Assembly (NCBI GenBank): GCA_937127245.1 | Contig: CAKZLU010000011.1 | Location: forward strand, 62,001 to 126,000 | Direction of reading: 5' to 3' | DNA: 64,000 nt | From: an uncultured Actinomycetes bacterium | GTDB taxonomy: Bacteria > Actinomycetota > Geothermincolia > Fen-727 > JACVIW01 | Shown here: positions 1 through 64,000 of the stretch, piece by piece | Numbering within the stretch: the stretch's first letter is position 1 | How the letters are laid out: each line of letters starts with the position of its first letter | The notes under the pieces: generated by a model | Databases searched by the model: none | What the model was told of the DNA's origin: nothing | Seen by the model: only the letters and a program-made list of their open reading frames with translations | Position numbers and translations under genes: made by a program

Positions 1-21
1 ATACTTACTGGAGGAATCTCA

Positions 22-936
22 ATGACCTCCAGACTTCTCGTTGTAGGCTCAGTCGCGCTCGATAGCGTAAAGACACCCTTTGGCGAGGAAAGAGACGCGC
101 TCGGCGGGTCCGCCACATACTTTTCCGTCGCCGCCTCATACTTTACGGACGTTTCCCTGGTAGCCGTCGTGGGTGAGGATTTTCCGGAAGAATACGTGAA
201 ATTTTTAAAAAGCCGCGGCATTGACCTTTTAGGCTTGAGCATCGAGAAGGGCGAGACATTCAGATGGGCGGGTTGCTACGGATACGACCTCAATAGCCGG
301 GACACCATTGAGACCAGACTCAACGTGTTTGAGAATTTCCGCCCCGTTATTCCCGAGAAATTGAGAAGCTCTAAATACGTGTTTCTGGCAAATATTGACC
401 CGGATCTGCAGAGAAACGTTCTCGATCAAGTGGAAAAGCCGGAATTCGTTGCTTGCGACACCATGAACTTCTGGATAGAGGGCAAAAAACCTTCGCTACT
501 TGAGACCATCTCGAGAGTTGATTCGATAATTCTTAACGACTCAGAATGCAGAGAATTGGCGCAAGAACCCAATCTAATAAGAGCCGCAAGGATCGTGAGC
601 GAAATGGGTCCGAAGATTGTCATCGTTAAGAAGGGGGAGCACGGAGCGTTAATGTTCGCCCTGGACAAATGTTTCAGCGCCCCCGCCTTTCCCTGTGAGA
701 CGGTCTTCGACCCTACAGGAGCCGGGGATTCTTTCGCCGGCGGGTTTATGGGACACCTTGCCAGAACCGCCGACATATCCCCGGAGAACATGCGGCGCGC
801 CATAATCTACGGAACCGTTATGGCTTCGTTTTGCGTTGAAGATTTCAGCGTGAGGGGAATTTCATCACTAACCAAAAGACAAATAGAGGACAGGTTTAAG
901 ACGTTAAGAGAAGTCTCTCACTTTGAACTCCCGTAG
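22..936 (+). CDS. PfkB-family carbohydrate kinase
   Basis: This is a ribokinase-fold ATP-dependent kinase of about 304 residues, normal for the PfkB family; it would phosphorylate a sugar or nucleoside in the cytoplasm. The first family signature region lies near residues 27-40 (GGSATYFSVAAS). The second signature, DPTGAGDSFAGGF near residue 229, carries the anion-hole glycines and the catalytic Asp. The ATG is preceded by a good SD, GGAGG, eight bases upstream. The substrate cannot be read from the sequence, since family members act on ribose, fructose, adenosine or inositol-type substrates. The upstream neighbour is outside the window, and the next gene follows after about 160 bases. Confidence 0.85.
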   Translation: MTSRLLVVGSVALDSVKTPFGEERDALGGSATYFSVAASYFTDVSLVAVVGEDFPEEYVKFLKSRGIDLLGLSIEKGETFRWAGCYGYDLNSRDTIETRLNVFENFRPVIPEKLRSSKYVFLANIDPDLQRNVLDQVEKPEFVACDTMNFWIEGKKPSLLETISRVDSIILNDSECRELAQEPNLIRAARIVSEMGPKIVIVKKGEHGALMFALDKCFSAPAFPCETVFDPTGAGDSFAGGFMGHLARTADISPENMRRAIIYGTVMASFCVEDFSVRGISSLTKRQIEDRFKTLREVSHFELP

Positions 937-1095
937 CTTTCCAAATCCGAACAGCGCTGTCTGAGGTCAGTTCTTTTACGTCCGATCAAGCCTTCTGTGA
1001 TACATATCAATCCGATTTGATGTATCTTATGTCTAAAATTGACAGAGGAATACGGAGATTTTGGTTGTTCGGTTACGACATTTAAGGTGAGAATA

Positions 1096-2265
1096 TTGTT
1101 TCCCAAAAGTGGGTTCAGGATTGGGAAAATACTCGGAATCGAGATCGCCATTAACGCGAGCTGGCTTGTCATCTTCATACTCGTGTCAATAACTTTCGGG
1201 AGTATATTTAAAAACCCCATCGACATTTTCCCTGAACTTGACAGCTACCTTCATGTTCATCCCATCCCGAGCGGTCCATGGGTGTGGATCGCAGGATTTC
1301 TAACGGCGCTGGTCTTTTTCGCGTGCCTGCTGCTGCATGAGGTGTCCCATAGCTTTGTTGGAAAAAGAAACGGAGTTCCAATTAACAGGATCACCCTTTT
1401 CCTTTTCGGCGGTGTGGCGGAAATGGGCGAGGACGTCAAAGATCCAGTGACGGAACTGAAAATGGCTGTCGCAGGTCCGTTTGCCACTTTCATCATTTCG
1501 GGCGCCTTCTACGGGTTCTACAGGCTTGCTAAGACAATTAAAGCGGGGGGGATTCTCGTAGTGCCATTTCTTTATCTTTCCCTCGTGAATCTCGCCATCG
1601 GCATCTTCAATCTCCTTCCCGGTTTTCCGCTGGATGGCGGCAGGATACTGCGTGCATTTTTGTGGAAAGCAACGGGGAATCTGGAGAAAGCCACAAAGAT
1701 TGGCAGCTTTTGCGGTCAGGTTGTTGCCTTGTTTCTGATTGGCGGAGGGGTCTATTCGGTGCTGATCGATAATGTCGCGGGCGGATTCTGGCTTGTAATA
1801 ATCGGCTTCTTCTTGTACCGGCTCGCTCAGATAAGCTACCGTCAAACCGTCTTCAGGCTCGCATCGGAAGGAATCACAGCATCAGATTTGATAACCGTGA
1901 GGCTTCCCGAAATCGATGCCGAAACGCCGCTCACACCACTGCGCGATTACTACTTCGCATGGTATAAAGTTCCGGCGTTTCCCGTGTACAGGGGAGGAGA
2001 ACCAATCGGCTTCGTTTTCCGCGATGACCTAAGAAGAGTGGCGGGGTCAGAATGGGACCTGCTTAACGCCGGACGTCTATCAAGACCGCTTCAGTCAATA
2101 GAATTCGTCGAAACCACAACAGCTCTCGATCAGCTTCTTAGACGCACCTTAAAGGGAGCAAGGCTTTTCGGGATACTGGAGGGCGGAAGAATAATCGCGG
2201 TCTTATCAAGCGATGACATCCTGAAATTCATGGACTCGAGAATAAGGTCCGCACGCCGGAGGTGA
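1096..2265 (+). CDS. M50 (site-2-type) membrane metalloprotease with CBS-like tail
   Basis: This is a multi-pass membrane zinc protease of the site-2 protease/SpoIVFB group, expected to cut substrates within the membrane. The zinc motif HEVSH sits in an early hydrophobic helix, and the second ligand region reads LPGFPLDGGRILRA. The last 130 residues look like a CBS pair (FPVYRGGEPIGFVFRDDL and later GRIIAVLSSDDIL), as in the M50B proteases that bind nucleotides there. The ORF track starts at a TTG at 1039 with no SD. I prefer the TTG at 1096, because AAGGTGAG lies five bases upstream and the protein then begins MFPKSGFRIGKILG, typical for the family. The substrate is unknown. Confidence 0.85.
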   Translation: MFPKSGFRIGKILGIEIAINASWLVIFILVSITFGSIFKNPIDIFPELDSYLHVHPIPSGPWVWIAGFLTALVFFACLLLHEVSHSFVGKRNGVPINRITLFLFGGVAEMGEDVKDPVTELKMAVAGPFATFIISGAFYGFYRLAKTIKAGGILVVPFLYLSLVNLAIGIFNLLPGFPLDGGRILRAFLWKATGNLEKATKIGSFCGQVVALFLIGGGVYSVLIDNVAGGFWLVIIGFFLYRLAQISYRQTVFRLASEGITASDLITVRLPEIDAETPLTPLRDYYFAWYKVPAFPVYRGGEPIGFVFRDDLRRVAGSEWDLLNAGRLSRPLQSIEFVETTTALDQLLRRTLKGARLFGILEGGRIIAVLSSDDILKFMDSRIRSARRR

Positions 2266-2277
2266 GTTCTCGCAGAG

Positions 2278-2517
2278 GTGAAAGTAAGAGTCAGAGTGGC
2301 GGCAATTCTTCTCAAAAAGGCTGACCCCCCTCTACAATCACCAGAGTTCGAAATCCACCTGGAGGAAGGGTCATCCGTGGAAAGAATCATAGAAAAACTG
2401 CGCATCCCTGAGAAACTGGTGGGGTCTGTGACGGTTAACAAGAGAAGGGTTCCTCGAGATCATGTTCTCAGTGAGGGTGACTTCGTTGCGATTCTACCCG
2501 CAATTTCGGGCGGATAA
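2278..2517 (+). CDS. MoaD/ThiS-family sulfur carrier protein
   Basis: This is a 79-residue beta-grasp (ubiquitin-fold) protein ending in the Gly-Gly tail (AISGG) that is adenylated and thiocarboxylated in MoaD and ThiS. The C-terminal pattern VTVNKRRVPRDHVLSEGDFVAILPAISGG is the classic ThiS/MoaD core. The start is a GTG with SD GGAGGTGAG about eleven bases upstream, overlapping the end of the M50 gene. The E1-like gene begins 21 bases downstream, so the two are very probably one unit. It could serve molybdopterin or tungstopterin synthesis, or another sulfur-transfer route; no moaE, thiG or tungsten oxidoreductase gene is in the window to decide. Confidence 0.85.
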   Translation: MKVRVRVAAILLKKADPPLQSPEFEIHLEEGSSVERIIEKLRIPEKLVGSVTVNKRRVPRDHVLSEGDFVAILPAISGG

Positions 2518-2538
2518 CATTTTGCTTAGGAGGCATAT

Positions 2539-3396
2539 ATGTCAAACGCAATCCTAGACGAAATCATCTCACATTCCTTTAAAAAAGCGGAATATGGAAA
2601 ACTCTTAACCTGCGTTTCCTCGCTGGAATTAGACCGCCTGGCTGTCTTGCAAAAAGTTAGAAGAAAAGAACTTAGCCTTCTCGCGCTCGAAAACGGCATC
2701 ATACCCTTGAGATACCTCAAGAACGTGGGAACTCTCGGAATTGAAGGTCAAAAATCGCTTTTGAGTTCAAAAGCGGCGATCGTTGGCGCGGGAGGGTTAG
2801 GGTCCAGGGTCGCGGAAATCCTTGCGAGGACGGGCGTCGGGGAAATCACTATTGCCGACCCGGACGAATACGAGGAGTCCAACCTTAACCGCCAGGCTTT
2901 CTCAGCTGAAGACAACCTTGGCAAGCCAAAGCTCGCCGTCGTTAAGGAGGAATTGGATAGAATCAATAAAGATGTTGATGTATTTACGTTTGAATCCGAA
3001 GCAGACGAAAAGAATCTGACAGAGATAATTGATGGGGCCAAAGTCGTAATTGATGCGCTCGACAGTATCGAGGACAGGCTTACCCTCGAGGAAGCGTGCC
3101 GGAAAGCACTCGTCCCGCTCATTCACGCCGCCATCGCCGGTTCGTATCTTCAGGTCACGACGATTTACCCGGATGACCCCGGTCTGAGGTACATATATCA
3201 GGACAAAGCCGAACGGGGTAAGACCCATGGTATAGAGGAAGAAACAGGTAATCCCGCCGTGACTCCCGCAATCGCTTCAGCAATCCAAGCAAATGAGGCG
3301 GTACGTATCCTCACCGGGAAAGAACCGCTGCTCAGGAACAAGATGCTTTTCGTTGACCTTGAGGAGATGGTTTTTGAGATGATTGATTTTTCCTGA
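2539..3396 (+). CDS. ThiF/MoeB-like E1 adenylating enzyme
   Basis: This Rossmann-fold E1-like enzyme (285 residues) would adenylate the C-terminal glycine of the MoaD-like partner just upstream. The ATP-binding loop VGAGGLGS lies near residue 80, and the conserved NLNRQ and IDALDSIEDR segments follow. It has about 70 extra N-terminal residues of predicted helix before the core. The C-terminal part lacks the paired CxxC zinc ligands of MoeB/ThiF and has no obvious catalytic cysteine in the usual region; the segment before the last helix reads GNPAVTPAIASAIQANEA. SD AGGAGG precedes the ATG. The adenylation assignment is firm; the target pathway is open. Confidence 0.8.
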   Translation: MSNAILDEIISHSFKKAEYGKLLTCVSSLELDRLAVLQKVRRKELSLLALENGIIPLRYLKNVGTLGIEGQKSLLSSKAAIVGAGGLGSRVAEILARTGVGEITIADPDEYEESNLNRQAFSAEDNLGKPKLAVVKEELDRINKDVDVFTFESEADEKNLTEIIDGAKVVIDALDSIEDRLTLEEACRKALVPLIHAAIAGSYLQVTTIYPDDPGLRYIYQDKAERGKTHGIEEETGNPAVTPAIASAIQANEAVRILTGKEPLLRNKMLFVDLEEMVFEMIDFS

Positions 3397-3483
3397 GCGA
3401 ATCATTAAGGACCCGGCGTGAAAACCCTCCAATCTCTAAGCTCACAAGAGCGATTCTCCGCCGGCGAAAGGCAGGCCTCATAT

Positions 3484-3512
3484 TTGACAAGGATTTGATT
3501 AAGAGTTATGCT
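3484..3512 (+). promoter_or_regulatory. Sigma-70-type promoter for the SAF/CpaB-like gene
   Basis: TTGACA (3484-3489) is followed after 17 bases by TATGCT (3507-3512). Transcription would start near 3519, downstream of the ORF-track start codon at 3495, which supports the ATG at 3573. Confidence 0.6.
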
Positions 3513-3572
3513 TGTATTGCTTGGCTTGTGTTGCGACCGGTTTGGACCGTCTCATCTCTCAGCAATCTATTC

Positions 3573-4214
3573 ATGAGAACCAAGAAACATTTGAAAATCA
3601 CAGTTGGGTTTTGCCTGACTCTCTTATCGATGCTTCTGCTTATTGACTATATAAACGCGCATAAACACTTCAACCCAAGCGGGGTTGTTACCGTCTTTAT
3701 AAGCAACACAGATATCCCTGAAGGCGCAATAATTTACCCTGAAATGCTAACAAAACGCGAAATTCCTAAAGAATTCGCGGTGCCCGGATCAATAACGAAC
3801 CGGTCTCTGATTGAGGGCTGTCGCGCCGCACGACCGATCGGCAAGGGTGAGCCTTTCACGAAGCTCTCCACAGGACGTGAAAAAGCCCCGTCTCTTGCCC
3901 GATACATTCCCGAAGGATTTAGGGCTTTCACGCTGGAGATATCCAAACCGCACACTATTGCTGAAATACGGCCGGGAAATCTCGTAGACGTTATAGCCGC
4001 TTCAACCAGTCCGGAAAGCGCTCTGACCATTCTAAGGGAAAGGCTTGTTCTTTCTGTGGGCGCAGGGTGCTATTACGGAAGCGACGGCCACCAAACCGAA
4101 GAGACGCCGAACATTTGCCTTCTCGTCACACCTCAGGAGGCTGAAATCCTCGCCAAAGCTTCGGCTGAATCGGAGATATCCGTCTCGCTTTGCCCTGACC
4201 AACCTCGGCGTTAA
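3573..4214 (+). CDS. SAF-domain protein, CpaB/RcpC-like
   Basis: This protein resembles CpaB/RcpC, the periplasm- or surface-side assembly component of Flp/tad pili, and more broadly the SAF fold. An N-terminal membrane segment (about residues 8-25) is followed by the SAF-like module VFISNTDIPEGAIIYPEML, and then an RcpC-like half containing GNLVDVIAAS and a late LLVTPQEAEILAKAS. The length (213 residues) is close to short CpaB proteins. I use ATG 3573 rather than 3495 because the promoter lies between. No other pilus gene flanks it, so it may serve a remote tad locus. A general SAF-domain envelope role is the alternative. Confidence 0.7.
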   Translation: MRTKKHLKITVGFCLTLLSMLLLIDYINAHKHFNPSGVVTVFISNTDIPEGAIIYPEMLTKREIPKEFAVPGSITNRSLIEGCRAARPIGKGEPFTKLSTGREKAPSLARYIPEGFRAFTLEISKPHTIAEIRPGNLVDVIAASTSPESALTILRERLVLSVGAGCYYGSDGHQTEETPNICLLVTPQEAEILAKASAESEISVSLCPDQPRR

Positions 4215-4297
4215 GACAAGGGTTATTCTCTTACCCTAAATCAAAGAGAGGCTCGTTAAACTCCTTCGGCTGAAATTTCAGGCTTCAAATAGTCGAT

Positions 4298-5776
4298 TTA
4301 TTCGATTCTTTTGTTTTTTTCCGAAAGCCTGCCGATTTTCAGCGCCGGCGCCGAAAGCCTCCCGTAAAATGAAACAAGGTTTTCAGGAACGAAACCCTGG
4401 CGCAGGACAACCACAATGGGTGAGTTATTGGCGGAAGTCAATTCATCGCTTAACACAAGCTCGGCACCCGACAAATCAGGAAGTGACGATTTTATCCCCA
4501 AGCTCGCTCTCTTTGCTTCCTTCCTGTGATAGATTGTCGTGGTATTTACAGGATATCTCGCGATGCCCTCAAAAACTTTCTCATGCCCGAGAAGTCTGAG
4601 TTTTTCTGCGATAATTGAAACAGCGTAAATTGAATTCCTCCCACTTCCTAAAACCTTTATCACGTCAGCAGTAGGCGAATAGAGCTCCTCAACAACCGTT
4701 GACCCGCCGGAGGAGGCTTTTATGGAAGCAAGAATTTTTTCGGAAACCTGCGTGTTTTTCTTGACCTCACTTATAAGCTCAGCGAGTTTAGTCGTGTCCG
4801 GAACGTAATAACTCGCCCCTGCTATATTTTTAGGGACTCCAGGAATGGTGACAAATTGAACGCTTTGAACAGGAAAAGCCCTCAGCTCCTCAACGAGTTT
4901 CATTATTTCCCCCGCCGTATAGTCCATCTTGCATGAGGACGCGAGAATATCCACTATTTGTTTCGCTTTCCAAACGCTCTTCGTCGAGTGGATTTTGTTG
5001 ATAAGCGCCCTCAGAAACGCGTGCTGACTCTTGATGCGATCAAGGTCACCGCCGGGTAGCTTCCTGCTCCTGACAACCACGAGAGCCTGCTCGCCGTCGA
5101 GAAGAAGGTCACCGGCGGGGAGATATCCAGCATGAGGATCCCTTATTGGTCTGGTCAAATGGACTGGCACACCGCCCACCGCATTGACTATTTTCTTAAA
5201 ACCTTCGAAATCCATACTGATGTAATGGTGGACATCCATCCCGAGGAGATTTTTTACGATGTCTATCGCCGAAGACGGTCCTCCCAAAGCGTGGGCCGCA
5301 TTTATCTTTTCCGTGCCGTGACCCGGTATAGTTACTCTTGTGTCACGTGGAATTGAAATAACAACGGCTCGCTTGTCCCGCTCGTGCAAGCAAACGAGCA
5401 TCATTACATCGCTGCGGCACCAGCCCGTCTCGCCCCTATTGCTACCTTTGTCGCTCCCAAGTATGAGTGTGTTAACGCTTTTGTTGGGATCTTTCGAGAT
5501 TACACTCAGTGACTTACTTACCTCCACCTTTTCCTTTGCGTCAGGTTGCCATTGACCCTGTTTGAAAGAAAGATACAGTTTCGCGGCGAATTTCCCTATC
5601 TGTTTCGCGTAAAAGCCGAGGGCACCCCCAACAAGGAAACCGAGAATGAAAGCAATGACAAGCCACCGCTTCTTCAGCGTTCTCGGCTGCTTTTTATGCT
5701 TAACTTTTTTCCTGAGGTCCCGCCGCCTTCTGCGGGCCTCCCAATATGAGATTTTTCCTGAAGAATGCTTTCCCAT
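4298..5776 (-). CDS. LytR-CpsA-Psr (LCP) family cell-wall polymer ligase
   Basis: This is a membrane-anchored phosphotransferase that attaches glycopolymers (teichoic acid, capsule or arabinogalactan type) to peptidoglycan on the outer face of the membrane. A basic N-terminus leads into one membrane helix near residues 34-56. The LCP domain follows (about 95-260) with TLILGSDKG, WCRSDVMML, SIPRDTRVTIPG and the late DLDRIKSQHAFLRAL helix. The C-terminal region (about 380-475) looks like a LytR_C domain (VKVLGSGRNSIYAVSIIAEKL). The length of 492 is normal for LytR_C-containing members. It is transcribed alone, divergent from the small membrane protein at 6239. Confidence 0.9.
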   Translation of the reverse strand: MGKHSSGKISYWEARRRRRDLRKKVKHKKQPRTLKKRWLVIAFILGFLVGGALGFYAKQIGKFAAKLYLSFKQGQWQPDAKEKVEVSKSLSVISKDPNKSVNTLILGSDKGSNRGETGWCRSDVMMLVCLHERDKRAVVISIPRDTRVTIPGHGTEKINAAHALGGPSSAIDIVKNLLGMDVHHYISMDFEGFKKIVNAVGGVPVHLTRPIRDPHAGYLPAGDLLLDGEQALVVVRSRKLPGGDLDRIKSQHAFLRALINKIHSTKSVWKAKQIVDILASSCKMDYTAGEIMKLVEELRAFPVQSVQFVTIPGVPKNIAGASYYVPDTTKLAELISEVKKNTQVSEKILASIKASSGGSTVVEELYSPTADVIKVLGSGRNSIYAVSIIAEKLRLLGHEKVFEGIARYPVNTTTIYHRKEAKRASLGIKSSLPDLSGAELVLSDELTSANNSPIVVVLRQGFVPENLVSFYGRLSAPALKIGRLSEKNKRIE

Positions 5777-6238
5777 TTCTTACGTTTAATTTACCTTACC
5801 GAAAATCTCTTAAGAAGTTATGAGTTATCATACATTTCGCCCCGTGATACAGGCAATCCTGTTTGTTGCCACTAAGGTCTCCAAGGCTTAATACGCCCGA
5901 TACAGTACGAAAAAGACCCGAACCTCACCGCCGCCTTTACGCAAGCTGGGCATCTCTGAGGTCTTGCGACAAAAAGGCTTGAAAAAGAGCCCAACCCGAC
6001 CGGCGCGTTTAGGATAATTAAACAAAATTCCAGGTCTAAACATTACCTTAATGTTATATAAAACTTTAAGCACAATAATTAACTAAAATTAAAATTAGTC
6101 ACAATACTCACAATTTTCCAAAAAATTTAGCGAAAAATGAAGGAATAACCTTGTAAATCATCATATAGTATATTAGCATTGAATCCACAACAATATATTG
6201 TGGCGTTGCGTCGGTAATCGAGCAGTCGGGGACAGGTT
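5777..6238. other. Intergenic stretch between divergent genes
   Basis: This AT-rich stretch of 462 bases lies between the LCP gene and the small membrane protein. It should hold both promoters, but none reaches a convincing consensus. It contains a 19-base inverted repeat, CCACAA-N7-TTGTGG, at 6185-6203. The short minus ORF at 5888-6073 has no SD or homology that I recognise. Confidence 0.5.
6185..6203. repeat. Short inverted repeat upstream of the small membrane protein gene
   Basis: The arms CCACAA and TTGTGG are perfect and separated by seven bases. They lie 36 bases before the TTG start at 6239. This could be an operator half-site pair; no regulator is assigned. Confidence 0.35.
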
Positions 6239-6712
6239 TTGGAGTTTCTCATATTATTACTTTTGGTAATCATTTTATCTGCCCATTACCTGCCGGAGTT
6301 TTTAAGACAGCGGGCGCTGGATTCACCCCTCGAAACAATCAATGAGTTTCACCGCAGCATGAGTGCCCTTGAGTTCAGTACAGCAAACCTTAAAACCGGA
6401 ATTCAGTTACAAGGTGCTCAATACCAGAGCAATCGCCCCGCTGGCCGTTATTTACGACAGGGCTATCCTGGTTACGACGATTCACTCTACGAAGGCGATT
6501 TTATCCCTTACCCGAGAAACAGAGCCCAAATCGAAATGAGAATAAGAAGACAGAGAGTACTCGCGGTGCTTTTTCTCATACTTTTTGGAACTCTGATACC
6601 CTGTCTAATGGGAGCCGCCCGATGGTTTATTTTCCTCCATGCCGGGGTTTTTCTTCTGACCTCTGTATACACTTTTCTCGCTCTGTTTATTTGCGAAAGA
6701 AAAGAAATTTAA
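6239..6712 (+). CDS. Small three-helix membrane protein, possibly SepX-like
   Basis: This 157-residue protein has an N-terminal membrane helix (residues 2-16), a polar middle segment, and two C-terminal membrane helices (about 104-120 and 127-148) preceded by a basic RRQR stretch. The segment after the first helix, HYLPEFLRQRALDSPLETINEFHRSM, resembles a family of actinobacterial membrane proteins that includes the division-associated SepX; that link is a memory-based impression only. The start is TTG with GGGGACAGG upstream. It stands alone on the plus strand between oppositely oriented genes. The function is unknown if the SepX resemblance fails. Confidence 0.55.
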   Translation: MEFLILLLLVIILSAHYLPEFLRQRALDSPLETINEFHRSMSALEFSTANLKTGIQLQGAQYQSNRPAGRYLRQGYPGYDDSLYEGDFIPYPRNRAQIEMRIRRQRVLAVLFLILFGTLIPCLMGAARWFIFLHAGVFLLTSVYTFLALFICERKEI

Positions 6713-6773
6713 GAGTCAATACACGAATGCCGGATCAGCCTAAAATCCCAAACCTCGTTTCTGAAAAGATAAT

Positions 6774-9386
6774 CTAAACCTCCACTTGCTCCTCTTCGAG
6801 CGCTGGTTCGACCTGGAAAACTATCTCCCCGTCTTTCGCGTCAACAACCACATAATCGCCTTCCTTTATCTCACCGTTAAGAATTTGAAAAGCAAGCCGA
6901 TCCTGAATTTCCCTCTGGATGACCCTCTTGAGCGGGCGGGCTCCATATGTTGGGTCAAATCCCTTCTCAGCAAGCAAGTCTTTGGCCTCGTCAGTAAGAG
7001 AGATTCGTATCTTCCTATCCTCAAGGCGCTTCTCGAGCAACCGCGTCTGTATCTCCACTATCTTCCTGATTTCACCCTTGCCCAGAGGATTGAAAACAAT
7101 GATTTCATCAATCCTGTTAAGAAATTCGGGTCTGAATCTCTGTTTGAGCGCTTCCTGAACCCTCCTCTCCACTTCCTGTCTTGCGTCCAAATCCAGGGTT
7201 TCAAGCGAGTGGCTCCCGATGTTTGACGTCATTATTATGAGTGTGTTTTTGAAATCGACCGTTCTGCCGTGACCGTCAGTAAGACGACCGTCCTCAAGCA
7301 CCTGGAGCAGAATGTTGAAAACGTCGTCGTGCGCCTTCTCTATTTCATCAAGAAGCACCACCGTATATGGCCTCCTCCTAACCGCCTCGGTTAGTTGACC
7401 TCCCTCCTCATACCCGACGTAACCTGGAGGCGCACCGATGAGTCTTGAGACAGTGTGTTTCTCCATATACTCGCTCATGTCAAGACGAACCATAGCCCTT
7501 TCATCATCAAAAAGAAAATCAGCGAGCGCCCGGGCGAGCTCAGTCTTTCCAACCCCCGTTGGTCCAAGAAAAATGAAAGACCCCAAAGGTCGGTTAGGGT
7601 CCTGAAGACCCGCGCGTGCCCTGCGAATCGCATTAGAGATCTTTTCAATCGCGTGGTCCTGTCCCACCACACGGCTACGGAGCCTGTCTTCCATCTTCAC
7701 AAGTTTCTCCACTTCACCTTCCATCAGTTTTGAAACAGGGATGCCCGTCCACTTGGCAACAACCTCAGCGATGTCCTCCTCGTCAACTTCCTCTTTCAGC
7801 ATTCTTTTGTTTTTCTGTAGTTCAGCGAGTCTCGCGTTTTCGCTGGCGAGTTCTTTTTCCGCCTCTATCAAACTTCCATATCTTATCTCTGCCGCCTTCT
7901 CAAGGTCTCCGACTCTCTCCGCTTCCTGCTCTTCCATCTTGAGTCTTTCAATCCGTTCTTTGATTTCCCTGATCCTCGAGATCGCGTCCTTTTCGTTTTT
8001 CCAGTGGGTTAGAAGTTCATTGCTTTGCTCTTTCAAATCGGCAAGCTCTTTCTCAAGTTTTGCAAGCCTTTCCCTGCTCGATTCATCTTTTTCTTTCTTT
8101 AGCGCCTCTCTTTCTATCTCCAACTGCTTGATGCGCCTTTCCACCTCATCAACCTCAGTAGGCATGCTGTCTATCTCGATTCGCAATCTGCTCGCCGCCT
8201 CATCAACAAGGTCTATCGCTTTATCGGGCAGAAATCTGTCCGTAATGTACCTATCAGACATCACAGCCGCAGCAACAAGCGCGGAGTCCTTAATTCTCAC
8301 TCCATGATGAACCTCGTATCTTTCTTTAAGCCCCCTTAGTATCGAAATCGTGTCCTCAACCGATGGCTCCCTCACAATGATTGGCTGGAATCTCCTCTCG
8401 AGGGCGGCATCCTTCTCAATGTACTTACGGTATTCGTCAAGCGTGGTAGCGCCGATGCAGTGGAGTTCGCCCCTCGCAAGGGCTGGTTTGAGCATATTGG
8501 ATGCGTCAACGGCTCCCTCGGCGCCGCCCGCTCCAACCACAGTGTGCAGTTCGTCTATAAAGAGGATTATCTCGCCCTCAGACTTGCTGATTTCTTTGAG
8601 CAGCGCTTTGAGCCTGTCCTCAAATTCCCCCCTGTACTTAGTCCCTGCCACAAGTGCCCCGATATCCAGAGCGAGCAACCTTTTATTCTTAAGGCTTTCA
8701 GGAACGTCTCCGTTTACTATTCGCTGCGCCAGACCCTCGACGATCGCTGTCTTTCCCGTACCCGGGTCACCGATAAGGACTGGATTGTTTTTGGTCCTCC
8801 TTGACAGAACTTGGACCACTCTTCGTATTTCGTCATCCCTGCCTATGACAGGGTCAAGCTTTCCTCGTTTTGCCTCTCCCGTAAGATCGCGGGTAAATTT
8901 CTCCAAAACCTGATATTTTCCCTCGGGCTCCTGGTCAGTAATTCGCTGGGTGCCCCTGATGTCCGCGAGTGCTCTTAATACGCTATCATTGCTCACGCCA
9001 GCTTCCAAAAGAATCTGTGCCGCCGGTCCACCGGCATCAAGTATCGAAAGCAAAAGGTGCTCGGTGCTCACAAACTCATCTTTTAACCCCTGCGCTATCT
9101 CCCAGGCTTTATCCAGTGCCCTGTCCAGTCTTGTTGAAAGATACTGACGCGTAGCTCCCTGAACCTTCGGTCGCTTCGAGATCTCAGCCTGAAGCCTGTC
9201 CTCTATCATCTCAGGACGCGCTCCCACCTTCCGTAGAAGAGGTGGGACCACACCATCACTCTGCCTTATCAGCGACATCAAAAGATGCTCAACATCTACT
9301 TCCTGGTGGCTCATAGACTGGGCAAGCGCCTGCGCCTGACCAAGTGCCTCTTGAGCTTTTACTGTCATCCTTTCAGGATCGATCAT
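6774..9386 (-). CDS. clpB: ClpB disaggregase (Hsp100 AAA+ chaperone)
   Basis: ClpB extracts and unfolds aggregated proteins together with DnaK in the cytoplasm. At 870 residues it has the normal full length. The order is a double Clp N-domain (1-150), the first AAA+ module with Walker [14 protein letters not shown] near 205, a long coiled-coil M-domain (about 405-525, rich in E/K/R), and a second AAA+ module with [14 protein letters not shown] near 605. The M-domain separates it from the ClpC in this window. The ATG start has GGAGGG upstream. The gene is monocistronic and divergent from the MFS gene; I found no clear CIRCE or HAIR operator upstream. Confidence 0.96.
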
Positions 9387-9750
9387 CTAATATCCCTCCG
9401 CTTCATACAGCGATTGCTAAATCGGGGTAAGAGACTGGTTTGCCACCCCGCAATTTCTTAGCGCATTAAATTATATATTACTAATCCGCCTTCATTTTTC
9501 CCTCATGCGCTTGAAATAGAAGCGTTATAGGTTCATGAATCTATAGTTAAACGAGTTAATCAGGCGGAGCTGCTTGATAAAAATTTTTGCAATAGAACTG
9601 GATTAGAAAGGCAATCGTCAGTGCTCTTCGCATATTTTATGACTCTTAAGAAACCGCTTGAAAGAATAACGGGAAAATAAGTTATTTAAGGAGACTATTT
9701 CCAACGCTCTTTTGAATAAAATAATCAAATGAGCGCAAGAAAGGGCGGGC
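9387..9750. other. Intergenic stretch between clpB and the MFS gene
   Basis: This divergent region of 364 bases is AT-rich. It contains TATAAT on the minus strand at 9470-9475, without a matching -35 hexamer. I see no recognised heat-shock operator here. The ORF track line 9618-10181 (minus) that invades it is a shadow of the transporter. Confidence 0.4.
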
Positions 9751-11160
9751 ATGGGCTCAGAAAATGAACGGGTTGACATCAAAACCGAATTCACCCTCCT
9801 TCGCCAGGATTTCATGCACCTGATGAGGAACAGGAATTTTACCAGGCTCTTTTCGGCGCAGCTCATTTCCTCTCTCGGCGACTGGGTTGCCACTCTCGCT
9901 TTGATGTCAGCAGCCTGGAAAATCAGCGGTTCCTCCCTCGCGGTGGGCGGTATGCTCGCTTTCCGCATCCTGCCAGCCCTGTTCAGCGGACCCGTTGCCG
10001 CCGCCATAGCAGACCGCATCGACAGAAAGAAAATTCTTATCACCTGCGATGTCCTGAGGGGTCTAGTTGTAATGATGATGCCCTTTTTAAAAGCGTTGTG
10101 GAGCTTGTATGTGGGGCTATTCTTCCTCGAGTCTCTTTCAATCGTTTGGCTTGCGGCTCGAGACGCAAGTGTTCCCAACATAGTTGAAAGGCAACGTCTG
10201 ACAATGGCGAACTCTCTTTCAATGGCAACAAGTTACGCCACAATCCCGTTCGCCGCCGCCCTTTTCTCCCTTACAGTGTTTCCCGCCAGCAGGCTGATGA
10301 AAGGGAGCTTCCTTGCAGAACACCCGACACTGTTTGCTTTCATCCTCGACTCTCTCTCATTCTTTGTTTCCGCTCACCTCTTCAGCAAGATAGCATTCAC
10401 GCAGGAGAAATACTCACCGAAAAGCGGGGAATCATATGGATTTTTTGAGTCCATTGGGTTCGCCCTCAAGCATCCTTTCGCAAGATCTCTCCTTTTGGCC
10501 GCCGCTATGGGCTGTCTCGGAGGGGGAAGCCTTTATGCGGTGGGGATCGGCTATGTCAGGGAGGTACTTGGCGCGAAGAGCGACGTCGCTTTTGGTTTCT
10601 TGATGGCGCTCTTCGGGCTGGGTATGTTAGTCGGCGTAGTGCTCCTACAGATCCTGGTGAAGAGGCGCGAGAAACCGTATATGCTCAGAATATCCCTGCT
10701 CGTGACCGGGGGCATTCTTATCGGAATGTCAGTGGTCAACTGGCTTCCTGTCGCTTTTCTTCTTGCAGGATTTTTCGGCGGCTCATTCGGAATTCTGTTC
10801 CTTGTCTCCGTGACAATGGTTCAGGAGAGGATTGAGGACAGAGATAGAGGGAAGGCGTTTGCGGCTTTCCATGCGGTATCGAGAATTTTCCTGGTAACCG
10901 GTGCTGGTATCGCCGGAGGTATTGCCTCGGTCGTTGACACAAGAACGCTCAAGATTTTAGTTTTCACGTTCCACATAAATGGAATCTCAATTGCGATGTT
11001 TATTGCCGGGTTCTTGATAGCAGCCGCTTCTCTATCGCCGCTCGGCGAGAAAAAGAAGCCCTACAAAGAATACTTCGCAAGAAACAAATCTCTCTTAGAC
11101 GCTGTTGAGCCTCAAAAGGAAACGCCATTGCCAAAAAAAACCGCTGAGCCCAACGAATAA
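9751..11160 (+). CDS. MFS transporter (MFS_3/enterobactin-exporter type)
   Basis: This is a twelve-helix major facilitator protein of 469 residues, most like the MFS_3 drug/siderophore exporters. It starts with a cytoplasmic stretch and LMRNRNFTRLFSAQLISSLGDWVATLAL, the characteristic first helix of that subgroup. The A-motif-like loop ADRIDRKKILITCDVLRG follows helix 2, and a second half begins near residue 230. The C-terminus ends in a charged, proline-rich cytoplasmic tail. The start is ATG with AAGGGCGGGC upstream. The substrate cannot be inferred. It is isolated between clpB and a small hypothetical gene on the opposite strand. Confidence 0.85.
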   Translation: MGSENERVDIKTEFTLLRQDFMHLMRNRNFTRLFSAQLISSLGDWVATLALMSAAWKISGSSLAVGGMLAFRILPALFSGPVAAAIADRIDRKKILITCDVLRGLVVMMMPFLKALWSLYVGLFFLESLSIVWLAARDASVPNIVERQRLTMANSLSMATSYATIPFAAALFSLTVFPASRLMKGSFLAEHPTLFAFILDSLSFFVSAHLFSKIAFTQEKYSPKSGESYGFFESIGFALKHPFARSLLLAAAMGCLGGGSLYAVGIGYVREVLGAKSDVAFGFLMALFGLGMLVGVVLLQILVKRREKPYMLRISLLVTGGILIGMSVVNWLPVAFLLAGFFGGSFGILFLVSVTMVQERIEDRDRGKAFAAFHAVSRIFLVTGAGIAGGIASVVDTRTLKILVFTFHINGISIAMFIAGFLIAAASLSPLGEKKKPYKEYFARNKSLLDAVEPQKETPLPKKTAEPNE

Positions 11161-11240
11161 TCCGCAAGCAAAACGATTTCGAAGAAATTGTCGCCGTCTC
11201 AGAAAATGTTTCTTCTTTGAGGTTAAAATATTGTAAATCC

Positions 11241-11597
11241 TTACAGGTTAAGGCGTCTTCTCGCTTCACGAAAGCATTCGTTTATGTCATCAGCGATCTC
11301 TTTCGGCGTCCATTTGCCCTCGACGACCGCCCTTCCGCCCCGCTCATTTCTTGATCTGGCCTCAGCCCAAACCACAACCCTCGCTTCATTGAACACAGCC
11401 TCCGGATCAGCGCTTCGAAGCTTTTTCTTTATGAAAGAAGCGCTCCTGGGAAAGTGATTGGTAAGAATATCCTCAAGTTCGTTTACGAGCGCCGTTGGGT
11501 CATGACCCTTCGAGATTTTTTCCATCAGCAAAAGTTCAAGCGTGAGATACCGGATAAAAAGCATTCGTGAATTCTCATCCGGCCATGGGATTCCCAT
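11241..11597 (-). CDS. Small hypothetical protein
   Basis: I do not recognise this protein. It is soluble, helical and highly charged, about 118 residues, with no cysteine cluster or membrane segment. Codon usage and the long clean frame suggest it is real. The ORF track starts at a GTG at 11633. The ATG at 11597 (MGIPWPDENSRMLFIRYL) has GGAGG four bases upstream and is preferred. It converges on the MFS gene, with about 80 bases between the stop codons. Confidence 0.55.
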   Translation of the reverse strand: MGIPWPDENSRMLFIRYLTLELLLMEKISKGHDPTALVNELEDILTNHFPRSASFIKKKLRSADPEAVFNEARVVVWAEARSRNERGGRAVVEGKWTPKEIADDINECFREARRRLNL

Positions 11598-11954
11598 TCC
11601 GCCTCCGAGCGACCGGTATTTTGTTATCGACACATAAATCTATTCGTGGCGTTGAAGGAATCAGCACCAAGATAAGATAATACCCCACTTCATGCCACGT
11701 ATCACCCAATAGATGCCGCATCTGAGAGTCATACTGCCTGCATTTTCCCGTGTCCCTCACAAAATCGACCCGAGCGCTCTGCTCCGCTTCTATTTCAATA
11801 CGCCTGCACATTGAGCGCTTCCCCCTATACCTGGTAAAGGCGCTTGAAACCTAATGATAGAAGATTGAATTTTCTTCTTTTACCCGGATAAACATCGAAA
11901 ACGCTGGGTGAAGGTTAAGTTAAACGCGAACCATGTGCCCGATTGACAGCAGAG

Positions 11955-11977
11955 CGTAACAGAAAGTTTTCGCTCAA
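11955..11977. repeat. Direct repeat copy 1 upstream of veg
   Basis: This 23-base element begins CGTAACAGA and contains TTTTCGC. It matches copy 2 at 20 of 23 positions. It may be a regulator-binding site. Confidence 0.5.
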
Positions 11978-12028
11978 GCAATGACTTCACGGCCAAAATT
12001 GGGAACCGATTCGAGACGGTTATCTAAC

Positions 12029-12051
12029 CGTAACAGAGAATTTTCGCCCAA
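12029..12051. repeat. Direct repeat copy 2 upstream of veg
   Basis: This copy lies 74 bases downstream of copy 1 in the same orientation, with three mismatches. It ends 39 bases before the -35 box of the veg promoter. A small inverted repeat, AACCG-N8-CGGTT (12004-12021), lies between the copies. Confidence 0.5.
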
Positions 12052-12090
12052 TTAATCATCTCAGTGAGGAGAAAATACGCAACATGAAGA

Positions 12091-12119
12091 TTGACAATTT
12101 TTGCCAAAGCAATTATTAT
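12091..12119 (+). promoter_or_regulatory. Strong sigma-70-type promoter of veg
   Basis: TTGACA (12091-12096), a 17-base spacer, then TATTAT (12114-12119). This is close to consensus, as is the well-known strong veg promoter of Bacillus subtilis. Confidence 0.75.
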
Positions 12120-12165
12120 ATTAGCAGTTCTAAATATTTAGCAAGAAGGTCAGAAAGGAGATAAT

Positions 12166-12456
12166 TTGAGAGGTTCCGAACGGCAAAATTTTAATGTCAC
12201 CCAGAGAATCCGCGCAGACCTCAATCAGTGCATAGGAGAAAAGCTTCGTGTCAGGGCAAACAAAGGTCGTAAAGTTGTTATCGAAAACACCGCTGTTCTC
12301 GAGGAAACCTATCCGCACGTTTTTGTTGTCAGGGTCCTGACGAAGACATCGTCCTCTCAAAGGGTCTCTTACTCCTATGCGGATGTTATCACCAAGACTG
12401 TCGAGCTGATGCACTGCGACACAAATGAAACTCTTTTCCCCTGGCTAAATAGTTAG
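12166..12456 (+). CDS. veg: Veg family protein
   Basis: This is a 96-residue member of the Veg family (DUF1021), small SH3-like proteins abundant in Firmicutes and linked to biofilm control in Bacillus subtilis; the molecular role is unclear. The family core is visible: KLRVRANKGRKVVIENTAVLEETYPHVFVV followed by RVSYSYADVITKTVELM. The start is TTG with AAAGGAGAT at good spacing. It is a single-gene transcript bounded by a near-consensus promoter and a strong rho-independent terminator. Confidence 0.9.
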   Translation: MRGSERQNFNVTQRIRADLNQCIGEKLRVRANKGRKVVIENTAVLEETYPHVFVVRVLTKTSSSQRVSYSYADVITKTVELMHCDTNETLFPWLNS

Positions 12457-12474
12457 AGAAAAACAAAGGTTTGT

Positions 12475-12502
12475 AAAACGGCGCCGTTTGGCGCCGTTTT
12501 TT
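12475..12502 (+). terminator. Rho-independent terminator after veg
   Basis: A perfect 11-base stem (AAAACGGCGCC with GGCGCCGTTTT) encloses a four-base GTTT loop and runs into a T-tract. It is the clearest terminator in the window. Confidence 0.9.
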
Positions 12503-12730
12503 GTTAAATGTGATTCACCCGAAAGACAATCAGGCCAACTCAAGAAAATTCCAGCTAAACCTTTCCGCTAAATCTCTTTTCCGGCTATATATTCTTTTTT
12601 CAGCCACACTCACCCAAGAAAATTACAGACAAGTTCTCCTGTGACGGTTGATAAGTGCCCCCCTGAATTAATAAAATGTCACGAAATATTTTCCTTAGTA
12701 GGTGCAACAAAGACGGAAAGGGAGGAAGGA

Positions 12731-13909
12731 TTGGAAAACGTTGTAATAGTCTCCGGCGTTAGAACAGCCTTTGGCACATTCGGCGGAACGCTTAAGGACG
12801 TTATGCCCACTCAAATGGCAAAAGAGGTAATTATCGAAGCGATAAGAAGGGCAGGAATCGAGAAAGAAGCGGTAGATGAAGTGATTTTCGGGCAGGTGAT
12901 TCCGAGAACGGACGAAAATAATCTTGTCCCCAGGGGCGCCGCCCTGGCCGCTGGAATCCCCGAGACAGTCCCCGCTCACACAACAATCAGGGGATGCGGC
13001 TCTGGAATGCAATCCATAATATCCGGGGCGCGCCAGATCATGATCGGAGAAAGCGAGATAATCGTAGCTGGTGGCGTGGAGAGCATGAGTTCCGCCCCGT
13101 ATCTCTCAAAGCATACTCGGTTCGGGGCAAGGTTAAGGGACACGCTTCTCGTGGATAGCCTCTGGGAAGTGCTTCATGACCCACACACAGGTCTCATAAT
13201 GGGTCAGACCGCGGAAAACATCGCGGAACGACACGGCATCACGAGGGAAGAACAAGACGAGCATGCGCTCTTATCGAACATGAGAGCGCTTAAGGCCATA
13301 AAAGAAGGAAAACTGAAATCGCAAATACTCCCACTCCAGATCAAGACAAAGAAAGAAACAATAGTTTTCGACACTGATGAACATCCGAAAGACACTTCGC
13401 TTGAAAAGCTTGCCAAGCTCCCGCCTGTCTTTAAAGAGGGAGGCACCGTAACCGCAGGAAACGCGTCCGGAATAAATGACGGAGCCTCGGCGGTCGTAAT
13501 AATGAGCGAATCGCGCGCGAAATCTGAGGGCATAACCCCGCTCGCCAAGATTATTTCCTGGGGAGTCGCCGGAGTTGATCCAGCCTACATGGGCTATGGT
13601 CCAGTGCCATCATCGAGGATGGCACTTGAAAGAGCCAGGATGAAGGTCAGCGACATTGAACTGTGGGAAATAAACGAGGCGTTCGCCGCTCAGTATCTAT
13701 ACTGCGAAAGGGAGCTCGGGTTGGATAAAGAAAGAACCAACATATGGGGTGGGGCGATAGCATACGGTCACCCTGTCGGAGCATCCGGAAACCGGCTCGT
13801 CGTAACCCTGATCGAGGAACTTAAAGACGTGGACGCGACCATAGGGCTCGCCACTATGTGCATAGGGGGCGGACAGGGGTGTGCGATGATTCTTGAAAGG
13901 ATGTCGTAA
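12731..13909 (+). CDS. Acetyl-CoA acetyltransferase (thiolase)
   Basis: This is a type II thiolase of 392 residues that condenses two acetyl-CoA or cleaves 3-ketoacyl-CoA in the cytoplasm. The nucleophilic Cys lies in TIRGCGSGMQSI, the catalytic His in AYGHPVGASGNRLV, and the second Cys in TMCIGGGQGCAMI. The ORF track adds 30 residues. I use the TTG at 12731 because GGAGGAAGGA precedes it and the protein then begins MENVVIVSGVRTAFG, as thiolases do. It is transcribed alone. The HadAB-like and acyl-CoA ligase genes at 60-62 kb could belong to the same fatty-acyl metabolism, but that is inference. Confidence 0.92.
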   Translation: MENVVIVSGVRTAFGTFGGTLKDVMPTQMAKEVIIEAIRRAGIEKEAVDEVIFGQVIPRTDENNLVPRGAALAAGIPETVPAHTTIRGCGSGMQSIISGARQIMIGESEIIVAGGVESMSSAPYLSKHTRFGARLRDTLLVDSLWEVLHDPHTGLIMGQTAENIAERHGITREEQDEHALLSNMRALKAIKEGKLKSQILPLQIKTKKETIVFDTDEHPKDTSLEKLAKLPPVFKEGGTVTAGNASGINDGASAVVIMSESRAKSEGITPLAKIISWGVAGVDPAYMGYGPVPSSRMALERARMKVSDIELWEINEAFAAQYLYCERELGLDKERTNIWGGAIAYGHPVGASGNRLVVTLIEELKDVDATIGLATMCIGGGQGCAMILERMS

Positions 13910-14099
13910 AACCCAAGCGTGTTTGCCTCGGGCAGAAATACGAATATACGTTTCGGGGTCGTAGGCTTCCTTAAGTTTCGTTTGACGCCGCATCTTCCCC
14001 GAAAGTGATGCGGAAATTTTTCCATTTTTCTTGGCGAGAAAGAGTCTTCTGCTCAAAGTGGCATCCCAAACGAGAATTCTAATTTTCATCCTTCCTGCA

Positions 14100-16319
14100 T
14101 CATTTTTTCCGAAGCCGGCGCCCACCCATCCTCGAAATGCGGGTGCGCAAATCCTGCGCGAAATCTTTGAATCGCTCAAGTTCCTCCCGAGTGGGAGATT
14201 CCGCCCTGTATCTTAAAGCTGTAAATGTTTCGCTAAATGGGACCATTGACTCAAGACCAATCTTTGAGCTGACCTCCCGCCCGTACTCAAGCGCGGTCAG
14301 CCACGGACGCCTGGGGATTCCTTTTTTCCCAAGAGCGTCCTCAACCTTCGTGAAGACCTCGGAAATTTCTTCTCTCGGACTTTTCTGAAGTAATGAAATC
14401 GCAAGCCTCTTCCTCCGCAGAGAAATCATTCGAAGCGCCCCAAAAATAAACCCGAATATAATCAAGAGCAGGACCCCGGAGATAAGAATGCCTCTCCAAG
14501 CTTCAGACACAAGACGACCGAAAGATTTGAAGAGACTTGAGGCGCTTGTGAGCGTTTTGGAGACCCAACGAGTAAGACTTGGGGGTAAAACACGTGAAAT
14601 TCCTTGCCTGAGGTAATCGAAAAATTTCAATCCCGCCCAAACATCCTCTCCGTCTGGTGCGGTCAACCTGTCCGTAAAACCCGGGGTTGGGTCAAAAGAA
14701 ATCCAACCGAATTGGGGGAAGTAAACCTCAACCCAAGCGTGGGCATCCCTCGCGCTCACCTCGTAGTAACCTGTTAACGGGTTGAATGAACCAGTGGCGT
14801 AACCAACCGCGAGTCTTGAAGGTATCTCGAGATATCTGCACATTACAGCAAGCGCAGTGGCGAAATGCTCGCAATATCCCTTCCTCGCTTTGAACAAAAA
14901 GAACTCCACGGTATTCTCGTCCTTACCCTGCGGCGGGCATTTTAGGTCATATTTATAAGTAGTCTGGAGATAATTCATCAGCGCCAGTACTTTGTCGTAA
15001 TTGTTCGACCTACCGGCAACAATTGAATCAACGAGCTTCTTGAACCTCTCCGACATGGAAGGAAGCTGGCAGTATTTCTGGACATAACCTTTTGGGTAGT
15101 TGACGGGCGCATTCCTCAACATGCTTGCGGTTGCCGAGCTTACCTCCGAAATCACGGTGTATATGAGCCCCTTATCCAGCATGATAGGAACGATGACAGT
15201 TTTTTGCGCATCAACCTTATAGGCCTGAGACGGAAAATACAGGCTGACAGGGTTATAAGCCGCGAAAACTGTGTTGGGAAGTTTCGATTCAATAAAGAAA
15301 GTCTGGATCAACTCACGGGTAAGCTCTGGAAGGACATCACCTTCATGAGCGATCTCAACGGGTAAATCTTCAGAGTATATCTCCGAAGGTTTCCTGTCTG
15401 AATTTTCCCAACCATTGCCCAAGAAGACATCGAAGGCGGTTGATCTCCAGTAGACTGGTAACGAGGACCTGACCTTCATAACAATTTTATCCGCCGGTAT
15501 ACCTCTTACTCTCAAATCGAGGAATCGACTAAAACCGTGATAGGTGTATGGGTTGTAGGGAAGCGGTGTTTCCGGAAAGCTCTCATATGAGCCCGAATAT
15601 TGCGGGTTTCTTACCAGCCCCTCGAATCTTTTCACCTTACTTAAAAGCGAAGATACGGGAAGCTGGCTTTGCGGAATACCTGGAAGACGCGGCATAAAGA
15701 TAAACAGAATTGTTGCGACCGCACCGAGGATACCCGCCCCGAACACCACGCCCACGGCATTTCTTACGGGGCTGCTTTTAATGATAATTTGAGAATCCCT
15801 TTCAAGGCTTGAGCGATGTCCGAGATAGAATGCGGCAACCCCGACCGCGACAAAAGGAACCAAAAGGAACAGAAAATCCGTCGAAATGCTCAAAGACCCG
15901 GCAAAAGCCATGAGAATGACCGAGCTTATCAGCGAGAAATCGAGGTCACGCCTCATTGGAAGGTCAAATGAATGTAAAACCTGTACCCAAAGAAACAGCC
16001 GGACAAGCGGGTATCGCATGTCGTGCAGTGAGGCAGACAAGTCGCTCCAAAACAGAGCAAAAACAACGGTCAAAAGAATTGAAAGTAAGATTTTGACCCA
16101 TACTTTCGATCTATGGAGCGTCAGGTAAGAAAAGACAAACCCGGCGGTTACCCCCGCGACAACCAGACAGAACACGACAACTGATATCCCTGCGCAAATA
16201 AAAGCGGCAATTACGCTGATAATCACTTCGATATACACAGCAACCCTGAAGGACACTGATTCCTCAAAAACAGCTGGCTTACTTATGCGGCTGTAATATG
16301 CAACGGCTCGTTTAAACAA
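14100..16319 (-). CDS. TgpA-like transglutaminase-domain membrane protein
   Basis: This is a large membrane protein (739 residues) of the DUF3488/TgpA type. The N-terminal third has about six hydrophobic helices. The extracytoplasmic middle holds a transglutaminase core with the Cys-His-Asp set in ARKGYCEHFATALAV, RDAHAWVEVYFP and ISFDPTPGF. One further helix lies near residue 610, and a basic DUF4129-like cytoplasmic tail ends the protein. It is last in a MoxR-DUF58-transglutaminase operon, and its start overlaps the DUF58 gene by 37 bases. Such operons are common in actinobacteria and deltaproteobacteria; the substrate is probably an envelope protein. Confidence 0.9.
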   Translation of the reverse strand: MFKRAVAYYSRISKPAVFEESVSFRVAVYIEVIISVIAAFICAGISVVVFCLVVAGVTAGFVFSYLTLHRSKVWVKILLSILLTVVFALFWSDLSASLHDMRYPLVRLFLWVQVLHSFDLPMRRDLDFSLISSVILMAFAGSLSISTDFLFLLVPFVAVGVAAFYLGHRSSLERDSQIIIKSSPVRNAVGVVFGAGILGAVATILFIFMPRLPGIPQSQLPVSSLLSKVKRFEGLVRNPQYSGSYESFPETPLPYNPYTYHGFSRFLDLRVRGIPADKIVMKVRSSLPVYWRSTAFDVFLGNGWENSDRKPSEIYSEDLPVEIAHEGDVLPELTRELIQTFFIESKLPNTVFAAYNPVSLYFPSQAYKVDAQKTVIVPIMLDKGLIYTVISEVSSATASMLRNAPVNYPKGYVQKYCQLPSMSERFKKLVDSIVAGRSNNYDKVLALMNYLQTTYKYDLKCPPQGKDENTVEFFLFKARKGYCEHFATALAVMCRYLEIPSRLAVGYATGSFNPLTGYYEVSARDAHAWVEVYFPQFGWISFDPTPGFTDRLTAPDGEDVWAGLKFFDYLRQGISRVLPPSLTRWVSKTLTSASSLFKSFGRLVSEAWRGILISGVLLLIIFGFIFGALRMISLRRKRLAISLLQKSPREEISEVFTKVEDALGKKGIPRRPWLTALEYGREVSSKIGLESMVPFSETFTALRYRAESPTREELERFKDFAQDLRTRISRMGGRRLRKK

Positions 16320-17650
16320 TCGGCGACTCCCCTGTCTTTCCGAACAACATAAAGATTTGAAAAGCGGGACGCGGCAAGTATTTTTAGCTTTTCAATCAGA
16401 CTGGATTCTTCCTCAGGTGTTAAGCCATCCCCGTAAGACTCCTCGAGTATAAGAACAAACGTCAGATTTTCAGCGGACGGAATCGATTTTAAGAAATCCT
16501 CAAACTCACCGGCGGGCATGTTCGTGATTACTGTGATCGAAGAGCCAGAAAAATGAACCCTGCGACCGAAATCAATAGCATCAAAGAGTATGTCAGACAT
16601 TCTTCTCCCATGTGTTGCGTTGGCTTTCTCATCAGGCTCAAACAAAGCGAGCGCCTCGAAGCAATCCTCAACATGCTCGGGGACCAATACATCAGATCCT
16701 CCGTCCCGCGCGAATATCATCTTCGGCAAGCAACCCATCTCAGCGTAAAAATTCGCTATCGAAGAGGCGGCGCGTAAACCGTCCTCAAGCGTGTTTTTGT
16801 GTCTCGTGCCTGAGTTGGGGGCGCGAAGCGAGATGATTAAACCAGCGGATGGTTTGAACTCCTGCTGATACTCTTTAACTATAAGAGTGTTGTGTTTAGC
16901 GCTCAACCTCCAGTGAATATGTCTCAGTGAATCGCCCCTCGCATATTCCCTTACCCCAAAATAATCTTGCCCAATCCCCTTTCGCGTCCATTCATGGTAT
17001 TCCGCGCTCGCGAAAGGGTCAGCCGACTCAAAGGGAAACCAGGAAATCTTATACACGGACGGAAAAACAATGATCCCGGTAGGAATAATTATTTTCCTGG
17101 TGTAACCCGCGTTGCCGGTGATCGAAGCGGATGAGACGCGCATAACCGCAAAAGGGTAATAGCCCCGCAAAGGATAGCTACTTTCGTAAGAAATCTCGAG
17201 CGTTTTACCCGCGGCGATAGCCTCAAGCGCCAATACGGGGGGGTTGTCTGTTATACCCCTTCGCCAATCTCTCGCTGCACCGAAACCCTCTTTTAAGAAT
17301 TTCCAATAATTCCCGAGCCATCGAATTGAGCCGCGTATTGGACCTGCCGTTTGCAAAAAAGCGGAATCCGGAAAGTATGGCTGTTCTCGGATTGTGACCA
17401 TTCTTGCGCAGAATCGACCATTGTTTCTCACGGTGAGATCAACTTTGAAGGGCTCAGTTTCGAACGCTTTTGAGGGGAAACGCAGATCGAGAGCGACTCT
17501 TTGTACGTTCATCACGGCGGATAGAACGCCCAGCAAAACGGAGGCGAGCAGTATGCTCGAGAAGAGGTAAACCCATCCAGACCTTATGTTCGTGGCAATT
17601 GCAAAGAGCGCGATAGAAAGGAGAAGTGCAATCAAATTGCGTCTTGTCAA
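16283..17650 (-). CDS. DUF58-domain protein
   Basis: This 455-residue protein begins with two hydrophobic segments (residues 7-45), then a beta-rich region, then the DUF58 signature REYARGDSLRHIHWRLSAKHNTLIVKEYQQEF near residues 235-265. The C-terminal part has a vWA-like fold, as family members usually do. DUF58 proteins are the constant partners of MoxR ATPases, probably as membrane-side adaptors. It overlaps the MoxR gene by four bases (stop-start overlap) and the transglutaminase gene by 37 bases, so the three are translationally coupled. Confidence 0.9.
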   Translation of the reverse strand: MTRRNLIALLLSIALFAIATNIRSGWVYLFSSILLASVLLGVLSAVMNVQRVALDLRFPSKAFETEPFKVDLTVRNNGRFCARMVTIREQPYFPDSAFLQTAGPIRGSIRWLGNYWKFLKEGFGAARDWRRGITDNPPVLALEAIAAGKTLEISYESSYPLRGYYPFAVMRVSSASITGNAGYTRKIIIPTGIIVFPSVYKISWFPFESADPFASAEYHEWTRKGIGQDYFGVREYARGDSLRHIHWRLSAKHNTLIVKEYQQEFKPSAGLIISLRAPNSGTRHKNTLEDGLRAASSIANFYAEMGCLPKMIFARDGGSDVLVPEHVEDCFEALALFEPDEKANATHGRRMSDILFDAIDFGRRVHFSGSSITVITNMPAGEFEDFLKSIPSAENLTFVLILEESYGDGLTPEEESSLIEKLKILAASRFSNLYVVRKDRGVADCLNEPLHITAA

Positions 17651-18615
17651 TTCTGATCCTCTCCAGAGGCGCGCGCACTGACAGGCACTGGGACTTCCCT
17701 TAGAACATCATCGATTATGTGCGCCTGATTGGCTATACCTTTAGCCCTTTCCTTTGTTATGAATCTATGGGGCAAAACCCAGCGCGCCATTTGCTTCACA
17801 TCATCAGGAACCACATAGTCCCTACCCTCACAGAGCGCCATTGCCTGGGATGTCCTCAAAAGGGCGAGACTTCCCCTCGGGCTTGCGCCGAGAAGGAGCT
17901 CTGGGTGGTTTCTCGTTGAATGAACAATAGAGACGATGTAGTCCAAAATGGAATCCTCAACAGCTACCTCTTTTACCGCGTTTTGTATTTTTTTGAACTC
18001 CTCCAGGGAAATGACAGGAGCCAAATCCTCAATGGGGTGCCTGACCATCTGGTCGAGCGCGATCTCTTTCTCGACATTGAAAGAAGGATATCCGAGTCCT
18101 ATGGCCATTAAGAATCTGTCCCTTTGCCCTTCCGGCAGCGGGTAAGTCCCGTAGAACTCGATTGGATTTTGGGTGGCCATGACAAAGAACGGGTCCGGTA
18201 GCTCGTATGTTATTCCATCCACACTCACCTGCTGTTCAGCCATTGCCTCAAGTAGGCTCGATTGCGTACGGGGCGTGGTTCTGTTTATTTCGTCGATGAG
18301 AACGATATTGGCGAAAATAGGTCCTGGCTGAAACTCGAAAACTCCCGTTTTCTGGTTAAAAACTGATACCCCGGTAACGTCGGATGGCAGTAAATCAGGC
18401 GTGAATTGAATTCTCTGGAATTTGGCGTCAATGGACTTTGCAAGAGCGCGCGCAAGCATCGTTTTGCCTACACCTGGAACATCTTCAATCAGTAGATGCC
18501 CGCCCGCAAGCAAGGCGACTATTGCAAGTCTCACCGTTTGAGGCTTGCCCTTAATCACTCTTTCCACGTTCTCCGCTACGCGGGCAATTCTTTCCCGGCA
18601 GTATTGTGGGTCCAT
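17647..18615 (-). CDS. MoxR-family AAA+ ATPase
   Basis: This is a cytoplasmic MoxR ATPase of 322 residues with a normal domain set: Walker A GVGKTMLARAL near 48, Walker B VLIDEINR, the sensor-1 region ATQNPIEFYGTYPLPEGQRDRFLM, and a C-terminal lid domain. MoxR proteins act as chaperone-like activators of vWA or DUF58 partners. It is the first gene of the operon and divergent from the MBL-fold gene, with about 165 bases between the start codons. Confidence 0.92.
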   Translation of the reverse strand: MDPQYCRERIARVAENVERVIKGKPQTVRLAIVALLAGGHLLIEDVPGVGKTMLARALAKSIDAKFQRIQFTPDLLPSDVTGVSVFNQKTGVFEFQPGPIFANIVLIDEINRTTPRTQSSLLEAMAEQQVSVDGITYELPDPFFVMATQNPIEFYGTYPLPEGQRDRFLMAIGLGYPSFNVEKEIALDQMVRHPIEDLAPVISLEEFKKIQNAVKEVAVEDSILDYIVSIVHSTRNHPELLLGASPRGSLALLRTSQAMALCEGRDYVVPDDVKQMARWVLPHRFITKERAKGIANQAHIIDDVLREVPVPVSARASGEDQN

Positions 18616-18780
18616 TTCTGCTCAAGATATGCAATCCGCAGTCAGATTCTCGACGCCAATTATATTCGGTTTGAATTTTATCAGAACCAACATGCCAGAG
18701 CCTTGAGCAATCTCATTCTCCGAAAAGAACTGATATACTCAAATAAGTTTGAGGAATCACTTAAAATCCTGGAGATTTTC

Positions 18781-19473
18781 GTGCGGGGTAATAAGAAACC
18801 AATGAAAGTTTGCTCCGAAGTTTATCAGGTTGCCGGACCCGACATGACATCAGGTCAAGACTGTTGCGTTTACCTCCTCGACGGCAAAAAAGAATTGGCT
18901 CTGATTGACGCCGGCTGCGGTCCAGCATATAAATCCATGATTCTTAACATCATAAGACTTGGCTTTGAGCCGGAAAAAATAAAGACCGTTCTGCTCACGC
19001 ACTGCCACATTGACCATGTTGGCGCAGCCCCGTTTTTGAAAAAAGATTATGAAGCGAGACTCATTGCGCACGAAGCCGACTGCGACCCGCTAGAATCCGG
19101 TGACCGGATAACGACCGCCGCTTTCTTGTACGGCGTTCGCTTCGAACCAATTGAAATAGACCACAAGATACGGGGAGAAACCGAGATACTCGAAGTTGGG
19201 GACCTGCGCCTTAATGTGCTGCACACCCCTGGACACACTCCGGGTTCCGTTTCGGCTTTCGTTGACACGGGAAAAGTAAGAGTGCTTTTCGGTCAGGATA
19301 TCCATGGTCCCTTTCACCCGGAGTTTGGATCGGACCTCCAAGCTTGGCGGGAATCAATGCGCAAAATTCTTCAACTCGAAGCTGACATCCTTTGCGAGGG
19401 GCATTTCGGCATATACACGACCAAAGAAGCCGTAAAAAATTACATAGATGGTTATCTCAGGCATTTCTCCTGA
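18781..19473 (+). CDS. MBL-fold metallohydrolase
   Basis: This is a glyoxalase-II-type metallo-beta-lactamase-fold hydrolase. The metal motif is LTHCHIDHVGA (HxHxDH), with the third His in LHTPGHTPGS, the bridging Asp in FGQDIHG, and a final His in CEGHFGIY. The ORF track starts 95 codons earlier inside the divergent MoxR gene, which is not credible. GTG 18781 has GGAG six bases upstream; ATG 18802 is the alternative. The protein is then about 230 residues, typical for the family. The substrate is unknown. Confidence 0.85.
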   Translation: MRGNKKPMKVCSEVYQVAGPDMTSGQDCCVYLLDGKKELALIDAGCGPAYKSMILNIIRLGFEPEKIKTVLLTHCHIDHVGAAPFLKKDYEARLIAHEADCDPLESGDRITTAAFLYGVRFEPIEIDHKIRGETEILEVGDLRLNVLHTPGHTPGSVSAFVDTGKVRVLFGQDIHGPFHPEFGSDLQAWRESMRKILQLEADILCEGHFGIYTTKEAVKNYIDGYLRHFS

Positions 19474-19543
19474 CATAAACCGTCCTCCAGATAAATATTT
19501 CGGACCGAGAAGCTCCTCATTCCCCATTTGAAATAGGTTGAAC

Positions 19544-19571
19544 TTGCAAAAATATCAAATCGATATATACT
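19544..19571 (+). promoter_or_regulatory. Promoter of the padR-ino1 unit, inside an operator
   Basis: TTGCAA (19544-19549) and TATACT (19566-19571) are 16 bases apart. The -10 region lies at the inner end of the left arm of the large palindrome, so a protein bound there would block polymerase. Confidence 0.55.
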
Positions 19572-19600
19572 TGATTTAAATATATCGATTTGATATTTTT
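19548..19600. promoter_or_regulatory. Large perfect inverted repeat, probable PadR operator
   Basis: The arms AAAAATATCAAATCGATATA (19548-19567) and TATATCGATTTGATATTTTT (19581-19600) are exact reverse complements of 20 bases, separated by 13. The element ends 24 bases before the padR start. PadR proteins bind palindromes at their own promoters, so autoregulation is the natural reading. Confidence 0.75.
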
Positions 19601-19624
19601 TTCCGCAACAACTGGAAAGGGCGA

Positions 19625-20233
19625 TTGGCTTTGCTGAAACTTGCGATACTCGGCTTGTTAAAAGAAAAGCCTATGCACGGCTACGAACTTAAAAAGAAGC
19701 TTTCCTACTTGCTCGGAAGCTTCTGGACCGTGAGTTACGGTTCACTTTACCCTGCCCTAAAGAAGATGGAGAAAGCAAAGGAGATTGAGTGTGCCTACTC
19801 GATCAAAGAGAAAACCAGAAACAGGAACGTGTACAGGATTACGCCGAAAGGTGAGCGGGAGTTCATAAGACTTCTGTCAGACGTAAGACCCGATTCCGCC
19901 CTTTCGGACACCGAGAAATTCGACGTGAGAATGGCTTTCTTCCAGTATCTTGACCCCGAAACAAGACTAATGGTCCTTGAGAAAAGGCAGAAAATTCTTC
20001 AAGAGCAAATAGCGAAATTTAAGAAATACAAAAGCCTTAACAAAAGCCAGGACAGATATCAGAAGGGTCTTTTAAGACACAAGCTCGAGCAGATCAAAAG
20101 CGACATGAAGTGGCTGGAAAGACTTATTGCCCAGGAGAAAGAAGCTATAACCGCGCGGGAAAACACGGCAAAAGCGGGCGAATTGGTCAAAGATGAGGGC
20201 AAAGGAGAGATCACTGCCGCTTCGGGAGTATGA
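19625..20233 (+). CDS. PadR-family transcriptional regulator
   Basis: This is a winged-helix regulator of 202 residues. The N-terminal PadR domain is clear (LAILGLLKEKPMHGYELKKKL, then GSLYPALKKMEKAKEIE and VYRITPKGEREF), followed by a PadR C-terminal Vir-like helical domain for dimerisation. The start is TTG with AAAGGG upstream. It precedes inositol-1-phosphate synthase by 40 bases, a pairing known from actinobacteria, so control of inositol synthesis is likely. The large palindrome just upstream is the expected operator. Confidence 0.9.
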   Translation: MALLKLAILGLLKEKPMHGYELKKKLSYLLGSFWTVSYGSLYPALKKMEKAKEIECAYSIKEKTRNRNVYRITPKGEREFIRLLSDVRPDSALSDTEKFDVRMAFFQYLDPETRLMVLEKRQKILQEQIAKFKKYKSLNKSQDRYQKGLLRHKLEQIKSDMKWLERLIAQEKEAITARENTAKAGELVKDEGKGEITAASGV

Positions 20234-20273
20234 AAACAGGAACGACGTGTCACCCTTTAAGGAGGAGTAAAAA

Positions 20274-21413
20274 ATGTCAGAAATCAGGGTTGCAATAGTA
20301 GGTGTCGGTAACTGCGCGTCTGCTCTTCTTCAGGGAATAGAGTATTACCGAAACGCAAGCGAAGAGGAAAAAGTTCCGGGAGTGATGCATGTCAAGATAG
20401 GTCCTTATCATATCAGCGACATTAAAGTGGTGGCAGCCTTCGATGTGGATGCCAATAAGGTGGGGAAAGACGTTGCCGAGGCAATATTCTGCCCTCCCAA
20501 CAACACGGCGGTGTTCAGTCAGGTGCCCGAAACGGGGGTCCGTGTCAGCAGGGGTCCGACTCTTGACGGTCTCGGCAAATACTACAGAGAAACGGTGAAA
20601 GAAAGTTCCGAGCCTGTCGTTGATGTTTCCGAACTGCTATCGGATACCGAATGCGACGTTCTCATCAACTACTTACCTGTGGGAAGCGAAGACGCAACCC
20701 GTTTTTACGTCAGCGAAGCTCTCGAAGCGCGCTGCGGGGTCGTTAACTGCATTCCGGTTTTCATCGCAAGAGAGCCGGTGTGGCAAAGCAAATTTCTTAA
20801 AAGCGGGGTACCCATCGTCGGGGATGACATAAAAAGTCAAGTAGGCTCAACAATTGTCCACCGAGTGCTTGCCAGACTCTTGAATGAGCGAGGAGTATTC
20901 CTCGAACGGACAAGCCAGCTGAATATCGGCGGCAACATGGACTTTAAGAACATGCTCGAGAGAGAACGCCTCGAGTCAAAGAAGATATCTAAGACCAACG
21001 CTGTAAGGTCTCAGCTCGATCACCATATTGAAGACGAGGACATCCACATCGGTCCCTCCGATTATGTTCCCTGGCTCAAAGATAGAAAATGGGCTTACAT
21101 AAGATGCGAAGGCAGAGGCTTTGGAGATATACCTCTCAACATCGAGTTCAAGCTCGAAGTATGGGATTCGCCCAACTCGGCCGGAATCGTGATTGACGCG
21201 GTCAGATGCTGCAAACTCGCAATGGACAGGGGGATAGCCGGAGCGCTTATCGGACCTTCCGCATATTTCATGAAATCACCACCCGTCCAGTATTGCGACG
21301 GCGAGGCCCGCGAGCTTGTGGAGGCATTCATCAGAGGCAATAGCATAGACACGATTGCAGCTGAGTGCGAGGCGAGTTTAGAGTTCGAAGATATGGGAAA
21401 TCCCCTGACCTGA
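20274..21413 (+). CDS. ino1: Myo-inositol-1-phosphate synthase
   Basis: This enzyme converts glucose 6-phosphate to inositol 1-phosphate with NAD, the first step to phosphatidylinositol, mycothiol or inositol osmolytes. Its 379 residues fit the short actinobacterial/archaeal type. The NAD-binding start [17 protein letters not shown], the [15 protein letters not shown] segment and the [11 protein letters not shown] motif with nearby catalytic lysines are all visible. SD AAGGAGGAG lies at ideal distance from the ATG. It follows padR in one transcript. Confidence 0.95.
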
Positions 21414-21433
21414 GTTTAAGCGAAAAAATAAAA

Positions 21434-21664
21434 ATGTTGGTCACCGTTATTGAATACAGCAGCTCCCGCTACGCGCAGGAGCCGCGGGTGTTCTCTGTGC
21501 ATGGTCAAGCACTCAGGGTAAAACGCGTTGTTAGGACCTGGCTTGAGGAAGAAAAAGACGCCCGTTCGAGGAAGGAGGTTTGGAAGGTCGAAGCGGACGA
21601 CGGGCGCATTTATGTGCTTGTGCACCACCCGGAAGCGGACCTCTGGGAAATCCCGGATTCATGA
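21434..21664 (+). CDS. Small DUF6504-like protein
   Basis: This is a soluble 76-residue protein with the pattern of actinobacterial DUF6504 proteins: an early basic strand (QALRVKRVVRTWLEE), then EVWKVEADDGRIYVLVHHPEADLWEI. The ORF track extends it 23 codons into ino1; I use the ATG at 21434, although its SD is weak. It may be translated with ino1. The function is unknown. Confidence 0.55.
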   Translation: MLVTVIEYSSSRYAQEPRVFSVHGQALRVKRVVRTWLEEEKDARSRKEVWKVEADDGRIYVLVHHPEADLWEIPDS

Positions 21665-21672
21665 AAGAGTCA

Positions 21673-22125
21673 TCAATCGATTTTCATCAATTTATACGTA
21701 CCTGTGCATCTCGCAATTAGTCTTTTCTCCCCGTCATAGACATCCATATCGCAAACCGCGATATTCCTTCCCTTGTGCACGACCTTTCCTCTGGCCTCGA
21801 GAATTCCATCTCTAAGCGGGAAAAGAAAATTAACCTTCATTTCAACAGTCACCGGTCTTGCGGTTCTGAGATCAAGAAGAGTCGCAAGGGCAAGGCTTCC
21901 CGCAGTCTCCGCGGCCGATGCGATAGCTCCGCCATGAACCACGCCGCCAACATTCCAAAGGCGATGTCCGACAGATATCCTTATCGTCGCCGCCCCTCTG
22001 GAAAGCGAGTGAATCTTCATTCCGAGATGTTTGAAGTACGGCGAATTCGCCCTGCCGCCCAAAATTTCATCAAGTCTTTCCTCCTCAAGGGAATGAGCCG
22101 ATTTGAAATCCACCTTCTCATCCAT
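21673..22125 (-). CDS. PaaI-type hotdog thioesterase
   Basis: This 150-residue hotdog-fold protein of the PaaI/YbgC-like acyl-CoA thioesterase group hydrolyses an acyl- or aryl-CoA. The central hotdog helix reads NVGGVVHGGAIASAAETAGSLA, with HGG as the family signature, and a following strand reads ARPVTVEMKVNFLFPL. Its ATG lies seven bases after the stop of the sugar-nucleotide gene, suggesting coupling, though no functional link is evident. Confidence 0.8.
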   Translation of the reverse strand: MDEKVDFKSAHSLEEERLDEILGGRANSPYFKHLGMKIHSLSRGAATIRISVGHRLWNVGGVVHGGAIASAAETAGSLALATLLDLRTARPVTVEMKVNFLFPLRDGILEARGKVVHKGRNIAVCDMDVYDGEKRLIARCTGTYKLMKID

Positions 22126-22132
22126 GATGTGC

Positions 22133-23095
22133 CTACGCAGATTCCCTATCTTTAACCCATTCGATAAACTCTTCGAGCCCAGCAGCCAGTGGAACTCTGG
22201 GATGCCAGCCTAAAATTTCTTTAGCTTTGGTAATATCGGGCTTCCTCTTGGTGGGGTCATCCTCGGGTAGTGGTTCAAAAACAACCTCAGAGCAAGAATG
22301 TGTCATTTCGATAATCATACTGGCAAGATCGATTATACGCACCTCATCGGGGTTGCCTATGTTGAGCACTTCTCCCACCGCCCTTTCAGATAAAGCGGCT
22401 TGAACAAGTCCACTAACCATATCAGAGATATGGCAGAAACTTCTTGTTTGCGTCCCGTCTCCGTATACGGTGAGCGGCTTTCCCGATAGAGCTTGGGAAA
22501 CGAAATTCGGTATGACCCGCCCGTCATCTTTACTCATTCTGGTCCCATATGTGTTGAATATTCTGACTATGACTATCTGGGCGCCTTTGGCTCTCTCATA
22601 CGCCTTGCAGAGAGCCTCTGAAAATCTCTTTCCTTCATCGTAACAGGAGCGAATTCCGACCGGATTGACATTTCCGAAGTAGCTTTCAGGCTGAGGGGAG
22701 ATAGCTGGATCCCCGTAAACCTCCGATGTTGACCCGAGTACCATTCTTGCCCCGTTCTTCAGCGCCGTCTCAAGACACCTCATCGTACCAATCGAGTTGG
22801 CCATTAGGGTTTCCACTGGCATCATCGTGTAATGTACGGGGCTTGCTGGACTCGCAAGATGGAATACAAGGTCAACATCAAACCCCAGCTCCTCGCAAAC
22901 ATCGCTTTCTATAAACGTGAAGCGGGGATTCTCAAGCGCGGCAGACAGATTCTCTATTTTTCCCGTGACAAGATTATCCACACAGATTACCTCATCACCC
23001 TCCGTAAGAAAGTAATCGCAGAGGTGAGAACCGATGAATCCCGCGCCTCCTGTTATCAATATCCGCTTATTTTCCCTTTTAATCGCACAGTTCAT
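22133..23095 (-). CDS. UDP-glucuronate decarboxylase-type NAD-dependent epimerase
   Basis: This is an extended short-chain dehydrogenase acting on nucleotide sugars; the closest pattern is UDP-glucuronic acid decarboxylase (UDP-xylose synthase). NAD binding is TGGAGFIGSHLCDYF. The LASPASPVHYTMMPVETLMANSIGT stretch and SCYDEGKRFSEAL (Tyr and Lys of YxxxK) are typical of that group, as are RIFNTYGTRM and GDGTQTRSFCHISD. At 320 residues it is full length. SD GGAG lies eight bases before the ATG. Its product would feed surface glycans. A dTDP-glucose dehydratase-like role is less likely. Confidence 0.85.
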   Translation of the reverse strand: MNCAIKRENKRILITGGAGFIGSHLCDYFLTEGDEVICVDNLVTGKIENLSAALENPRFTFIESDVCEELGFDVDLVFHLASPASPVHYTMMPVETLMANSIGTMRCLETALKNGARMVLGSTSEVYGDPAISPQPESYFGNVNPVGIRSCYDEGKRFSEALCKAYERAKGAQIVIVRIFNTYGTRMSKDDGRVIPNFVSQALSGKPLTVYGDGTQTRSFCHISDMVSGLVQAALSERAVGEVLNIGNPDEVRIIDLASMIIEMTHSCSEVVFEPLPEDDPTKRKPDITKAKEILGWHPRVPLAAGLEEFIEWVKDRESA

Positions 23096-23381
23096 CTTAG
23101 AATCTCCAATAAGAAATCGCTTGCGGCATGTAAAACTTAACCTAAAAGCCCTTATTTGTCATCTTCCGCCACCATCCGGGTATCCCGGCGAAGTAACATA
23201 TCAGCCAGCCTGCCCATGACCAGTTATTCATGAATGTTCACCCATTTTCCTCTAAGCCACTGGCTCAAAACTTAAACTTTGAAAACCTGCCCGAATGCTG
23301 GCTGTAACTCTTACCGCATAATAAACAGGCTAAGCAACCGAATCAGTATGCCGAAACCCCTGTGATAGAATTTCAGCCAGA

Positions 23382-24662
23382 ATGAAGCGAAATAAAACCA
23401 AGCAAGGGAAAAGAATAGCAAGAAATTCTGTCACAGGTATTCTAATTCTCTTGGCCGCATCACCTTTTCTGACTTGCATTTCATTAACGCTAAGATTGTT
23501 CGCCAAATACTGGTTGAGAGGAGGCAAACGGTCTTTCGACTTTGAGCATAAGCAAAAGCGCATAGGGGCGGGCACTATGTCCGACTTGATGAATGAAATA
23601 GAGAAGATACCGTTCGGGAGACCCACACCGGGCACCCTTGGAGAGCTTTTCGGATTGGTTGTTGATTTTATACCATCGATATTGAATACGATTCCACAAA
23701 CAGCGGGGCTTCTCTATCCTTACCCCCCCGTATTCGAGCCCGTCGTAATCGAATCCCGCGACGGCACTCCCATATGCGGTCTTGTCGCCCTTCAAGACGC
23801 CGATTCTCCCAGACCCGCCCTGCTGATCGTCCACGGTCTTTTCTCCAGTAAGAATTCATACCCCATAGCGACGTTAGCGCTGCACGCTTTCTTTGAGTGG
23901 GGATTCAATGTCATGGTCATCGATCTCCGAAACTTCGGCGACTCGGCGAGGTTCTCAAAAGCACCAACCACCTGGGGGTACCGGGAGAGCGATGACATTC
24001 TGGCTGCCTCAGCCTTTCTGGCATCTTTGAAGAAAGTCAGCACAGTTGGAGTCCTCGGAATAAGCATGGGAGCGGCCTCATCATTAATAGCGGGCGCACT
24101 ATCAGGATTGGAGGGTCCCATAAACGGGGGGATCGTGGCGCTTCATAGTTACGCTGATTCGAAAAGCATCATAAAATACTTAACCGAACAACCTGCCGGA
24201 CGTCTCAAGACAAACTTAATCCGTATCATTTTCAAGTTAATGATTCTGCTCAACACCGTTTGCCATGGACCGAGGCCTGTTTCTGACCTGAGGTCATACA
24301 CCCGCGATATTTCCTCTCAATACTACGAAATGAGGGAAGACGAGATATTGAGGAAAGCAAGCCCTCTAAAACACCTACCAAACACTGAGGTGCCATGTTT
24401 GGTAATACACTCGCAAGACGACCTTATAGTACCCGCTGATCACGTGGAAAGACTCGCGAATGCCGGCGCCAATAACCCTATGGTCGGGTTCGTTATCAAC
24501 CGAACCGGAGGGCATGCCACATACATTTATACCAATAGAAAGTGGCTTCTCGACACTCTAAGGACCTTCTTCAGTTCATGGTCTGGAAACTTGAATTACG
24601 ATTATACCGGACGGGAAAATGACATAAACATACCGGGGAACCTGGGCAACCAAGATAATTAA
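23382..24662 (+). CDS. Alpha/beta hydrolase, membrane-anchored or with N-terminal extension
   Basis: This serine hydrolase has the oxyanion strand LLIVHGLFSSKNSYP, the nucleophile elbow GISMGAAS, an acidic residue region in VIHSQDDLIVP and the catalytic His in GGHATYIY. The frame opens at ATG 23382, which adds a hydrophobic segment (residues 17-40) that could anchor it. ATG 23577, with GGGGCGGG upstream, would give a soluble protein starting MSDLMNEIEK. The substrate is unknown. A second alpha/beta hydrolase follows 26 bases after the stop, so the two likely share a transcript. Confidence 0.8.
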   Translation: MKRNKTKQGKRIARNSVTGILILLAASPFLTCISLTLRLFAKYWLRGGKRSFDFEHKQKRIGAGTMSDLMNEIEKIPFGRPTPGTLGELFGLVVDFIPSILNTIPQTAGLLYPYPPVFEPVVIESRDGTPICGLVALQDADSPRPALLIVHGLFSSKNSYPIATLALHAFFEWGFNVMVIDLRNFGDSARFSKAPTTWGYRESDDILAASAFLASLKKVSTVGVLGISMGAASSLIAGALSGLEGPINGGIVALHSYADSKSIIKYLTEQPAGRLKTNLIRIIFKLMILLNTVCHGPRPVSDLRSYTRDISSQYYEMREDEILRKASPLKHLPNTEVPCLVIHSQDDLIVPADHVERLANAGANNPMVGFVINRTGGHATYIYTNRKWLLDTLRTFFSSWSGNLNYDYTGRENDINIPGNLGNQDN

Positions 24663-24688
24663 AGCTCAAACAGAGTCAGGAGGCTAAA

Positions 24689-25516
24689 ATGAAAAACGAA
24701 GGAAATCAATCGGCGATGCCTGGATTTGAAACTCTCAGAATCCCTCCGGGCCTTTCGGTAATGGAAGAAGGCAAACCTTTTTTCATTCAAGGCGATAGCC
24801 AGGCGGGCTGTCTTTTGATTCATGGTTTTACAGGAACATCATCGAGCATGCTCCCGATGGGGGAATACCTGTCATCTTTTGGAATAACCGTCCTTGGGCC
24901 GAGAATTCCCGGACACGGGACTAACGTAAAGGACATGTCCCTATACTCCCATTCAGACTGGATTAAAACGGTGGAAAAAGCCCTCGATGAGCTCGCCTCC
25001 GTATGTGATCGGGTATTTGTGGCTGGACTTTCGATGGGAGGGACACTCACCCTTTACCTCGCCGAACATCATCCTGATAAAATCTCCGGCATAATTCCAA
25101 TATGCGCGCCGGTATCAAGGCTTGCCGCCGGGATGCAGCAATACGCGCTTTTTCTCGTTCCAGTTTTGAAGCATCTTATTCCTTTCATGCCCGGACCGGG
25201 AAATGACCTCAAAGACCCGAACGCGAAAGAGACCGCCTATGAGAAAATGTCCACCAAGGCGCTGCATGAGCTTGTCAAACTCGTAGACACCGTCAAGAAA
25301 AACATCACCAGGGTAAAGGCACCAGCAAGAGTTTTTGAAGCACGCGATGACCATGTTGTGCCCCCCGAAAACGCCACATATATATACGAGAACATAAGTT
25401 CCAAAGACAAGAAGCTCATCTGGCTGGAAAACTCTTATCATGTGGCAACCCTTGATTTCGACAAAGAACTGATTTTTAAAGAGGCGGTTGATTTCATCAA
25501 GCAATATTCTCAATAG
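24689..25516 (+). CDS. Carboxylesterase / monoacylglycerol-lipase-like hydrolase
   Basis: This is a cytoplasmic alpha/beta hydrolase of 275 residues, most like the Est30/YvaK carboxylesterases. LLIHGFTGTSSSMLPMGEYL holds the oxyanion HGF, FVAGLSMGGTLTLYLAEHHP the nucleophile, EARDDHVVPPENA the Asp, and SYHVATLDFDK the His. SD CAGGAGG sits at ideal spacing. It lies directly downstream of a different alpha/beta hydrolase and upstream of the two-module hypothetical protein. Confidence 0.85.
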   Translation: MKNEGNQSAMPGFETLRIPPGLSVMEEGKPFFIQGDSQAGCLLIHGFTGTSSSMLPMGEYLSSFGITVLGPRIPGHGTNVKDMSLYSHSDWIKTVEKALDELASVCDRVFVAGLSMGGTLTLYLAEHHPDKISGIIPICAPVSRLAAGMQQYALFLVPVLKHLIPFMPGPGNDLKDPNAKETAYEKMSTKALHELVKLVDTVKKNITRVKAPARVFEARDDHVVPPENATYIYENISSKDKKLIWLENSYHVATLDFDKELIFKEAVDFIKQYSQ

Positions 25517-25532
25517 CCAAGTGAGGTGAGAT

Positions 25533-26594
25533 TTGATTTACTGCCCCATTTGTGGGACTCCATGGATACTGCCCAGGGTGTTCTCATGGAACTCTAACGG
25601 AACTTTAACGTTAGCCGAAAAAGAGGGCATTCGGTTTTGCATACTGGACACAAATGCGGTCATTTCAGCAGTTGAAAATATTTCCAGTGGGCTTTCAGAA
25701 ACAGGAGATATTGTTTTCAAAGCGACGAAAATTTCAGGCAAGTCCCTGTTTAACAACCTCTCGGAGAATTTTCCTTTCATGCTTCTCAAGTTCTTGGGTA
25801 AACATTTGAAACAATTAAAACATCAAATCATTTCTGATATCACCTCGACATTGGGATACGGCAGACCGCATGAAATAACGGAGCGCGGCCATGGGGAGAT
25901 AGAGCTTGTAATCTCGAACCCTTTTTACCCCCACGCTTCGGCCGGACTAATCACCGGAATGCTTGAGAGTCTTACGCGTTTGCCTCTTGAGGCGCGATAT
26001 GAATATCGAAATCGCAAAGACCTCGTCGTTTCGGTTTTTCCTTCCGCGAAAAAATCCTGCACTTTAGCGCTGGAACCCGCCCTTCCTACGGTTAGCGGCA
26101 GAAACGTTTTTGAACTTTGCACCGCGTGCAAAACTCCATGCGATCTATCTTTTCGGTTCTTTTTTGACACGGAACAAGGCGAGATCCAGGAAATCCGCAA
26201 TTCTGGCCGAGTCGCGTTCATAGATGTCGCATGTCTGCGAACGATATTGACCGAGTTCGGCAAGAAAACGGACCGTGACGTTGGAGGGCTTGTGTTAGGG
26301 CTTGAGAAAGAACGTGTAAGAAACATATTCGCACGCGAGAAGGCTGAGATTTCATCCACCGCAGACGAATACATGAAGTACGCGCGCACCCTCAGGATAA
26401 GAGGCATGGGAAACGTCTCATCAGCATCTGTTTCGGGCAGAACAGCAAAAATTCGCGTTGATAATCCTTATCAAGAAGCTCTTGTAGCGGCATTCATAGC
26501 TGGTTTTCACGAGGCTGTTACTGGCGATGAGTCAGTTGTAGAATGGACGCCTCCCGTACGCGGCACAACTTACGTAAGTGTCTTTCCGAAATAA
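25533..26594 (+). CDS. Unrecognised protein with two similar V4R-like modules
   Basis: This protein of 353 residues appears to be an internal duplication. Each half starts with a CxxC pair (YCPICGTPW; LCTACKTP), runs through a beta strand region, and ends with a matching block: NPFYPHASAGLITGMLESL then LVVSVFP in the first half, NPYQEALVAAFIAGFHEAV then TYVSVFP in the second. That end block resembles the tail of V4R/hydrocarbon-binding domains; this is inference from pattern only. The start is TTG with GAGGTGAG upstream. It follows the carboxylesterase by 16 bases and may form an operon with the two hydrolases. Confidence 0.65.
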   Translation: MIYCPICGTPWILPRVFSWNSNGTLTLAEKEGIRFCILDTNAVISAVENISSGLSETGDIVFKATKISGKSLFNNLSENFPFMLLKFLGKHLKQLKHQIISDITSTLGYGRPHEITERGHGEIELVISNPFYPHASAGLITGMLESLTRLPLEARYEYRNRKDLVVSVFPSAKKSCTLALEPALPTVSGRNVFELCTACKTPCDLSFRFFFDTEQGEIQEIRNSGRVAFIDVACLRTILTEFGKKTDRDVGGLVLGLEKERVRNIFAREKAEISSTADEYMKYARTLRIRGMGNVSSASVSGRTAKIRVDNPYQEALVAAFIAGFHEAVTGDESVVEWTPPVRGTTYVSVFPK

Positions 26595-26686
26595 CGCCCC
26601 GAAAAGCAACAAGTCTGGGACCCATCAGCTAAGCTATTAGGTAAAGCATTAATATTTGACATATACGCGAACAATTGAACACTGGA

Positions 26687-26712
26687 TAATGTTTCGAAGT
26701 AATGTTTCGAAG
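26687..26712. repeat. Perfect tandem 13-base repeat before the diguanylate cyclase
   Basis: TAATGTTTCGAAG occurs twice back to back, each copy containing the palindrome TTCGAA. The pair ends 13 bases before the ATG, over the SD region. It may be an operator or an mRNA feature. Confidence 0.55.
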
Positions 26713-26725
26713 GGCGGAATCCTGA

Positions 26726-28204
26726 ATGGACGAACTCAAAAAGAACACGCTTCTTGTCGCAATTTCAATCGCCGCCGCCCTGTTAATGGTGGCAATATGC
26801 ACCGTCGGTACGCCGACTCTCACCTCTTTTGTCATCATCACAGGCGTAGGAGTGGTTGCCTTTTTTGCTGTTCTGGGATGGAGCCTATGGGGATATTTCA
26901 CCGCCTTTTTGCTTGCCTGTTTGATCACTCTGACACTCGTTTTTAACCGAGAAAGCGGCCTTAGCACGCCAAGCGTCATGCACATAAGTTCAGTGCTTTT
27001 AAGATTTCTCGTAACCACACTTTTCGTTGGGTATTTCGGAAGAAGATTAAGCCTTGCCTCACAAAGTCTATATACCGACATGAAATTCTTTGCCGCCCTC
27101 AAAGAGGCCGCTCTCTCGGAATCCAGAAAGACAATAGCGAGGATCAACGCATTGGTGAGCGTGGTCACGTCCATTAGCAAGAAGACGAGCCTCGATAAGA
27201 TATTCAAAGCAGGACTTGAGGAATCGAAAAAAGCTCTAAACGCTGACTCAGGGCTGATTTATCGAGCGGACAAAGACGGAAAGCTGACAATTATGGGGTC
27301 TTTTGGCTATGAAGAGAAGGATCTGAGGAAAATGTCTGAGAGGCGCATAGAAACCGAATCGTGCGCCGCTTGCAGGACTCTTGAGCCCGAGATCGTTGAC
27401 AATCTATCCTCACCCCAGAAATGCCCGAACCTTGCGCCTATAAAAACCGGGTCCTCCATTTGTCTTCCCATCATAAGCGGGACAAGGCTTTGGGGTGCTT
27501 TACACCTACGAAGAAAACAACCGGAATCTTTCAGCGCTGGCGATATACAACTCGCTAGCGCAATAGCCTATCAATTTGCAATTGCCATGCAGCGCGCCGA
27601 GCTCTTTGAGGAAATATCAACGCTTGCCGTCACCGACCCGCTGACAAGTGTTTTTAACTATCGCAAGCTCACCGCTGACCTTGAAATGGAAATCATGAGA
27701 GCACAGCGATATGAAAGAAATTTTTCTTTCCTCATGGCTGACATCGACCACTTCAAAATTTTTAATGACAAATACGGACACCAGGCAGGTGATGAGCTAC
27801 TACGATTTGTCGCCCAAACAATGGTAAAAATGTCCCGGAAAACGGATCGCGTTTACAGATACGGGGGCGAGGAGTTTTCGATTATCCTCCCTGAGACCGG
27901 GTTGGATGCAGCCATGACCGTAGCCGAAAAGATCCGCGAAAGCATATCGAGCGAAAGCAGCAAGGCTGGGGATTTGGTCCCCGAAAGCGTCACCGTCAGC
28001 ATTGGGGTTGCCTCTTTCCCAGATGACGCGAAAGACATGAGGAAACTTATCTCTTGCGCAGATATTGCTCTTTATACTGCAAAGGACTTGGGGCGAAACA
28101 GGGTTGTTGCATATCGAGAGATCAACAGCGGCGATGAGGAGAGCATCAGCGAATCGCCAGCTTTTCCTCGACGGGAAGGCCCATTTGCTTGGCCATTAGA
28201 ATGA
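26726..28204 (+). CDS. Membrane GAF-GGDEF diguanylate cyclase
   Basis: This protein makes c-di-GMP from GTP. The N-terminal 90 residues hold hydrophobic helices, followed by a short coiled segment, a GAF domain (about 150-285) and a GGDEF domain (about 310-475). The active site is GGEEF, and RKTD lies exactly five residues before it, so the product-inhibition I-site looks intact. The GAF domain contains several cysteines in ESCAACRTLEPEIV, a possible ligand or redox site. The last 59 bases overlap the end of pilT on the other strand. Regulation of twitching pili is a plausible role, given the neighbour. Confidence 0.9.
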   Translation: MDELKKNTLLVAISIAAALLMVAICTVGTPTLTSFVIITGVGVVAFFAVLGWSLWGYFTAFLLACLITLTLVFNRESGLSTPSVMHISSVLLRFLVTTLFVGYFGRRLSLASQSLYTDMKFFAALKEAALSESRKTIARINALVSVVTSISKKTSLDKIFKAGLEESKKALNADSGLIYRADKDGKLTIMGSFGYEEKDLRKMSERRIETESCAACRTLEPEIVDNLSSPQKCPNLAPIKTGSSICLPIISGTRLWGALHLRRKQPESFSAGDIQLASAIAYQFAIAMQRAELFEEISTLAVTDPLTSVFNYRKLTADLEMEIMRAQRYERNFSFLMADIDHFKIFNDKYGHQAGDELLRFVAQTMVKMSRKTDRVYRYGGEEFSIILPETGLDAAMTVAEKIRESISSESSKAGDLVPESVTVSIGVASFPDDAKDMRKLISCADIALYTAKDLGRNRVVAYREINSGDEESISESPAFPRREGPFAWPLE

Positions 28205-29243
28205 AATCGTGCGGCTGATTGGATGCCTTAAGCGCAATCTGGAAGTCAATCAAACCATCAGCGTAAAGGGAAACAAGGGATTGATTGAATGTCTGCATTC
28301 CGTAAAAATCACCATCGGCTATTATTTCCCTCATTATCGATGTTGGTTCTTCGTTTAATATGCATTCAGCGAGTCTTCCGTTCATTATCATGACTTCCAC
28401 CGCAGGCACCCTTCCCTTGCCATCGGCACGCGGAAGAAGTATTTGGCTTATCACGCCAGCAAGCGTGCTGGTAAGAGTTATTCTGACCTGTCTTTGCTGG
28501 GTCGGGGGGAAGAAATCAATGATGCGGTTGACGGTCTCGGTGGTGTCCTGAGTATGGAAAGTCGAGAGAACAAGATGCCCTGTCATGGCGATGTTCATCG
28601 CGGATGTCACCGTTTCGACGTCGCGCATCTCGCCTATCAGTATCACGTCAGGATCCTGCCTCGTGATGTGCCTTAGAGCCTCACGATAAGAATTTGTATC
28701 GCTGCCTATCTCCCGCTGATGGACTATGCTTTTCTTGTCATAATGAAGAATTTCTATCGGGTCCTCGATCGTGATGATATTCAGCCTCTTGTTCTCGTTA
28801 AGCCAATCAACCATGGCGGCAAGCGTGGTCGTCTTCCCGCAACCCGTCGGACCGGTAACAAGCACCAGCCCTCGCGCCTCATCTGCAAGTCTTTTCAGCA
28901 CGGGAGGTAGCCCGAGTTCCTCAAATGATGGAATTTTTGTGGTGATAACCCTTCTTATGGAGATTCCTATCGTCCCCCGCTGCTTGAAAATGTTCGCTCT
29001 GAATCTCCCCAGACCCGGGACTGTATACGCAAAATCAGCTTCATTTGTCTCATGAAAGATCTTCGCCTGTCTTTCGTCCATGAGGGAAAAAGCGATTTCG
29101 ACAACATCCCTCGGCGAAAGCTTCGGGAACTCGGTCTCCATAAGCGAGCCATCAATCCTCAAATAAGGCGGACTGCCGGCTTTGATGTGAATATCCGAAG
29201 CTTTCGTCTCGACGCAAAGCTGAAGAAGTTCTTTGATTTCCAC
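28146..29243 (-). CDS. pilT: PilT-type retraction ATPase
   Basis: This hexameric ATPase powers type IV pilus retraction at the cytoplasmic face of the inner membrane. Visible motifs are Walker A VTGPTGCGKTTTLA, the Asp box IITIEDPIE, Walker B DPDVILIGEMRD and the His box GHLVLSTFHTQDT, plus the N-terminal ASDIHIKAGSPPYLR. At 365 residues it is full length. The start is GTG with GGAGG upstream. No pilin or pilM-Q genes are nearby. Its end overlaps the diguanylate cyclase tail to tail. Confidence 0.93.
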   Translation of the reverse strand: MEIKELLQLCVETKASDIHIKAGSPPYLRIDGSLMETEFPKLSPRDVVEIAFSLMDERQAKIFHETNEADFAYTVPGLGRFRANIFKQRGTIGISIRRVITTKIPSFEELGLPPVLKRLADEARGLVLVTGPTGCGKTTTLAAMVDWLNENKRLNIITIEDPIEILHYDKKSIVHQREIGSDTNSYREALRHITRQDPDVILIGEMRDVETVTSAMNIAMTGHLVLSTFHTQDTTETVNRIIDFFPPTQQRQVRITLTSTLAGVISQILLPRADGKGRVPAVEVMIMNGRLAECILNEEPTSIMREIIADGDFYGMQTFNQSLVSLYADGLIDFQIALKASNQPHDFILMAKQMGLPVEEKLAIR

Positions 29244-29355
29244 TTCTCAATCCTCCAGTTTCTTTCTTATTTAGAAATCGGCAAAAAGACCGTATTATTT
29301 AACAATCATTTAGCAAGAACAGGACGCCTACAAACCATCTGCTGACTTTAATGGC

Positions 29356-30384
29356 TCAAGCTCTCAAGTTCTTCGCTTGCTCGATTATTGAAAATGCCCT
29401 GTCAGAATAAACCGTCCCGGGCGGCTCTCCGTCTTTCGCCTCTACGTCAGCACCAATAAGGCCTGAGATGGTTTGAACAATCGAACGAGCTTGAGCCTCG
29501 AGATTATAACCACCCTCAAGGGTCACCAGAATTTTACCACCGCAGCATTCATTCGCCATTTCGACAATCATGTCTGTCATTTTTCTGTAAGAAGAATCAA
29601 CCAGCCCCATGCTGCAGAGAAGATCGAGGGCGTGTCCATCGTAACCTGCCGAAATCATTACAAAATCTGGGTTGAATTGTTTTCCCACAGGAATTATCAC
29701 TTCCTCAAAAGCCTTCAGGTAAACATCCTCTCCCGTTCCCGGGGGAAATGGAAAGTTTATTGTGGTACCCCTTGCCTGGCCGCTACCGATTTCATCTACC
29801 CAGCCCGTGCCAGGGTAGTGAGGATACTGGTGAAGGGATACGTACAAGACCGAAGGGTCCTCATAGAATATGTCCTGCGTGCCGTTCCCGTGATGCGCGT
29901 CCCAGTCAATAATCATTACTCTTTCGAGCCCTTTCTTGCTAACTGCGTATTTCGCCGCAATGGCCACATTGTTAAAAAGGCAGAATCCCATCCCCCTGGA
30001 TGGCAGCGCATGGTGTCCGGGCGGCCTTACAAGACAGAAAGCTCTGCCAATATCACCCGATAAGATTCTGTCCACGCTCTCAAGCAGAGCACCCGCAGCC
30101 CTTAGTGCGGCATCATAAGAGGAGCGCGAAAGAGCCGTATCCATGTCAAGATGTCCACCCCCTGATTCGGCGACCCTTTTCACCAAATCAATGTAGGAAG
30201 TCGTGTGGACAAGTTTTATTTCCTCCCTTAAAGCATCCCTCGGGGACTTAGTTTCAAGTTGGCTTTTGAGGCCGGATTTCTCTATCTCGCTCAACGCGAC
30301 CGGCAGCCTTTCAGCCCTCTCTGGATGACCTATCCCTGTATTGTGCTCAACGTATATATCATCATAGTAAAGCGTGGTTTTAAT
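29356..30384 (-). CDS. Histone deacetylase-family amidohydrolase, apparent ATT start
   Basis: This is a class II HDAC/acetylpolyamine-type zinc deacetylase. RPPGHHALPSRGMGFCLFNNVAIAA, IIDWDAHHGNGTQD and SAGYDGHALDLL carry the catalytic His pair and the zinc Asp-His-Asp ligands. The ORF track starts at TTG 30294, but the frame continues upstream with conserved family sequence (LYYDDIYVEHNTG, GHPERAERL) until a TGA at 30400-30402. No ATG, GTG or TTG occurs there. An ATT at 30382-30384, nine bases after AAGAGG, is the best start and gives 342 residues. A frameshift or error is the alternative. Possible substrates are acetylpolyamines or acetylated acetyl-CoA synthetase (AcuC-like). Confidence 0.85.
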   Translation of the reverse strand: MKTTLYYDDIYVEHNTGIGHPERAERLPVALSEIEKSGLKSQLETKSPRDALREEIKLVHTTSYIDLVKRVAESGGGHLDMDTALSRSSYDAALRAAGALLESVDRILSGDIGRAFCLVRPPGHHALPSRGMGFCLFNNVAIAAKYAVSKKGLERVMIIDWDAHHGNGTQDIFYEDPSVLYVSLHQYPHYPGTGWVDEIGSGQARGTTINFPFPPGTGEDVYLKAFEEVIIPVGKQFNPDFVMISAGYDGHALDLLCSMGLVDSSYRKMTDMIVEMANECCGGKILVTLEGGYNLEAQARSIVQTISGLIGADVEAKDGEPPGTVYSDRAFSIIEQAKNLRA

Positions 30385-30407
30385 GAGTTTTCGCCTCTTT
30401 CAGATGT

Positions 30408-30427
30408 AAAAGCCCCCATCGGGGGGG
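30408..30427 (-). terminator. Weak intrinsic terminator after the NlpC/P60 gene
   Basis: Read on the minus strand, a C-run pairs with GGGGG across a GAT loop and is followed by CTTTT. The stem is short (five to six GC pairs) and the T-run is only four, so partial termination is likely. Confidence 0.4.
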
Positions 30428-30471
30428 TGCCTGGGAATTATCTAAACATCATGGTTTGCCCGTTAGGAAAG

Positions 30472-31503
30472 CTACGGCCTTACAGCTCCACAGAAATTAC
30501 GGCGCGACGCCAGCGAATCAATCCTAACAACAGCGCCAGTGTGGGGGGCGTGGATATATTGTCCGCCACCTATGTATATTCCCACGTGCCCCCATCCTCG
30601 GAAACCAAGAATATCGCCCGGTTGTAGTTCGCTCACACTCACAGGAGTACCGCAATAGGCTTGCGCATATGAACTGTGAGGTATGTAGATGCCCGCTCCG
30701 ACCCTGTAACAATACTGAGTCAACCCCGAACAGTCAAAAGCATTTGGACCAGCGGCGCCCCAGACATAAGGTTTGCCCAATTGGGCGTAGGCCACGCCAA
30801 CCACTCCACTGTGCGGTGCGCCCGGAGGCCTCGTCCTTCTCCAAACCGGTGATATGGTGGGAACACGGCTGTAATTTCCTGATCTGCTCACAGACTCGGC
30901 AGTTCGCCTCGCCAGCATCTGCCTTATCTCTTCTTCCACGCCTGCAAGCTTGCCCTTTGCCGCGCGCAACTGCCGCTCTACTGCCGCCTTGCTCTCGGCA
31001 AGATTCCTCTTGACTGCAGCCTGCTCCGTTTCCCGCGCTTTAAGCCCTTCCTCAGCAGCTTTAAGACGAGCCCTCGCGTCTTTCACTTTCCGAACCAGCT
31101 CGGCATCATTCCTGCCTATCTTTTTGGTCAGGTCCAACCCTATGAGAAACTCGTCAAAGCTACCCGCGTTGACGACAACGTCCAGGAACTGGTTGTGGCG
31201 GGTAACGTACATGGCCCGGATGCGGCTGTTTAACCTCTCCTGCTTTTTCTTGAGTTCAGCCTCGGCTTTCGCAAGTTCCGCTCTCGTTTCTTCGAGTTCC
31301 GCCCTCGTCCTCTCCAGTCTGTAACAAGCGTATTTGTAGCGTTCAACCGCGTCTTCAAGCCTTTGCTGAGCCTCTTCGACTTCGCGCTGCGCCTGCGTGC
31401 GCCTTTCCTCGAGAGGAACAGCCCCTGCCGGAAATCTGATAAGCGCAACTGAAAGGAGTGCAACAAGCGCTATTACTAACGTAAGCTTTCTGCCTTGCGT
31501 CAT
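30472..31503 (-). CDS. Secreted NlpC/P60 peptidoglycan endopeptidase with coiled-coil
   Basis: This is a cell-wall hydrolase of the RipA/CwlO type. A signal peptide (TLVIALVALLSVALIRFPAGA) is followed by a long coiled-coil (about 30-230, E/R/A-rich) and a C-terminal NlpC/P60 domain. The catalytic Cys is in NAFDCSGLTQYC, the first His in GWGHVGIYIG and a further His in YIHAPHTG. The ORF track extends it 57 codons without a credible SD. I use the ATG at 31503, which places the signal peptide at the very N-terminus. CwlO/RipA-type coiled-coils are usually controlled by FtsEX, which is not in the window. Confidence 0.88.
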   Translation of the reverse strand: MTQGRKLTLVIALVALLSVALIRFPAGAVPLEERRTQAQREVEEAQQRLEDAVERYKYACYRLERTRAELEETRAELAKAEAELKKKQERLNSRIRAMYVTRHNQFLDVVVNAGSFDEFLIGLDLTKKIGRNDAELVRKVKDARARLKAAEEGLKARETEQAAVKRNLAESKAAVERQLRAAKGKLAGVEEEIRQMLARRTAESVSRSGNYSRVPTISPVWRRTRPPGAPHSGVVGVAYAQLGKPYVWGAAGPNAFDCSGLTQYCYRVGAGIYIPHSSYAQAYCGTPVSVSELQPGDILGFRGWGHVGIYIGGGQYIHAPHTGAVVRIDSLASRRNFCGAVRP

Positions 31504-32020
31504 AATCTTATTGATAGTATCAAACCCCCGGTAACCTATATCATAAACGACGATATTATATGGAAAGGGTTTAAGTCGCGCAACCATCGCTGGCAATAAT
31601 TGGCAGTAAATGAAAGGCGAATGTAAGAATCCTCTTTTATTAAGCGTTTCTTCCTTGCCATGCTGAATGCCCACAATCTAATTGGTTTCCAAGTAATCCC
31701 GTTTAATAAATCACCCAAAATCTCTGCTATCAAGCGTTCCCGTCCCTCACAGACTCGTTCGCTTTTTTGAAAACATTCAAAAATTCTTGCGTAACAACTC
31801 ACTCAGGTTCGCAAGTCTCATCAATTTTGCTGGTTCTTCAGGTTGAAAATGTTATTCAGAACAGATAGGAGTTCTCGCCTTTTGCTGTATTTATGTATAT
31901 AAGGCATTTTTATAAGTTTATTCTCCCTAAAGATCCCGCCTCCCTTCAAGGGATGGCGCCGCCAAAAGCAAAATTATTAATGAGACCTCATTCGTTATCG
32001 TTTTTAGGAATCGGAAGAGC
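31504..32020. other. Intergenic stretch between NlpC/P60 and chelatase genes
   Basis: About 517 bases without a supported gene. The minus ORF at 31536-31802 has no SD and unremarkable composition. Both divergent promoters should lie here, but I cannot place them with confidence. Confidence 0.4.
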
Positions 32021-34333
32021 ATGGTTGTCAGCAACGTATTCCCGTTTAGCGCGGTATTCGGTCAGGACGAAGCCAAGCTCGCTCTGCTCATTAATGCGGT
32101 GACACTTGACGCGGGCGGTGTGCTGATACGCGGACCGAGAGGAACCGCTAAATCAACGCTCGCCAGAGGTCTTGCCGAGTTGCTCCCAGAGATTTACGTT
32201 GTTAAGAGCTGCCCTTTTAACTGCGATCCGGATGACTATGAATCATTATGTCACGCATGCGAACAAGAGCTTGCAGCCAGAAGAACGCTCGAGCGGGCCA
32301 AGACCAGAGTCGGTATGGCAACCCTTCCCCTGAACGCCACGGAGGAAATGGTCGTCGGCACTATCGATATCCAAAAGGCTTTGCGCAACGGAGAGAAGTC
32401 CTTCCAGCCCGGAATTCTTGCGCGCGCTAACCGAGGAATCCTTTATGTGGATGAGGTGAATCTCCTCGATGACCATGTCGTGGATATTCTGCTCGACGCC
32501 TCCGCCATGGGAGTCAATACAGTGGAAAGGGAGAGCATCTCTTTTCAGCACAGCTCGCGTTTTATCCTGGTCGGCACGATGAACCCCGAAGAGGGCGATC
32601 TGAGACCTCAGCTTGAGGACAGGTTTGGTCTTTGCGCTGAGATCGACTATGACGTTTCGCGGGAGGTAAGGCAGGAGATACTGAAAAGAAATATGGAATT
32701 CCGATTAAACCCTTTGGAATTTGAGGCGAGATGGCAGCCTCAACAGGAGGAGCTCAGGGAACTAATAAAGCGCGCAAGGGAAATCTACCCGGAAGTTCAC
32801 GTGCCTGAACAATTCACTTGGGCGATATGCGAAGCGGCTCTGGCCGCTGGCGCCGCCGGACATAGAGCGGAGATAGCTGCTCTTATAGCATCCAGGGCAA
32901 TTTCCGCTCTGGAGGGAAAAACCACTCTCGAGATGAAGCACGCCGCAGTCGGAGCCCGTCTCGCGCTCAGGCACAGAACGCAGAAGGGAATACACAGATA
33001 CACCGGGGAAAGCGATCGCTCCCTCGATGAAATCATCCGTAATGTTTTTTCAGCCAATCACTCAATTAAATCTTTTGCATTTTTGACCCCCAATGAAGAA
33101 AACAAAAGCGGCATCTCCTCAGGCAGTCACCCACCCGGGGATAACAAGCAAAAACGGGGTGGGGCAGTTTTTTCGGCACCGAGGGGTGAAAGAAGGTCAC
33201 TGTCAAATAGGGGTATCCAGATTGGAGACTTTCATGAATCACCGGCTCAAGTGATGAGCGCCGGCTTGACTCGCGCTTCGCTTAGAAAATCTGAAATTAA
33301 CATCAACGAGACTCCCCTCAGGAGTCCTGCCCGCCACGAAGCCATGCGAGAAAGCAAGCATTCCCAACCGACTGAATCAGTCACCGAGAAAGACGCAAGC
33401 CTTGCGAAATTACATTGCCCCATATTAAACCACAGGGATACGAAAGGAGAGACACCTGCGAATAGAATAGCCATTGTCCCTCCCGGTCGTTCTGAGCCCC
33501 TTGCCCTACCGCGAAACCATAAGGAGGGTAAACACTTTCCAGGGCAATCAACGATGAAACGTGGTCGCTACTACAAAAGCGCGCTCCCCGAGAAAGGCCG
33601 CTTCCCCTCTTCTCCATCCGACATAGCCATCGACGCGACAATCCGAAGCGCAGCGTCCCGTAATCCAACATCAACGAATGAGAGAATTCGTCCGGAAGAT
33701 GTAAGGGTCAAAGTCAGGAGAAACAGGCGCTCCGCAATTATTCTCTTTGTAGTTGACACAAGCGCTTCAATGGGGGCGGAAAAGAGAATCGAGATTGCCA
33801 AAACAACGGCTCTGGAAGTACTAAGCGACGCCTACAGGAACAGGGACAAGGTAGGAGTCATCACCTTTAGCAATGACGAAGCCAGGTTGTTGCTGAGCCC
33901 CACTTCTAAGTACGAGCGCGCGAACAGAATCATCTCCGAGGTAAAAACTGGCGGAGCCACTCCGCTGTCAAAAGGTCTGGGTTTGGCGCATAAAGTCTTG
34001 GGCGCCGAAGCAAGAAAAAGCAGGGCAAGCGTTCCAATTCTCGTTCTCATCTCCGACTGCAACGCTAATGTGGCATGCGGCGGCGCGGATCCCACCTTTG
34101 AAGCACTGGAGATAGCCGCCGCCATAAGAAGCAAGGGCATATATTCGGTGGTAATAGACGGAAGAACAAGCGCCGGGTGCATATCAAACGAGAGCAAAGC
34201 AATCAAAATCGCAAAGGCGCTGGGCGGCGAATATATCACGCTGAGAGAAGCGAAGAGCAAAAACCTTGCAGCGAAACTGACTTCTCTTGCGCCTCTTTTG
34301 ACGGACACGGGGAAAAACATTCAAATTCACTAA
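32021..34333 (+). CDS. Fused ChlI/ChlD-type metal chelatase ATPase subunit
   Basis: This 770-residue protein joins an N-terminal AAA+ module of the magnesium chelatase I type with a C-terminal vWA domain of the D type, as in the putative cobalt/magnesium chelatases of non-photosynthetic bacteria. The N-terminal half has Walker A GPRGTAKST, Walker B ILYVDEVNLLDDH and NPEEGDLRPQLEDRF. A low-complexity, Ser/Arg/Pro-rich linker covers roughly 345-570. The MIDAS motif FVVDTSASMG then opens the vWA domain. The large CobN/ChlH subunit it would drive is not nearby. Confidence 0.88.
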   Translation: MVVSNVFPFSAVFGQDEAKLALLINAVTLDAGGVLIRGPRGTAKSTLARGLAELLPEIYVVKSCPFNCDPDDYESLCHACEQELAARRTLERAKTRVGMATLPLNATEEMVVGTIDIQKALRNGEKSFQPGILARANRGILYVDEVNLLDDHVVDILLDASAMGVNTVERESISFQHSSRFILVGTMNPEEGDLRPQLEDRFGLCAEIDYDVSREVRQEILKRNMEFRLNPLEFEARWQPQQEELRELIKRAREIYPEVHVPEQFTWAICEAALAAGAAGHRAEIAALIASRAISALEGKTTLEMKHAAVGARLALRHRTQKGIHRYTGESDRSLDEIIRNVFSANHSIKSFAFLTPNEENKSGISSGSHPPGDNKQKRGGAVFSAPRGERRSLSNRGIQIGDFHESPAQVMSAGLTRASLRKSEININETPLRSPARHEAMRESKHSQPTESVTEKDASLAKLHCPILNHRDTKGETPANRIAIVPPGRSEPLALPRNHKEGKHFPGQSTMKRGRYYKSALPEKGRFPSSPSDIAIDATIRSAASRNPTSTNERIRPEDVRVKVRRNRRSAIILFVVDTSASMGAEKRIEIAKTTALEVLSDAYRNRDKVGVITFSNDEARLLLSPTSKYERANRIISEVKTGGATPLSKGLGLAHKVLGAEARKSRASVPILVLISDCNANVACGGADPTFEALEIAAAIRSKGIYSVVIDGRTSAGCISNESKAIKIAKALGGEYITLREAKSKNLAAKLTSLAPLLTDTGKNIQIH

Positions 34334-34493
34334 CTCTTTATAAAAGTAAAAACAGGACGGGCAATTCACTGCCGATGCGTTCATTGAACAATATCACGCA
34401 AATGTGTGTCTGGCCTCAAAAAGCATTTTCCCCATAACATCGGTGCTCAAGGCTCAGATCCGAGTCTTTGCCTAGAGAAAAGGATTTTTGTCG

Positions 34494-34522
34494 TTGCCAA
34501 CTGTCTTCATGTCGCTTAAAAT
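34494..34522 (+). promoter_or_regulatory. Promoter of the RsbRD-like gene
   Basis: TTGCCA (34494-34499), a 17-base spacer and TAAAAT (34517-34522) each match consensus at five of six positions, 33 bases before the GTG start. Confidence 0.5.
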
Positions 34523-34555
34523 GGTTTCACCTTTCGGGCAGGAGGAATTTCTGAG

Positions 34556-35068
34556 GTGATAATAGCGAGCAGACTGATCAACACAATTGAAAAAAACGCA
34601 GAAATCATAGCTGAGAGTTGGGCTGATGATGTCACAACTCTCCCATACACGAGATCTTATTGGAACGTGCCCCGCGATGAGCTCATTGAAAGAGCCTTAA
34701 GCGTTTGTAGGAGAATGGGTTATTTCCTTAGTAAGCGGCTGCCCAAAGAAAAGCTCGCCTCTTTCTACAGAAGGCTAGCTCAAACAAGAAGGGCTCAAGG
34801 CTACCAAGTTGAAGAGGTAGTAATGGCGCTTCTACTCCTCAAGAGGCATGTGTGGCTGTTCGTTTTAAGGGAAGGACTGCTTGACACCTCAATCGCGCTT
34901 TCTCAAGCCCTTGTCCTGAACAACCGTGTCGTGCTTTACTTCGACCGCGCGATTTATTACGTGACCCAAGCATATTATGAGCTCGATGAAAAGGAAGCTC
35001 TGGAGAGTTCAACGTTCATGCCCAAGTTAAATAGCGCCCCGAGCGTGGAAGAAGAGAGCACAACTTAG
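34556..35068 (+). CDS. RsbRD N-terminal-like sensor protein
   Basis: This 170-residue all-helical protein resembles the RsbRD_N domain found at the N-terminus of stressosome proteins and some histidine kinases. The pattern includes EIIAESWADDV, then KLASFYRRLAQTRRAQGYQVEEVVMALLLLKRHVW. No STAS, kinase or other output domain follows, so it acts as a free-standing sensor or adaptor. The start is GTG with GGAGG about ten bases upstream, and a promoter is visible. Two response regulators follow after about 400 bases. Confidence 0.65.
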   Translation: MIIASRLINTIEKNAEIIAESWADDVTTLPYTRSYWNVPRDELIERALSVCRRMGYFLSKRLPKEKLASFYRRLAQTRRAQGYQVEEVVMALLLLKRHVWLFVLREGLLDTSIALSQALVLNNRVVLYFDRAIYYVTQAYYELDEKEALESSTFMPKLNSAPSVEEESTT

Positions 35069-35467
35069 GCGAACCAATCCCGCTTTCCATCCTCGGCTTT
35101 CCTGGTTGAATCTGGAATAACATAATCTCCCGCAGGTAGCGTCTTAATCTGTGAGTCGCGCGCTTGGGCGCTCGAAACAAACTATAAGGAAGGAAATTGA
35201 GCGGTTGAAAAAACCCAGGGACATGAAATATTCTATTTTCTGGTATTAGAGATCACATAACACCTTTGGTCCTTTCAGTGACTAAAATCGCCTGGGGGAA
35301 AGCACAAGAAAGATTATGATAGAAAACGTGACCACAAAATCTCTTTTCAGGATAAAATATCATAGGTTCATCAAACGACTGTTCTGCCCAAATGGGCAAC
35401 CTGGATACTCTTAGGGAATGCGGCAATTTTTCGCAAAATGATTTTAATTTACGATACGGAGGTCCTG
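35069..35467. other. Intergenic stretch before the response-regulator pair
   Basis: Nearly 400 bases without an ORF. I see no strong promoter, repeat or terminator. The strong SD GGAGGT at its end belongs to the next gene. Confidence 0.4.
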
Positions 35468-36403
35468 GTGACGGAAAAAATCCTTCTCATAGAAGATGAG
35501 GAACCTATCGCGGAGCTAATCGCCCTGAACTTAAGAATGGAAGGGTATGAAGTAAGCGTTGCGTACACCGGATACGATGGATTCGACAAAATATATGAGG
35601 ACATCCCCAATCTCATACTATGCGATTTAATACTTCCCGATATAGATGGTTTTGAACTGTGCAAAAGAATAAAAGCGGACGAGCGGATGCGAAGAGTACC
35701 AATTATTATCCTGACCGCGCGGAAGGGGCTTGAGGATAAAATCGCTGCAATGAAAGCGGGCGCTGATGATTTCATAAGCAAGCCGTTCGAATACGAGGAA
35801 CTGTACGCGAGGATAGAAATGAATCTCTGGCGCTCTCGCAGAACTTATGACATTGATTTTCTGACCCAACTCCCCGGGTTCCTTCCGTTTCTGGACGCAC
35901 TATCGCAAAAGGCGCAGAGCCAGGAGCCGTTTTCGCTCATTTTCGTTGCGATTAAAGGGCTAAAAGAATACAGACAAGTCTATGGCGAGGAAAACTTGGA
36001 GAACGTGCTTAAGTTCGTGGGAGAAACAATCAGGGAAGTCCTGAAAAAAGAGGGCACCAAAAAGGACTTTGCCGCTGTTGTTGGGATAGGAAAATTCGCG
36101 ATAGTTACCGCGCCAGAAAGAGCTGACCATTTCGCGCACTCAATAATAAAAATTTTCAACGAAGGCGTCAGGAGCTTCTACTCACTCGGCGATCTGGAAA
36201 GGGGAGCGATCACGATATTAACAAGAAGGGGCATGGAGCGCACGGCGCCGATAATGACTGTTCATATCGGGGGTTGCTCGAACGCAACCAGGAAGATAAA
36301 CTCCATGTGGGATGCTATTGAAATCGCCGATGAAGTCCTTGAATATTCCATGGGCTTCACAACGAGTTCATATTTTATGGACCGCCGGAAACAGTACTGT
36401 TAG
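35468..36403 (+). CDS. Response regulator with degenerate GGDEF domain
   Basis: The N-terminal receiver domain is intact: LIEDEEP, phosphoacceptor in LILCDLILPDIDGF and Lys in ISKPFEYEE. The following about 180 residues have the shape of a GGDEF domain, beginning FLTQLPGFLPFLDAL, but the signature is replaced by VVGIGKFAIV, so cyclase activity is not expected. Such domains often bind c-di-GMP or GTP. I use GTG 35468 with GGAGGT upstream rather than ATG 35438. It is followed after nine bases by a LytTR response regulator, so the two are co-expressed. Confidence 0.8.
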   Translation: MTEKILLIEDEEPIAELIALNLRMEGYEVSVAYTGYDGFDKIYEDIPNLILCDLILPDIDGFELCKRIKADERMRRVPIIILTARKGLEDKIAAMKAGADDFISKPFEYEELYARIEMNLWRSRRTYDIDFLTQLPGFLPFLDALSQKAQSQEPFSLIFVAIKGLKEYRQVYGEENLENVLKFVGETIREVLKKEGTKKDFAAVVGIGKFAIVTAPERADHFAHSIIKIFNEGVRSFYSLGDLERGAITILTRRGMERTAPIMTVHIGGCSNATRKINSMWDAIEIADEVLEYSMGFTTSSYFMDRRKQYC

Positions 36404-36412
36404 GAAAGCGAA

Positions 36413-37156
36413 ATGGCTATGGAAAAGAAAAGAGTGCTGCTCGTAGAAGACGACGAACTCATCAGCGAGACCATAATGAAAAGCCTCAGGCTTGAAGGCT
36501 ATGAAGTCGAACGTGCCAAAGACGGGGAAGAGTGCATGGAGAAAGTGAAAGAATCCCCGCCTGACTTAATTCTACTTGATGTCCTCCTACCCCAGGTCGA
36601 TGGGTGGGAAATCCTGTCGAGAATTCGCGATGACCCCACCGGAAGTGATATACCGATTATCATACTTACTGCGCTCGCGGATGAGGTATCCAAAATACAG
36701 GGCTTAAGGGGCGGAGCCGATGACTATGTAACCAAACCATTCAGCTCGCTCGAACTGATGGCAAGGGTTGAAGCGGTCCTGAAGCGAAGCGCCAGAAGAA
36801 TTTCCGCCGGCGCGAAGAGAAGTGTAAACCCGATTCCCGCAAGAAAGGGAGATAAAATAGTTCTGATAGACCCAGACACAATAGTGTTTATAAACATCCA
36901 GCGGGATTCAACTTTCATCCACACGGATGAAGGGAAATTTCTCTCGGACCACACGCTCGGGGAGTTGGAGAATGTGCTCGATAAGGAAAAGTTTTTCAGG
37001 GCTCATAGAAGTTACATCGTCAACCTGCGGCGCGTCAAGGAAATAACGAAGCACGGTACATCCACGTACGAACTGACAATGAACGACAATATAAATAGCA
37101 AAGTCCCGATGAGCAGGCGCCAGAGCATCGAGTTGAAAAAGCTTTTGAACATATAA
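36413..37156 (+). CDS. LytTR-family response regulator
   Basis: This is a DNA-binding response regulator of 247 residues. The receiver domain has LVEDDEL, LILLDVLLPQVDGW and VTKPFSS. The C-terminal LytTR domain (about 150-245) shows IVFINIQRDSTFIHTDEGKFL, FFRAHRSYIVNLRRVKEI and a final SRRQSIELKKLL. LytTR regulators bind pairs of short direct repeats and often control envelope or pilus genes. No histidine kinase is next to it; the upstream RsbRD-like protein is a possible input. The start may be either of two ATGs two codons apart. Confidence 0.9.
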   Translation: MAMEKKRVLLVEDDELISETIMKSLRLEGYEVERAKDGEECMEKVKESPPDLILLDVLLPQVDGWEILSRIRDDPTGSDIPIIILTALADEVSKIQGLRGGADDYVTKPFSSLELMARVEAVLKRSARRISAGAKRSVNPIPARKGDKIVLIDPDTIVFINIQRDSTFIHTDEGKFLSDHTLGELENVLDKEKFFRAHRSYIVNLRRVKEITKHGTSTYELTMNDNINSKVPMSRRQSIELKKLLNI

Positions 37157-37651
37157 AATCGACGCTGTTCAAAAAGACCACTTATCGTTCAAAGCGAAGC
37201 CGCCACCATTTTTTTACACCGATAGCCCATGTTTGGGTTGAATTTGCTCATCCCGAGTGCCAACATTATTTCTAGAGGTACCGCTTCTCATCCGACAGGC
37301 AACCGGTCTAATCCGGTTGACCCGGTCAAACGGTTGCCATCACCAATAAGGACAACCGGGTACGGCTCTGGGTTAAGTATTTGGACCACCCAAATATCCC
37401 CAAGAGTTGCCGCAATAAGGTCTGATACGCCGAGCTAGTCGGAACCCGGTTCCGAAGCCCGGTTGTCCTCCCCCATATAATATATGAACTGATTTGTTCA
37501 ACACTTCTGGTTGCTTGGCATTCATCCTGAAAAAAGACACGTAAGACAGGTAGAAGAAAAAGACATCGGGAAACAAGTTCAGAGAGGATAAATGTGCGGA
37601 CTCAGCCAAAAACTCACCCGGTCAAACCTGCCACACCTCAAGCCGAGAAGC
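37157..37651. other. Non-coding stretch between LytTR regulator and cooT
   Basis: About 495 bases; the two ORF-track entries here have no SD or sensible composition. Its central 170 bases hold a dense set of inverted repeats, listed separately. Confidence 0.5.
37299..37469. other. Dense hairpin array, possible structured RNA or repeat element
   Basis: At least five perfect inverted repeats fall in 171 bases. GGCAACCG/CGGTTGCC (37299/37331) encloses AACCGG-N6-CCGGTT. AGGACAACCGGG (37349-37360) pairs with CCCGGTTGTCCT (37458-37469). TATTTGG-N5-CCAAATA (37378-37396), CCGA-N5-TCGG and GGAACC-C-GGTTCC (37441-37453) lie inside the long pair. No match to a known riboswitch, SRP RNA, tmRNA or tRNA is apparent to me. 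Confidence 0.5.
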
Positions 37652-37837
37652 TCACTTTGAAATCACTATCTTATGGTCGAGGAAGGTGATTTCCTCGATG
37701 GTTCCTTTGACTTCTATCACTTCACCGATTATGTTTGTCAGACGTATGCTGTCTCCATCCGTCTCAACCAGGACAACGTCCTCCATGATAAGATTCTCGC
37801 CTTCCAGAGTTTTTAGAAACGCGTTTGACTCACACAA
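37652..37837 (-). CDS. cooT: CooT-family nickel-binding protein
   Basis: This small protein of 61 residues begins MCESNAFLKTLEG, the CooT hallmark, where the Cys after the start methionine helps bind Ni(II) at the dimer interface. CooT supports nickel delivery to carbon monoxide dehydrogenase. The ORF track begins ten codons earlier; TTG 37837 with GGAGG seven bases upstream gives the canonical N-terminus. The rest (MEDVVLVETDGDSIRLTNIIGEVIEVKG) matches the family's beta-barrel pattern. No CODH gene is in the window, so it may serve another nickel enzyme or a remote locus. Confidence 0.8.
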   Translation of the reverse strand: MCESNAFLKTLEGENLIMEDVVLVETDGDSIRLTNIIGEVIEVKGTIEEITFLDHKIVISK

Positions 37838-37893
37838 ATCAATACCTCCATTCCTGTTCAGGATCACCCAGGCTATATCCCAAAGTTCGGACC

Positions 37894-38877
37894 TTAGCGC
37901 TCTCCAAAATCCCCTTTTCCCCTTTTAGTCCTTCTTCTTATGACGAAAAAATAGTATATCGACCACAAAAAAACCGCAATAAGCGCGGCAAAAACCGCAG
38001 CACGTCCGGTGAATCTGACCACAGCGTTGAATCCATCAACAACGCCACGCAGGGCGTCAGCAAAAGCCTCCTTTATACCCCATCCATCCGGCCTGGCGGC
38101 TCCCTCTTCAATCACCGTAACGTTGATCGTCGCAAACTGTATGCGGTTATCAAGATAGTTTTTCCTTCCCGTTAATTGCTCAATTTGCTCCTGCACGGAG
38201 GATATTTCTCTCTGAACCGAAAGAATTTCATCTATGGACTTAGCCTTTTGAAGAAGCGAAAGATACACAGAAATTTGCGCTCTTAGATTGTTGATTCTGC
38301 TTTCCAGGTCAACATATTCCTCTCCGACGTCTTCAGATCTCTCACTTATGGATGTGACTTTCCCGATATTTCTCAAATTTTCCATCACTTTCGAGTAGGA
38401 ATCCGCTGGCACTCTCAAGGTCAACGTTCCGCCGCTGATCCTCGAGTCGGTCGATTCCGCCATCGAGTTTGAGACATAGCCGCCAGAAGCCTCGGCTATA
38501 GAGACAATCCTGGCATACTCCCTGCTGAAAGAACCTTTCTTAATCTCGACAGTTATGTCAGCGGTTCTTATCGCCTTTGCCGCAATCTTCACACCGGCAG
38601 GCGTCCGAGCCGCGCTGCCCCCGACCACGCTTTCAGTTTTCATGTACCCCTTTAGGGCTTCCTCGCCTGAAGCGGGGGGAGCTTCTTCGACTCTTTCAGA
38701 CAAATCTCCATTCTCAGTAGCGCTCCCCACTCCTTTCAAAGTGTCATTCCTGGCTCTTTTTGAATGATATCCCTCCGTGAGAATGCCAATAGCGGCAAGT
38801 AGCAAGAGAATGGCGAATGCTGATAAGATGGCTGCCGCGAGCTTTCTCCGGCGGGAGTTGAGCATTTTCGTTTTCAT
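37894..38877 (-). CDS. DUF4349 membrane protein
   Basis: This 327-residue envelope protein has an N-terminal membrane helix (residues 12-32), a Ser/Glu-rich linker, then the DUF4349 core: IRTADITVEIKKGSF, SGGYVSNSM, GGTLTLRVPADSY, a coiled-coil around YVDLESRINNLRAQ, and RIQFATINVTVIEE. A second membrane helix near residue 295 precedes a basic C-terminus. DUF4349 proteins are widespread and of unknown function, probably anchored in the membrane with the coiled domain outside. The cooT stop lies about 55 bases downstream in the other direction of transcription order. Confidence 0.85.
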   Translation of the reverse strand: MKTKMLNSRRRKLAAAILSAFAILLLLAAIGILTEGYHSKRARNDTLKGVGSATENGDLSERVEEAPPASGEEALKGYMKTESVVGGSAARTPAGVKIAAKAIRTADITVEIKKGSFSREYARIVSIAEASGGYVSNSMAESTDSRISGGTLTLRVPADSYSKVMENLRNIGKVTSISERSEDVGEEYVDLESRINNLRAQISVYLSLLQKAKSIDEILSVQREISSVQEQIEQLTGRKNYLDNRIQFATINVTVIEEGAARPDGWGIKEAFADALRGVVDGFNAVVRFTGRAAVFAALIAVFLWSIYYFFVIRRRTKRGKGDFGER

Positions 38878-39129
38878 CGCTTTCCCCTTTCAATCGGTTC
38901 TAAAATTGTTTGACGAATCGCTTGAGCCCTTTGTTCCCCCGCCTTCGGTAGGGTTCCGAACTGGTCTTCTGGACCTCTACGGACCTCACCCTCCACATCG
39001 GAGTTTCTTCCTGTGTACAGACAGACCGCCTTGACTTCGCTTCAATGATAGTTAACGAATTATCAAACCGCCTAACCGAGTGCTATATAATAGGTTTGAA
39101 AGCTATCTCTCAGTACGGAGGTGCGACAC

Positions 39130-40056
39130 TTGGCGAGCGCCGTTTCTCTCGAAAACATAAGAAAGACTTATAAATCCCACATGCTGCGCATCAAAAGAAC
39201 GGCCATTGAGAATCTTTCCCTTGATGTCAGAGAAAACGAGATATTCGGGCTTCTTGGACCTAATGGAGCTGGTAAAACCACAACACTGAAAATCATTCTG
39301 GGACTTGTAGCCCCCAACAGCGGCACCGGGCACGTGCTTGGAAAACCACTCGGCAGCAAGAGCGCACGGTCAAGAATAGGTTTTCTCCCGGAGCAACCCT
39401 ATTTCTACGGTTTTATGACAGCGGAAAAAGCTCTCATGTTCTACGGGCATCTGGCGGGACTTGACGCAAACACGATAAGAAAGAGAAGTGAAGAGCTACT
39501 TAATCTCGTTGGACTACCTCAGGGTTCACATCTAACACTTGAGAAATACTCTAAAGGTATGCTTCAGCGTTTCGGGATAGCCCAGGCCCTACTCAATGAC
39601 CCTGACCTCATAATCATGGACGAACCGTCAAGCGGACTTGATCCCGTCGGGCAAAAGGAGATAAGGGACATAATTATTTCCCTGAAAGACCTGGGCAAGA
39701 CCGTTTTCCTTTCCAGCCATCAGCTGTCGGAGGTGGAATCGGTCTGCGATAGCGTCAGCATAATCAACCGGGGAACTACCGTTAGACAAGGTTATCTTGA
39801 CGATCTCCTTGAGGTAAAAGGCGTCTCGCTAATAACGTTTGCCGGCGCAAACGAGCGCGCAGCGGAGGCGCTTGTCCCACCGGCAAAGAGGGTGCGGGAG
39901 GAAAACGGGAGAATCAGCGTGGAAGTGGACTCGGAAAAGATTTACGAAATCATCTCCATGGGTCGGGACCTTGGATTTGAGCTTCAAAGTGTTACCCCGT
40001 TCAGAAAATCACTCGAGGATCTCTTTATTGAAATAGTCAGGGGAGAGAAAATTTGA
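39130..40056 (+). CDS. ABC transporter ATP-binding protein
   Basis: This is the ATPase of an ABC-2-type exporter. Walker A is GPNGAGKTTTLK, the signature EKYSKGMLQRFG, Walker B LIIMDEPSSGLDP and the H-loop FLSSHQLSE. About 80 C-terminal residues follow the core, as in CcmA/NatA-like exporters. The ORF track begins at GTG 39121, but GGAGGT lies directly on that codon. TTG 39130 is seven bases after the SD and is preferred. An extended -10-like TGCTATATAAT lies at 39081-39091. The permease start overlaps this gene's stop codon. Confidence 0.9.
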   Translation: MASAVSLENIRKTYKSHMLRIKRTAIENLSLDVRENEIFGLLGPNGAGKTTTLKIILGLVAPNSGTGHVLGKPLGSKSARSRIGFLPEQPYFYGFMTAEKALMFYGHLAGLDANTIRKRSEELLNLVGLPQGSHLTLEKYSKGMLQRFGIAQALLNDPDLIIMDEPSSGLDPVGQKEIRDIIISLKDLGKTVFLSSHQLSEVESVCDSVSIINRGTTVRQGYLDDLLEVKGVSLITFAGANERAAEALVPPAKRVREENGRISVEVDSEKIYEIISMGRDLGFELQSVTPFRKSLEDLFIEIVRGEKI

Positions 40057-40820
40057 GAAACGTCATTTTTCTCGCGATCAATGTCATAAGAGATTCATTC
40101 AGGAAAAAGATCTTCTACGTGGTGTTCATATTTGGTCTGGCGATGCTTGCGCTTTCTCCCCTTCTGCCGTCTTTCGAACTGGGGCTTCAGGCGCAGTTCT
40201 TGAGGGATGTATCAATCAGCCTGACGTCCCTTTTCGGCGCGGTTCTTGCCGTTATTGTGGCCGTCGGGCAGCTTCCCGTGGAAATAGAGAAAAAGACGAT
40301 TTATAACATCCTGTCCAAGCCTGTTAGCCGCCTTCAATACTTTGCGGGTAAATTTCTTGGAGTCGTCTCAACTCTTGCAATAATACTTCTCGTCATGGGA
40401 ATCGAGATCATAATTCTCATATATCTCAGGCTCAAAGTCTTTTCACCCATCGTCTTCGAGGGCGTGCTTATGGTCTTCCTCGAGTCCTGCATAATAGCGT
40501 CCTTTTGCTATCTCATGACGACTTTCGCCAGCATCCCTGTCGGTGTGCTGGCCGCAATATTCTTTTACGTATTATGTCATGTGAAAACAGGATACCTGCA
40601 TGGGAAACTGATTGAGGGTGTCAGTGGGGCCTGGCGTGTCCTTACATGGAGCCTGTATTACATAATCCCCAACCTGGAGAACTACAACATATCCCAGCAG
40701 GTTGGCTACGGGCACGGGGTACCTGGCGGCTACACCGTACGGGTGCTCTTATACGCGTTACTGTTTGTGGGATTATTTATTTTCATCGGTTATGCCGTAT
40801 TCAGGAGGAAAGACCTTTGA
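40053..40820 (+). CDS. ABC-2-type transporter permease
   Basis: This integral membrane permease of 255 residues has about six hydrophobic helices. It starts IFLAINVIRDSFRKKIFYVVFIFGLAML, a layout shared with NosY/ABC-2 permeases, and contains VEIEKKTIYNILSKPVSRLQYFAGKFLG, the typical coupling region. Its TTG overlaps the ATPase stop and its own stop overlaps the next start, so all three genes are translationally coupled. The exported substrate is unknown. Confidence 0.88.
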   Translation: MRNVIFLAINVIRDSFRKKIFYVVFIFGLAMLALSPLLPSFELGLQAQFLRDVSISLTSLFGAVLAVIVAVGQLPVEIEKKTIYNILSKPVSRLQYFAGKFLGVVSTLAIILLVMGIEIIILIYLRLKVFSPIVFEGVLMVFLESCIIASFCYLMTTFASIPVGVLAAIFFYVLCHVKTGYLHGKLIEGVSGAWRVLTWSLYYIIPNLENYNISQQVGYGHGVPGGYTVRVLLYALLFVGLFIFIGYAVFRRKDL

Positions 40821-41530
40821 GTCCATTTGGAACCGCTGACACGGAGAGGCGAAGTCCAAATCTATGGAGAATCTTTGTAATTTTAGTGATAGTCGCGGGA
40901 CTTGCTGGAGTTATCTTCCTGCAGCATTCGATCGACTCGAGTTCCGCCTCCAGGGCTTCGTGGAGAGAGGCCGCGCCTTTAAGCGCAGGGCAATCCGTTC
41001 TTGATCTACTTGGGGGGGTAAGACAAGCATTAGCCGCTTGGATCTGGACCAAGACTGACACAGTCTTTCACGCTTACGGCATTAATCTTTACGAAAACAA
41101 ATCGATGTATCCTTATTATAAATTGGTGACCAGCCTTGACCCGCGTTTCACAATGGCGTATTACTTCGCGAGTTACATGCTCTTCAGGCTCGGCAAACCA
41201 GAGCAGGGCTATGCCCTCGCGCTTGAAGGTCTGCGCAACAATCCAACCTCATCATTACTCCAGAGAAATCTGGCGGAAATATATCTATTTTTCAAAAAGG
41301 ACCCTCGAAAAGCGAAATACCACTGCGAACGCGCGCTGGCATACGCAAGCGATGAGAAAGATATTGTCTCGACAAACAGCCTCTTAAGCCTGATAAATCA
41401 GGTGCTTGAAGGTAAGAAAAAGATACCTGACCTCATTTCTAAGGAATACATGGAAAAAGCCGGTCAGCACCATCATCAAGAGGAAGGGGAATACTGTCCG
41501 GAGTGTGAAAGAGAGAAACACGGGGAATAG
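40817..41530 (+). CDS. Membrane-anchored TPR-like protein with His/Cys tail
   Basis: This protein of 237 residues has one N-terminal membrane helix (about 18-37), then a helical region resembling two or three TPR units (YKLVTSLDPRFTMAYYFASYML; LALEGLRNNPTSSLLQRNLAEIYL). It ends in a metal-binding-looking tail with HHHQEEGEYCPECEREKH. The ORF-track start lies inside the permease; TTG 40817, eight bases after AGGAGG and overlapping the permease stop, is correct in my view. It probably works with the ABC exporter, either as a substrate-recruiting or an assembly factor. Confidence 0.75.
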   Translation: MSPFGTADTERRSPNLWRIFVILVIVAGLAGVIFLQHSIDSSSASRASWREAAPLSAGQSVLDLLGGVRQALAAWIWTKTDTVFHAYGINLYENKSMYPYYKLVTSLDPRFTMAYYFASYMLFRLGKPEQGYALALEGLRNNPTSSLLQRNLAEIYLFFKKDPRKAKYHCERALAYASDEKDIVSTNSLLSLINQVLEGKKKIPDLISKEYMEKAGQHHHQEEGEYCPECEREKHGE

Positions 41531-41625
41531 AAAAGCCGCAGCAGTAAACTGAAAGCCTCATCACGCTAACCGCCCGGGGATTGTTCCAAGTTTAACAGCA
41601 AACTGAAAGACTTTAAGTATATTAG

Positions 41626-43035
41626 TCAATCGGCAATGTCCTTAAGCCGGCGGTCCATTGCCTCAGCACTCCTCTTCCCCGCACCCATCGCCTCTATTAC
41701 GGTCGCCGATCCGTTCACGATGTCTCCCCCGGCGTAAACACCCGGAATGCTCGTCTCGCCAGTTTGTTTGTCCGTCTTTATATAGCCCCTGTCCGTAAGC
41801 TCGAGACCCGGGGTATTCATGGGAAGCAAGGGGTTAGCCCTCGTTCCAATTGCCATGACCAACACGTCCGCTGGTATCGTTACGTACTCCCCGGGAACGG
41901 GGATAGGTCTCCTGCGCCCGGACTCATCCGGCTCGCCAAGTTCCATCTTCTGGCATTTCATCTCATGGCACCAGCCATCGCGACCGATAACCTCAACCGG
42001 ATTTGTCAGCAGATGGAAAATGACTCCCTCCTCCTCGCCGTGCTCAACCTCCTCAATTCTTGCGGGCATTTCCTTTCGGGACCTTCGATAAACTATGTGC
42101 ACGTTCTCGGCGCCTATCCTCAGGGCGGTCCTTGCCGCGTCCATGGCGACATTTCCTCCGCCCACGACAACAAAGTTTCCAGTCCTCTTTACCGGCGTGT
42201 CATATTCCGGGAACTCCCTTGCTCTCATGAGATTGCACCTTGTTAGAAACTCGTTAGCAGAATAAACACCGTTCAAATTCTCACCCGGGATTCCCATGAA
42301 AACAGGCAAACCGGCGCCGATTCCTATAAAAATAGAGCGAAACTCTTTCAGGAGGTCTTCCACTGTCGCCGTGCGACCAACAACAAAGTCGCAAACGATT
42401 TCCACCCCCATTTTCTCAAGTATTTTTATCTCTCTGTCAACGACCCACTGGGGCAACCTGAACTCGGGTATTCCATAGGTTAGAACTCCCCCCGCCACAT
42501 GCAGGGACTCAAATATTGTGACGCGATGCCCTCTTCTGGCAAGCTCAGCCGCCGTGGTAAGCCCAGCGGGTCCCGAGCCGACAACGGCAACAGGGAAACC
42601 CCGCTTGTCGAGAATTTCGGGCACCATTTCGATTTCCTTTTCCGCTTCATAATCAGCCACAAACCTTTCCAATTTCCCGATAGAAACTGGTTCCCCCTTT
42701 TTCCCGAGTACGCAGGTAGCCTCACACTGGTTTTCCTGCGGGCAAACTCTCCCGCACACCCCCGGAAGGAGATTGTCGCGCCTTATTCGCGCGAGCGCAT
42801 CCTCGAACTTGCCGTCAAGAATCTCAGCAATGAAACCCGGAATATCAATTGATACGGGACAACCATCCACGCATTTGGGTTTCCTGCAAGCCAGGCATCT
42901 TTGAGCTTCCCTTTTAGCCTCATCCGCGGAATAACCGAGAGCAACCTCCTCCCAGTTTCTTACCCTTTCTCGCGGAGACTGCCTTCTTACCGGCACCCTC
43001 TCTTTTATGATTTTCTTTCTCTCTTTATCTGCCAT
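41626..43035 (-). CDS. gltA: NADPH-dependent glutamate synthase small-subunit-type flavoprotein
   Basis: This FAD/NADPH oxidoreductase of 469 residues matches the homotetrameric GltA type and is also close to NfnB/SudA. The N-terminal iron-sulfur region has CLACRKPKCVDGCPVSIDIPGFI and CGRVCPQENQCEATCVLG. FAD binding is VGSGPAGLTTAAELARRG, NADPH binding is VVGGGNVAMDAARTALR, and the C-terminal GGDIVNGSATVIEAMGAG is conserved. I use ATG 43035, nine bases after GAGGT, over GTG 43044. With no nfnA-like partner next to it, GltA or a stand-alone transhydrogenase-like role remain open. Confidence 0.85.
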   Translation of the reverse strand: MADKERKKIIKERVPVRRQSPRERVRNWEEVALGYSADEAKREAQRCLACRKPKCVDGCPVSIDIPGFIAEILDGKFEDALARIRRDNLLPGVCGRVCPQENQCEATCVLGKKGEPVSIGKLERFVADYEAEKEIEMVPEILDKRGFPVAVVGSGPAGLTTAAELARRGHRVTIFESLHVAGGVLTYGIPEFRLPQWVVDREIKILEKMGVEIVCDFVVGRTATVEDLLKEFRSIFIGIGAGLPVFMGIPGENLNGVYSANEFLTRCNLMRAREFPEYDTPVKRTGNFVVVGGGNVAMDAARTALRIGAENVHIVYRRSRKEMPARIEEVEHGEEEGVIFHLLTNPVEVIGRDGWCHEMKCQKMELGEPDESGRRRPIPVPGEYVTIPADVLVMAIGTRANPLLPMNTPGLELTDRGYIKTDKQTGETSIPGVYAGGDIVNGSATVIEAMGAGKRSAEAMDRRLKDIAD

Positions 43036-43128
43036 TCTCACCAAACCTCAAATAAGCAAGTACCAACCCGAACTCTGCAATTTTGCAACACGAAAATTCT
43101 TCGGGATAAGCCTTAATAAAAAGCGGGG

Positions 43129-43608
43129 TCATCCTGAAATTTTCTCAATGAGCGCGACAGCAATCGACGCTATACCTTCTCCACGACCGGTAAAGCCCAT
43201 GCCCTCGGTTGTCTTGCCTTTAATTGACACATCCTCAATTGAAACCCCGCACAGCTTCGCTATATTTTCGCGCATTTCACGGCGGTATTTTGCGATTTTC
43301 GGCTCCTGACAGATTACCACTATGTCAACGCACTTTATGACGTAGCCAGCTTCTCGGAGGCTGTGGACCACACAGGATAGAAGGTCGGTGCTTCTCGCGT
43401 TTTCAAAACCGGGATCCGTGTCCGGGAACTTCTCCCCAATATCACCTTGCGCAGAAGCCCCGAGAAGTGCGTCCATAAGCGCGTGAAGCGCCACATCGGC
43501 GTCCGAATGTCCCGAAAGCCCCTTTTCGTAGGGAATCTCAACGCCCGCAAGATATAATTTTCTACCAGAGGCAAGCATATGGGCGTCAAAGCCGATTCCC
43601 ACTCTCAT
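43129..43608 (-). CDS. ispF: 2-C-methyl-D-erythritol 2,4-cyclodiphosphate synthase
   Basis: This is the MEP-pathway enzyme that cyclises the CDP-methylerythritol phosphate intermediate. MRVGIGFDAHML starts the protein with the zinc ligands Asp and His, followed by GLSGHSDADVALHALMDALLG and FPDTDPGFENA. FTGRGEGIASIAVALI ends it. At about 159 residues it has the standard length. I use ATG 43608, preceded by GGGGTGG, rather than GTG 43617. It overlaps ispD by 23 bases. Confidence 0.95.
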   Translation of the reverse strand: MRVGIGFDAHMLASGRKLYLAGVEIPYEKGLSGHSDADVALHALMDALLGASAQGDIGEKFPDTDPGFENARSTDLLSCVVHSLREAGYVIKCVDIVVICQEPKIAKYRREMRENIAKLCGVSIEDVSIKGKTTEGMGFTGRGEGIASIAVALIEKISG

Positions 43609-44293
43609 TCGTACCACCCCGATTTAACAATCGTTCGACAATGACCAAATCCTCCGGATAGGTAACTTTTATGTTATGCCTGTCCCCCTGAATGACCCCG
43701 ACCTTGCCACCGATGAACTCAATAAGCGAAGCGTCATCACTTCCTTCAAAACCTTTCTCGAGAGCTTTCTTGTGAGCTTCGTAAAGGCGTGATCTCAAAA
43801 AAGCCTGCGGTGTCTGAACAGAAACCAGTCTGTCCCTATCTAATGTCTTGACAACCCTGCTGTTATCAACTTCTTTCACAGTGTCAGTAACCCTTATTGC
43901 TGTAATAAGCCCGTCAAAACCCTCCGGTATATCACAGACGCTATTTATCGCGAGGCTTGAAACCAATGGTCTTGCACCGTCGTGTACTACCACTATATTC
44001 ACTTCCGCGGGCAATTTCTCTAAGGCGGAAAAGACGGACTGCTGGCGAGTAACTCCTCCTGGAACGATGGTCATCACTTTTGAAAAACCTTCTGTGAGAA
44101 GCCTTTCTCGACTCCAATCCCCGAGACGCTCGCCTGGAAGAACTAAGACAACTCCCTCAACCAGTCTTGAATTCTCAAACGCGGAAAGAGAATAGTAAAA
44201 AAGAGGTTTACCGCTTAAAGGGACTTCGCATTTAAAACAGGGCAGGCTGAGTCTGTTGCCTGAACCCGCCGCGGCGACAATTCCGAAGATCAT
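43586..44293 (-). CDS. ispD: 2-C-methyl-D-erythritol 4-phosphate cytidylyltransferase
   Basis: IspD makes CDP-methylerythritol from MEP and CTP. The nucleotide-binding N-terminus is IVAAAGSGNRLSLPCFKCEVPLSGKPLFYYS; note LPCFKCE where many IspD proteins have a G..K..L..G spacing. VVVHDGARPLVS, AIRVTDTVKEV and TPQAFLRSRLYEAH are all present. At 235 residues it is normal. It follows the PIN/TRAM gene by two bases and overlaps ispF, as in the classic carD-yacL-ispD-ispF arrangement. Confidence 0.93.
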   Translation of the reverse strand: MIFGIVAAAGSGNRLSLPCFKCEVPLSGKPLFYYSLSAFENSRLVEGVVLVLPGERLGDWSRERLLTEGFSKVMTIVPGGVTRQQSVFSALEKLPAEVNIVVVHDGARPLVSSLAINSVCDIPEGFDGLITAIRVTDTVKEVDNSRVVKTLDRDRLVSVQTPQAFLRSRLYEAHKKALEKGFEGSDDASLIEFIGGKVGVIQGDRHNIKVTYPEDLVIVERLLNRGGTNESGNRL

Positions 44294-44295
44294 GG

Positions 44296-45360
44296 CTAAT
44301 CCTCGGCGCTATCATCAGCAATGTCAGTGAATATCATCTTACCCGCGGGCGTCTGGAGAATGCTTGTCGCAACCACCTTGACCTCTTCCCCAACCCTGTC
44401 CTTGCCTTCCTGAATGACCACCATAGTACCGTCATCCAGATATCCGACACCCTGCCCGGGCTCTTTCCCCTCCCTGATTATTTTAACGGTGAACGTCTCA
44501 CCAGGTAGGATAACAGGCTTAACCGCGTTCGCGAGTTCATTTATATTTAGAATCTTCACACCCTGTATCTCGGCGATCCTATTCAAGTTATAGTCATTCG
44601 TCATCAGAACCATTCCGGTCAGTTTGGAAAGGGCGATCAACTTGCTGTCAACATCTGTCAACTCCGGGAAGTCTTGATCGGTGATTTCAACACGAACATT
44701 GTCAATCTTTTGTAAAGCGTTTAGAGTGTCAAGCCCCCGCCTTCCTCTGTTTCTCTTAAGCGTGTCGGGGGAATCGGCAATCGTTTGTAATTCGTGAAGG
44801 ATGAACCTGGGAACAATCATAGTGCCATCAAGAAAACCCGCTTTGGTTATATCAACAATCCGACCATCGATGATGACGCTGGTGTCAAGAAGCCTCCCAG
44901 TCTGCCCGCCTGTCGTATAGCCACCAAGTCCTGGACCAAGGTTGAACATCGCGGACAATTCTGACCGCTTCACGATACCGACCCTCATGCATATATAACC
45001 GGAGATAAAAAACAAGAAGAGAGAGATTATGTATCCGGGCACGCCGAATCTAAACAATGCGATTGATGGAAGCAAAGCGATTATAAATCCCCCGATTAAG
45101 CCCAGGGCGCCGAAAAAGACGGTCGCTCCCGAAACCCTGAAAACAAGGCTTTCAAGCCTTCCTAAAAGGTCTGCGGCCTTTCTCCCCAAAACGCCGCCGA
45201 GAACATACCCTACAAGGAAACCAAGCACGGTGCCGGTTGCGAGCACAGCGACGCTTAAGACGTGTCCATCGACGTAGCGCCTGTTCAGCAAGTCCGCAAC
45301 TCGATAGCCACCGTATGAACATGCGAAAATCGTCGTGAAACGTATGATGATAACAATCAA
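44296..45360 (-). CDS. PIN/TRAM-domain membrane protein (YacL type)
   Basis: This 354-residue protein has four hydrophobic helices in the first 140 residues, a PIN nuclease-fold domain (about 160-280), and a C-terminal TRAM domain (VKIIREGKEPGQGVGYLDDGTMVVIQEG). The PIN acidic residues are visible in LLDTSVIIDGRI, RGLDTLNAL and VDSKLIALSK with TNDYNLNRIA. YacL proteins are thought to be membrane-bound RNases but are poorly studied. It lies between carD and ispD, its conserved position in Gram-positive genomes. Confidence 0.9.
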   Translation of the reverse strand: MIVIIIRFTTIFACSYGGYRVADLLNRRYVDGHVLSVAVLATGTVLGFLVGYVLGGVLGRKAADLLGRLESLVFRVSGATVFFGALGLIGGFIIALLPSIALFRFGVPGYIISLFLFFISGYICMRVGIVKRSELSAMFNLGPGLGGYTTGGQTGRLLDTSVIIDGRIVDITKAGFLDGTMIVPRFILHELQTIADSPDTLKRNRGRRGLDTLNALQKIDNVRVEITDQDFPELTDVDSKLIALSKLTGMVLMTNDYNLNRIAEIQGVKILNINELANAVKPVILPGETFTVKIIREGKEPGQGVGYLDDGTMVVIQEGKDRVGEEVKVVATSILQTPAGKMIFTDIADDSAED

Positions 45361-45410
45361 GGGTAACCCCCCGACAGGTTTTATTTAATCATGAGGCATA
45401 TCTAAAGATA

Positions 45411-45917
45411 TCAGACGGAGATATCCTGGCTCGTAAGCCTCTGTGAAAATGCTTCCTCAAGCATACTCATCGCTTTGTCATTATCAATATTAAGGACGTA
45501 TATAATCTCGCTCAATAATATCTGCCTTGCCTGATTAAGCATCCTCTTCTCACCCGTCGAAAGCCCCTTTTCCCTCTCTCTGATAGTAAGATTTCTCACC
45601 ACCTCTGCGACCTCATAGATGCTGCCACTGCGCAGCTTATCCCTGTTCTTTTTATACCTGTGATTCCAGTTAGTTGGCATCTGACTCTGCTCCTGCGAGA
45701 GGACCTCTAAGACCATCTTTACTTCTTTTTTGGATATCACACTTCTCAGTCCCACGCTCTGCGTGCTCTCCTCAGGGACCGTGACCTTCAAGTCGCCCCC
45801 GCAAAGACTTAATACGAAAAATGTCTTTTTCTGGCCATTTACGATTTTTTCCTCGATACGCTCGACAATGCCAGCTCCATGGTGGGGATAGACGATTTTA
45901 TCACCTACATTGAACAC
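45411..45917 (-). CDS. carD: CarD-family transcription factor
   Basis: CarD binds RNA polymerase through its N-terminal Tudor-like domain and stabilises open complexes at stress and rRNA promoters. The start MFNVGDKIVYPHHGAGIVERIEEK is diagnostic, followed by the RID core and a helical DNA-binding half (NWNHRYKKNRDKLRSGS, EKRMLNQARQILLSEI). At 168 residues it is full length. The start is GTG with AGGGAG upstream. It is the first gene of the carD-yacL-ispD-ispF run. Confidence 0.93.
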   Translation of the reverse strand: MFNVGDKIVYPHHGAGIVERIEEKIVNGQKKTFFVLSLCGGDLKVTVPEESTQSVGLRSVISKKEVKMVLEVLSQEQSQMPTNWNHRYKKNRDKLRSGSIYEVAEVVRNLTIREREKGLSTGEKRMLNQARQILLSEIIYVLNIDNDKAMSMLEEAFSQRLTSQDISV

Positions 45918-46651
45918 TTCCCAGCATCTCCCTTCTTATCTCGCCAACCAGACCCCCGCGCATTCTATCTCAACAGAATGCCGGAGACGCGCTGAGGAAG
46001 CGCAATTTTGAACAACAAGTGTTTCTTTCCTGGCAAAGGAGGTAACACCCTCGGCAAGAAAAAGCGCACACATGATATCACAACCCCATCCCCTCTTTCA
46101 AGAAAACTAAGATTATGCGCGACCGGCAGGAGCAGGAAATCCTTTCTTGAACGCATTTGCGCTAAAGTGAGCGCGCCAGCAACACAGACATTCGCGCCGT
46201 TAGTAATTTCTTTTCTGCTGTCTTGCCCTGGCAAAATGCCTAACTGGATGATTTATTCTTATTTTCAACGTGATACACAAAGCGGCAATCGAAAGCAACG
46301 GACATGATTTTCGTCTGTCAGACCAGAATTACCCGCGGCAACTGGAAAAATTTGGATCTCGTCTTCAATACAGGCAAGAAAGGAAGCGCGAAAACAGAAT
46401 CAAACGACTCTTCTTTTTTTTGGATCGTGATGTCTCGAGCGGCCACCCGCTCCTTTTTGCCAGAAACGCTCGATCACTTGTATAAGCCTGGATTCTTCAA
46501 CACATACTCTTAACGCCGGAGGCATTTGAACCCGTTTCACCTTGAATTAACTGACACGCAGGAGTACGCTTCCTTGACACTATTTTTTTAATAAAAATAT
46601 AATTTGAGCTGTAATAAATACGCCCATCAGGCATGACAATGGCGGTGTTTT
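45918..46651. other. Long intergenic region between carD and the 134-residue protein
   Basis: About 730 bases between divergent genes with no supported coding sequence; the four overlapping ORFs (45965-46513) disagree in frame and lack good starts. Apart from the near-consensus promoter at the right end, I see no clear element. It is unusually large for this compact genome. Confidence 0.45.
46574..46603 (+). promoter_or_regulatory. Near-perfect sigma-70-type promoter
   Basis: TTGACA (46574-46579), an 18-base AT-rich spacer and TATAAT (46598-46603). Both hexamers are consensus. It drives the 134-residue protein, whose ATG is 49 bases downstream. Confidence 0.8.
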
Positions 46652-47056
46652 ATGACAAAGGACATTGAGAATACCTGCAAGGACTTCCAGAAGACCGTTT
46701 CTCTTCATCTCATAAGACACAGGAGCATTCTTGACGTAATGACGAAGTATCAAGACGCATGCTCAAGGGTCAACAGAGCGATAGCCAAAGCTGTCACTTC
46801 TTGCGGTTGCTTGCAAATAAAGGCGGGCAAACAGCCCTTGCCCGCAAACGTATCACTCGCTGAAATGAGCGAATATGTCAAAACGCATCTCGAGGGTCAT
46901 CTGTGTCCCAACTGCGCGGAGGTGATCGAAGAGGAGCTTGGAAAGTGCATGTTTTTCCTGGCGGCAATATGCACGCTAACGGGCATTGACCTTTACGAAA
47001 CCATAGAGAAAGAAAACGACAGAATAAAAACGCTCGGGCTCTACAGCCTCACTTGA
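46652..47056 (+). CDS. Conserved helical protein with MazG-like tail
   Basis: This protein of 134 residues resembles a small family I have seen near disA in Clostridia: FQKTVSLHLIRHRSILDVMTKYQDACSRVNRAIAKAV, then SCGCLQI. The C-terminal helix pair IEEELGKCMFFLAAICTLTGIDLYETIEKENDRIKTLG looks like MazG-type pyrophosphohydrolases, but the metal-binding Asp after EELG is Lys here, so activity is doubtful. HLCPNCAE adds a CxxC pair. It sits between carD and disA on the opposite strand under a very strong promoter. The function is unknown. Confidence 0.65.
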   Translation: MTKDIENTCKDFQKTVSLHLIRHRSILDVMTKYQDACSRVNRAIAKAVTSCGCLQIKAGKQPLPANVSLAEMSEYVKTHLEGHLCPNCAEVIEEELGKCMFFLAAICTLTGIDLYETIEKENDRIKTLGLYSLT

Positions 47057-47225
47057 GCGCTCGCGCTTCGGAATCCCCATCCCTAACATTTCAGTTCTTC
47101 ATGCTATCTTGCCTTCCGTAGATTAAGCATATATCAATTTGATTTTGATCAATGTAAATTTCCCCGCATCGGTTTAACCTGTCAGAAAATTTGAAAATCC
47201 TTATTGAAAACCGGGGATGAAAATT

Positions 47226-47660
47226 ATGGAGAATAACTCGGATCGGTTCATAGGTAAATACCACAGCGCGGTGGTCAAAGCTCTGGGAAAAGAAACTGAG
47301 AGGGTAAAGGCAAAGATCGCCAATGTGTGGGTGCGGGATTTCCTGAGGAGTTATCCGCAAGAAGGAAAGGGCTTTGATGGCTTCTTAAAAGATTTCAAAG
47401 AATTTCTGGAAAGAGATCTGGGTTTTGCGGATGAAGTTAAAATCACCGCGGAGAACGAAGAGATAATAGTTTCGGTTAACGGATGCAGGATCTGTGCAGG
47501 CAACGAGATACTACGCTCCGAGAACGCCAATACAATGTGCCCAATAATTCATACCGGGCTTTCGGCGATTTTCAAAGCCACAGGCAAAAGCCCCACCTTT
47601 GTTGGTGCCGAAAAGGAAACCGGTAAGGTTGGTTACTGCACGCTCCGATATGTCGTCTAA
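47226..47660 (+). CDS. Hypothetical protein, possible V4R-like ligand-binding domain
   Basis: This protein of 144 residues has a helical first half and a beta-rich second half with four cysteines: NGCRICAGNEILR, then NTMCPIIHTGLSAIFKATGKSP and GYCTLRYVV. The order cysteine-strand, CPI-helix, then a final Cys-containing strand is reminiscent of V4R/hydrocarbon- or iron-sulfur-binding sensor domains; this is pattern inference only. I prefer ATG 47226, eight bases after GGGG, over ATG 47217. It converges with disA. Confidence 0.55.
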   Translation: MENNSDRFIGKYHSAVVKALGKETERVKAKIANVWVRDFLRSYPQEGKGFDGFLKDFKEFLERDLGFADEVKITAENEEIIVSVNGCRICAGNEILRSENANTMCPIIHTGLSAIFKATGKSPTFVGAEKETGKVGYCTLRYVV

Positions 47661-47703
47661 TTTAAGGATCGCACAAGGTCAAGCTAAGAAGCTTTAAAAA
47701 CGG

Positions 47704-48786
47704 TTACGTATGTGATTCCATGATTATTGATTCCGTGATCCGCTCAAGTCCCTTCTTTATGGCGTGGGCACGCTTTTCGCCAATCCCGTCGACCTCATCG
47801 AGGAGCGCGGGGGAAGCCTTCATGATATTTCTCAGGTTCTCGAATCTTTCCACCAGCTTGTTTATGACGATAGTGGGAATCCTCGGAACCATCGAGAGCA
47901 TCCTGTAACCTTTAGGCCGCACAAGCTTATTGAGAACCTCGGCGCCCCCCGAAAACCCGAGCGCCCGGGCTACTCTCTCATCATCCACGAGTTCCTCCGT
48001 AGTGAGGCTTTCAAGCTCACTGAGAACCATTTCCGGGTTGCGTTCGTCGCGCGGAACGTAATAGTCCTTTATCAGCATTAACCTCGCCCTCTCGACGCCC
48101 GCCATGAGCTCTCCCAGCTGGAGGCTTACGAGCCTTCCGTCCTTGCCCAGTTCGCTCACCTGAAAACTTATCTCATCAGCAATGCGCATGATTGTCTCAA
48201 CCCTCTGAACCACTTTAACAACGTCTCTCAAAGCCACCATATCCTCAACTTCCAATGTGTTGAGGTGATTGAACTCCATGTCGAGTCTTGCCCTGTACCT
48301 GCTCAACGTCTGCAAAGCCTGATCTGCGCGAGCCAACACCAGGGGGATGTTCTCGAGGGTGAAGTGCATATCGCCCACGTATATGGAGACGGTGCGCATC
48401 TTCTCTGAAATAGCCAGCACGAAAGCCGATGTTTGTTTTGCGACCCTTTCCGCTGTGCGATGTTTCATCCCTGCCTCGCTCGAGGGTATTCTCGGATCAG
48501 GCACGAGATGTACATTCGCGGAGTAGATCGTCTTCAAGTCATCGCTTACCACCACAGCCCCATCCATTTTCGAGAGCTCGAACAGTCTGGGCGCGGTAAA
48601 CTCGCAATTTATGTTGAAGCCGCCTGACATGATTGGTCTAAGTTCGGAAATGTTTCCGACAACAATCAGCGCTCCGCTTCCTATCTGAAGAATCCTGTCG
48701 ACGGCTTCTCTCAACTCCGTCCCGGGAGCAACCATCTCAAGGACCTGTATAAGCCTCTCTCTTTGAGAGTCTGACCGGTATTCCAA
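47704..48786 (-). CDS. disA: DisA diadenylate cyclase
   Basis: DisA makes c-di-AMP from ATP while scanning DNA for damage. The N-terminal DAC domain carries KMDGAVVVSDD (DGA) and GMKHRTAERVAKQ; the usual RHRTAE has Lys for the first Arg, a conservative change. A helical spine follows, and the C-terminal HhH domain (PALLDEVDGIGEKRAHAIKKGL) binds DNA junctions. The length of 360 is normal. The start is TTG with GGGAG upstream. It follows clpC, but radA, its usual neighbour, is missing. Confidence 0.94.
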   Translation of the reverse strand: MEYRSDSQRERLIQVLEMVAPGTELREAVDRILQIGSGALIVVGNISELRPIMSGGFNINCEFTAPRLFELSKMDGAVVVSDDLKTIYSANVHLVPDPRIPSSEAGMKHRTAERVAKQTSAFVLAISEKMRTVSIYVGDMHFTLENIPLVLARADQALQTLSRYRARLDMEFNHLNTLEVEDMVALRDVVKVVQRVETIMRIADEISFQVSELGKDGRLVSLQLGELMAGVERARLMLIKDYYVPRDERNPEMVLSELESLTTEELVDDERVARALGFSGGAEVLNKLVRPKGYRMLSMVPRIPTIVINKLVERFENLRNIMKASPALLDEVDGIGEKRAHAIKKGLERITESIIMESHT

Positions 48787-49008
48787 AAGTACTCCCTAAT
48801 TGAAATTTCATATAAAAACGCTTTTTTGGAAATAATAACAGAACAAAAGAACGGTAGACAGATTGCTTTCGAGCACATGAAAAATTCATCCGTAAGAACC
48901 CGCAAAACAGATTATTGTCGGGGACCTACATCAGGTGAATAGAACGGGTATTGGAAAATCGCTGGTTATTTGCTGTCTCAGCCTTACGAGTTTTCAAAAA
49001 CCGTCTGT

Positions 49009-51492
49009 TCAAGCGTTAGAGCCGCGCTTCTTCTTTCCGCCCACGCTGGCGCACTCTCCATCTGGTTGCACCGCGAAGGTAAGGCGGTCGTCTTTCGCGT
49101 CAACCACAATAACACAGCCGGGTTTAAACTCCCCTCGCAGGATTGCCTCGGAGAGAGGATTCTCTATAAGCCTGGTGATTGCCCTCCTCAAAGGTCTTGC
49201 CCCCAGCGAAGGGTCAAAACCCTCTTTCACGAGTATTTCCTTGGCGGCATCGGTAACCTCGAGCTTCATGTCCTGATCAGCAAGCTGCGCCCTTACCCGA
49301 TTTAATAGAAGGTCAGATATCTTCATCACATCGTCATGGGTCAGTTCCTTAAAGACTATGACATCGTCTATCCTGTTTAGAAGCTCCGGGCGGAAAGTCC
49401 TCTTGAGCTCACTCATCACTTTTTCCTTCATATCCTCGTAAGGAAGAGATGAACTTTCGCCGGTCGCGTGGAAACCGAGCGGTGTCGCCTTGTGAATCTC
49501 GGAGGTTCCAATATTGGACGTCATTATGATTATGGTGTTCCTGAAATCAACCGTGTGCCCCTGCGCGTCTGTGAGCCTTCCATCCTCAAGAATCTGGAGC
49601 AGAACATTGAATACGTCGTAATGAGCCTTTTCAATCTCATCGAGCAAAACAACGGAGAATGGCCTTCTGCGAACAGCCTCCGTAAGCTGGCCGCCCTCTT
49701 CATGACCGACATAGCCGGGCGGTGACCCAACTAATCTCGAGACGCTATGTTTCTCCATATACTCGGACATATCTATCTGTATCAGGGCATCCTCAGTTCC
49801 AAAAAGAAACTCAGCAAGCGCCCTCGCAAGTTCGGTTTTGCCAACGCCTGACGGTCCAAGGAAAATGAATGAGCCGCCAGGACGCCTTGGGTCCTTCAGG
49901 CCCGCGCGAGTTCTCCTAATCGCCTGAGAAATAGCCGTTACGGCTTCGTCCTGGCTGACAATTCTCATGTGGAGCTCTTCTTCCATCCGCAAAAGCTTTT
50001 CAGACTCCTCCTCGGTAAGCTGATAGACTGGTATGCCTGTCCATGAGGAGAGTATCTCTGTTATATCGAACTCGGTAACCTCAAGTTGATGTACCTGCTC
50101 GGGACCCTTCCAGTCTTTCTCGAACTCGGCTATCTCGAGAATCAGTTCCTGCTCTTTATCTCGGATCTCCGCAGCCTTCTCAAAATCCTGACCCATTATG
50201 GCTTTTTGTTTTTCTTGCCTGAGCTGCTGGAGTTTCTCCTCTCTTTCGCGAACACTTGGCGGCGCGGTCATAGCCCTCATGCGAAGCCTGCTCGCGGCCT
50301 CGTCTATGAGGTCGATCGCTTTGTCCGGCAAATAACGATCGGATATGTAACGTTGGGCAAGACGCGCCGCGGTAATGATCGCCCCATCCGTTATCCTGAC
50401 TTTATGGTGTTCCTCATATCTTTCCCTTAAACCTTTGAGAATCTCAATGGTATGCTCGACGGTGGGTTCCTCAACTTTTATTGGTTGAAAGCGCCTCTCG
50501 AGGGCCGCATCCCTTTCGAGGTGCTTTCTGTATTCGTCCATTGTCGTTGCGCCAATGGTCTGAAGTTCGCCGCGCGCGAGAGCGGGTTTGAGGATACTCG
50601 CGGCGTCTATCGCACCCTCCGCAGCGCCTGCACCCACAAGGTTGTGTAGCTCATCGATGAAGAGTATTATGTCGCCCCTCGTCCTGATCTCCTTGATTAC
50701 TTTCTTCAGCCGCTCCTCAAAATCGCCCCTGTAACGGGACCCCGCAACCAGAGCGCCTAAGTCAAGGGTATACAGCTGCTTGCCTCTAAGAAGCTCCGGT
50801 ACCAGATTGGATGTTATGCACTGGGCAAGACCCTCCACTATCGCGGTTTTTCCCACGCCGGGTTCCCCTATCAGGACGGGATTATTCTTTGTCCGTCTCG
50901 AAAGGACCTGCATGACGCGCTCAATCTCTTTTTCCCTGCCAATCACAGGGTCGAGCTTATTTTGAGCGGCAAGTTCCGTGAGGTTTCTTCCGAACTGATC
51001 GAGCAAAAGATTCCCCTGTGAGGATTCTCCCGCCCCGGGCTCACCCGAGATACTCGAGGGCGTGGAGATCATCTTAAGAATCTGGTTCCTGAGTTTCTCC
51101 ATGTCCACGCCGAGCTTGACAAGGACTTTCGCCGCAACGCCTTCCCCTTCTCTTATAATCCCGAGAAGTATGTGCTCGGTGCCTATGTAGTTATGACCGA
51201 GCTGTAAAGCTTCACGCAAAGAAAGCTCAAGTACTTTCTTTGCCCTCGGCGTAAAGGGTATATGACCACTAGGTGGGGTCGATCCACGCCCGATAATCTC
51301 GACGACCTGCTGGCGGACAGCCTCGAGCGTGACCTGATAGTTCTCGAGAGCCCTGCAAGCGATTCCCTCCCCCTCCTGCATCAGGCCGAGAAGCAGATGT
51401 TCAGTCCCTATGTAATTATGGTTGAGGTTTCTTGCCTCTTCTTGGGCGAGAACCACAACTCTTCTTGCGCTATCTGAAAACCTCTGAAACAA
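49009..51492 (-). CDS. clpC: ClpC AAA+ unfoldase
   Basis: ClpC unfolds substrates for ClpP, including proteins marked by McsB. At 827 residues it has the double Clp N-domain ([20 protein letters not shown]), AAA1 with [13 protein letters not shown], a short middle domain with a UVR-like motif ([21 protein letters not shown]) typical of ClpC, and AAA2 with [15 protein letters not shown] ClpP-docking loop near the C-terminal third was not traced residue by residue. The start is TTG with AGGAAGGG upstream. It is downstream of mcsB by about 60 bases. Confidence 0.96.
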
Positions 51493-51554
51493 TTTCCCTT
51501 CCTCCCAGATATATTCTAAATCTCTCGTCTGAAAAATTCATTCTATTTCTTGTG

Positions 51555-52604
51555 TTACAGGTCAAGTATCCTCCTGACGTGCACCGCCCTTTCTTTTTCC
51601 ACTTCTTCTTCGTCCAATTCAAAACCTTTGAGCGCTTTTATGTGCCCGTTGCCTATTCTCATGACGACATCAACAAGATTGAAATCCGAAATCGGTAAAA
51701 TCTCCATGTCAACCCCGAGCTTTACCAATGATAAGAGCTCAACTGCCTCAAGAAATTCAAGTTTTCTCGCTCTTTCTAAAACACCGAGCGTGCGGAAGAC
51801 CCTGTCGCTGATATCGAGCTTGTATTCCTGAAGGAGAATTTTCCGCGCCGTTCTCTCATTTTCCGCAACCTTTCTCGAGACAGTCTCAACCTGAGCGATA
51901 ATATCCCTTTCCGACAGTCCCAGGGTTCGTTTGTTCGATATGACGAAAAGATTTCCGCTAACCCCTGCGCCTCGCCCATGCATGCCCCGGACAAGAATTT
52001 CCGATTGCCCCAGGGCAAGCATTGTCTTGCCTATCTCCCCGGTTATCACAAGGGCAGGGAGATGGAGCATAATCGAAACCCTCAAACCGGTTCCAACGTC
52101 CGTGGGGGATGACGTAAGGTACCCAAGCCTCTGATCATAACTGTAGACCACGTCGCGCTCGATATTGCTATCAATCTTATCGGCAACTTCCCACGCCTTC
52201 ATGAGTTGCGCCCCCGCAAAAATAGCGAATATTTTCGCATGATTCTGGGCATTCACTATGACTCCACGTCCAGAAATCCACCGCGCCGCAACAGCCCTAC
52301 CCTGTGTTTTCTCCACAAAAGAACGGGAGATGAGATGCTGCTCCGCGAGCAAAAGAAGCTGGTCGCGGGACAACTCTTCGGCGAACTTGATGTCCCACTC
52401 CTCGTCATCGGCAACCCTTCGGGCCACCGACTCCAAAACCATTCCCCTCACCCGCTCCAGTTCGTCCTCATCCGCCGCAGGCGGAAAGGGAATCCCCTCA
52501 ATATTCCTCGCAAGCCGAGCCCTCGAGGCAAGGATTACCGGATATCCGGGACCTCTTTGCGACGCCCACTCGGGGCGCACGGTAAAAAACTTATTCCTTC
52601 TCAC
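51555..52604 (-). CDS. mcsB: McsB protein-arginine kinase
   Basis: McsB phosphorylates arginines on misfolded proteins to send them to ClpCP. This is a guanidino-kinase fold of 349 residues: VILASRARLARNIEGIPFP near the N-terminus, RLGYLTSSPTDVGTGLRVSIMLHLPAL in the middle, VRGMHGRGAGVSGNLFVISN after it, and RIGNGHIKALKGF near the end. The start is GTG overlapping the mcsA end. With McsA, it forms the active kinase complex. Confidence 0.95.
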   Translation of the reverse strand: MRRNKFFTVRPEWASQRGPGYPVILASRARLARNIEGIPFPPAADEDELERVRGMVLESVARRVADDEEWDIKFAEELSRDQLLLLAEQHLISRSFVEKTQGRAVAARWISGRGVIVNAQNHAKIFAIFAGAQLMKAWEVADKIDSNIERDVVYSYDQRLGYLTSSPTDVGTGLRVSIMLHLPALVITGEIGKTMLALGQSEILVRGMHGRGAGVSGNLFVISNKRTLGLSERDIIAQVETVSRKVAENERTARKILLQEYKLDISDRVFRTLGVLERARKLEFLEAVELLSLVKLGVDMEILPISDFNLVDVVMRIGNGHIKALKGFELDEEEVEKERAVHVRRILDL

Positions 52605-53136
52605 TCTTAGACCTCTCCGAGTCGAGCATGCTCTCTATTTGTTTGATTTCGTCTCTAACAGCCGCAGCGGCTTCATATTCTTCTTCCGCAATTCTTTTTC
52701 TCAAGCTCCTTTCAAGCTCAGCAAGCTTGAGCCTGAGTCTCGCCTCCCGAGACAACTTCGTGGGAGTCTTGCCGGTGTGCTTGTTAGACCCATGGAAATC
52801 AAAAATCACATTCTCAAGGGGGTCACCCAAAACCCTGTAGCAAGCGGAACAGCCGAGATACCCGAGTTTTTTAAAATCATTGAAAGATGTTCCGCATTCC
52901 TCGCAAACAATCGGTTCACCGGAGAAAACCTCATCCTGTAGGTTACCATCAACCGCAGACTGCATGCCGGATATGATTTGAGGCATTAAAGCTATGAGGC
53001 TCGCCGCCTCCGTAGCCTCATCCATTTTCTTCGAGCACTCTTCACATAGCTGAGCCCTCGAAATCTCGCTACCGGCTACCTTGATCAGAAACACCGTCGC
53101 TATGTTCTTACCGCACTCATCGCAGAATATGCTCAT
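52591..53136 (-). CDS. mcsA: McsA zinc-finger activator of McsB
   Basis: McsA activates McsB and tethers it. The protein has N-terminal treble-clef-like Cys pairs (FCDECGKN, LCEECSKK), a second set (VCEECGTSFNDFKKLGYLGCSACY), and a C-terminal UVR motif (RIAEEEYEAAAAVRDEIKQIESML). The ORF track adds 28 codons; ATG 53136 directly after GGAGAAGAG gives the canonical MSIFCDECGKN start. It is the first gene of mcsA-mcsB-clpC here; ctsR, usually ahead of it, is absent. Confidence 0.92.
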   Translation of the reverse strand: MSIFCDECGKNIATVFLIKVAGSEISRAQLCEECSKKMDEATEAASLIALMPQIISGMQSAVDGNLQDEVFSGEPIVCEECGTSFNDFKKLGYLGCSACYRVLGDPLENVIFDFHGSNKHTGKTPTKLSREARLRLKLAELERSLRKRIAEEEYEAAAAVRDEIKQIESMLDSERSKSEKE

Positions 53137-53521
53137 CTCTTCTCCAATTAGCAATCCTAAATCATGTCTCGGTAATAAGTATAATGTCAGGCTATGCCAC
53201 CGGGTGATGACATCCGTCAACCTGCGTCATCAGCTGAAAGCAATCCCGCTTCCTGCCTTGCTTTGAACCCCCCATCAATACTCCATTTGATCATCTGTCA
53301 AAAGGTTTCAAAGAAACTTTTTGCCCCGTGCGCTCATTAACCTTTTCGGGAAAAAATTCTCATGGGTTAAACATCCTCCCCCGCCTTTTTCACCTTTTAA
53401 CGCACTGCGGAAACTCTCTGTTTACTCCGAGGAGGGTCTTAAGCCTTTCCTGATTTTTGGTCATTAATAAATTAAGCGGGACCTTAGCGGATATCTCAGA
53501 TCACCCGATTTGAGATAGACT
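53137..53521. other. Intergenic stretch between mcsA and lysS
   Basis: About 385 bases with no gene. A minus-strand TATACT lies at 53178-53183, upstream of mcsA, without a good -35. TGTCAAA-AGG-TTTCAAA at 53296-53312 is a weak match to the CtsR heptad direct repeat. Confidence 0.35.
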
Positions 53522-55048
53522 TTATTCCCCCTGGCTCTCCCTTCTCAGCTGAGGAAAGAGAATAACCTCTCTTATGCTCGAGCACCCCGTAGCCACCATA
53601 ACAAGTCTGTCAATCCCCACTCCAAGTCCGCCCGCCGGAGGCATGCCGTATTCAAGCGCTGTAAGGAAATCCTCGTCCAGTGGCTGGGCTGCCTCATCGC
53701 CGGCCATTCTCTTTTCCGCCTGAGCCAAGAACCTCGCGCGCTGGTCAATGGGGTCATTTAACTCACTGAAAGCGTTCGCGATTTCATGCCCGGTTGCGAT
53801 GAGCTCAAACCGTTCAGTGAAACCCGGCGCATTGGGATTTTCCCTCGCCAAAGGCGAGATTTCCTCAGGGTAGTCGAGCACTATGGTTGGCTGAATTATT
53901 TTTGGCTCAACAAGCTTCTCAAATATCTCCGCGATGATCCAGCCTTTACCGGCACTCGGATGGATCTCCACCTCATAGGCCTCGGCTATTTCCCTGAGCT
54001 CCTCGAGGTCCATCTCAAGGCTCAAATCGAGGTCCGCATATAATCTTAATGCCTCGAGCATTGTCATCCTCGCCCACGGACGCTCGAATGATATGCGTCC
54101 CTTTGGGTGCTCGATCGTGAGCGTGCCATTAACCTCACTTAAAACGGTAGTTATAAGCTCCTCAAGAAAAATAGCCATGTAACGATAGTCAACGAACGCC
54201 TGGTAAACCTCAAGCATGGTAAATTCTGGGTTATGCTTCGTGCTTATACCCTCGTTCCTGAAGTTCCTGTTGAGCTCATATACCTTGTCGAAACCAGCGA
54301 CCAGCAGCCTCTTGAGGTAGAGTTCCGGCGCGATTCTGAGGTAAAGGTCCATGTTGAGCGCATTGTGGTGAGTGATAAAGGGTTTTGCCGCCGCACCGCC
54401 TGGTACGGGTTGAAGAATCGGGGTTTCAACCTCGAGAAAACCCTTTGAATCAAGAAAATCCCTGAGGGACCTGATAATTACGCTCCTTTTCTCAAAAATC
54501 TTTCTTGATTCGGCATTGACAAGCAGATCAAGGTACCTGCGCCTCATCTTTATTTCCGTGTCCCTCAACCCGTGCCATTTCTCCGGGAGAGGTCTAAGGG
54601 ATTTCGACAGTAGCTCATAGAATTCGACCAGAACGGACAATTCACCCCGCTTTGATCTTATTACTTCACCTGCGACGCCTATCCAGTCTCCCGTGTCCAG
54701 AAAAAGGAGAAATTCATACTTCTCTTTCCCGAGCACATCTTCCCTTGCTATCAACTGCATCTTGCCCGTTGAGTCATGTATATCGATAAAGGAAGCCTTT
54801 CCGTGTTCTCTTTTTGCCATTATCCTTCCGGCGAGGTTCACTTTCTTACCGGAAGAGGCCCCCGGCTGGAGGCTTGAGTAAGAGCGTTGAAGGTCGTCCG
54901 AGTACTCTATCTGCTCAGGGCTTGCGAAAAACGAGGCATAGGGACTTACGCCCATCGAGATGATTTGATTGAGCTTTTCCCTTCTGGCTTTTATGAGTTC
55001 CGCTTCCCTCGAACTCAACTCACCACTCAAATGAGCGCCCTCATCCAA
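53522..55048 (-). CDS. lysS: Lysyl-tRNA synthetase, class II
   Basis: LysS charges tRNA-Lys. At 508 residues, the N-terminal OB fold (KVNLAGRIMAKREHGKASFIDIHDSTGKMQLIA) precedes a class II catalytic core with motif 2 (RNFRNEGISTKHNPEFTMLEVYQAF) and motif 3 (GGLGVGIDRLVMV). The start is TTG, seven bases after AAGGAGGT. It follows greA by about 325 bases, an arrangement common in Gram-positive genomes. Confidence 0.96.
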   Translation of the reverse strand: MDEGAHLSGELSSREAELIKARREKLNQIISMGVSPYASFFASPEQIEYSDDLQRSYSSLQPGASSGKKVNLAGRIMAKREHGKASFIDIHDSTGKMQLIAREDVLGKEKYEFLLFLDTGDWIGVAGEVIRSKRGELSVLVEFYELLSKSLRPLPEKWHGLRDTEIKMRRRYLDLLVNAESRKIFEKRSVIIRSLRDFLDSKGFLEVETPILQPVPGGAAAKPFITHHNALNMDLYLRIAPELYLKRLLVAGFDKVYELNRNFRNEGISTKHNPEFTMLEVYQAFVDYRYMAIFLEELITTVLSEVNGTLTIEHPKGRISFERPWARMTMLEALRLYADLDLSLEMDLEELREIAEAYEVEIHPSAGKGWIIAEIFEKLVEPKIIQPTIVLDYPEEISPLARENPNAPGFTERFELIATGHEIANAFSELNDPIDQRARFLAQAEKRMAGDEAAQPLDEDFLTALEYGMPPAGGLGVGIDRLVMVATGCSSIREVILFPQLRRESQGE

Positions 55049-55373
55049 TTTAGGGACCTCCTTGCAAATCTCTTAAACTCTCAAAAAGAATAGCATAAAA
55101 GCCTTTCTTTCCTTGAAACGAAAGCCCCCGCGATTCTAAAGGCACGCTCTTTTGCTCAAAGCGCCGATAGATAATCTTTGTTAACGGACCTTTAGCGCTC
55201 CGGCGGGGCATGCCTGAGGATTCGATCTAACACTCAAGCCGATGCAGTGGTTTGAAAATGCCGGTTTGACATTTCTTCCGAATGATTTAGGTTTGATAAG
55301 CCTGGATTTACCGGCCAAGAAAGCAAGCTGGAGCTTACCGAAAAACGAGTGGAAAATCAGAAAGTGCAGGTCT
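55049..55373. other. Intergenic stretch between greA and lysS
   Basis: About 325 bases. I see no terminator, T-box or convincing promoter. Plus-strand ORFs here are shadows. lysS may be read from the greA promoter. Confidence 0.35.
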
Positions 55374-55847
55374 TTATTTTTTGATAGCGGTAATTCTGAA
55401 TCTCTTAGATCCGCTCGGCGCCTCGACCGTGATGACATCGCCAACTTTATGACCCATCAGCGCCCTTCCCACAGGGCTCTGGTATGAAATCTTATGGTCT
55501 TCAGGATCCGCCTCAACCGGTCCGACAATGCGGTACGTATGCTTCTTGTGGCTGCCAACCTCTTTCAATTCAACCAGCGAACCGATGTCCACTTCTTTCG
55601 TTTTGACGTGTCTCCTGTCTATAATACGTGCTTTTGCAAGCATCGCCTCGAGTATCTCAATGCGATGCTCAATTCGCGCCTGCTCATTCTTCGCGTCGTC
55701 ATACTCGGAGTTTTCCATAAGATCCCCGTAGCTAATCGCGTTTTTCAGGCGCTCAGCCACTTCCCGTCTCTTTACGGTCTTGAGTTCTTGGAGCTCCGCC
55801 TCGAATCTCTTTTTGCCCTCTTCTGTGAGAATAACTTCTTCCTTCAT
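55374..55847 (-). CDS. greA: Transcript cleavage factor GreA
   Basis: GreA rescues backtracked RNA polymerase by stimulating RNA cleavage. After MKEEVILTEEGKKRFEAELQELK comes the coiled-coil with the acidic tip (NSEYDDAKNEQ), then the C-terminal FKBP-like domain (ISYQSPVGRALMGHKVGDVITVEAP). At 157 residues it has the standard length. The ORF track adds 24 codons; ATG 55847 has AGAGGA upstream and fits the mapped promoter. Confidence 0.95.
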   Translation of the reverse strand: MKEEVILTEEGKKRFEAELQELKTVKRREVAERLKNAISYGDLMENSEYDDAKNEQARIEHRIEILEAMLAKARIIDRRHVKTKEVDIGSLVELKEVGSHKKHTYRIVGPVEADPEDHKISYQSPVGRALMGHKVGDVITVEAPSGSKRFRITAIKK

Positions 55848-56191
55848 CCCCGTCCTCTTACTCGAATCCAAACAAAACCCCAACCGATACTTCCTGGCGA
55901 AATTACTCTCCTTCGTCACCGAAGGATTAGGGAGATATTATAAGTTTGAAGATTTGCTATTTCAACAAGTTCAACAAGAAATCAAAATTCCCTTCTATGG
56001 AATGAGCGAAACGAGTTGAATTAGATATATAAGCAAGACACTAAATCGGCGGCAAGAGATTCCTTCACTCAAGCCCAAAGCACTAATCAAGTCCAAGCTC
56101 ATGATAGCGGAAAATCCGGAGATTCCACACGGATATGCCACTGGGGAAAGAGGGAGCGCAAATCACTCCAAGGGTAGGGCGTCCGGTGTGC
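55848..56191. other. Intergenic stretch between the multi-GAF gene and greA
   Basis: About 344 bases. It holds the greA promoter. A GCCACTGGGGAA string near 56140 recalls a piece of the cobalamin riboswitch, but the rest of that fold is absent. Confidence 0.4.
55937..55965 (-). promoter_or_regulatory. Promoter of greA
   Basis: Read on the minus strand: TTGAAA, a 17-base spacer, then TATAAT. Transcription would start near 55930, about 80 bases before the greA ATG. Confidence 0.7.
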
Positions 56192-58759
56192 TTAAACTAC
56201 TGTTGATCCGCGGTAAGTGGCTACGCGATTTCCGCCCATCCGCTTAGCCTCGTAGAGGGCCTCGTCCGCTGATCTTACCAGTTCATCAGGAGCGCCTTTA
56301 ACCTCACTGACTGATGAGACGCCGACGCTTATTGTAATGGGCGTGTCCTGCAGTTTTTCCTTTCCCGGGAACATGAACTCGCCAACGGCTCTCCTCAGTT
56401 TCTCCGCGACGACAACCCCCTCTGTAAGGTCCGTCTCGGGAAGAAGCACGCAGAATTCATCCCCTCCATATCGAAAAACCTTGTCCACGTCCCTCGTGTT
56501 TTTATCGAGGATTGACGCGATATTACAGAGAATCATATCCCCATGAGGGTGACCGAAAGTATCGTTCCAGAGTTTAAGCCTGTCAACGTCAATCATCAAA
56601 AAGGAAAGCGGCCTCTGATATCGCTTTGCCCTGCTGAACTCATCTTTAAGGGAGGTCTCCAAGCGCCTGACATTAAAGACCCCGGTCAGAGGGTCGGTTA
56701 TCGCCAATCTGTTTACCTCTTCGAAGAGTGATGCCCTCTGCAGGGCGATGGCAACCTGATCGGCTATTGCAGTAATGAACTGCAAGTCCTCATCGCGGAA
56801 TGCCCATGGTTCAGTGCTCTGAAGATGAAGCAAGCCAAGCGTTTTCTTTTCAGCCCGCAGTGCGACACAGACGCTCGACCCGCTCTTTACTTCTTTCAAA
56901 ACCTGGCAAACATTTGTAGCAGTCGAAAGGTCCTGGACGGTGTGTATTCTCTCCCCGTAGGCGACCACGCACTCATTAACCGGAAGGTACGGGGGAAGAG
57001 CGATTTTTTCGAGCAAATACTCCGGGTAACCGAATGAATCCACGTATCTCAGGGTGCCCTCAGTCTCGTCGATTCTATAAATCAGCCCGTATTTGCAATC
57101 GAACAAATGCCTTGCGGTGTCAAGCGCAAGGGTCATGATAGTCGATAGATTGTTTGTCGAACCAATCGCATTGGTTAGATTCATTAGGCTCGAAAGCTGA
57201 GCTGCATCCGCGGCGATCTTATCGTGAAGTTGAGCGTTAGATATGGCAAGTCCTGCTTCGCTCGCGACTGTCCTGAGCCTTGAGATCTCGTTATCGGTGA
57301 AATATTTTCCCTTTTCGTCGCTCGCGCAGATAACACCCGAAATTCTACCCTCTGCATAGAAGGGAGCCATAGCAACTATTCCTTCGGCCTTTAAGAATGG
57401 GGGAAGGAACTCTGCCTTCTCCGGCTCTTCGATGACCAGAACATCTTGCTCGAAGACGCCAAAGCTTCTTTCAATCTCGTCTGAGGGAATTTCGTTTCCT
57501 ACACTGAACTCCTCCCAGGCAAAACCGCTCGACTCCACCGCGATCGTCGGGGTGAAACATCGGTTTTTCTCGTCCAAAACGAAAAGCGAGCTTCCTCTAA
57601 CGCCCGTCCCGTCGATGACCATCTTGCATGCGCTCAGGGCGACATCCGAAACGGTCAGGGAAGAGCCTAATTTCCTCAGAGTCCTGTAAAGACTGTCAGA
57701 CTCCGCTCTACGCTGTTTCTCCTCTGAGTACTTCAAGCACTTTTCGAGCGCAGCAGAGGTAAGCCAGACTATCGATCTGCACACTTCTACCGCTTCCCTT
57801 TCGAAATTGGCCAACTGCTTCGGGAATCTTGCAATAAATAGGACAGAAAGTTCGCTGTTTACGTCAGCGGGAAACACCATGAATTCTCCATCCTGTCTTC
57901 TTTGGGTAAGCATCCTCTGCGCTTGGGAGGACTCAAGTCCCTTAAGTTCTCTACTCGAAACAACGCCTTCACCGTCGCGCAAAACACCGAGCGAAAGTCT
58001 TTCATCCAAACTGTCTACCTCCAGGTCATCAGAGCAGATATCCATGCCCTGCTCAACTGGGTAGCACTCCGCCATTTTCGCTTTAGCCGTACGTCTGTCA
58101 ACTTTGTAGGCAAGGACATTGGCGCCTTTGAGGATTCTGGCTATTCCCTCGCAGGCAAACCTTAACACCTCCCCAAAATCTAGAGTCGCGCCCATTTTCG
58201 ATGCGCACTCGGAAAAAACTCTTATGCTTTCCAGTTCCCTTAGTTCCCTACTTCTGAAATAGACGATCGCGGCAGCTATGAATGCCATAAACATCGTTCT
58301 TAAAAGAGCGTCAGATGTTACCTTGCTCAAAGAAACAGCATTCTCCTCACCGATAACCATAACAGCCGTATAAAGGGCACAAACGATTAGCGTAACCGGA
58401 AGAGCGACAGCGTATCCAAACCGGGTGGCAACTACGACGACCATCAAGATCAGCACCCAGAATAGATCCGGAATATAGGCTCTCCACATGAGAAGAGCCA
58501 GTAGAACAATGGCAACATCAATAAAAGCCATGTAAGCGACAACACGCCCCGCCCCTCTCTCGGACCTTTTTCGGATAAACAGATACAAGAGGGTCATAAT
58601 AAGGCTCGTGCCGTACAGGAGAGAAATCACAGCAATCCGTGCATGGGCGCTTGCGGGACCATTCTCCACGGAAGGAATTAAGATAAACGGGGTCAGGATT
58701 GCCGAGACTCCCCACTGAAGAATGATAGTGATGTCGTCGCCCTTCAGATTCCTCCTCAA
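56192..58759 (-). CDS. Membrane multi-GAF diguanylate cyclase
   Basis: This is an 855-residue c-di-GMP synthase. Six or seven hydrophobic helices fill roughly residues 12-165. Three GAF-like domains follow (about 190-345, 375-510, 530-670), and a GGDEF domain ends the protein with RYGGDEFCVLLPE. RDVD lies exactly five residues ahead of GGDEF, so the I-site is intact. The start is TTG with GGGGAT upstream. It begins 35 bases after hisG ends and so is probably co-transcribed with it. The third GAF (GLLHLQSTEPWAF) resembles that of the other cyclase in the window. Confidence 0.9.
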   Translation of the reverse strand: MRRNLKGDDITIILQWGVSAILTPFILIPSVENGPASAHARIAVISLLYGTSLIMTLLYLFIRKRSERGAGRVVAYMAFIDVAIVLLALLMWRAYIPDLFWVLILMVVVVATRFGYAVALPVTLIVCALYTAVMVIGEENAVSLSKVTSDALLRTMFMAFIAAAIVYFRSRELRELESIRVFSECASKMGATLDFGEVLRFACEGIARILKGANVLAYKVDRRTAKAKMAECYPVEQGMDICSDDLEVDSLDERLSLGVLRDGEGVVSSRELKGLESSQAQRMLTQRRQDGEFMVFPADVNSELSVLFIARFPKQLANFEREAVEVCRSIVWLTSAALEKCLKYSEEKQRRAESDSLYRTLRKLGSSLTVSDVALSACKMVIDGTGVRGSSLFVLDEKNRCFTPTIAVESSGFAWEEFSVGNEIPSDEIERSFGVFEQDVLVIEEPEKAEFLPPFLKAEGIVAMAPFYAEGRISGVICASDEKGKYFTDNEISRLRTVASEAGLAISNAQLHDKIAADAAQLSSLMNLTNAIGSTNNLSTIMTLALDTARHLFDCKYGLIYRIDETEGTLRYVDSFGYPEYLLEKIALPPYLPVNECVVAYGERIHTVQDLSTATNVCQVLKEVKSGSSVCVALRAEKKTLGLLHLQSTEPWAFRDEDLQFITAIADQVAIALQRASLFEEVNRLAITDPLTGVFNVRRLETSLKDEFSRAKRYQRPLSFLMIDVDRLKLWNDTFGHPHGDMILCNIASILDKNTRDVDKVFRYGGDEFCVLLPETDLTEGVVVAEKLRRAVGEFMFPGKEKLQDTPITISVGVSSVSEVKGAPDELVRSADEALYEAKRMGGNRVATYRGSTVV

Positions 58760-58794
58760 GGTATGATCCCCAACCTTTACGAAAGAAGTCGCTT

Positions 58795-59670
58795 CTAAGG
58801 AACGACTTTCCCAAGAGGTATCTCGAGTATTCCGGCAGCGCCCTTTTCTTTCAACCGAGGAATCAGGTCAGATAAAAGCGACTCGTCAACAACAGTCTCA
58901 ACAGCAAACCCGCCATCGGCAAGGGGGCTGACCGTTGGGGACCTCATAGCAGGAAGCATTTGAAGAACCGCATCCTTGTTTTCAGCGCTCACGTTCAGCT
59001 TGAGAAGAACCTTTCCCCTTGCCTCTAACGCTGACATGAGAAGCATCTTTATTTCCTCCATGCATTTTCTTAAATCCTCGTCGGTGTAGCTGTTTCTGTT
59101 CGCAACGAGAATTGTGGTTGTGTAGAAGACGTCGTCTATTATTTCCAGCCCGTGTTGTCTCAACGTGGTACCCGTCTCGGTTATTTCGACAATAGCGTCA
59201 ACAATATTGGGAACTTTCGCCTCAGTGGCGCCAGCCGAAGGAATGACTTTAATCGATAGCCCCTTCTTCTCGAAATACCTCCTGGCTATATTTGGGTATT
59301 CGGTTGCGACTCTCGTACCTGGAGGAAGGTCCTCCGGCTTCCTGATGCCGGAATCTCCTCTAACGGCAAGGACAATTCGGAGTTTTCTGGTTTTACCGGT
59401 CTTGGCGTAAGGGAATTCCGCAAGAATCTCAACGTCCGCGCTTGTTTCTTCTACCCAGTCAAGACCGGTGATGCCAAGATCGAAGATGCCTTCCTCTACG
59501 TACTTGCCTATCTCTTGAGGTCTCAGTATTGCTACTTGCGAAATCCTCTCGTCATCAATCCGGGCATTATATTCCCTATCGCCGCTCCTCCTCACGGGAA
59601 GACCGGCATCTTTTAATAGCGCAAGCGTTTGCTCCTCAAGGCTTCCTTTTGGAATAACGAATTTAAGCAA
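58795..59670 (-). CDS. hisG: ATP phosphoribosyltransferase, long form
   Basis: HisG catalyses the first step of histidine synthesis. At 291 residues it is the long hexameric type with its own regulatory ACT-like C-terminal domain, so HisZ is not needed. LKFVIPKGSLEEQTLALLKDAG starts it, FDLGITGLDWVEE and DAIVEITETGTTLRQHGLEI follow, and the C-terminal LPAMRSPTVSPLADGGFAVETV is the regulatory part. The start is TTG five bases after GGAGGT... spacing. No other his gene is in the window. Confidence 0.94.
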   Translation of the reverse strand: MLKFVIPKGSLEEQTLALLKDAGLPVRRSGDREYNARIDDERISQVAILRPQEIGKYVEEGIFDLGITGLDWVEETSADVEILAEFPYAKTGKTRKLRIVLAVRGDSGIRKPEDLPPGTRVATEYPNIARRYFEKKGLSIKVIPSAGATEAKVPNIVDAIVEITETGTTLRQHGLEIIDDVFYTTTILVANRNSYTDEDLRKCMEEIKMLLMSALEARGKVLLKLNVSAENKDAVLQMLPAMRSPTVSPLADGGFAVETVVDESLLSDLIPRLKEKGAAGILEIPLGKVVP

Positions 59671-60046
59671 GACACACCTCCGTTGTTATTTGTAAGTATA
59701 CCAGTACAAAAACCGGATTATCAGCAGTGCGCTGATTTACATAACGGAACGACCGAAAAATGCAGTGCACCGGCTGGAATTGCTAGGCTCCGCGTTGTGC
59801 TCACTCGAAAAAGAAAAAGATTCTTCTTCTCAATTGTGGATGTCACCGCAAAAACGGATATTGACCTCAGGAGCGCGACAATCCATAAGGTTCAATAAAC
59901 AGGAGACTGCCGAACCCTGAGACAAAACCGACACGAAATTCAAATGTTGAATTGGATAGCCGTCTCACCGAGGCGTCCCAGTTTTTAGCCGACGGTAATT
60001 CTAAAGGTCTCGCTTCAATAATGCATCCAGACCACACTGGATTTTC
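59671..60046. other. Intergenic stretch upstream of hisG
   Basis: About 376 bases without a supported gene. A perfect short palindrome, AATTCAA-ATG-TTGAATT, lies at 59937-59953, closer to the HadB-like gene end than to hisG. Confidence 0.4.
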
Positions 60047-60466
60047 TTACGTCAATTCGACCTGTGCCGATCCCCTCGTGAGAACCTGAACACCGTCCTG
60101 GTTTTCCGCTCCCACGTCGAGCACTATGATTTTTTTACCCTCTTCCTCTTTCTTCTCTACCACTCTGCCCCAAAACGTGATGGTATCGCCTGGTCTTGCG
60201 GGAGCAGCGAAGCGAACGGCGAGGCGCTTGAGCGCGCCCGGGTCTTCCACCCAGTCCGTAATGGTCTTGGAAAGCCTTGCCATACTCGAAAGACCATGCG
60301 CTATCGTTCCACCGAGCCCAACCTTTTCGCCAAACTCCTTGTCAACATGGATGAGGTTGAAATCACCGCTTGCCCCCGCGTAAATCCAGAGCATCATTTG
60401 ATTTAGCTCAACGGAGTAACGGGGAATTTCATCTCCCACTTTTATATCTTCAAAAGAAATGCCCAT
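60047..60466 (-). CDS. MaoC-type (R)-hydratase/dehydratase, HadB-like
   Basis: This is the catalytic hotdog subunit (139 residues) of a HadAB-like 3-hydroxyacyl dehydratase. The hydratase motif is GDFNLIHVDKEFGEKVGLGGTIAHGLSSMA, with the catalytic Asp and His. RFAAPARPGDTITFWGRV is the hotdog strand usually seen next. Its start follows the HadA-like gene by one base. It would dehydrate 3-hydroxyacyl-ACP or -CoA in the cytoplasm. Confidence 0.85.
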   Translation of the reverse strand: MGISFEDIKVGDEIPRYSVELNQMMLWIYAGASGDFNLIHVDKEFGEKVGLGGTIAHGLSSMARLSKTITDWVEDPGALKRLAVRFAAPARPGDTITFWGRVVEKKEEEGKKIIVLDVGAENQDGVQVLTRGSAQVELT

Positions 60467-60467
60467 A

Positions 60468-60908
60468 TCAGTTACCCCCTCTTATGACGAAAGTGGCCCG
60501 TCCAACAGTAACCAGCTCGCCATCCTGGTTAAAGGAATTCGCCTCATAAACGACAAAGTCGTTATTTCCTTTTTGGTAAATATCCACAATCTTCCCCCTC
60601 GTCGTTATTACATCACCAGGCTTGACCGGTTTGTGGAATTCGAATTCCTGCTCGCCGTGAACGAGCATCGCCATGTTCAGTTTCAACTCCGGGTCCATGA
60701 ACATCATGGCGCAACCCATGAGGTTATATACAGAAGCAAAACACGGTGGGGCTATGTTGTCCCCGTAGTGGCTATTACGTCCGAATTCCTTGTCGTGATA
60801 ATAAGGGTTCATGTCCTCTACCGCCCGCGCGTACTCGCGCATCTTTTCCCTCCCGATTTCGTATTCAGTTGGAGGGTATTCCTTTCCAATAAAACTTGGA
60901 TCTAACAC
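60468..60908 (-). CDS. MaoC N-terminal-type dehydratase subunit, HadA-like
   Basis: This is the non-catalytic hotdog partner of the HadB-like protein. It starts VLDPSFIGKEYPPTEYEIGREKMREYA, typical of the FAS1_DH/MaoC N-terminal domain, and continues APPCFASVYNLMG and EQEFEFHKPVKPGDVITTRGKI. It lacks the Asp-His hydratase motif. The ORF track starts at ATG 60941; GTG 60908, with GGAG ten bases upstream, gives the usual N-terminus. It sits between the acyl ligase and hadB-like genes. Confidence 0.82.
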   Translation of the reverse strand: MLDPSFIGKEYPPTEYEIGREKMREYARAVEDMNPYYHDKEFGRNSHYGDNIAPPCFASVYNLMGCAMMFMDPELKLNMAMLVHGEQEFEFHKPVKPGDVITTRGKIVDIYQKGNNDFVVYEANSFNQDGELVTVGRATFVIRGGN

Positions 60909-60998
60909 GCGCCTCACTCCTTTCCTTCCTCCAAATCTCACAATTCTTAAGAAAGCGTTTAACTTACTGTTACACTGAAAAGATGGATTCTAAAAACC

Positions 60999-62435
60999 TT
61001 ACGAAGGTCTCAAGTCCCTGATTCTTTTAGCTCCTTCCCTTCCGCTTTCAAGCATGTTAGATAACTCCTCATAGGAGGTAACGATTACTGAGTCCACCAT
61101 AATGTCGAGCGAATCTTTGACCTCTTCGACAATCCTCTTTTCAAGACCCTCTGTCTGCCCTATATACGTGGGGCAGACATAGATAAATACTTGATCTATG
61201 TCATCCGGGTCGTCGTTTCTCTTCCTTATCTCCACCAACCAGTCAAGGACGTCAATATTGTTGCTTAAAATTGGGGTGAAGCTATTCAGGTCAATGAGAT
61301 TCCCTTTGACTTTGGAAAGCTCAAACTCTTTCTTTCTGCGCATTCTCCTTATGTCCGAGCCTATTCTGGGCATTTTTCGCCCGCAGTTGGAACAGTGCTC
61401 GAAAGTGATCCCCCCCTGCACAATATCCCCAGTTCTGTACCTTAGGACAACCGAACCACGAGCATCAAGATTGGTGACCACAAGTTCGCCGGTCTCGCCC
61501 TCACCAAGCACCTGACCGGTCTTTGGGTCTATTATCTCAACAACCTCCATGTCCGGGTATATATGATAACCACCGCTCTCATCAAAACCGCAGTCAGCCC
61601 AGGAGTATTTCAATTCCGTGCATCCGTAAGCGGCACACACAACGGGATTGACCGAGCCCATCTCTTCAAGGAGGTAGGAAACCTTTTCTCTTGCCCCTTT
61701 TGTCACCCTGTCACCACCCATTACCACAATCCTTAAGCTCGAAAGGTCCCTTCCTTCCGAAGCGGCATGGCGGAAAAGGTCGTAAGTATATCCGGGCAAA
61801 CCCATGAAAATCTTGGGTTTCATCCTCTCCGCCACATTAAGCACGAGTTCCCTGCTCATGGTGGTTCCACCGCCAGTACTCACGACGGTCATCGGAGCGC
61901 CGAACCCAATGGTCAGTGCCACCCAGTAGGCAAGATGTGTATATCCCGGGAAATTGTTTACCGCTATTAACCCTTCCTCAGCGCCATCCTCAAGAGTCGT
62001 GCAGACAACAGAGGCAAGTCTTCTTCCCGCTTCAAAAAGCCTGTTAAGGTCATAAAGGGTGAAAAAGAACGGGGTCGGCTCGGCGGTTCTCCCTGTTGTG
62101 AACATGGTGATGACAGGCTCGTACTCCTCTTTTATTGACTGAACCTCTCTTATGGCGTCAGGCGGTTTATCGTACTTGTGGCGTCGGAAATAAGGTTCTT
62201 TGATTGCGGTGTCCTCATCCAAAATTTCGGGTCGGAGCACAAAATTCTCTGGCGCGTAAGGGTCCTTTTCCGAGGGCGCGATGTCCTCCTTGTAGGTGAA
62301 AGGAATCCTCTGGAGGTCCGAAACGCCACGTATTGATTCAGGGTCTATCTTATTCTCACGAAAGACACGCCTGTAGTACGGGTGAAACGGAAAAACCTTC
62401 TCCCGTATGAATTTCCTCAGGATGTTCTCCTGCAT
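60999..62435 (-). CDS. Phenylacetate-CoA ligase-family adenylate-forming enzyme
   Basis: This 478-residue AMP-forming ligase is of the PaaK/acyl-CoA synthetase branch. TMFTTGRTAEPTPFFFT is the phosphate loop, AAYGCTELKYSWADCGF the A5-like region, LRYRTGDIVQ the A7 motif, and a zinc-ribbon-like EHCSNCGRKMPRIG follows, as in PaaK relatives. The last domain is small. It activates a carboxylate for the downstream HadAB-like pair or for another fatty-acyl route. The gene lies 58-90 bases upstream of that pair on the same strand. Confidence 0.8.
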   Translation of the reverse strand: MQENILRKFIREKVFPFHPYYRRVFRENKIDPESIRGVSDLQRIPFTYKEDIAPSEKDPYAPENFVLRPEILDEDTAIKEPYFRRHKYDKPPDAIREVQSIKEEYEPVITMFTTGRTAEPTPFFFTLYDLNRLFEAGRRLASVVCTTLEDGAEEGLIAVNNFPGYTHLAYWVALTIGFGAPMTVVSTGGGTTMSRELVLNVAERMKPKIFMGLPGYTYDLFRHAASEGRDLSSLRIVVMGGDRVTKGAREKVSYLLEEMGSVNPVVCAAYGCTELKYSWADCGFDESGGYHIYPDMEVVEIIDPKTGQVLGEGETGELVVTNLDARGSVVLRYRTGDIVQGGITFEHCSNCGRKMPRIGSDIRRMRRKKEFELSKVKGNLIDLNSFTPILSNNIDVLDWLVEIRKRNDDPDDIDQVFIYVCPTYIGQTEGLEKRIVEEVKDSLDIMVDSVIVTSYEELSNMLESGREGAKRIRDLRPS

Positions 62436-62721
62436 TATTTTGAATTCTCCCTGCGTGGATGAATCCCATCCGGTCTTACACCGGATCTCCCATCGCCGTT
62501 TAGCCAGATACGTAGCGCCCTCCTTTTAAAGTAAGAATCCGCGCTTGCTGCATCCCGCTTCACGTCCAAAGCGTATTCGAGAACTTTTTGAGGCTGGTAG
62601 AACCTCTGATATTAACGAAACCGGGAATATTTTTAGACAACGGTGAATAGAATTATATGCATATAACTGCCAATGAAGAACTCGATCACACATGACGCTA
62701 AAAAGCCCTGGGGACTTATTC

Positions 62722-63228
62722 TCATTCAGCCCAGCGACGCTCTCTCGCCTTTGATGTAACATCGACAATTCGCGGCTTGAGTGCGTCAGCGACCTCTATG
62801 AATCCTATGGTATTCTTGTCCGTGAAAACCCTGTCAGTCGGACTGCCAGGATTGAAAAGCAAGACGCCATCCCTTTCCTCTATATGCACATCATGCGTGT
62901 GACCGAAGACCACTAAGTGAACGTCCTCAAATTCCTTGAGCACACGGGGTACCATCCCGAGGGGCGGTCCGTAGCCATGTATCAGCCCTATTCTAAATCC
63001 GCAGACTTCTACCACAGTCTTCGAAGGCAGATTCTCGATGACATCCGCATAGTCCATATTACCTTGAACGGCAACCGTTTCAGCTATGCGCGAAAGTTCC
63101 TTAACCACAGACATTTCGAGTATGTCCCCAGCATGCAGTATGAGGTCCACGCCTGTGAGTTCCTCCACCAAGAATTCAGGGAGGCTCTTTCCCGAAATAT
63201 GCGTATCCGATATTACCCCTATAAGCAT
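62722..63228 (-). CDS. YfcE/MJ0936-type metallophosphodiesterase
   Basis: This calcineurin-like phosphoesterase of 168 residues has the motifs VISDTHISG, LILHAGDIL, VQGNMDYAD, FGHTHDV and NPGSPTD in order. YfcE and MJ0936 hydrolyse phosphodiesters with two Mn ions in vitro; the natural substrate is unknown. The ORF track begins at ATG 63252; ATG 63228, preceded by GGGAGCG, gives the standard MLIGVISDTH start. In bacteria it often lies next to RNase PH and RdgB genes, which are not here. Confidence 0.88.
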   Translation of the reverse strand: MLIGVISDTHISGKSLPEFLVEELTGVDLILHAGDILEMSVVKELSRIAETVAVQGNMDYADVIENLPSKTVVEVCGFRIGLIHGYGPPLGMVPRVLKEFEDVHLVVFGHTHDVHIEERDGVLLFNPGSPTDRVFTDKNTIGFIEVADALKPRIVDVTSKARERRWAE

Positions 63229-63304
63229 TTCACGCTCCCTGTCATTATCCACAAGAGAATAGCGGCGGCACGCTTTCTGACATCAATCTAATAGCGTTAA
63301 CATC

Positions 63305-64000
63305 TCATGAAAAAACGGTATCAAGATTCTCTCCCCGCTTTCCCACGGGTATGTCGAGGTAAAAAAGAGTTCCCTTTTCCATTTCCTGAAAACCTATCCC
63401 GCCCCCCATATTTCTCATTATGCTTCTGGCAATCGACAGACCGAGCCCCGCGCGTCCTTCTTTGGTGCTGAAGAAAGGTATGAAGGCAAGGCGTCGAGCC
63501 TGCTCATCCATCCCTGATCCAGTATCACGTATTTCAAGCCTCAATGCGTTATCTTTTCCATTACCGGTCCTTATGGTAACAACCCCGTCTCCTTCCAGGG
63601 ATGCGCTCATGGCATTTTCCAAAACTTGCTCGATCGCTATGCGCACCATTCTTTCATTTCCGAAAACTCGCACTTCAGGTTCGATGAGGATATTTACGGT
63701 AACGCCGTTGAAACCCCATTTTTTCTTCACGTTTTGAACAGCTTCTTCAACCACTTCGCTTAACTCGAACTCCGCTTTGGTTTCCCACTCCCTTTCCGAT
63801 ACGCACTCAAGATATTCCTCAAACCGCCGCATAAGGGACCTGAAAGTCTCCGAACCGGCGTTGAGTATTTGAATCATGTCTTCCTTTGAGCGACTCCAAG
63901 AGCCCTCATCCATATTCTTCACTCTGTCCAAGACACGGGCAAGAGGTTCCATGTAGAGCATTTCAATCCTCGCGCAGAGCGCTCTCAGAAGCAGACGGGT
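63305..64000 (-). CDS. Sensor histidine kinase, 5' part beyond window
   Basis: This is the C-terminal part of a histidine kinase. The N-box is EQVLENAMSASLEG, the G1 box IRDTGSGMDEQ, the F-box region AFIPFFSTKEGRAG and the G2 box LGLSIARSIM. No H-box is present in the ORF-track protein, and the frame stays open to the window edge for 13 more codons (TRLLLRALCARIE), so the phosphorylated His is probably just outside. An ATG at 63961 with GAGG upstream could be an internal start instead. Confidence 0.7.
   Translation of the reverse strand, partial: TRLLLRALCARIEMLYMEPLARVLDRVKNMDEGSWSRSKEDMIQILNAGSETFRSLMRRFEEYLECVSEREWETKAEFELSEVVEEAVQNVKKKWGFNGVTVNILIEPEVRVFGNERMVRIAIEQVLENAMSASLEGDGVVTIRTGNGKDNALRLEIRDTGSGMDEQARRLAFIPFFSTKEGRAGLGLSIARSIMRNMGGGIGFQEMEKGTLFYLDIPVGKRGENLDTVFS

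Follow-up and report, generated by a model that had tools for sequence, protein, structure and literature searches.

In the 64-kb window, the whole stretch of DNA analysed here, a REC-LytTR response-regulator gene (36413-37156, + strand) and cooT (37652-37867, - strand) enclose a gap in which a block of hairpins occupies positions 37299-37469. A sequence-only reading had described this gap as non-coding and had noted within 171 bases of it a cluster of inverted repeats, among them 12-base arms that enclose others. The gene positions agree with that description and the repeats are present: the 12-nt perfect pair (37349-37360/37458-37469) surrounds the TATTTGG/CCAAATA arms and those at 37439-37446/37448-37455, and a further inverted repeat (37298-37305/37331-37338) lies slightly 5' of it. 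The view that such repeats exceed chance is borne out by the folding energy of the 171-nt block, which is -71.6 kcal/mol compared with -49.8 +/- 4.4 kcal/mol for dinucleotide shuffles (z -4.97), none of 200 shuffles being as good. The two ORFs that overlap the block are attributed to chance, and the block is considered non-coding, because the lengths of the RNA in relatives differ by non-multiples of 3. The hairpin cluster is almost certainly the gene for a structured RNA; its functional unit spans approximately 37274-37475 (+ strand), somewhat longer than the block first reported. Comparison of the sequences of relatives established the structured RNA, its + strand orientation, its conserved position and the existence of duplicate short forms. 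The features of the locus are as follows.

36413-37156, + strand: REC-LytTR response-regulator gene; orthologues precede the RNA in relatives
37238-37269, + strand: predicted promoter, with TTGAAT at 37238-37243 and a weak -10-like stretch CAACATTAT at 37261-37269
37274-37297, + strand: predicted 5' end of the RNA, AGAGGTACCGCTTCTCATCCGACA, a strongly conserved leader that is near-identical in all long forms
37298-37338, + strand: 5' hairpin GGCAACCG/CGGTTGCC with a variable interior, reduced or absent in one relative (L019)
37350-37360, + strand: 5' strand of the closing stem P1, GGACAACCGGG; 11 pairs, 100% of cells paired
37363-37409, + strand: competing fold that buries the core, CGGCTC (37363-37368) with GAGTTG (37404-37409) and GGG (37370-37372) with CCC (37398-37400)
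37377-37387, + strand: 5' strand of P2, GTATTTGGACC, with U37380 bulged; from pairing and exchange tests
37378-37384 and 37390-37396, + strand: hairpin TATTTGG/CCAAATA within the competing fold; from computed energy
37388-37418, + strand: apical loop of ~31 nt closed by P2; from the alignment
37396-37413, + strand: 18-nt core ATCCCCAAGAGTTGCCGC (AUCCCCAAGAGUUGCCGC), invariant in long forms
37419-37428, + strand: 3' strand of P2, GGTCTGATAC; from pairing and exchange tests
37430-37442, + strand: P5 hairpin CCGA(GCTAG)TCGG; loop and stem covary in relatives
37458-37468, + strand: 3' strand of P1, CCCGGTTGTCC; from covariation
37469-37475, + strand: C-rich 3' tail and predicted 3' end; relatives have CCUCUCCCC here, and in short forms P1 is followed by UCCCCUU

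A terminator-like hairpin of its own (TTTTGAACA/TGTTCAAAA) closes the LytTR gene. The long form of the RNA, ~200 nt, consists of the leader AGAGGUACCGCUUCUCAUCCGACAGG, the 5' hairpin, P1, P2, P5, a conserved stretch CCCGGUUCCAAGG and the tail CCUCUCCCC; the leader is near-identical even in the long form without the 5' hairpin. Of the C stretches in the window RNA, the one in the core reads CCCC and the one in the tail CCUCCCCC. The + strand was assigned on the basis of G-U pairs in P1 and P2 that function on this strand only and of the -10-like boxes upstream. At the promoter position TTGA is invariant in all eight aligned relatives and is followed 17 nt later by an A/T-rich block and then by AGAGGTACC; a plain sigma-70 scan of the window returned no site. 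In short forms, TATAAT- or GATACT-like boxes lie ~10 nt before P1. These sequences suggest that the RNA may be transcribed from its own promoter. The stretch that separates the LytTR terminator from the RNA promoter (37157-37237) contains short blocks conserved in the order, some of them GCCCGCA-like, which are candidate operator sites.

Structure of the RNA

Two explanations of the repeats had been offered from the sequence, a structured RNA or a family of repeat elements built on a CCGGTT/AACCGG core. The former stood, since there is a second genomic copy and compensatory changes proved plentiful in P1 and P2 of the relatives. The latter did not: the element shared between copies is the 18-nt apical core, and CCGGTT cannot be a repeat core because one relative replaces the P1 sequence with compensated changes (GGGCGGTTAGG/CCTAACTGCCC).

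In the nine long forms, the 11 pairs of P1 contain no broken cell and six of them are changed on both sides. The structure as a whole surpasses all 500 shuffles of the nine long forms in paired cells, compensated pairs and covariation score. MAFFT alignments of mixed long and short forms misplace the P2 strands, and a covariance-model alignment was used instead; in this alignment, which itself leans towards the structure, P2 is 88.7% paired and five of its pairs are changed on both sides. In an exchange test on the "divergent" member set, the P2 strands of the same RNA pair with an average of -9.6 kcal/mol compared with -7.2 kcal/mol for strands swapped among members (p = 0.0018). For P1 of the short forms the same test also gives a difference, though a weaker one (p = 0.013). 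A UUUGG/CCAAA hairpin was considered as a conserved inner fold and rejected: it is broken in the short forms and its strands do not coevolve (p = 0.40, exchange test).

In the long forms the computed energy favours pairing of CAGCUC-GGG with the core, which is thus itself paired. A fold switch that gates the core in the long form is therefore possible on energetic grounds, but the strands of the competing fold hardly vary among long forms, so that sequence data cannot judge it.

Distribution of the long and short forms

When the window's own genome was searched with blastn for a second copy, the apical core was found to recur at one other place, C42:2051-2086, which matches only 37379-37414. 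There the hairpin structure around the core (C42:2068-2085) is shorter and has another closing stem. No long form departs from the core sequence, and no short form departs from it by more than one change. When as many as three mismatches are allowed, the core is found in 12 of the 13 genomes of the order and in none of 18 others of the class, and a sample of 397 genomes of the phylum contains no further occurrence; a reversed-pattern control gave near zero matches. A strict core pattern retrieved 11 contigs from ~85,000 species genomes, all titled Actinomycetota or Acidimicrobium assemblies.

Matches to the long form come from eight relatives within the order, with 88-93% identity across 84-127 nt, and from two others with 79-80%. 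The long form lies downstream of the orthologous LytTR gene in the window and in G005, G006, G008, G010, G012, G007, G002 and G003. In G004 the LytTR locus lacks it, and a short form close to tRNA genes is all that this genome contains. G001, of the same genus, is uninformative because it lacks both the RNA and a full LytTR orthologue. The short forms, ~90 nt long, retain P1, P2, the core and the UCCCCUU tail with entirely different stem sequences; they sit elsewhere than the LytTR locus and have no consistent downstream gene. In G008 (C122), two short forms on the same strand (L199:6300-6317 and 7234-7251), 934 nt apart, flank a small lipoprotein-like ORF. In G006, the same sequence, GAGTGGCGTCRGACGWTTTCGTTGYGTTGTG, directly follows the 3' end of both the long (L013) and the short (L030) form. 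This sequence, which belongs to an imperfect inverted repeat in the case of the long form, may be a small mobile element inserting next to the RNA.

A related-looking RNA in family f5

Family f5, outside the order and in the same class, contains another conserved element in the gap that follows the LytTR orthologue, the protein product of which is 47-51% identical. In this element a core, UAUCCCCCAUGAGUUUACCGGC (UAUCCCCCAUGAG), and a closing stem of 9 bp are accompanied by a hairpin whose loop has six C, and then by CCCCUUUU; the core contains CCCCC, and there is one C6 loop per RNA. A model of this RNA matches 14 f5 genomes, and in 13 of them the match lies no more than ~1.1 kb downstream of the LytTR orthologue on the same strand. 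Upstream of the RNA, TAAAG-N15/16-CCGA occurs in 14 of 14 cases, with a background expectation of 0.005 per site; we take this to be the promoter form of sigma-28/sigma-D (FliA, WhiG). The f5 model returned no match among the RNAs of the window's order, and local alignments between the two RNAs are weak (single-pair p 0.002-0.16). The f5 RNA shows too little variation for covariation analysis. Position and the fit of the cores nevertheless make a common ancestry of the f5 and window RNAs likely. Most f5 genomes contain a second, shorter and weak match to the model (e.g. G030:C234:855-912 and G014:C150:1615-1671), which may be another C-loop RNA or merely a similar terminator.

Comparison with known RNA families

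The claim that the element belongs to no known RNA class held when the 64-kb window was searched with Rfam 15, which gave nothing at gathering score. A permissive search near the element (to E 5) yielded only a chance miRNA match (E 2.6), and Rfam searches of the relatives gave no match. The 6C RNA (RF01066) was not found in the window (E 5), at the f5 loci (E <= 1) or in the own and sampled order genomes; nor does the window RNA have the two hairpins with at least six C per loop that define 6C. The 6S RNA (RF00013) was found in 0 of 13 genomes at E <= 1, in searches whose controls matched. In G017, away from the LytTR locus, a 6C-like sequence with a CCCCCCC loop (C15:8839-8906, L293) scores 35.5 bits, below the gathering score of 47.

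The window RNA resembles 6C/B11 in being a stand-alone small RNA of actinobacteria with two C-rich single-stranded stretches, and its f5 relative ends in a six-C-loop hairpin. Unlike 6C/B11, it has a long closing stem, an invariant 18-nt core, a length of ~200 nt (75 for 6C) and C stretches of four to five. With 6S RNA it shares its length of ~200 nt, its stand-alone gene and a long closing stem, but the conserved part is the apical loop instead of the central bubble of 6S. RNAIII of Staphylococcus aureus is a regulatory RNA with UCCC loops that is encoded beside the LytTR-type regulator AgrA. The window RNA is similar in its UCCC-type stretches and in the position of its gene beside a LytTR-type response regulator; unlike in the RNAIII/AgrA system, no peptide system was noted beside it, and the likeness is not based on sequence relation. 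The window RNA is best read, by analogy, as a new family of trans-acting C-rich small RNAs comparable to 6C/B11 without being a member.

Possible functions

The leading proposal, to which we give somewhat less than an even chance, is that the element encodes an independently transcribed, trans-acting + strand RNA of ~200 nt that acts by C-rich pairing at ribosome-binding sites. P1 would hold P2, which in turn would present the fixed ~31-nt loop; the core of the loop and the 3' tail would each offer a UCCCC-type single-stranded stretch. Pairing of these stretches with G-rich ribosome-binding sites would prevent the translation of several mRNAs, in the way that the C-rich loops of 6C/B11 act in mycobacteria. 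Since the competing fold of the long form buries the core, its availability could be gated, and the adjacent LytTR regulator may control transcription of the RNA. Pairing at ribosome-binding sites was placed first because each RNA has two C-rich stretches, because the f5 RNA has a six-C loop and because B11 of mycobacteria, which has two loops rich in C, represses by pairing with ribosome-binding sites (PMC10470900). Of the 49 gene starts in the window, 3-4 are closely preceded by AGGGG/GGGGA, a small count that is compatible with this proposal but not specific. The invariant core is much longer than a UCCCC seed requires. A perfect complement (G-U allowed) to 15 nt of the core was found in the 13 genomes of the order only in the RNAs themselves and in one isolated match in G004. 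The excess length and the lack of a conserved perfect complement imply another role for the remainder of the core, in contact with a protein or a ligand or in a tertiary fold.

A close second, tentative in its own right, is a protein-binding RNA whose invariant loop is recognised by a single protein, be it RNA polymerase, a ribosome factor or a regulator that binds RNA; the RNA would sequester or guide this protein in the manner of 6S- or CsrB-type RNAs. The core remains invariant while both stems change, unlinked copies have only the core and the overall plan in common, and the genomes contain no conserved extended antisense site. Against it are the missing 6S and Rfam matches, a core without the repeated short motif of CsrB-type sponges, and the C-rich tail and six-C loop of f5, for which a protein-binding RNA has no need. 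The long invariant loop could also suggest an antisense RNA that pairs through its whole core with rRNA or one conserved mRNA. This is very improbable, given the missing conserved complement in the 13 genomes and the duplex energies of loop, leader and tail with the rRNA operon sequence, which are no better than those of shuffled queries.

The constant position after the LytTR gene is what would be expected of a cis-acting element of a neighbouring gene, be it a riboswitch, an attenuator or a 3' UTR structure. Such an element is improbable, although less so than whole-core antisense pairing: the LytTR gene is closed by its terminator-like hairpin before the RNA begins, the next gene in the window lies on the opposite strand, and the short forms have -10-like boxes of their own without a consistent gene downstream. 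Least probable of all is a non-functional mobile repeat of the MITE or REP type, the palindromes of which fold by accident. Short forms do occur at unrelated sites, with two of them 0.9 kb apart in one genome, but there is a single long form per genome at one conserved locus, base changes in P1 are compensated, this genome has only two copies, and an invariant internal core with changing ends is the reverse of a MITE.

A broader and more speculative proposal, which we consider rather unlikely, is a class-wide regulatory module of uncultivated Actinomycetota in which a LytTR regulator would be combined with its own structured RNA. The promoter would have changed between lineages, being of the sigma-28/WhiG type in one family and of others in this order. 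The invariant 18-nt loop would be a new RNA recognition element, which a fold switch exposes or hides and which has spread through the genome on minimal short copies. The RNA adds to a lineage known mainly from metagenome assemblies a family that is absent from Rfam, supported by covariation and tied to a response regulator by synteny. Its core, the natural minimal short forms and the f5 RNA behind a sigma-28-type promoter provide a handle on what an invariant RNA loop recognises and a way to ask how the control of a small-RNA gene itself shifts over deep time.

Known phages and plasmids gave no convincing match to the RNA. Two IMG/VR contigs (L054:5235-5372 and L055:8709-8846) contain an exact 19-nt core with their own stems and CCCCUUU tails; these cores lie inside long ORFs, which are read in different frames. 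Kinship of the two sequences to the RNA is possible, compared with an estimated ~0.25 chance 19-mer matches expected.
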